Below are positions 1 through 10,761 of a DNA stretch of 10,761 bases, piece by piece (the first letter of the stretch is position 1; the number at the start of each line of letters is the position of its first letter). Below the pieces are notes generated by a model. It searched no databases. It was not told the DNA's origin and saw only the letters and a list, made by a program, of their open reading frames with translations. A program made the position numbers and the translations under genes. Source of the DNA: Dehalococcoidia bacterium (GTDB taxonomy: Bacteria > Chloroflexota > Dehalococcoidia > UBA3495); NCBI GenBank assembly GCA_002730485.1, contig PCAH01000085.1, positions 1 to 10,761 on the forward strand, read 5' to 3'.

Positions 1-1291
1 CGCGGTACTCGTCCCATTCCATGGTCTTGTTCTGGATTACGCTGTTCAGAATATGCCCGCCCAGCGATTCCTGTAGTAGCTCACTGCCTTCGGCCAGAGC
101 TATGGCCTCTCCCAAGCTGCCCGGCAACGCCCTGATACCTTTGGTTTGGCGTTCTTCCGGTGTCATGGCAAAGACATTGCCCTCGACTGCCGGAGGCACT
201 GGATATTCGTCCTTAATCCCCTTGAACCCAGCCGCGAGCATCACGCTGAAGGCCAAATACGGGTTGCAGGCCGGGTCTGGCGCGCGGTATTCCACTCTCA
301 TGGAACTTTCATGCCCAGGTTTGAAGGCCGGCACTCTGATTAAGTCAGACCGGCTTACGTGTGCCCACGAGATGAACGCGGGCGCCTCAAAACCAGGCAC
401 TAAACGCTTGTAGGAGTTCACCCACTGGTTGGTAATCAGGGTGATCTCCGGGGCGTGGTGCAGCAAGCCGGCGATAAACCGCTTTCCAGTAATAGACAGT
501 TGGTGTTCGTCATCAGAGTCAAAGAACATATTCTTGTCGCCTTGGAACAACGATTGGTGAATATGCATCCCTGAACCGTTCATTTTGGACATGGGCTTCG
601 GCATGAACGTGGCATAAGCGGAAGCCTGCTGGGCTAATTCTTTGATGAGCAGCTTGGCAGTCATCACATTGTCGGCCATGGTCAAGGCGTCGGTGTATTG
701 CAGGTCAATCTCATGCTGGCTGGGAGCGCCTTCGTGGTGGGAATACTTGACCGGGATTCCCATGTCAGCCAGGTTCAAGACCGTGTCTCGGCGCAAATCA
801 GCTGATGGGCAACTTGAGATCTGGTCGTAGTATCCCTGCTGGTCTAGGGGTTCTGCCGACTCAGAATCCTTCAGATAGAAAAACTCAAGCTCTGGTCCAA
901 CATAATATGTGTAACCGTTGCTGACCAACCGCTCCAGGTTCCGTTTCAGGGCGTAACGCGGGTCGCCGATGAACGGATCGCCTTGGGGAGTTCTGATATC
1001 GCAGAACATGCGAGCCACAGCGTTTTGGCGTGGACGCCAGGGCAGCAACGTGAACGTGGTTGGGTCAGGAAAAGCACGCATGTCACTTTCATCGATCCGG
1101 GCGAAACCCTCAATGGCCGCTCCATCGAATCCCACACCCTGTTCGATGGCATCTTCCAAGTCTTCCACCGTGATGGCAAACCCTTTCAGATGGCCCAGAA
1201 TGTCGGTGAACCACAGGCGAATGAACTTAACATCATTCTCCTGGGCCATGCGTACCACGAAGTCTCGCTCCGCAGTCCGCTCTGCATCCAT
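1..1291 (-). CDS. glnA: Glutamine synthetase, class I (GlnA2/alpha-like), C-terminus cut by window edge
   Basis: Makes glutamine from glutamate, ammonia and ATP in the cytoplasm; it is the assimilation partner of the two Amt transporters upstream. The frame is open for 430 codons from the ATG at 1291 and leaves the window after WDEYR, which in class I enzymes lies shortly before the C-terminus, so probably only a few residues are missing. Visible landmarks are the N-terminal FIRLWFTDILG segment, GFDGAAIEGFARIDESDM, PELEFF, SHHEGAPSQHEIDLQ, the ATP-binding signature KPMSKMNGSGMHIHQS, and NSYKRLVPGFEAP. R65 sits where Bacillus GSI-alpha has the feedback-linked Arg62. The NLYxLP adenylylation motif of GSI-beta is not seen, so control by GlnE-type adenylylation is unlikely (inference). 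The start is supported by a GGAGG Shine-Dalgarno at 1298-1302, 6 nt before the ATG. The N-terminal half resembles M. tuberculosis GlnA2 as I remember it. Confidence 0.96.
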   Translation of the reverse strand, partial: MDAERTAERDFVVRMAQENDVKFIRLWFTDILGHLKGFAITVEDLEDAIEQGVGFDGAAIEGFARIDESDMRAFPDPTTFTLLPWRPRQNAVARMFCDIRTPQGDPFIGDPRYALKRNLERLVSNGYTYYVGPELEFFYLKDSESAEPLDQQGYYDQISSCPSADLRRDTVLNLADMGIPVKYSHHEGAPSQHEIDLQYTDALTMADNVMTAKLLIKELAQQASAYATFMPKPMSKMNGSGMHIHQSLFQGDKNMFFDSDDEHQLSITGKRFIAGLLHHAPEITLITNQWVNSYKRLVPGFEAPAFISWAHVSRSDLIRVPAFKPGHESSMRVEYRAPDPACNPYLAFSVMLAAGFKGIKDEYPVPPAVEGNVFAMTPEERQTKGIRALPGSLGEAIALAEGSELLQESLGGHILNSVIQNKTMEWDEYR

Positions 1292-1332
1292 GCGTTGCCT
1301 CCAGATTTATACCTGAATTAACTTTGGCTTTA

Positions 1333-1338
1333 AGTATA
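1333..1338 (-). promoter_or_regulatory. Candidate -10 element for glnA
   Basis: TATACT on the minus strand would place the transcription start near 1326 and give a 5' leader of about 35 nt carrying the GGAGG ribosome site. No convincing -35 hexamer lies 16-18 bp upstream, and the 11-bp pentamer array seen before both amt genes is not clearly present here. A candidate only. Confidence 0.3.
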
Positions 1339-1392
1339 ACTGCTTTAACCGCCCAGCGGGCTCCATCCAGAAGATACACTCCTAGCAATTCC

Positions 1393-1433
1393 AAAAAATG
1401 GGCGGGGCCAGCATAAACCGCCAACCCCGCCCA
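1393..1433 (-). terminator. Rho-independent terminator of amt1
   Basis: A 9-bp perfect GC-rich stem (1425-1433 with 1399-1407, core GGGCGGGG/CCCCGCCC) with a 17-nt loop is followed on the minus strand by six T residues (1393-1398). It lies 34 bp beyond the amt1 stop and before glnA, so amt1 and glnA are probably separate transcription units. Confidence 0.88.
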
Positions 1434-1466
1434 AAAAGTGCCTAATGATGGATATTGACCATAGGC

Positions 1467-2681
1467 CTACGGCTCGTAAGCTGTCTCGCCGTGCTCGGAT
1501 ACATCCAGGCCAGTCCCCTCTCCAACTTCATCAACGCTAAGACCAATGGTGTACTTGATGGCCAGCATGATGACCGTCGTGAGGAATAGAGACCAGGCGA
1601 ACGCGGCGACGATACCAACTAACTGGTTGCCGATCTGCTCCCAGCGAGTGACTCCGTCACCCAGAGCGGCATAGCCGACACCTACGAATATACCAGTGGC
1701 CAGCGCGCCCCAGATACCGCCCACACCGTGGACTCCAAAGACCGCCAGCGCATCGTCAACCTTGAGACGAAGCAGCAGTTTGACCATCCCGTAGCAGAAC
1801 ACGCCGGCACCCAAACCGATGATCAGGGCAGGCATCGGCCCCACGAAACCGGCAGCCGGGGTTATGGCCACAAGACCGGCCACGGCTCCCGATGCCGCAC
1901 CAACGGCGCTGGGCTTCCCGTCAACCAACCAAGCCAAGATCAACCAGGACATCATGGCCGCTGCAGCAGCAGCGTTGGTCACCACAAAGGCATTGGTTGC
2001 GACACCGTCGGCGGAAAGGCTGCTTCCGGCATTGAATCCGAACCAGCCAAACCATAGCAGGGCCGCTCCAAGGAGTACCATGGGCACGTTAGCCGGACCC
2101 ATCGGTTGTTCAGGGAAGCCTCTGCGGCGTCCAATCACCAATGCCCCAGCCAAAGCACCCGCACCGGCGCTAATGTGGACAACAGTACCTCCGGCAAAGT
2201 CCAGAGCGCCCAAGTCGCCGAGCCAACCGCCGCCCCAAACCCAGTGAGCGAGGGGGGCGTACACGATTGTCACCCACAGCACTATGAAGACGCAGAGCGA
2301 GCCGAACTTCATCCGTTCAGCAAATGCTCCGGTGACCAGAGCTGGCGTGATGATTGCAAACATGGCCTGGAAGATCATGAATGCCTGATGGGGAATCGTA
2401 TCTGAATAGGGTCCGGCTTCGTTGGCTGAAACGTCTTTCAGAGCGAACCATTCCAGGTTTCCAATGAACTGCCATCCTTCAAGATCTGGGCCAAAGGCCA
2501 GGCTGTAGCCCCAAAGAACCCAAACGATACCCACCAACCCCATACTCACGAAGCTATACATGAGGGTGGAAACTATGTTTTTCTTACGGACCAATCCGCC
2601 GTAGAAAAACGCCAATCCTGGCGTCATCAGCAACACTAATGCTGAAGCCGTCAAAACCCAAGCTGTATCTCCTGTATTCAT
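1467..2681 (-). CDS. amt: Ammonium transporter, Amt/MEP/Rh family (AmtB-like)
   Basis: A 404-residue inner-membrane channel that conducts ammonium or ammonia inward as a trimer. It starts without a signal peptide and goes straight into the first membrane helix (about residues 7-28), with roughly eleven hydrophobic segments in all. Key positions match E. coli AmtB with an offset of about one: Phe gate F108 and F216, W213 and S220 at the recruitment site, D161 in the DFAGGT signature, and the pore twin histidines H169 (VVHI) and H318 (GVHGV). The C-terminus ends in a GLDVSEHGETAYEP tail, like the AmtB cytoplasmic tail that contacts PII/GlnK. An AGGAAAG ribosome site precedes the ATG. Downstream is a strong terminator and then glnA. 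Upstream is a long leader with a hairpin, a possible small ORF and an 11-bp-period regulator array. It diverges clearly from the neighbouring amt2, so it is not a recent tandem copy. No glnK partner is adjacent. Confidence 0.96.
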   Translation of the reverse strand: MNTGDTAWVLTASALVLLMTPGLAFFYGGLVRKKNIVSTLMYSFVSMGLVGIVWVLWGYSLAFGPDLEGWQFIGNLEWFALKDVSANEAGPYSDTIPHQAFMIFQAMFAIITPALVTGAFAERMKFGSLCVFIVLWVTIVYAPLAHWVWGGGWLGDLGALDFAGGTVVHISAGAGALAGALVIGRRRGFPEQPMGPANVPMVLLGAALLWFGWFGFNAGSSLSADGVATNAFVVTNAAAAAAMMSWLILAWLVDGKPSAVGAASGAVAGLVAITPAAGFVGPMPALIIGLGAGVFCYGMVKLLLRLKVDDALAVFGVHGVGGIWGALATGIFVGVGYAALGDGVTRWEQIGNQLVGIVAAFAWSLFLTTVIMLAIKYTIGLSVDEVGEGTGLDVSEHGETAYEP

Positions 2682-2715
2682 CTTTCCTACACCGCCGTCG
2701 TTTTATTTAGACAAT

Positions 2716-2758
2716 AAACAATCCATGCCGTCGCTCTTGCGACAAACATGGATTGTTT
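2716..2758 (-). promoter_or_regulatory. Long hairpin in the amt1 leader
   Basis: Perfect 12-bp arms AAACAATCCATG (2716-2727) and CATGGATTGTTT (2747-2758) enclose a second 5-bp stem (2730-2734 with 2739-2743) with a 4-nt loop. In the minus-strand transcript it ends 34 nt before the amt1 ATG. The sequence after it on that strand (ATTGTCTAAATAAAACG) lacks a clean U-tract, so it is a poor intrinsic terminator and more likely an RNA structure in the 5' leader. Function unknown. Confidence 0.6.
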
Positions 2759-2817
2759 GGCCAAACTCTGTGATCGCGGATCCGGACCGAAGCCAGCCCG
2801 CGCAGATGTCTTTAGAT

Positions 2818-2901
2818 TTACTTGCGAAGAATGAACCGAGGAAGAACCACCCACATTCCGAACAATCTTACGAACGCCCCCGCCGCTGCTAATGCAATCA
2901 T
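2818..2901 (-). CDS. Possible 27-residue small ORF in the amt1 leader
   Basis: An ATG at 2901 is preceded 9 nt upstream by AGAGG (2911-2915) and opens 27 codons ending in TAA (2818-2820). The peptide begins MIALAAAGAF and ends FILRK. It is mostly hydrophobic with Arg at 12, 22 and 26 and Lys at 27, like a small membrane peptide or a leader peptide. It sits between the amt1 regulator array and the amt1 hairpin. Nothing shows that it is translated; it is short enough to be chance, and the ribosome site and position are the only arguments for it. Confidence 0.3.
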   Translation of the reverse strand: MIALAAAGAFVRLFGMWVVLPRFILRK

Positions 2902-2946
2902 CAGTCGCTTCCTCTGTTTGGTATGCCCCTAGTTTGCCGTGGATTT

Positions 2947-2995
2947 GTTACATAGAATTTTCGTAGTTGTTAAATGTTTGTTACATTCTTGATTC
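2947..2995 (-). promoter_or_regulatory. 11-bp-period operator array before amt1 (GlnR-like candidate)
   Basis: Read on the minus strand, pentamers recur every 11 bp: GAATC (2995-2991), GTAAC (2984-2980), TTAAC (2973-2969), GAAAA (2962-2958), GTAAC (2951-2947). The core order GTAAC, TTAAC, GAAAN, GTAAC is the same as in the array before amt2. Actinobacterial GlnR sites are described as GTnAC-n6-GaAAC, which fits the spacing and bases; B. subtilis-type PhoP boxes (TTAACA-like, also about 11 bp) are the main alternative. The array lies about 265 bp before the amt1 ATG, so a long leader is implied. Confidence 0.5.
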
Positions 2996-3040
2996 TCCAG
3001 GCTTGAATTTCGTGACTTTGGTGAAAATTCTATGTGTAAC
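2947..3040. repeat. Inverted repeat between amt1 and amt2
   Basis: GTTACATAGAATTTTC (2947-2962) recurs inverted as GAAAATTCTATGTGTAAC (3023-3040), identical except for a 2-bp insertion, with 60 bp between the arms. Weaker similarity extends outward on both sides. The left arm overlaps the pentamer array, so the right arm may be a second binding site in opposite orientation, or the pair may be a relic of a small mobile repeat. Confidence 0.6.
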
Positions 3041-3044
3041 ATTT

Positions 3045-3094
3045 CTGGAGAGTACCGTCAGAGGAACGACGGATCCTCTGACGGTTTTCTCCAG
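3045..3094 (-). terminator. Hairpin after amt2, probable transcript end
   Basis: A 10-bp perfect stem CCGTCAGAGG/CCTCTGACGG (3055-3064 with 3075-3084) and a 10-nt loop are extended, past a 3-by-3 internal loop, by CTGGAGA/TCTCCAG (3045-3051 with 3088-3094). It begins 38 bp after the amt2 stop, where a terminator is expected. On the minus strand no U-tract follows it; four T residues follow the inner stem on the plus strand instead. It may therefore act as a 3'-end stabilising hairpin or a non-canonical terminator. Confidence 0.55.
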
Positions 3095-3132
3095 TCGTTG
3101 AACCTGGCCTATTCGACGATTCGCCCTAGAGA

Positions 3133-4485
3133 CTAGTCGTCACCATAGGCAGGCAGGTCATGCTCTGTGATATCCATTCCTTCCAATTCTTCCTCCTCAG
3201 TGGCGCGGACACCCATGGTGACCTTGAGCAAGGTGAACAATGCGAATCCGGTCACCAGCCCCCAGGCAAGCACCACACCCATGCTGATCAGCTGGGAGAC
3301 GATCTGTTTGCCCTCTCCGACGACCAGACCTTCCACACCGTTGTTGCCGTTGGCGAAGATGCCGACCGCCAACAGTCCCCACAGTCCGGTTACACCGTGG
3401 ACTGAGATGGCACCCACCGGATCGTCGATCTTGAAGACACGCTCGATCACGATTATCGAACCCATCATGATCGGCGCTGCGATGGCACCGATGACCACTG
3501 CGGACCATGGTTCCACGAAAGCCACACCGGCGGTGATACCCACGAGGCCAGCCAATGCACCGTTACAGGACATCAGGATGTCGGTCTTGCCGGTCTGAAC
3601 CAGCTTTATGTACATGGCGACCACCGCACCCGTCGCGCCAGCCAACAATGTGTTGATGGCATTCAAACCGATGGAGTCGCCCGTGTTGATGTTGAACCCG
3701 AACCAACCAAAGAACAGGATGAACGTTCCTATGACCACGTAAGGCACGTTATGTCCGGACAGAACATTGGAGGAGCCGTCCGCGTTGAACTTGCCCAAGC
3801 GTGGGCCAACAACTACCGCACCGGCTAGGGCTACAAAGCCTCCTACCGCGTGGACGACACCGGAACCGGCGTAATCGGCCGCTGCTGGAAGGTCGATCTC
3901 ACTGAGTTGAGACAACCAGCCGCCGCCCCAGACCCAGTGTCCATATAGCGGATAGATGATCGCGCCGACTATGAAGCTGTAGGCCAGATAAGCCTGGGTC
4001 TTGGTCCGCTCGGCTACCGCACCGGCAACGATGGTGGCTGCGGTTCCAGCGAAGACCATCTGGAATACGAAGTCCACATAGGTTTGACCATCGGCCGCAT
4101 CAGTCAGGAAGTAATTTGTGTTTCCCGCGATGCCCATCTCCGATGTACCCCACATCAAAGCGAACCCAAAAGCCCAGAAGGACAACGACGCTATGGCAAA
4201 GTCCAAGAAGCTCTTGGTCATGTAGTTTGTGGTGTTCTTGGCCCTAATCAGGCCTGCCCCCAGGAAAGCGAACCCCGCCTGCATGAAGAAGACCAAGAAA
4301 GCACCCATCATCCAGATGATGTTGGCGTTCTGATCCAATTTGTCCGCATCAGAGGTGATGTCCTGCGCGAACGCCACGCTGTATCCGGTGATTAGCGCAA
4401 CCGCGACAAATCCGGCAACAGCGAAGGGTAAGACCCTCCGAAGTATCCGTGCGCCGTTGGTTTGTGGCGCTGTTTCAACTAACAT
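3133..4485 (-). CDS. amt: Ammonium transporter, Amt family, with signal peptide
   Basis: A second Amt protein, 450 residues. Unlike amt1 it has an N-terminal extension with a basic stretch (residues 13-17), a hydrophobic core (18-38) and an AFA-QD cleavage-like site near residue 40, so it is probably made with a cleavable signal peptide. The channel then begins with NANIIWMMGAFLVFFMQAGF. Pore histidines are H212 (VVHAVGG) and H363 (SVHGVTG), and WFGFN (residues 261-265) carries the aromatic gate. The signature aspartate region reads ADYAGSGVVH rather than DFAGGTVVH. The acidic tail ends in EHDLPAYGDD. The start is fixed by GAGGAGG (4491-4497), 5 nt before the ATG. A regulator array ends about 55 bp upstream, so expression is probably controlled by nitrogen status. 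The protein is clearly divergent from amt1, consistent with a different affinity or regulation. Which amt subtype it is cannot be decided here. Confidence 0.95.
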   Translation of the reverse strand: MLVETAPQTNGARILRRVLPFAVAGFVAVALITGYSVAFAQDITSDADKLDQNANIIWMMGAFLVFFMQAGFAFLGAGLIRAKNTTNYMTKSFLDFAIASLSFWAFGFALMWGTSEMGIAGNTNYFLTDAADGQTYVDFVFQMVFAGTAATIVAGAVAERTKTQAYLAYSFIVGAIIYPLYGHWVWGGGWLSQLSEIDLPAAADYAGSGVVHAVGGFVALAGAVVVGPRLGKFNADGSSNVLSGHNVPYVVIGTFILFFGWFGFNINTGDSIGLNAINTLLAGATGAVVAMYIKLVQTGKTDILMSCNGALAGLVGITAGVAFVEPWSAVVIGAIAAPIMMGSIIVIERVFKIDDPVGAISVHGVTGLWGLLAVGIFANGNNGVEGLVVGEGKQIVSQLISMGVVLAWGLVTGFALFTLLKVTMGVRATEEEELEGMDITEHDLPAYGDD

Positions 4486-4522
4486 TCTTGCCTCCTCATC
4501 CCCAAAGAGAGTATTCGAAGTT

Positions 4523-4528
4523 AGTCTA
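4523..4528 (-). promoter_or_regulatory. Candidate -10 element for amt2
   Basis: TAGACT on the minus strand lies just downstream of the pentamer array and 38 bp before the start codon. There is no -35 match 17 bp upstream, as would be expected if the promoter depends on an activator bound to the array. Weak evidence by itself. Confidence 0.3.
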
Positions 4529-4538
4529 TGGGCCGGAT

Positions 4539-4620
4539 ATTTCCAGGTGGTTTCAAATCTGTTACATGGCTGTTTCCGGTTTGTTAACCCTTTGTTACGA
4601 ATTCATTAAGACTTTGTTAC
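4539..4620 (-). promoter_or_regulatory. Eight-unit 11-bp-period operator array before amt2 (GlnR-like candidate)
   Basis: Read on the minus strand, eight pentamers stand exactly 11 bp apart: GTAAC (4620), TTAAT (4609), GTAAC (4598), TTAAC (4587), GAAAC (4576), GTAAC (4565), GAAAC (4554), GAAAT (4543). The six bases between units are not conserved. The 11-bp tandem geometry is that of OmpR/PhoB-family winged-helix regulators binding one face of DNA, and GTnAC-n6-GaAAC is the published GlnR pattern of actinobacteria. The position 54-135 bp before the amt2 ATG fits an activator site. The regulator itself is not in this window; a PhoP-like protein is an alternative. Confidence 0.62.
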
Positions 4621-4700
4621 GGAAACCGTTTTTAGTCATGCCCAATGGCATTTTTCGTAAAACCAGTGCTCTGCTACTTCAAACGGCTCAAGTCACTCCC

Positions 4701-4727
4701 CGTCATTCCAGCGAAAGCTGGAATCCA
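4701..4727. repeat. Dispersed palindromic repeat, CGTCATTCC type, copy 1
   Basis: CGTCATTCC-AGCGAAAGCT-GGAATCCA: an 8-bp perfect stem (4705-4712 with 4717-4724) around a GAAA tetraloop. The type is a common intergenic palindrome in many bacterial genomes; a second copy lies at 5112-5138. Confidence 0.75.
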
Positions 4728-4742
4728 CTTGGCAAGTCATCC

Positions 4743-4759
4743 CTGCGGAACGTCCGCAG
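4743..4759. repeat. Short palindrome in the repeat mosaic
   Basis: CTGCGGA-ACG-TCCGCAG: 7-bp arms with a 3-nt centre, 16 bp after the first CGTCATTCC-type copy. It may be part of a larger composite repeat. No U-tract and no nearby gene end, so not a terminator. Confidence 0.45.
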
Positions 4760-4848
4760 ATCACTCCTCATCTATCCCGCTCATGGTGTTCTTCCGCGGA
4801 AAGATGGCGAACCACGGCTGTTGGCGGTGCCACACCAGGAATTCGGTT

Positions 4849-4884
4849 GATGCGCATCTTTCGACGAACTCAGGAAGAACGGAT
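4849..4884. repeat. 36-bp dispersed repeat GATGCGCATC...GAACGGAT, copy 1
   Basis: Matches the segment at 5227-5262 at 31 of 36 positions in the same orientation, with no gaps. The core is of the TTCGAC..CTCAGGA.GAACGGAT type. Non-coding and lying among other repeats. Confidence 0.7.
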
Positions 4885-4935
4885 TTAGGGGCTCGTGGCC
4901 TTGTAGTTCCAATGTGCGGGGCCGCTCATTGAGAA

Positions 4936-5060
4936 TGTCATCCTGAGTGAAGCGAAGGACCTGCCGAATTACAACTTGTGAGCCGTCCCACTGAACTGCG
5001 GCACCATGTCTTCCTGGATCTTGGTAGATTCTTCGCCGCTGCGGCTTGGTCAGAATGACG
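4936..5060. repeat. Dispersed repeat pair, GTCATYCTGA ends in inverted orientation
   Basis: The left end TGTCATCCTGAGTGAAGCGAAGGACCTG-type segment (4936-4963) recurs inverted at the right end (about 5026-5060, AGATTCTTCGCC...CAGAATGACG). Shared on both are GTCATyCTGA and GCGAAGrAyCT. The segment between shows no coding potential that I can support. A 10-bp direct repeat GTCCCACTGA lies inside at 4985-4994 and just outside at 5085-5094. Confidence 0.55.
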
Positions 5061-5111
5061 GTGTGAGGAGATGATTAGCCGACTGTCCCACTGATATGAA
5101 CATGACGCACA

Positions 5112-5138
5112 CGTCATTCCGGAGACAGCCGGAATCCG
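5112..5138. repeat. Dispersed palindromic repeat, CGTCATTCC type, copy 2
   Basis: CGTCATTCCGG-AGACAG-CCGGAATCCG: a 7-bp stem (5116-5122 with 5129-5135). It has the same CGTCATTCC...GGAATCC frame as 4701-4727, but stem and loop bases differ in a way that keeps pairing (AGC/GCT against GG/CC), which suggests selection on, or replication through, the hairpin. Confidence 0.72.
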
Positions 5139-5226
5139 CCGGGCTGCTACAAAACTTCCTAATCGCTCATGGTGAGCATGTTGAACCACTCTCTTTCATG
5201 AACCACCCTTGGCCCTTGGCATGACT

Positions 5227-5262
5227 GATGCGCATCCTTCGACAGGCTCAGGACGAACGGAT
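5227..5262. repeat. 36-bp dispersed repeat GATGCGCATC...GAACGGAT, copy 2
   Basis: Second copy of the element at 4849-4884 (31 of 36 identical). Its ends ATCCTTCG and CGAACGGAT form an imperfect outer inverted repeat. It lies about 50 bp from the sulfurtransferase terminator. Confidence 0.7.
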
Positions 5263-5304
5263 GGTACAAGAACTCATTTGATTGGCATCGACACGATCTT
5301 GAAC

Positions 5305-5336
5305 AAAAGAAAAGGGCCGCATCGCTGCGGCCCTTT
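5305..5336 (-). terminator. Rho-independent terminator of the sulfurtransferase gene
   Basis: A perfect 11-bp stem AAAGGGCCGCA/TGCGGCCCTTT (5311-5321 with 5326-5336) closes a 4-nt loop that reads GCGA on the minus strand, a GNRA tetraloop. On that strand it is followed by TCTTTTG. It lies 69 bp past the stop codon. Confidence 0.88.
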
Positions 5337-5363
5337 GTAGTTCAGATGGTTAATCGAGAAGCT

Positions 5364-5394
5364 AAGTTCTTGGTGGAAGTCCAACCAAGAACTT
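5364..5394 (-). other. Second hairpin directly after the sulfurtransferase stop
   Basis: Arms AAGTTCTTGGT (5364-5374) and ACCAAGAACTT (5384-5394) form an 11-bp perfect stem with a 9-nt loop, starting 10 bp after the stop codon. No U-tract follows. It probably forms in the 3' untranslated RNA ahead of the true terminator and may protect the mRNA end. Confidence 0.55.
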
Positions 5395-5404
5395 CTATGG
5401 AAGA

Positions 5405-6247
5405 CTACTTCTCGATGGGTGCGCCTACGATGCTGCCCCACTCGGTCCAGGAGCCGTCGTAGTTGCGGACGTTGCTGTGTCCCAGAAGCTGGGTCAGGAC
5501 GAACCAGGTGTGGGATGAACGTTCCCCGATCCGGCAGTAGGCGATGGTCTCTTTTCCGCCATCGATGCCCTTGCCACCGTAGAGGGCCCGAAGTTCATCG
5601 GCCGACTTGAAGGAACCGTCCTCGGCCACAGCCTGTCCCCAAGGCACGTTGGCCGCACTGGGGATATGCCCGCCGCGCTGGGAGCCTTCTTGGGGAAGGT
5701 TCTCCGGGGCCAGCAACTCACCGCTGTACTCAGCGGGGGCTCGGACATCAACCAGATTGATGCTACCGGAGTTGACCTTGCTCAATACCTGGTCGCGGTA
5801 GGCGCGGATGTCCTCGTTGGCAGCCTTGGCTGTGTAGGACTTGGAACCGTGGCTCACAGCGTCGGTGGTCAAGGGCTTGCCCTCGGTTTCCCACTTGGCG
5901 CGTCCACCGTTCATCAATTTCACGTCTTCGTGGCCGTAGTACTTCATCTGCCAGAAGGCCCAGGCGGCAAACCAGTTGTTGTTATCGCCATAGAGAATGA
6001 CGGTTGTGCCGTTGTCTATTCCAGCGGAACCAAGAAGTTGTTCCATCCCTTTTTTGCTGACCAGGTCCCTGCTGACGGTCTGCTGGAGCTGGGACTGCCA
6101 GTTCCAACCAACAGCTCCGGCGATGTGTCCAGCATCATAAGCAGACGTGTCGACATCAACCTCAACCAACCTTACGTTGGCGTCTGATCCGTGTTCAGCT
6201 ACCCAATCTGTTGTTACCAATGACTCCGGGTGTGCGTAATCAGCCAT
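5405..6247 (-). CDS. Thiosulfate sulfurtransferase (two-domain rhodanese, CysA/SseA type)
   Basis: Transfers sulfane sulfur from thiosulfate to a thiophilic acceptor such as cyanide, through a persulfide on the active cysteine; cytoplasmic, with no signal peptide or membrane segment. At 280 residues it has the usual length for tandem-domain rhodaneses. The N-terminal domain (about 10-125) is the inactive one: its loop reads LYGDNNNWFA, with Asp88 where a catalytic Cys would be. The C-terminal domain (about 145-280) carries C238 in CRIGERSSHTWF, the CRxGxR loop of thiosulfate rather than mercaptopyruvate enzymes (the latter have CGSGVT). C238 is the only cysteine. The C-terminal NYDGSWTEWGSIVGAPIE is nearly the mycobacterial CysA2 ending as I remember it. 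The start at 6247 has GAGGG about 9 nt upstream. The gene stands alone with its own terminator and has no sulfur-pathway neighbour in the window. Confidence 0.93.
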   Translation of the reverse strand: MADYAHPESLVTTDWVAEHGSDANVRLVEVDVDTSAYDAGHIAGAVGWNWQSQLQQTVSRDLVSKKGMEQLLGSAGIDNGTTVILYGDNNNWFAAWAFWQMKYYGHEDVKLMNGGRAKWETEGKPLTTDAVSHGSKSYTAKAANEDIRAYRDQVLSKVNSGSINLVDVRAPAEYSGELLAPENLPQEGSQRGGHIPSAANVPWGQAVAEDGSFKSADELRALYGGKGIDGGKETIAYCRIGERSSHTWFVLTQLLGHSNVRNYDGSWTEWGSIVGAPIEK

Positions 6248-6633
6248 ATTTCGCCCTCTTATTGATTCTTTTTTCTAATATCCGACCAAGGTGCCGGTGT
6301 ACCGGATTCAAGATTTTCCACAGTAGAAACGGGGCTAAAGCCAAGCGCTGGAATAACCAGTCGCATCCGTTTCAATCCGATACCAAAGCGCACTACGGGC
6401 GATCCAATATGGTCTTAGATGCGTAATGACTAACAAGGATTCATCTGATTCTTGAACTTAATCGAATATCTGAGAATCCAGGCTAAATCGGCATGGGAAA
6501 GTTTATACCAAGATTCATGAAACCGCACCCTTTGAGTGTCGTCCGGCATCCAAATAAATCAAGAGGCTGGAAACAAAGCGACGGGTGCATGCAAAATAAG
6601 GCTGGATACCAACCCAAATTGGGCGTGAACGCT
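6248..6633. other. Intergenic region with no supported gene
   Basis: About 390 bp between the divergent sulfurtransferase and ftsH genes, apart from the short palindrome near 6300. I see no ORF with a ribosome site, no tRNA fold and no strong hairpin. It is more AT-rich than the coding sequence on either side. It must hold the sulfurtransferase promoter, which I could not identify. Confidence 0.6.
6294..6305. promoter_or_regulatory. Palindrome CCGGTGTACCGG upstream of the sulfurtransferase
   Basis: A 12-bp dyad with 5-bp arms CCGGT/ACCGG, centred about 52 bp before the sulfurtransferase ATG. This position would suit an operator, but no regulator is known to me for it and the dyad is short enough to be chance. 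No clear -35/-10 pair was found for this gene. Confidence 0.25.
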
Positions 6634-6662
6634 TTGCAATTCCAAGCTCACTCCGATAATAT
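6634..6662 (+). promoter_or_regulatory. sigma70-type promoter of ftsH
   Basis: TTGCAA (6634-6639) and TAATAT (6657-6662) are separated by exactly 17 bp, which puts the transcription start near 6669 and gives a leader of about 40 nt. An AGGGG ribosome site stands 5 nt before the ATG at 6711. No heat-shock CIRCE-type inverted repeat was seen. Confidence 0.65.
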
Positions 6663-6710
6663 AAACTAGGAGTAGCTGTCCTCATTGATAGAGGGAAATA
6701 AGGGGTAAAG

Positions 6711-8927
6711 ATGGGTAATAATCGATGGCTTCGCAACAGCTTTGTGTACCTGATGATCATCATCGGGGTCATAGTCATTTTCTACACGTTGTTGCCCAGC
6801 CTCGGCGCGCGCAGTGAAGAGCCACTGACTACAGTGGTGGCCATGGCCAAGGACAATAACATCCGAGAGATTGTCATTGACGGCCGACAGTTGACCGTTT
6901 TCCCTAGGGGTCTCAGCGCTTCAGGAGCTGACCGGTTTACCAGCCGGATCGGCCGCGATACCGATGTCATAGGATTGTTGGTCGAGAGCGGTGTGGACGT
7001 TGGACCGCCATCCGGTGTTCAGGTGGTTTACAAGGGCTCCAGTGGCCTGAGCAGCTTCTTCGGCATAATGCTCAACTTCCTGCCTCTGATCTTCTTTGGC
7101 GGCCTGATCCTATTCATGATGCGTCAGGCCCAGGGCAGCAATAACCAGACCATGAGTTTTGGCCGCAGCCGCGCCAAAATGATGCCCTTTAACCGACCTA
7201 CCGTGTCGTTCAACGACGTTGCGGGAGTCGAAGAATCCAAGGAAGAACTGTCAGAGGTCGTCGAGTTTCTCAAGTTCCCTGAGCGGTTCCTGGCTTTGGG
7301 TGCCCGCATACCCAAGGGTGTGCTCCTAGTTGGCCCTCCTGGCACAGGCAAGACCCTGATGGCACGAGCAGTTGCCGGGGAAGCCGGTGTGCCTTTCTTC
7401 CACATCAGCGGTTCTGAATTCGTAGAGATGTTCGTGGGTGTTGGTGCCGCTCGGGTCAGAGACCTGTTTGAGCAGGCCAAACGAAACGCACCGTGTATCG
7501 TGTTCGTCGATGAGATCGACGCCGTTGGTCGGCACCGTGGCGCAGGTCTTGGCGGTGGACATGACGAACGTGAGCAGACACTGAACCAGATACTGGTGGA
7601 AATGGACGGGTTCGAGACCAATACCAACATCATTGTGATCGCCGCCACCAACCGACCAGACATCCTGGACCCAGCCCTTTTGCGGCCCGGTCGGTTCGAC
7701 CGACGTGTCACCATGGACCTACCCGATATCGAAGGCCGCAAGGCCATCCTGAAGGTACACGCTTCCGGAAAACCTTTGGCTCCGGAGGTTACCTTTGAAT
7801 CCCTGGCCAAGGAGACGCCCGGTTTCAGCGGCGCGGAACTCTCCAACCTGATAAACGAAGCAGCCATCATGGCCGCTAGAAGCAGTAAGAAACAGATCTT
7901 CATGGACGACTTTGAAGAGGCTGTAGACAGGGTTGTCGCTGGCCCCCAGCGCAAGAACCGGCGAATCAATCCCCGCGAGAAGGAGATGACGGCCTACCAT
8001 GAAGCCGGACACGCTCTGGTCGCCTGGGCCCTTGAATTCGCTGACCCAGTACACAAGATATCGATCGTCGCCCGCGGCCAGATGGGCGGACACACGGCCC
8101 TGGTTCCAGAGGAAGACCGTTACCTGTGGACCAAAAACCAGTTCGCCCACCGAATGGCCGTAACCATGGGCGGAAGGGTGGCCGAGCAGATCATCTTTGA
8201 CGAGGTAACCACCGGTGCCAGTAACGACTTGGAACAGGCGACCAAGCTGGCCATGGGAATGGTCAAACGCTACGGCATGTTCAGCGCAAAGAACTACGAA
8301 GAGATGCCAATCAGTGAGGTCATTGAGAAAGCCCGGGGCGGCCAGATCTCCGCGATCGAAGTCTACGGTAACGACCTCCTTGTGATCATGGAAGACGGCA
8401 CCGAGTTCAGGTCTCGAAAAGAACTTGACTTCCAACTCGCCGAGTTCAACGAAGACTTGATTGCCAAGGGTCAACAAGCAGTCAAGATCATCATCAGAAA
8501 CTCCCACAGCCTCGACGGGCTGGGAGCCCCCAGGACTTTCGGTAAAGCCGAAGAGATGGTGTTCCTAGGACGGGGTTCTGGAGCTGAAGAGAAGGACTAC
8601 GGCGGAAACGTAGGTGAAGAGATCGACCTTGCGGTCTCCGAACTCATCAACAAAGCCTACGAAGACGCGGTGGAAGCAATCACTATCCACCAGCCGAAGC
8701 TTGTCCGCCTGGCGGAATACCTGATTGAGTACGAGACCGTATCCGGCGAGGCCATGAACCGACTGTTCAATGCCGACGACGAGCCTGGTGGAGAACCGGC
8801 CACACCTCCCGTGACACCGGAGACACCGCCGGCCTACAGTCCAACCCCGGAGGACGCAACCCCGGCTGCCAACCCACAACCGGCAGCCACACTGCCGTCA
8901 ACCGCGGCTGCAGACGGCGACGACTAA
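6711..8927 (+). CDS. ftsH: ATP-dependent zinc metalloprotease FtsH with an extra domain in the peptidase region
   Basis: Membrane-anchored hexameric AAA+ protease that extracts and degrades membrane and regulatory proteins. Order of parts in the 738 residues: membrane helix (11-30), extracytoplasmic FtsH_ext domain (about 36-108), membrane helix (about 115-137), AAA ATPase, M41 peptidase, proline-rich tail. Walker A is GPPGTGKT (208-215), the pore loop FVGVG (241-245), Walker B VFVDEID (264-270), the second region of homology [21 protein letters not shown] (312-332). The zinc site is HEAGH (430-434) with D506 in TTGASND, so the catalytic set is complete. After KRYGM (519-523), where the usual text resumes at LGAPRTFG (604-611) and FLGR (618-621), an extra stretch of about 80 residues is inserted that resembles the FtsH_ext domain (see findings). 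The last 48 residues are rich in Pro, Thr and Ala. Longer than typical FtsH (about 600-650) because of insert and tail. It has its own promoter and terminator. Confidence 0.97.
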
Positions 8928-8956
8928 CCAATCGCTGGTAACCAAACGTCAAAAAC

Positions 8957-8990
8957 AAAAAGAGGCGGGTCGATTGACCCGCCTCTTTTT
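8957..8990. terminator. Bidirectional rho-independent terminator between ftsH and the hypothetical gene
   Basis: A perfect 15-bp stem AAAAAGAGGCGGGTC/GACCCGCCTCTTTTT with a GATT loop. On the plus strand it ends in TTTTTATTTC for ftsH; on the minus strand in TTTTTGTTTTTG for the gene ending at 9012. It serves both convergent transcripts. Confidence 0.93.
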
Positions 8991-9011
8991 ATTTCTCAGC
9001 TATTTGGCTAT

Positions 9012-9293
9012 CTACTCGGTAGAAGTTTCCTCTTCCTGGGTATCTTCTTGTTCTTTGGGTAATTGCCGGTAGTAGAGGCCCCACTGCTGCATCAGCCCTT
9101 CAACATCTTTATTCCCCAAAGCGCTCAGTTCCCGGAAGAACCCGGCCAGGGCGTGGGCTGAAATATTATTCTTATCGCAAACCCAACTGCGTTCTGCAGG
9201 CACCACATAGATGAGACCCCGTTGGTGTTCACACACCGCTTTGATGCGGGTCATATCGTTTCCCTGGATCACGTCCAAAGCAAAGGTAGTCAT
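9012..9293 (-). CDS. Small hypothetical protein with acidic C-terminus
   Basis: A 93-residue protein of no family I recognise. It begins MTTFALDVIQGND, has a central basic and aromatic part (RGLIYVVPAERSWVCDKNN), a likely helical part (ISAHALAGFFRELSALG), and ends in a strongly acidic tail rich in Glu, Asp and Thr (from about residue 79). No signal peptide or membrane helix, so probably cytoplasmic. Upstream in-frame starts exist (GTG at 9377, ATG at 9365), but a TATAAT (9364-9369) lies right over those codons, while the ATG at 9293 has AAGGA 8 nt before it; I therefore chose 9293. It converges on ftsH and shares its terminator, and hflK starts on the opposite strand beyond its promoter. Position between ftsH and hflK may mean nothing, or may hint at a role near that complex. 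Confidence 0.65.
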   Translation of the reverse strand: MTTFALDVIQGNDMTRIKAVCEHQRGLIYVVPAERSWVCDKNNISAHALAGFFRELSALGNKDVEGLMQQWGLYYRQLPKEQEDTQEEETSTE

Positions 9294-9363
9294 CTGCCAC
9301 GTCCTTAACTGAAGTATGAATGTCATGGCGGGAAAAGTCTGTCGGACCACCACGGCAGGAAGC

Positions 9364-9369
9364 ATTATA
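9364..9369 (-). promoter_or_regulatory. -10 element of the hypothetical gene
   Basis: A perfect TATAAT on the minus strand, placing the transcription start near 9357 and giving a leader of about 64 nt to the ATG at 9293. The -35 is weak (GATTCC at 17 bp). It decides the start codon, because the longer reading would begin upstream of the transcript. Confidence 0.5.
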
Positions 9370-9447
9370 CCCTTCACCCAATTGCGGAATCAGCACCTAC
9401 AGCGGCAGCCTTGCATTCGATACCCGTGAGAAGTAGCTGTGCCTATC

Positions 9448-9477
9448 CAGTTCAGTCCAATTCAGTTCAGTCCAATT
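9448..9477. repeat. Two tandem copies of a 15-bp unit
   Basis: CAGTTCAGTCCAATT is present twice without a gap or mismatch (9448-9462 and 9463-9477). It lies in the otherwise featureless region between the hypothetical gene and hflK. Each unit itself contains the short repeat TTCAGT/CAGTTCAG. Possibly slippage-prone DNA. Confidence 0.85.
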
Positions 9478-9599
9478 TGCAAGAAACAACGTAACAGGGT
9501 TGTGGAGCATCACATAAAGCGAGTGTATTCGGTATTGAAGCAATTCGGTGGGAAATGCATTAGCCCGGAGACCAAGATGTAGTTCGGACATTCCTAAGA

Positions 9600-9614
9600 T
9601 GGTAGAATCTACCA
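9600..9614. promoter_or_regulatory. Perfect dyad TGGTAGA-A-TCTACCA upstream of hflK
   Basis: Seven-base arms around a single central base, 80 bp before the hflK start codon. This could be an operator, or it could overlap a -10-like TAGAAT (9603-9608) with only a poor -35. No regulator can be named. Confidence 0.35.
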
Positions 9615-9693
9615 AGCTCCACAGATAACAGGGCGTCCAGCCTCAGTTTGGCTAACGCCATAAACAACAGCATAGGAAAAGGGACATAAGAAT

Positions 9694-10761
9694 ATGTATC
9701 AACCCGGCGGTGGACCCAGGCAACCCGAAATGGATTTCGAAAAGATCATGGGCGGTATCCGAGACGGCATCGGTCGCTTCTCCCAACGCTTCGGCGGCGG
9801 TGGGATCGGATTGGCGATCGTACTGGTTTTAGGTCTGATTGTCGTCATTTGGGCGGCCTCTGGAATATATACCATCAACCCAGGTGAACAGGCGGCTCTG
9901 CGTCGGTTCGGCTCGGTGCAGGGAAACCCGGAAACCCAGCAAGGTCTGCACTGGTGGTGGCCGGGACCCATCGGCAAGAAAGATGTCGTTTTGACATCTG
10001 AGACTCGCCGTTTGGAGCTTGGATTCCGCAGCGGCGAGAACGTTGCCGATACGCCTGCACCCCTTGAAGCTGAGATGATCAGCGGCGACCTGAATATCGT
10101 AGATGTTCAGATGGTCGTGCAATACGACATCAAGAATCTCACCGACTATCTGTTCAACGTGTCGGACCCAGGGGAGAATGACCGCGGGATCACCGCAGGA
10201 CACCCCGACGGAAGAACCCTCAAAGACGCCTCTGAAGCGGCCCTTCGCTTGGTAGTTGGTCAAAGGTCGATTGACGATGTCCTCACCACAAGGCGTGAAG
10301 AGGTTCAGACGTCCACCAAACAACGGCTACAAGTCATTCTTGACAGTTATGAAGCTGGCATAAACGTAACCAACGTACAGCTTCAGGATGTGAAAGCGCC
10401 TGAAGAAGTACGGGACGCCTTTGATGACGTGCTCAGAGCTCGTCAGGAGCGTGACACCAGAATCAACCAAGCCCGGGCTTACGAGAACGACATCATACCC
10501 AGGGCCAGTGGTAACGCGGAAAGGATCAAGAGAGAAGCTGAAGCATTCGCCCAAGCCAGGGTTGCCAGAGCAGAGGGTGAAGCCCAAGGGTTCATCTCGG
10601 TCTTAGACGAATACAACAAGTCCAAGTTGGCACAGGATGTGACCAGGCAGCGGCTGTACCTGGAAGCCATGGAAGAGATACTTCCAGGAATCTCCAAGAT
10701 CATAGTTTCGCCAGATGCGGAAACGGTACTGGTATTGGGTGACTCGGGCGGCATCGTACCC
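9694..10761 (+). CDS. hflK: HflK, SPFH-domain membrane protein (FtsH regulator), C-terminus cut by window edge
   Basis: With HflC, HflK forms a prohibitin-like cage around FtsH at the membrane and modulates its access to substrates. 356 codons are visible and the frame is open at the edge. It has a Gly-rich cytoplasmic N-terminus (residues 1-37, GGGPRQP and RFGGGG), one membrane helix (about 38-57), then the SPFH/band 7 domain from YTINPGEQAALRRFG (59-73) through QGLHWWWPGPI, VDVQMVVQYDI and the LFNV stretch, followed by a long Ala/Glu/Arg-rich helical region (about 240-320), as in other HflK proteins. Between FNVSDP and AALRLVVG there is an extra loop (about residues 160-181, GENDRGITAGHPDGRTLKDASE) that ordinary HflK lacks or has much shorter. 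The ribosome site AAGGG stands 10 nt before the ATG at 9694. hflC would be expected just beyond the window. Confidence 0.95.
   Translation, partial: MYQPGGGPRQPEMDFEKIMGGIRDGIGRFSQRFGGGGIGLAIVLVLGLIVVIWAASGIYTINPGEQAALRRFGSVQGNPETQQGLHWWWPGPIGKKDVVLTSETRRLELGFRSGENVADTPAPLEAEMISGDLNIVDVQMVVQYDIKNLTDYLFNVSDPGENDRGITAGHPDGRTLKDASEAALRLVVGQRSIDDVLTTRREEVQTSTKQRLQVILDSYEAGINVTNVQLQDVKAPEEVRDAFDDVLRARQERDTRINQARAYENDIIPRASGNAERIKREAEAFAQARVARAEGEAQGFISVLDEYNKSKLAQDVTRQRLYLEAMEEILPGISKIIVSPDAETVLVLGDSGGIVP

Follow-up and report, generated by a model that had tools for sequence, protein, structure and literature searches.

The FtsH protease encoded in the window, the 10,761-nucleotide stretch of Dehalococcoidia DNA analysed here, almost certainly carries a second copy of an FtsH_ext domain, inserted into its M41 peptidase domain. 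In bacteria, chloroplasts, and mitochondria alike, FtsH ranks with the best-conserved proteases, and its layout is generally regarded as fixed. Our literature search, which covered the titles and abstract starts of open-access papers, found no description of an ext domain duplicated into the peptidase part of FtsH.

The ftsH frame is free of stop codons, and its translation matches TIGR01241, the NCBIfam whole-protein equivalog model, at 759.2 bits against a cut-off of 600. Pfam finds the AAA, lid, and M41 domains as well as FtsH_ext, for which the whole protein scores 47.8 bits (match 11-98). The Walker A motif is found at residue 208, the pore motif FVG at 241, Walker B at 265, HEAGH at 430, and the third-ligand motif ASND at 503-506, so that the catalytic motifs are all intact, as had been claimed from the sequence. 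Model score and motifs place the protein in the FtsH family, and proteolysis, ATPase activity, and a hexameric state are predicted for it. In the full-length structure model, the N-terminal FtsH_ext is composed of a helix (39-47), three strands (51-57, 60-65, and 76-79), a second helix (86-92), and a last strand (103-107). The features are listed in Table 1.

Table 1. Coordinates of the features of the window and of the FtsH that it encodes.
Feature	Residues	Positions	Strand	Basis
Glutamine synthetase gene		2-1291	-	
Ammonium transporter gene, first		1467-2681	-	
Ammonium transporter gene, second, different		3133-4485	-	
ftsH, ATP-dependent zinc metalloprotease with two FtsH_ext-type domains	738 aa	6711..8927	+	ORF translation, Pfam, NCBIfam
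First transmembrane helix	4-27	6720..6791	+	Full-length model helix; hydrophobic sequence
Original N-terminal FtsH_ext	36-109	6816..7037	+	Pfam FtsH_ext 11-98; predicted-model elements; extracytoplasmic by family topology
Second transmembrane helix	114-141	7050..7133	+	Full-length model helix
AAA ATPase domain	204-336	7320..7718	+	Pfam AAA, 161.2 bits
M41 peptidase part 1, with HEAGH and ASND ligands	419-523	7965..8279	+	Pfam Peptidase_M41 419-525 (profile 3-109); motifs
Inserted second FtsH_ext-like domain with linkers	524-606	8280..8528	+	Pfam, alignments, profile comparison, predicted structure
Insert domain proper	about 530-601	8298-8513	+	
Insert-specific hairpin Y-G-N-D-L-L-V	552-558	8364..8384	+	Column counts over 53 inserts
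M41 peptidase part 2, starting PRTFGK...FLGR	607-690	8529..8780	+	Alignment to T. maritima FtsH 526-607; second M41 stretch of relatives
Open reading frame, no Pfam or NCBIfam match	121 aa	9012-9377	-	
hflK, running off the window end		9694-10761	+	TIGR01933, 237 bits (cut-off 159.4)

The extra segment is real. Its limits in the original prediction, residues 524-603 at positions 8280-8519, agree with the translation, and the Pfam M41 match is split there, with its best stretch ending at residue 525. The alignment to Thermotoga maritima FtsH ends at residue 524 and restarts at 607. Among 80 related loci drawn from one-genome-per-species data, the segment occurs in only one (L001, SAR202 OSU_TB47); in 77 its place is taken by 4-5 residues, and two (L021 and L033) are truncated or divergent at the insertion point and unreadable there. 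The nearest insertless orthologues, at 89% (L090) and 81% (L002) identity, read straight through as GMSxxLGPRTFG, and L090/L165 shares the gene neighbours of the window on both sides of ftsH, yet lacks the insert. Because such close relatives pass directly over the insertion point, the segment is no ordinary variable region of the protein. A wider pool of 238 rows has 80-86 residues over the insertion stretch in 91 rows, 2 or 3 residues in 144, and an unclear length in three, one of which (L133) has its contig end inside the segment. These rows are related proteins and loci and are non-independent, since the same gene could stay both as protein and as locus; one chimeric record (P0039) and seven duplicate loci had been dropped before counting.

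Almost all of the sequences are metagenomic and one deposited protein looks chimeric, which might point to an error of assembly or binning. The insert is found on dozens of contigs of up to 3.0 Mb and from several sources, with the frame open throughout and under purifying selection; these observations contradict an artefact, to which we give practically no credence. The chimera-like record itself, P0039, is deposited as a "response regulator" and joins Sir2 and receiver parts to an FtsH with its insert, probably through an assembly error.

The segment was predicted to be akin to FtsH_ext, on the basis of seven identities in 24 positions between residues 41-64 and 536-559, which our recount reproduces. 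Searched alone against Pfam, the segment gives FtsH_ext as its top match over 68 residues (E = 8.8e-5), as expected, with a score of 23.1 bits that stays below the curated threshold of 25.5. For seven of eight further inserts, FtsH_ext is again the top match (15.1-23.3 bits), and the eighth (L121) gives no FtsH_ext match in the Pfam scan. The curated threshold is a poor judge of such fragments, because genuine N-terminal ext domains score no better when excised likewise: the one from the window reaches 14.1 bits, and those of L119 and L088 give no FtsH_ext match in Pfam. NCBIfam has no meaningful match for the insert.

The comparison of profiles is what we take as decisive for homology to the N-terminal ext domains. 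Fourteen inserts align to the N-terminal domains of the 14 proteins that carry them with a probability of 99.7 and an E value of 4e-25, with 73 match columns in register, and 53 inserts align to 74 ext domains of insertless FtsH with an E value of 2e-24. Ten column-shuffled controls give E values of 0.0041 to 0.53, and six of seven FtsH control segments of like length give 0.088 to 0.37; the match of the seventh (461-540, E = 1e-7) is put down to the start of the insert falling inside it. Direct sequence searches agree. A search of 5.8 billion proteins with the L119 insert retrieves normal-length FtsH with E values down to 4.7e-11. In local blastp searches against 38 insertless FtsH, these being the ones found by insert-query protein searches, the L119 insert matches all 38, the window insert 27, and six others 10 to 38, with the matches beginning at residues 28-46, within the N-terminal domain. 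The two copies of the window have no blastp match to each other; their kinship is visible only through relatives.

The predicted structure of the insert is an ordered alpha-beta-beta-beta-alpha-beta fold, with its elements in the order seen at residues 39-107, and matches the solved FtsH_ext structures (PDB IDs 2muy, 4v0b, 4m8a, and 2lna) in a VIA-align second look that covered the top 1000 folds in the Foldseek ranking. PDB sequences searched by hmmsearch with the insert profile give only matches at chance level, the solved ext domains lying out of sequence reach. Pfam, predicted fold, and profile comparison thus concur on kinship to FtsH_ext. An unrelated alpha/beta insertion that resembles FtsH_ext by convergence or chance is contradicted by the in-register profile match with its clean controls, by the direct blastp matches to the N-termini of insertless FtsH, and by the Pfam scores of true ext fragments, which are no higher, and we regard it as extremely improbable.

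In a tree of 179 ext-type domains, all 53 inserts lie to one side of a single branch (SH-aLRT 98), amid this group's ext domains, making a single origin very likely. The tree is based on 74 columns and a quick search with long-branch warnings, and its root is the midpoint, so that the nesting of the inserts depends on the choice of root. A tree of the shared core, built without the insert columns from 53 insert rows after removal of near-copies and the first 75 of 78 filtered insertless rows, has nine switches between presence and absence, four of them forced by well-supported branches. The simplest account is one old gain followed by several clean losses; the segment may instead have spread horizontally or been exchanged between lineages. 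A recent gain in the clade of the window is ruled out, since the insert is common to FtsH proteins of 58-60% identity and the inserts group together. The duplication thus appears to be old and to be often missing from close orthologues. Five proteins (P0047, P0049, P0050, P0109, and L127) combine a very divergent N-terminal ext domain (branch length 1.27) with an ordinary insert.

Within the order to which G001 belongs, insert-type matches occur in 18 of 250 genomes (E <= 1e-20). In the class sample, nine of 393 genomes match at E <= 1e-15, five over the whole profile, three in the N-terminal domain only, and one cut by a contig end; the single match among the 400 genomes of the phylum sample is G001. 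The insert-bearing protein is the sole M41 protein seen in 14 of 17 insert-bearing genomes, which are of unstated completeness, and for that reason we discarded the idea that an insertless paralogue does the normal work. The other three genomes (G209, G302, and G373) encode a second, insertless M41 protein.

Within the insert, pN is 0.15-0.25 against a pS of 0.47-0.86 over eight gene pairs. The dN/dS ratio is 0.126 between the window and L001, 0.113 between the window and L088, and 0.30 and 0.41 in two other pairs, pS being saturated and the ratio not computable in the remaining four of the eight. G553, D555, E571, and L604 are invariant in all 53 inserts, L557 is found in 52, and residue 552 is tyrosine in 49 and phenylalanine in three more. 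The ext domains have mostly polar, variable residues at the positions matching 552, 555, and 557, suggesting that the Y552, D555, and L557 hairpin might be a new contact surface.

These patterns bear on the simplest reading, that an accidental ext duplicate in an insertion-bearing loop is tolerated as a passenger, folded against aggregation and without a job. Its clean absence recurs in close orthologues, the insertion point is a short loop, and the insert evolves faster than the N-terminal domain in seven of the eight pairs (and faster than the AAA part in all eight). Against this stand its retention across FtsH proteins of about 60% identity and an insert-specific conservation beyond what keeping the fold would need, and we consider a jobless passenger unlikely. 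The insert probably has a selected function; the sequence data favour this over the passenger and make no choice among the other readings.

The position of the insert on the protease ring can be approached through human AFG3L2, of which residues 289-749 (PDB ID 6nyy) align with residues 149-690 of the window model. By our own count, M523 would lie within a few residues of AFG3L2 M666. One source describes M666 as part of a pocket between subunits in the protease domain (PMC13134353), and another lists it among the "central protease protrusions", the site of SCA28 substitutions, with M666R stopping assembly (PMC12994072); G671 and S674 are further disease sites according to a third (PMC11236935). 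The proximity of M523 to M666 would put the insert at the foot of the central protrusions, six per hexamer. The original prediction had placed the copy beside the exit or side openings of the ring, where it may lie; it could face the chamber, the cytosol below, or the side.

This location raises the possibility of an assembly clamp, in which the insert extends to the protease domain next to it and keeps the peptidase ring from coming apart. The insertion point corresponds roughly to AFG3L2 M666-G671 with its assembly-blocking substitution (PMC12994072 and PMC13134353), the E-domain of human ClpX is a precedent for an insertion in an AAA+ protease (PMC12994072), and the inserts have new conserved hydrophobic positions. 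The insertless orthologues are presumably hexameric without any clamp, and we think it improbable that this is the role.

The explanation that we favour, with a confidence little above even, is that the duplicated ext domain in the M41 loop has an auxiliary role in docking and gating. The inserted domain stems, in all likelihood through a single event, from an N-terminal FtsH_ext in the Chloroflexota (records named in part Dehalococcoidia or SAR202), duplicated into the M41 loop that follows the third-ligand helix. As FtsH_ext lies between two membrane helices, its ends should be side by side, which would suit insertion into a short loop and leave the peptidase unbroken. By family topology the M41 domain is cytosolic, and the copy would therefore act across the membrane from the original. 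It has kept its fold and gained its own conserved hairpin, which may contact the ring, a neighbouring copy, a partner, or a substrate, and the inserts would tune the choice of cytosolic proteins and the exit of peptides. We put forward these docking and gating steps tentatively.

A more specific arrangement is suggested by the E. coli FtsH_ext, which has C6 symmetry according to PMC13097134: a set of six copies close to the axis might build another hexameric crown at the membrane-distal mouth of the peptidase ring, giving an ext ring at both ends. We hold this to be doubtful. If true, the outer ring would serve membrane substrates and regulators and the inner one would act on cytosolic partners and on peptide exit as a lid or docking platform. 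Domain duplication would then have put a membrane-side module to a second use across the membrane within one polypeptide.

Just downstream of ftsH lies hflK; HflK is a known FtsH modulator. Binding of the insert to HflK was dropped as a main reading, since loci with an insertless FtsH share this gene order and the copy would lie across the membrane. The HflK proteins of L163, L164, and L165 have an in-frame insertion of about 180-200 residues near the C-terminus, between residues 308 and 316 of the window HflK, with two similar D-N-A-D-G-D-type stretches in that of L163; this insertion is absent from the HflK of the window and of L162. Of 18 loci, 12 encode a homologue of the 121-residue reading frame convergent to ftsH no more than about 3 kb away from ftsH, and four of the 12 are without hflK in the stretch examined. 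The frame is thus an unnamed conserved neighbour of FtsH. A nitrogen cluster of glutamine synthetase and ammonium transporter genes is also located near ftsH, and the window has no tRNAs and no RNA families at the gathering threshold.

If the FtsH that appears to be the only one in the majority of these genomes is functional, the loop from which the protrusions rise, where AFG3L2 disease mutations cluster, would accept a whole domain and stay active. Orthologues of up to 89% identity with and without the domain represent a natural experiment, in which the role of the ext domain and that of the loop can be put to a direct test.

Among known systems, the closest are the FtsH, i-AAA, and m-AAA proteases (TIGR01241), such as E. 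coli FtsH, T. maritima FtsH, YME1, and AFG3L2. In the solved FtsH examined by alignment, a short loop joins the third-ligand helix to LGPxxxG, where the window FtsH has a whole ext-type domain. FtsH_ext (Pfam ID PF06480) lies between membrane helices, whereas the insert sits in the cytosolic peptidase domain, has its own Y-G-x-D-L-L hairpin, and scores below the Pfam threshold. No membrane helix flanks it in the translation or the predicted model and its position is not extracytoplasmic, which makes it a relative of FtsH_ext located elsewhere, not an FtsH_ext in the topological sense. Chains of the plant and algal Ycf2-FtsHi chloroplast motor complexes (PDB IDs 8xqw, 8xkv, and 8xku) and of Orf2971-FtsHi (PDB ID 8xks) also match the insert. 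The human ClpX E-domain is similarly a lineage-specific domain that is inserted in an AAA+ protease component and reaches the neighbouring subunit; it belongs to the AAA module, outside the peptidase, and the available part of the source (PMC12994072) does not describe it as a copy of one of the protein's own domains.
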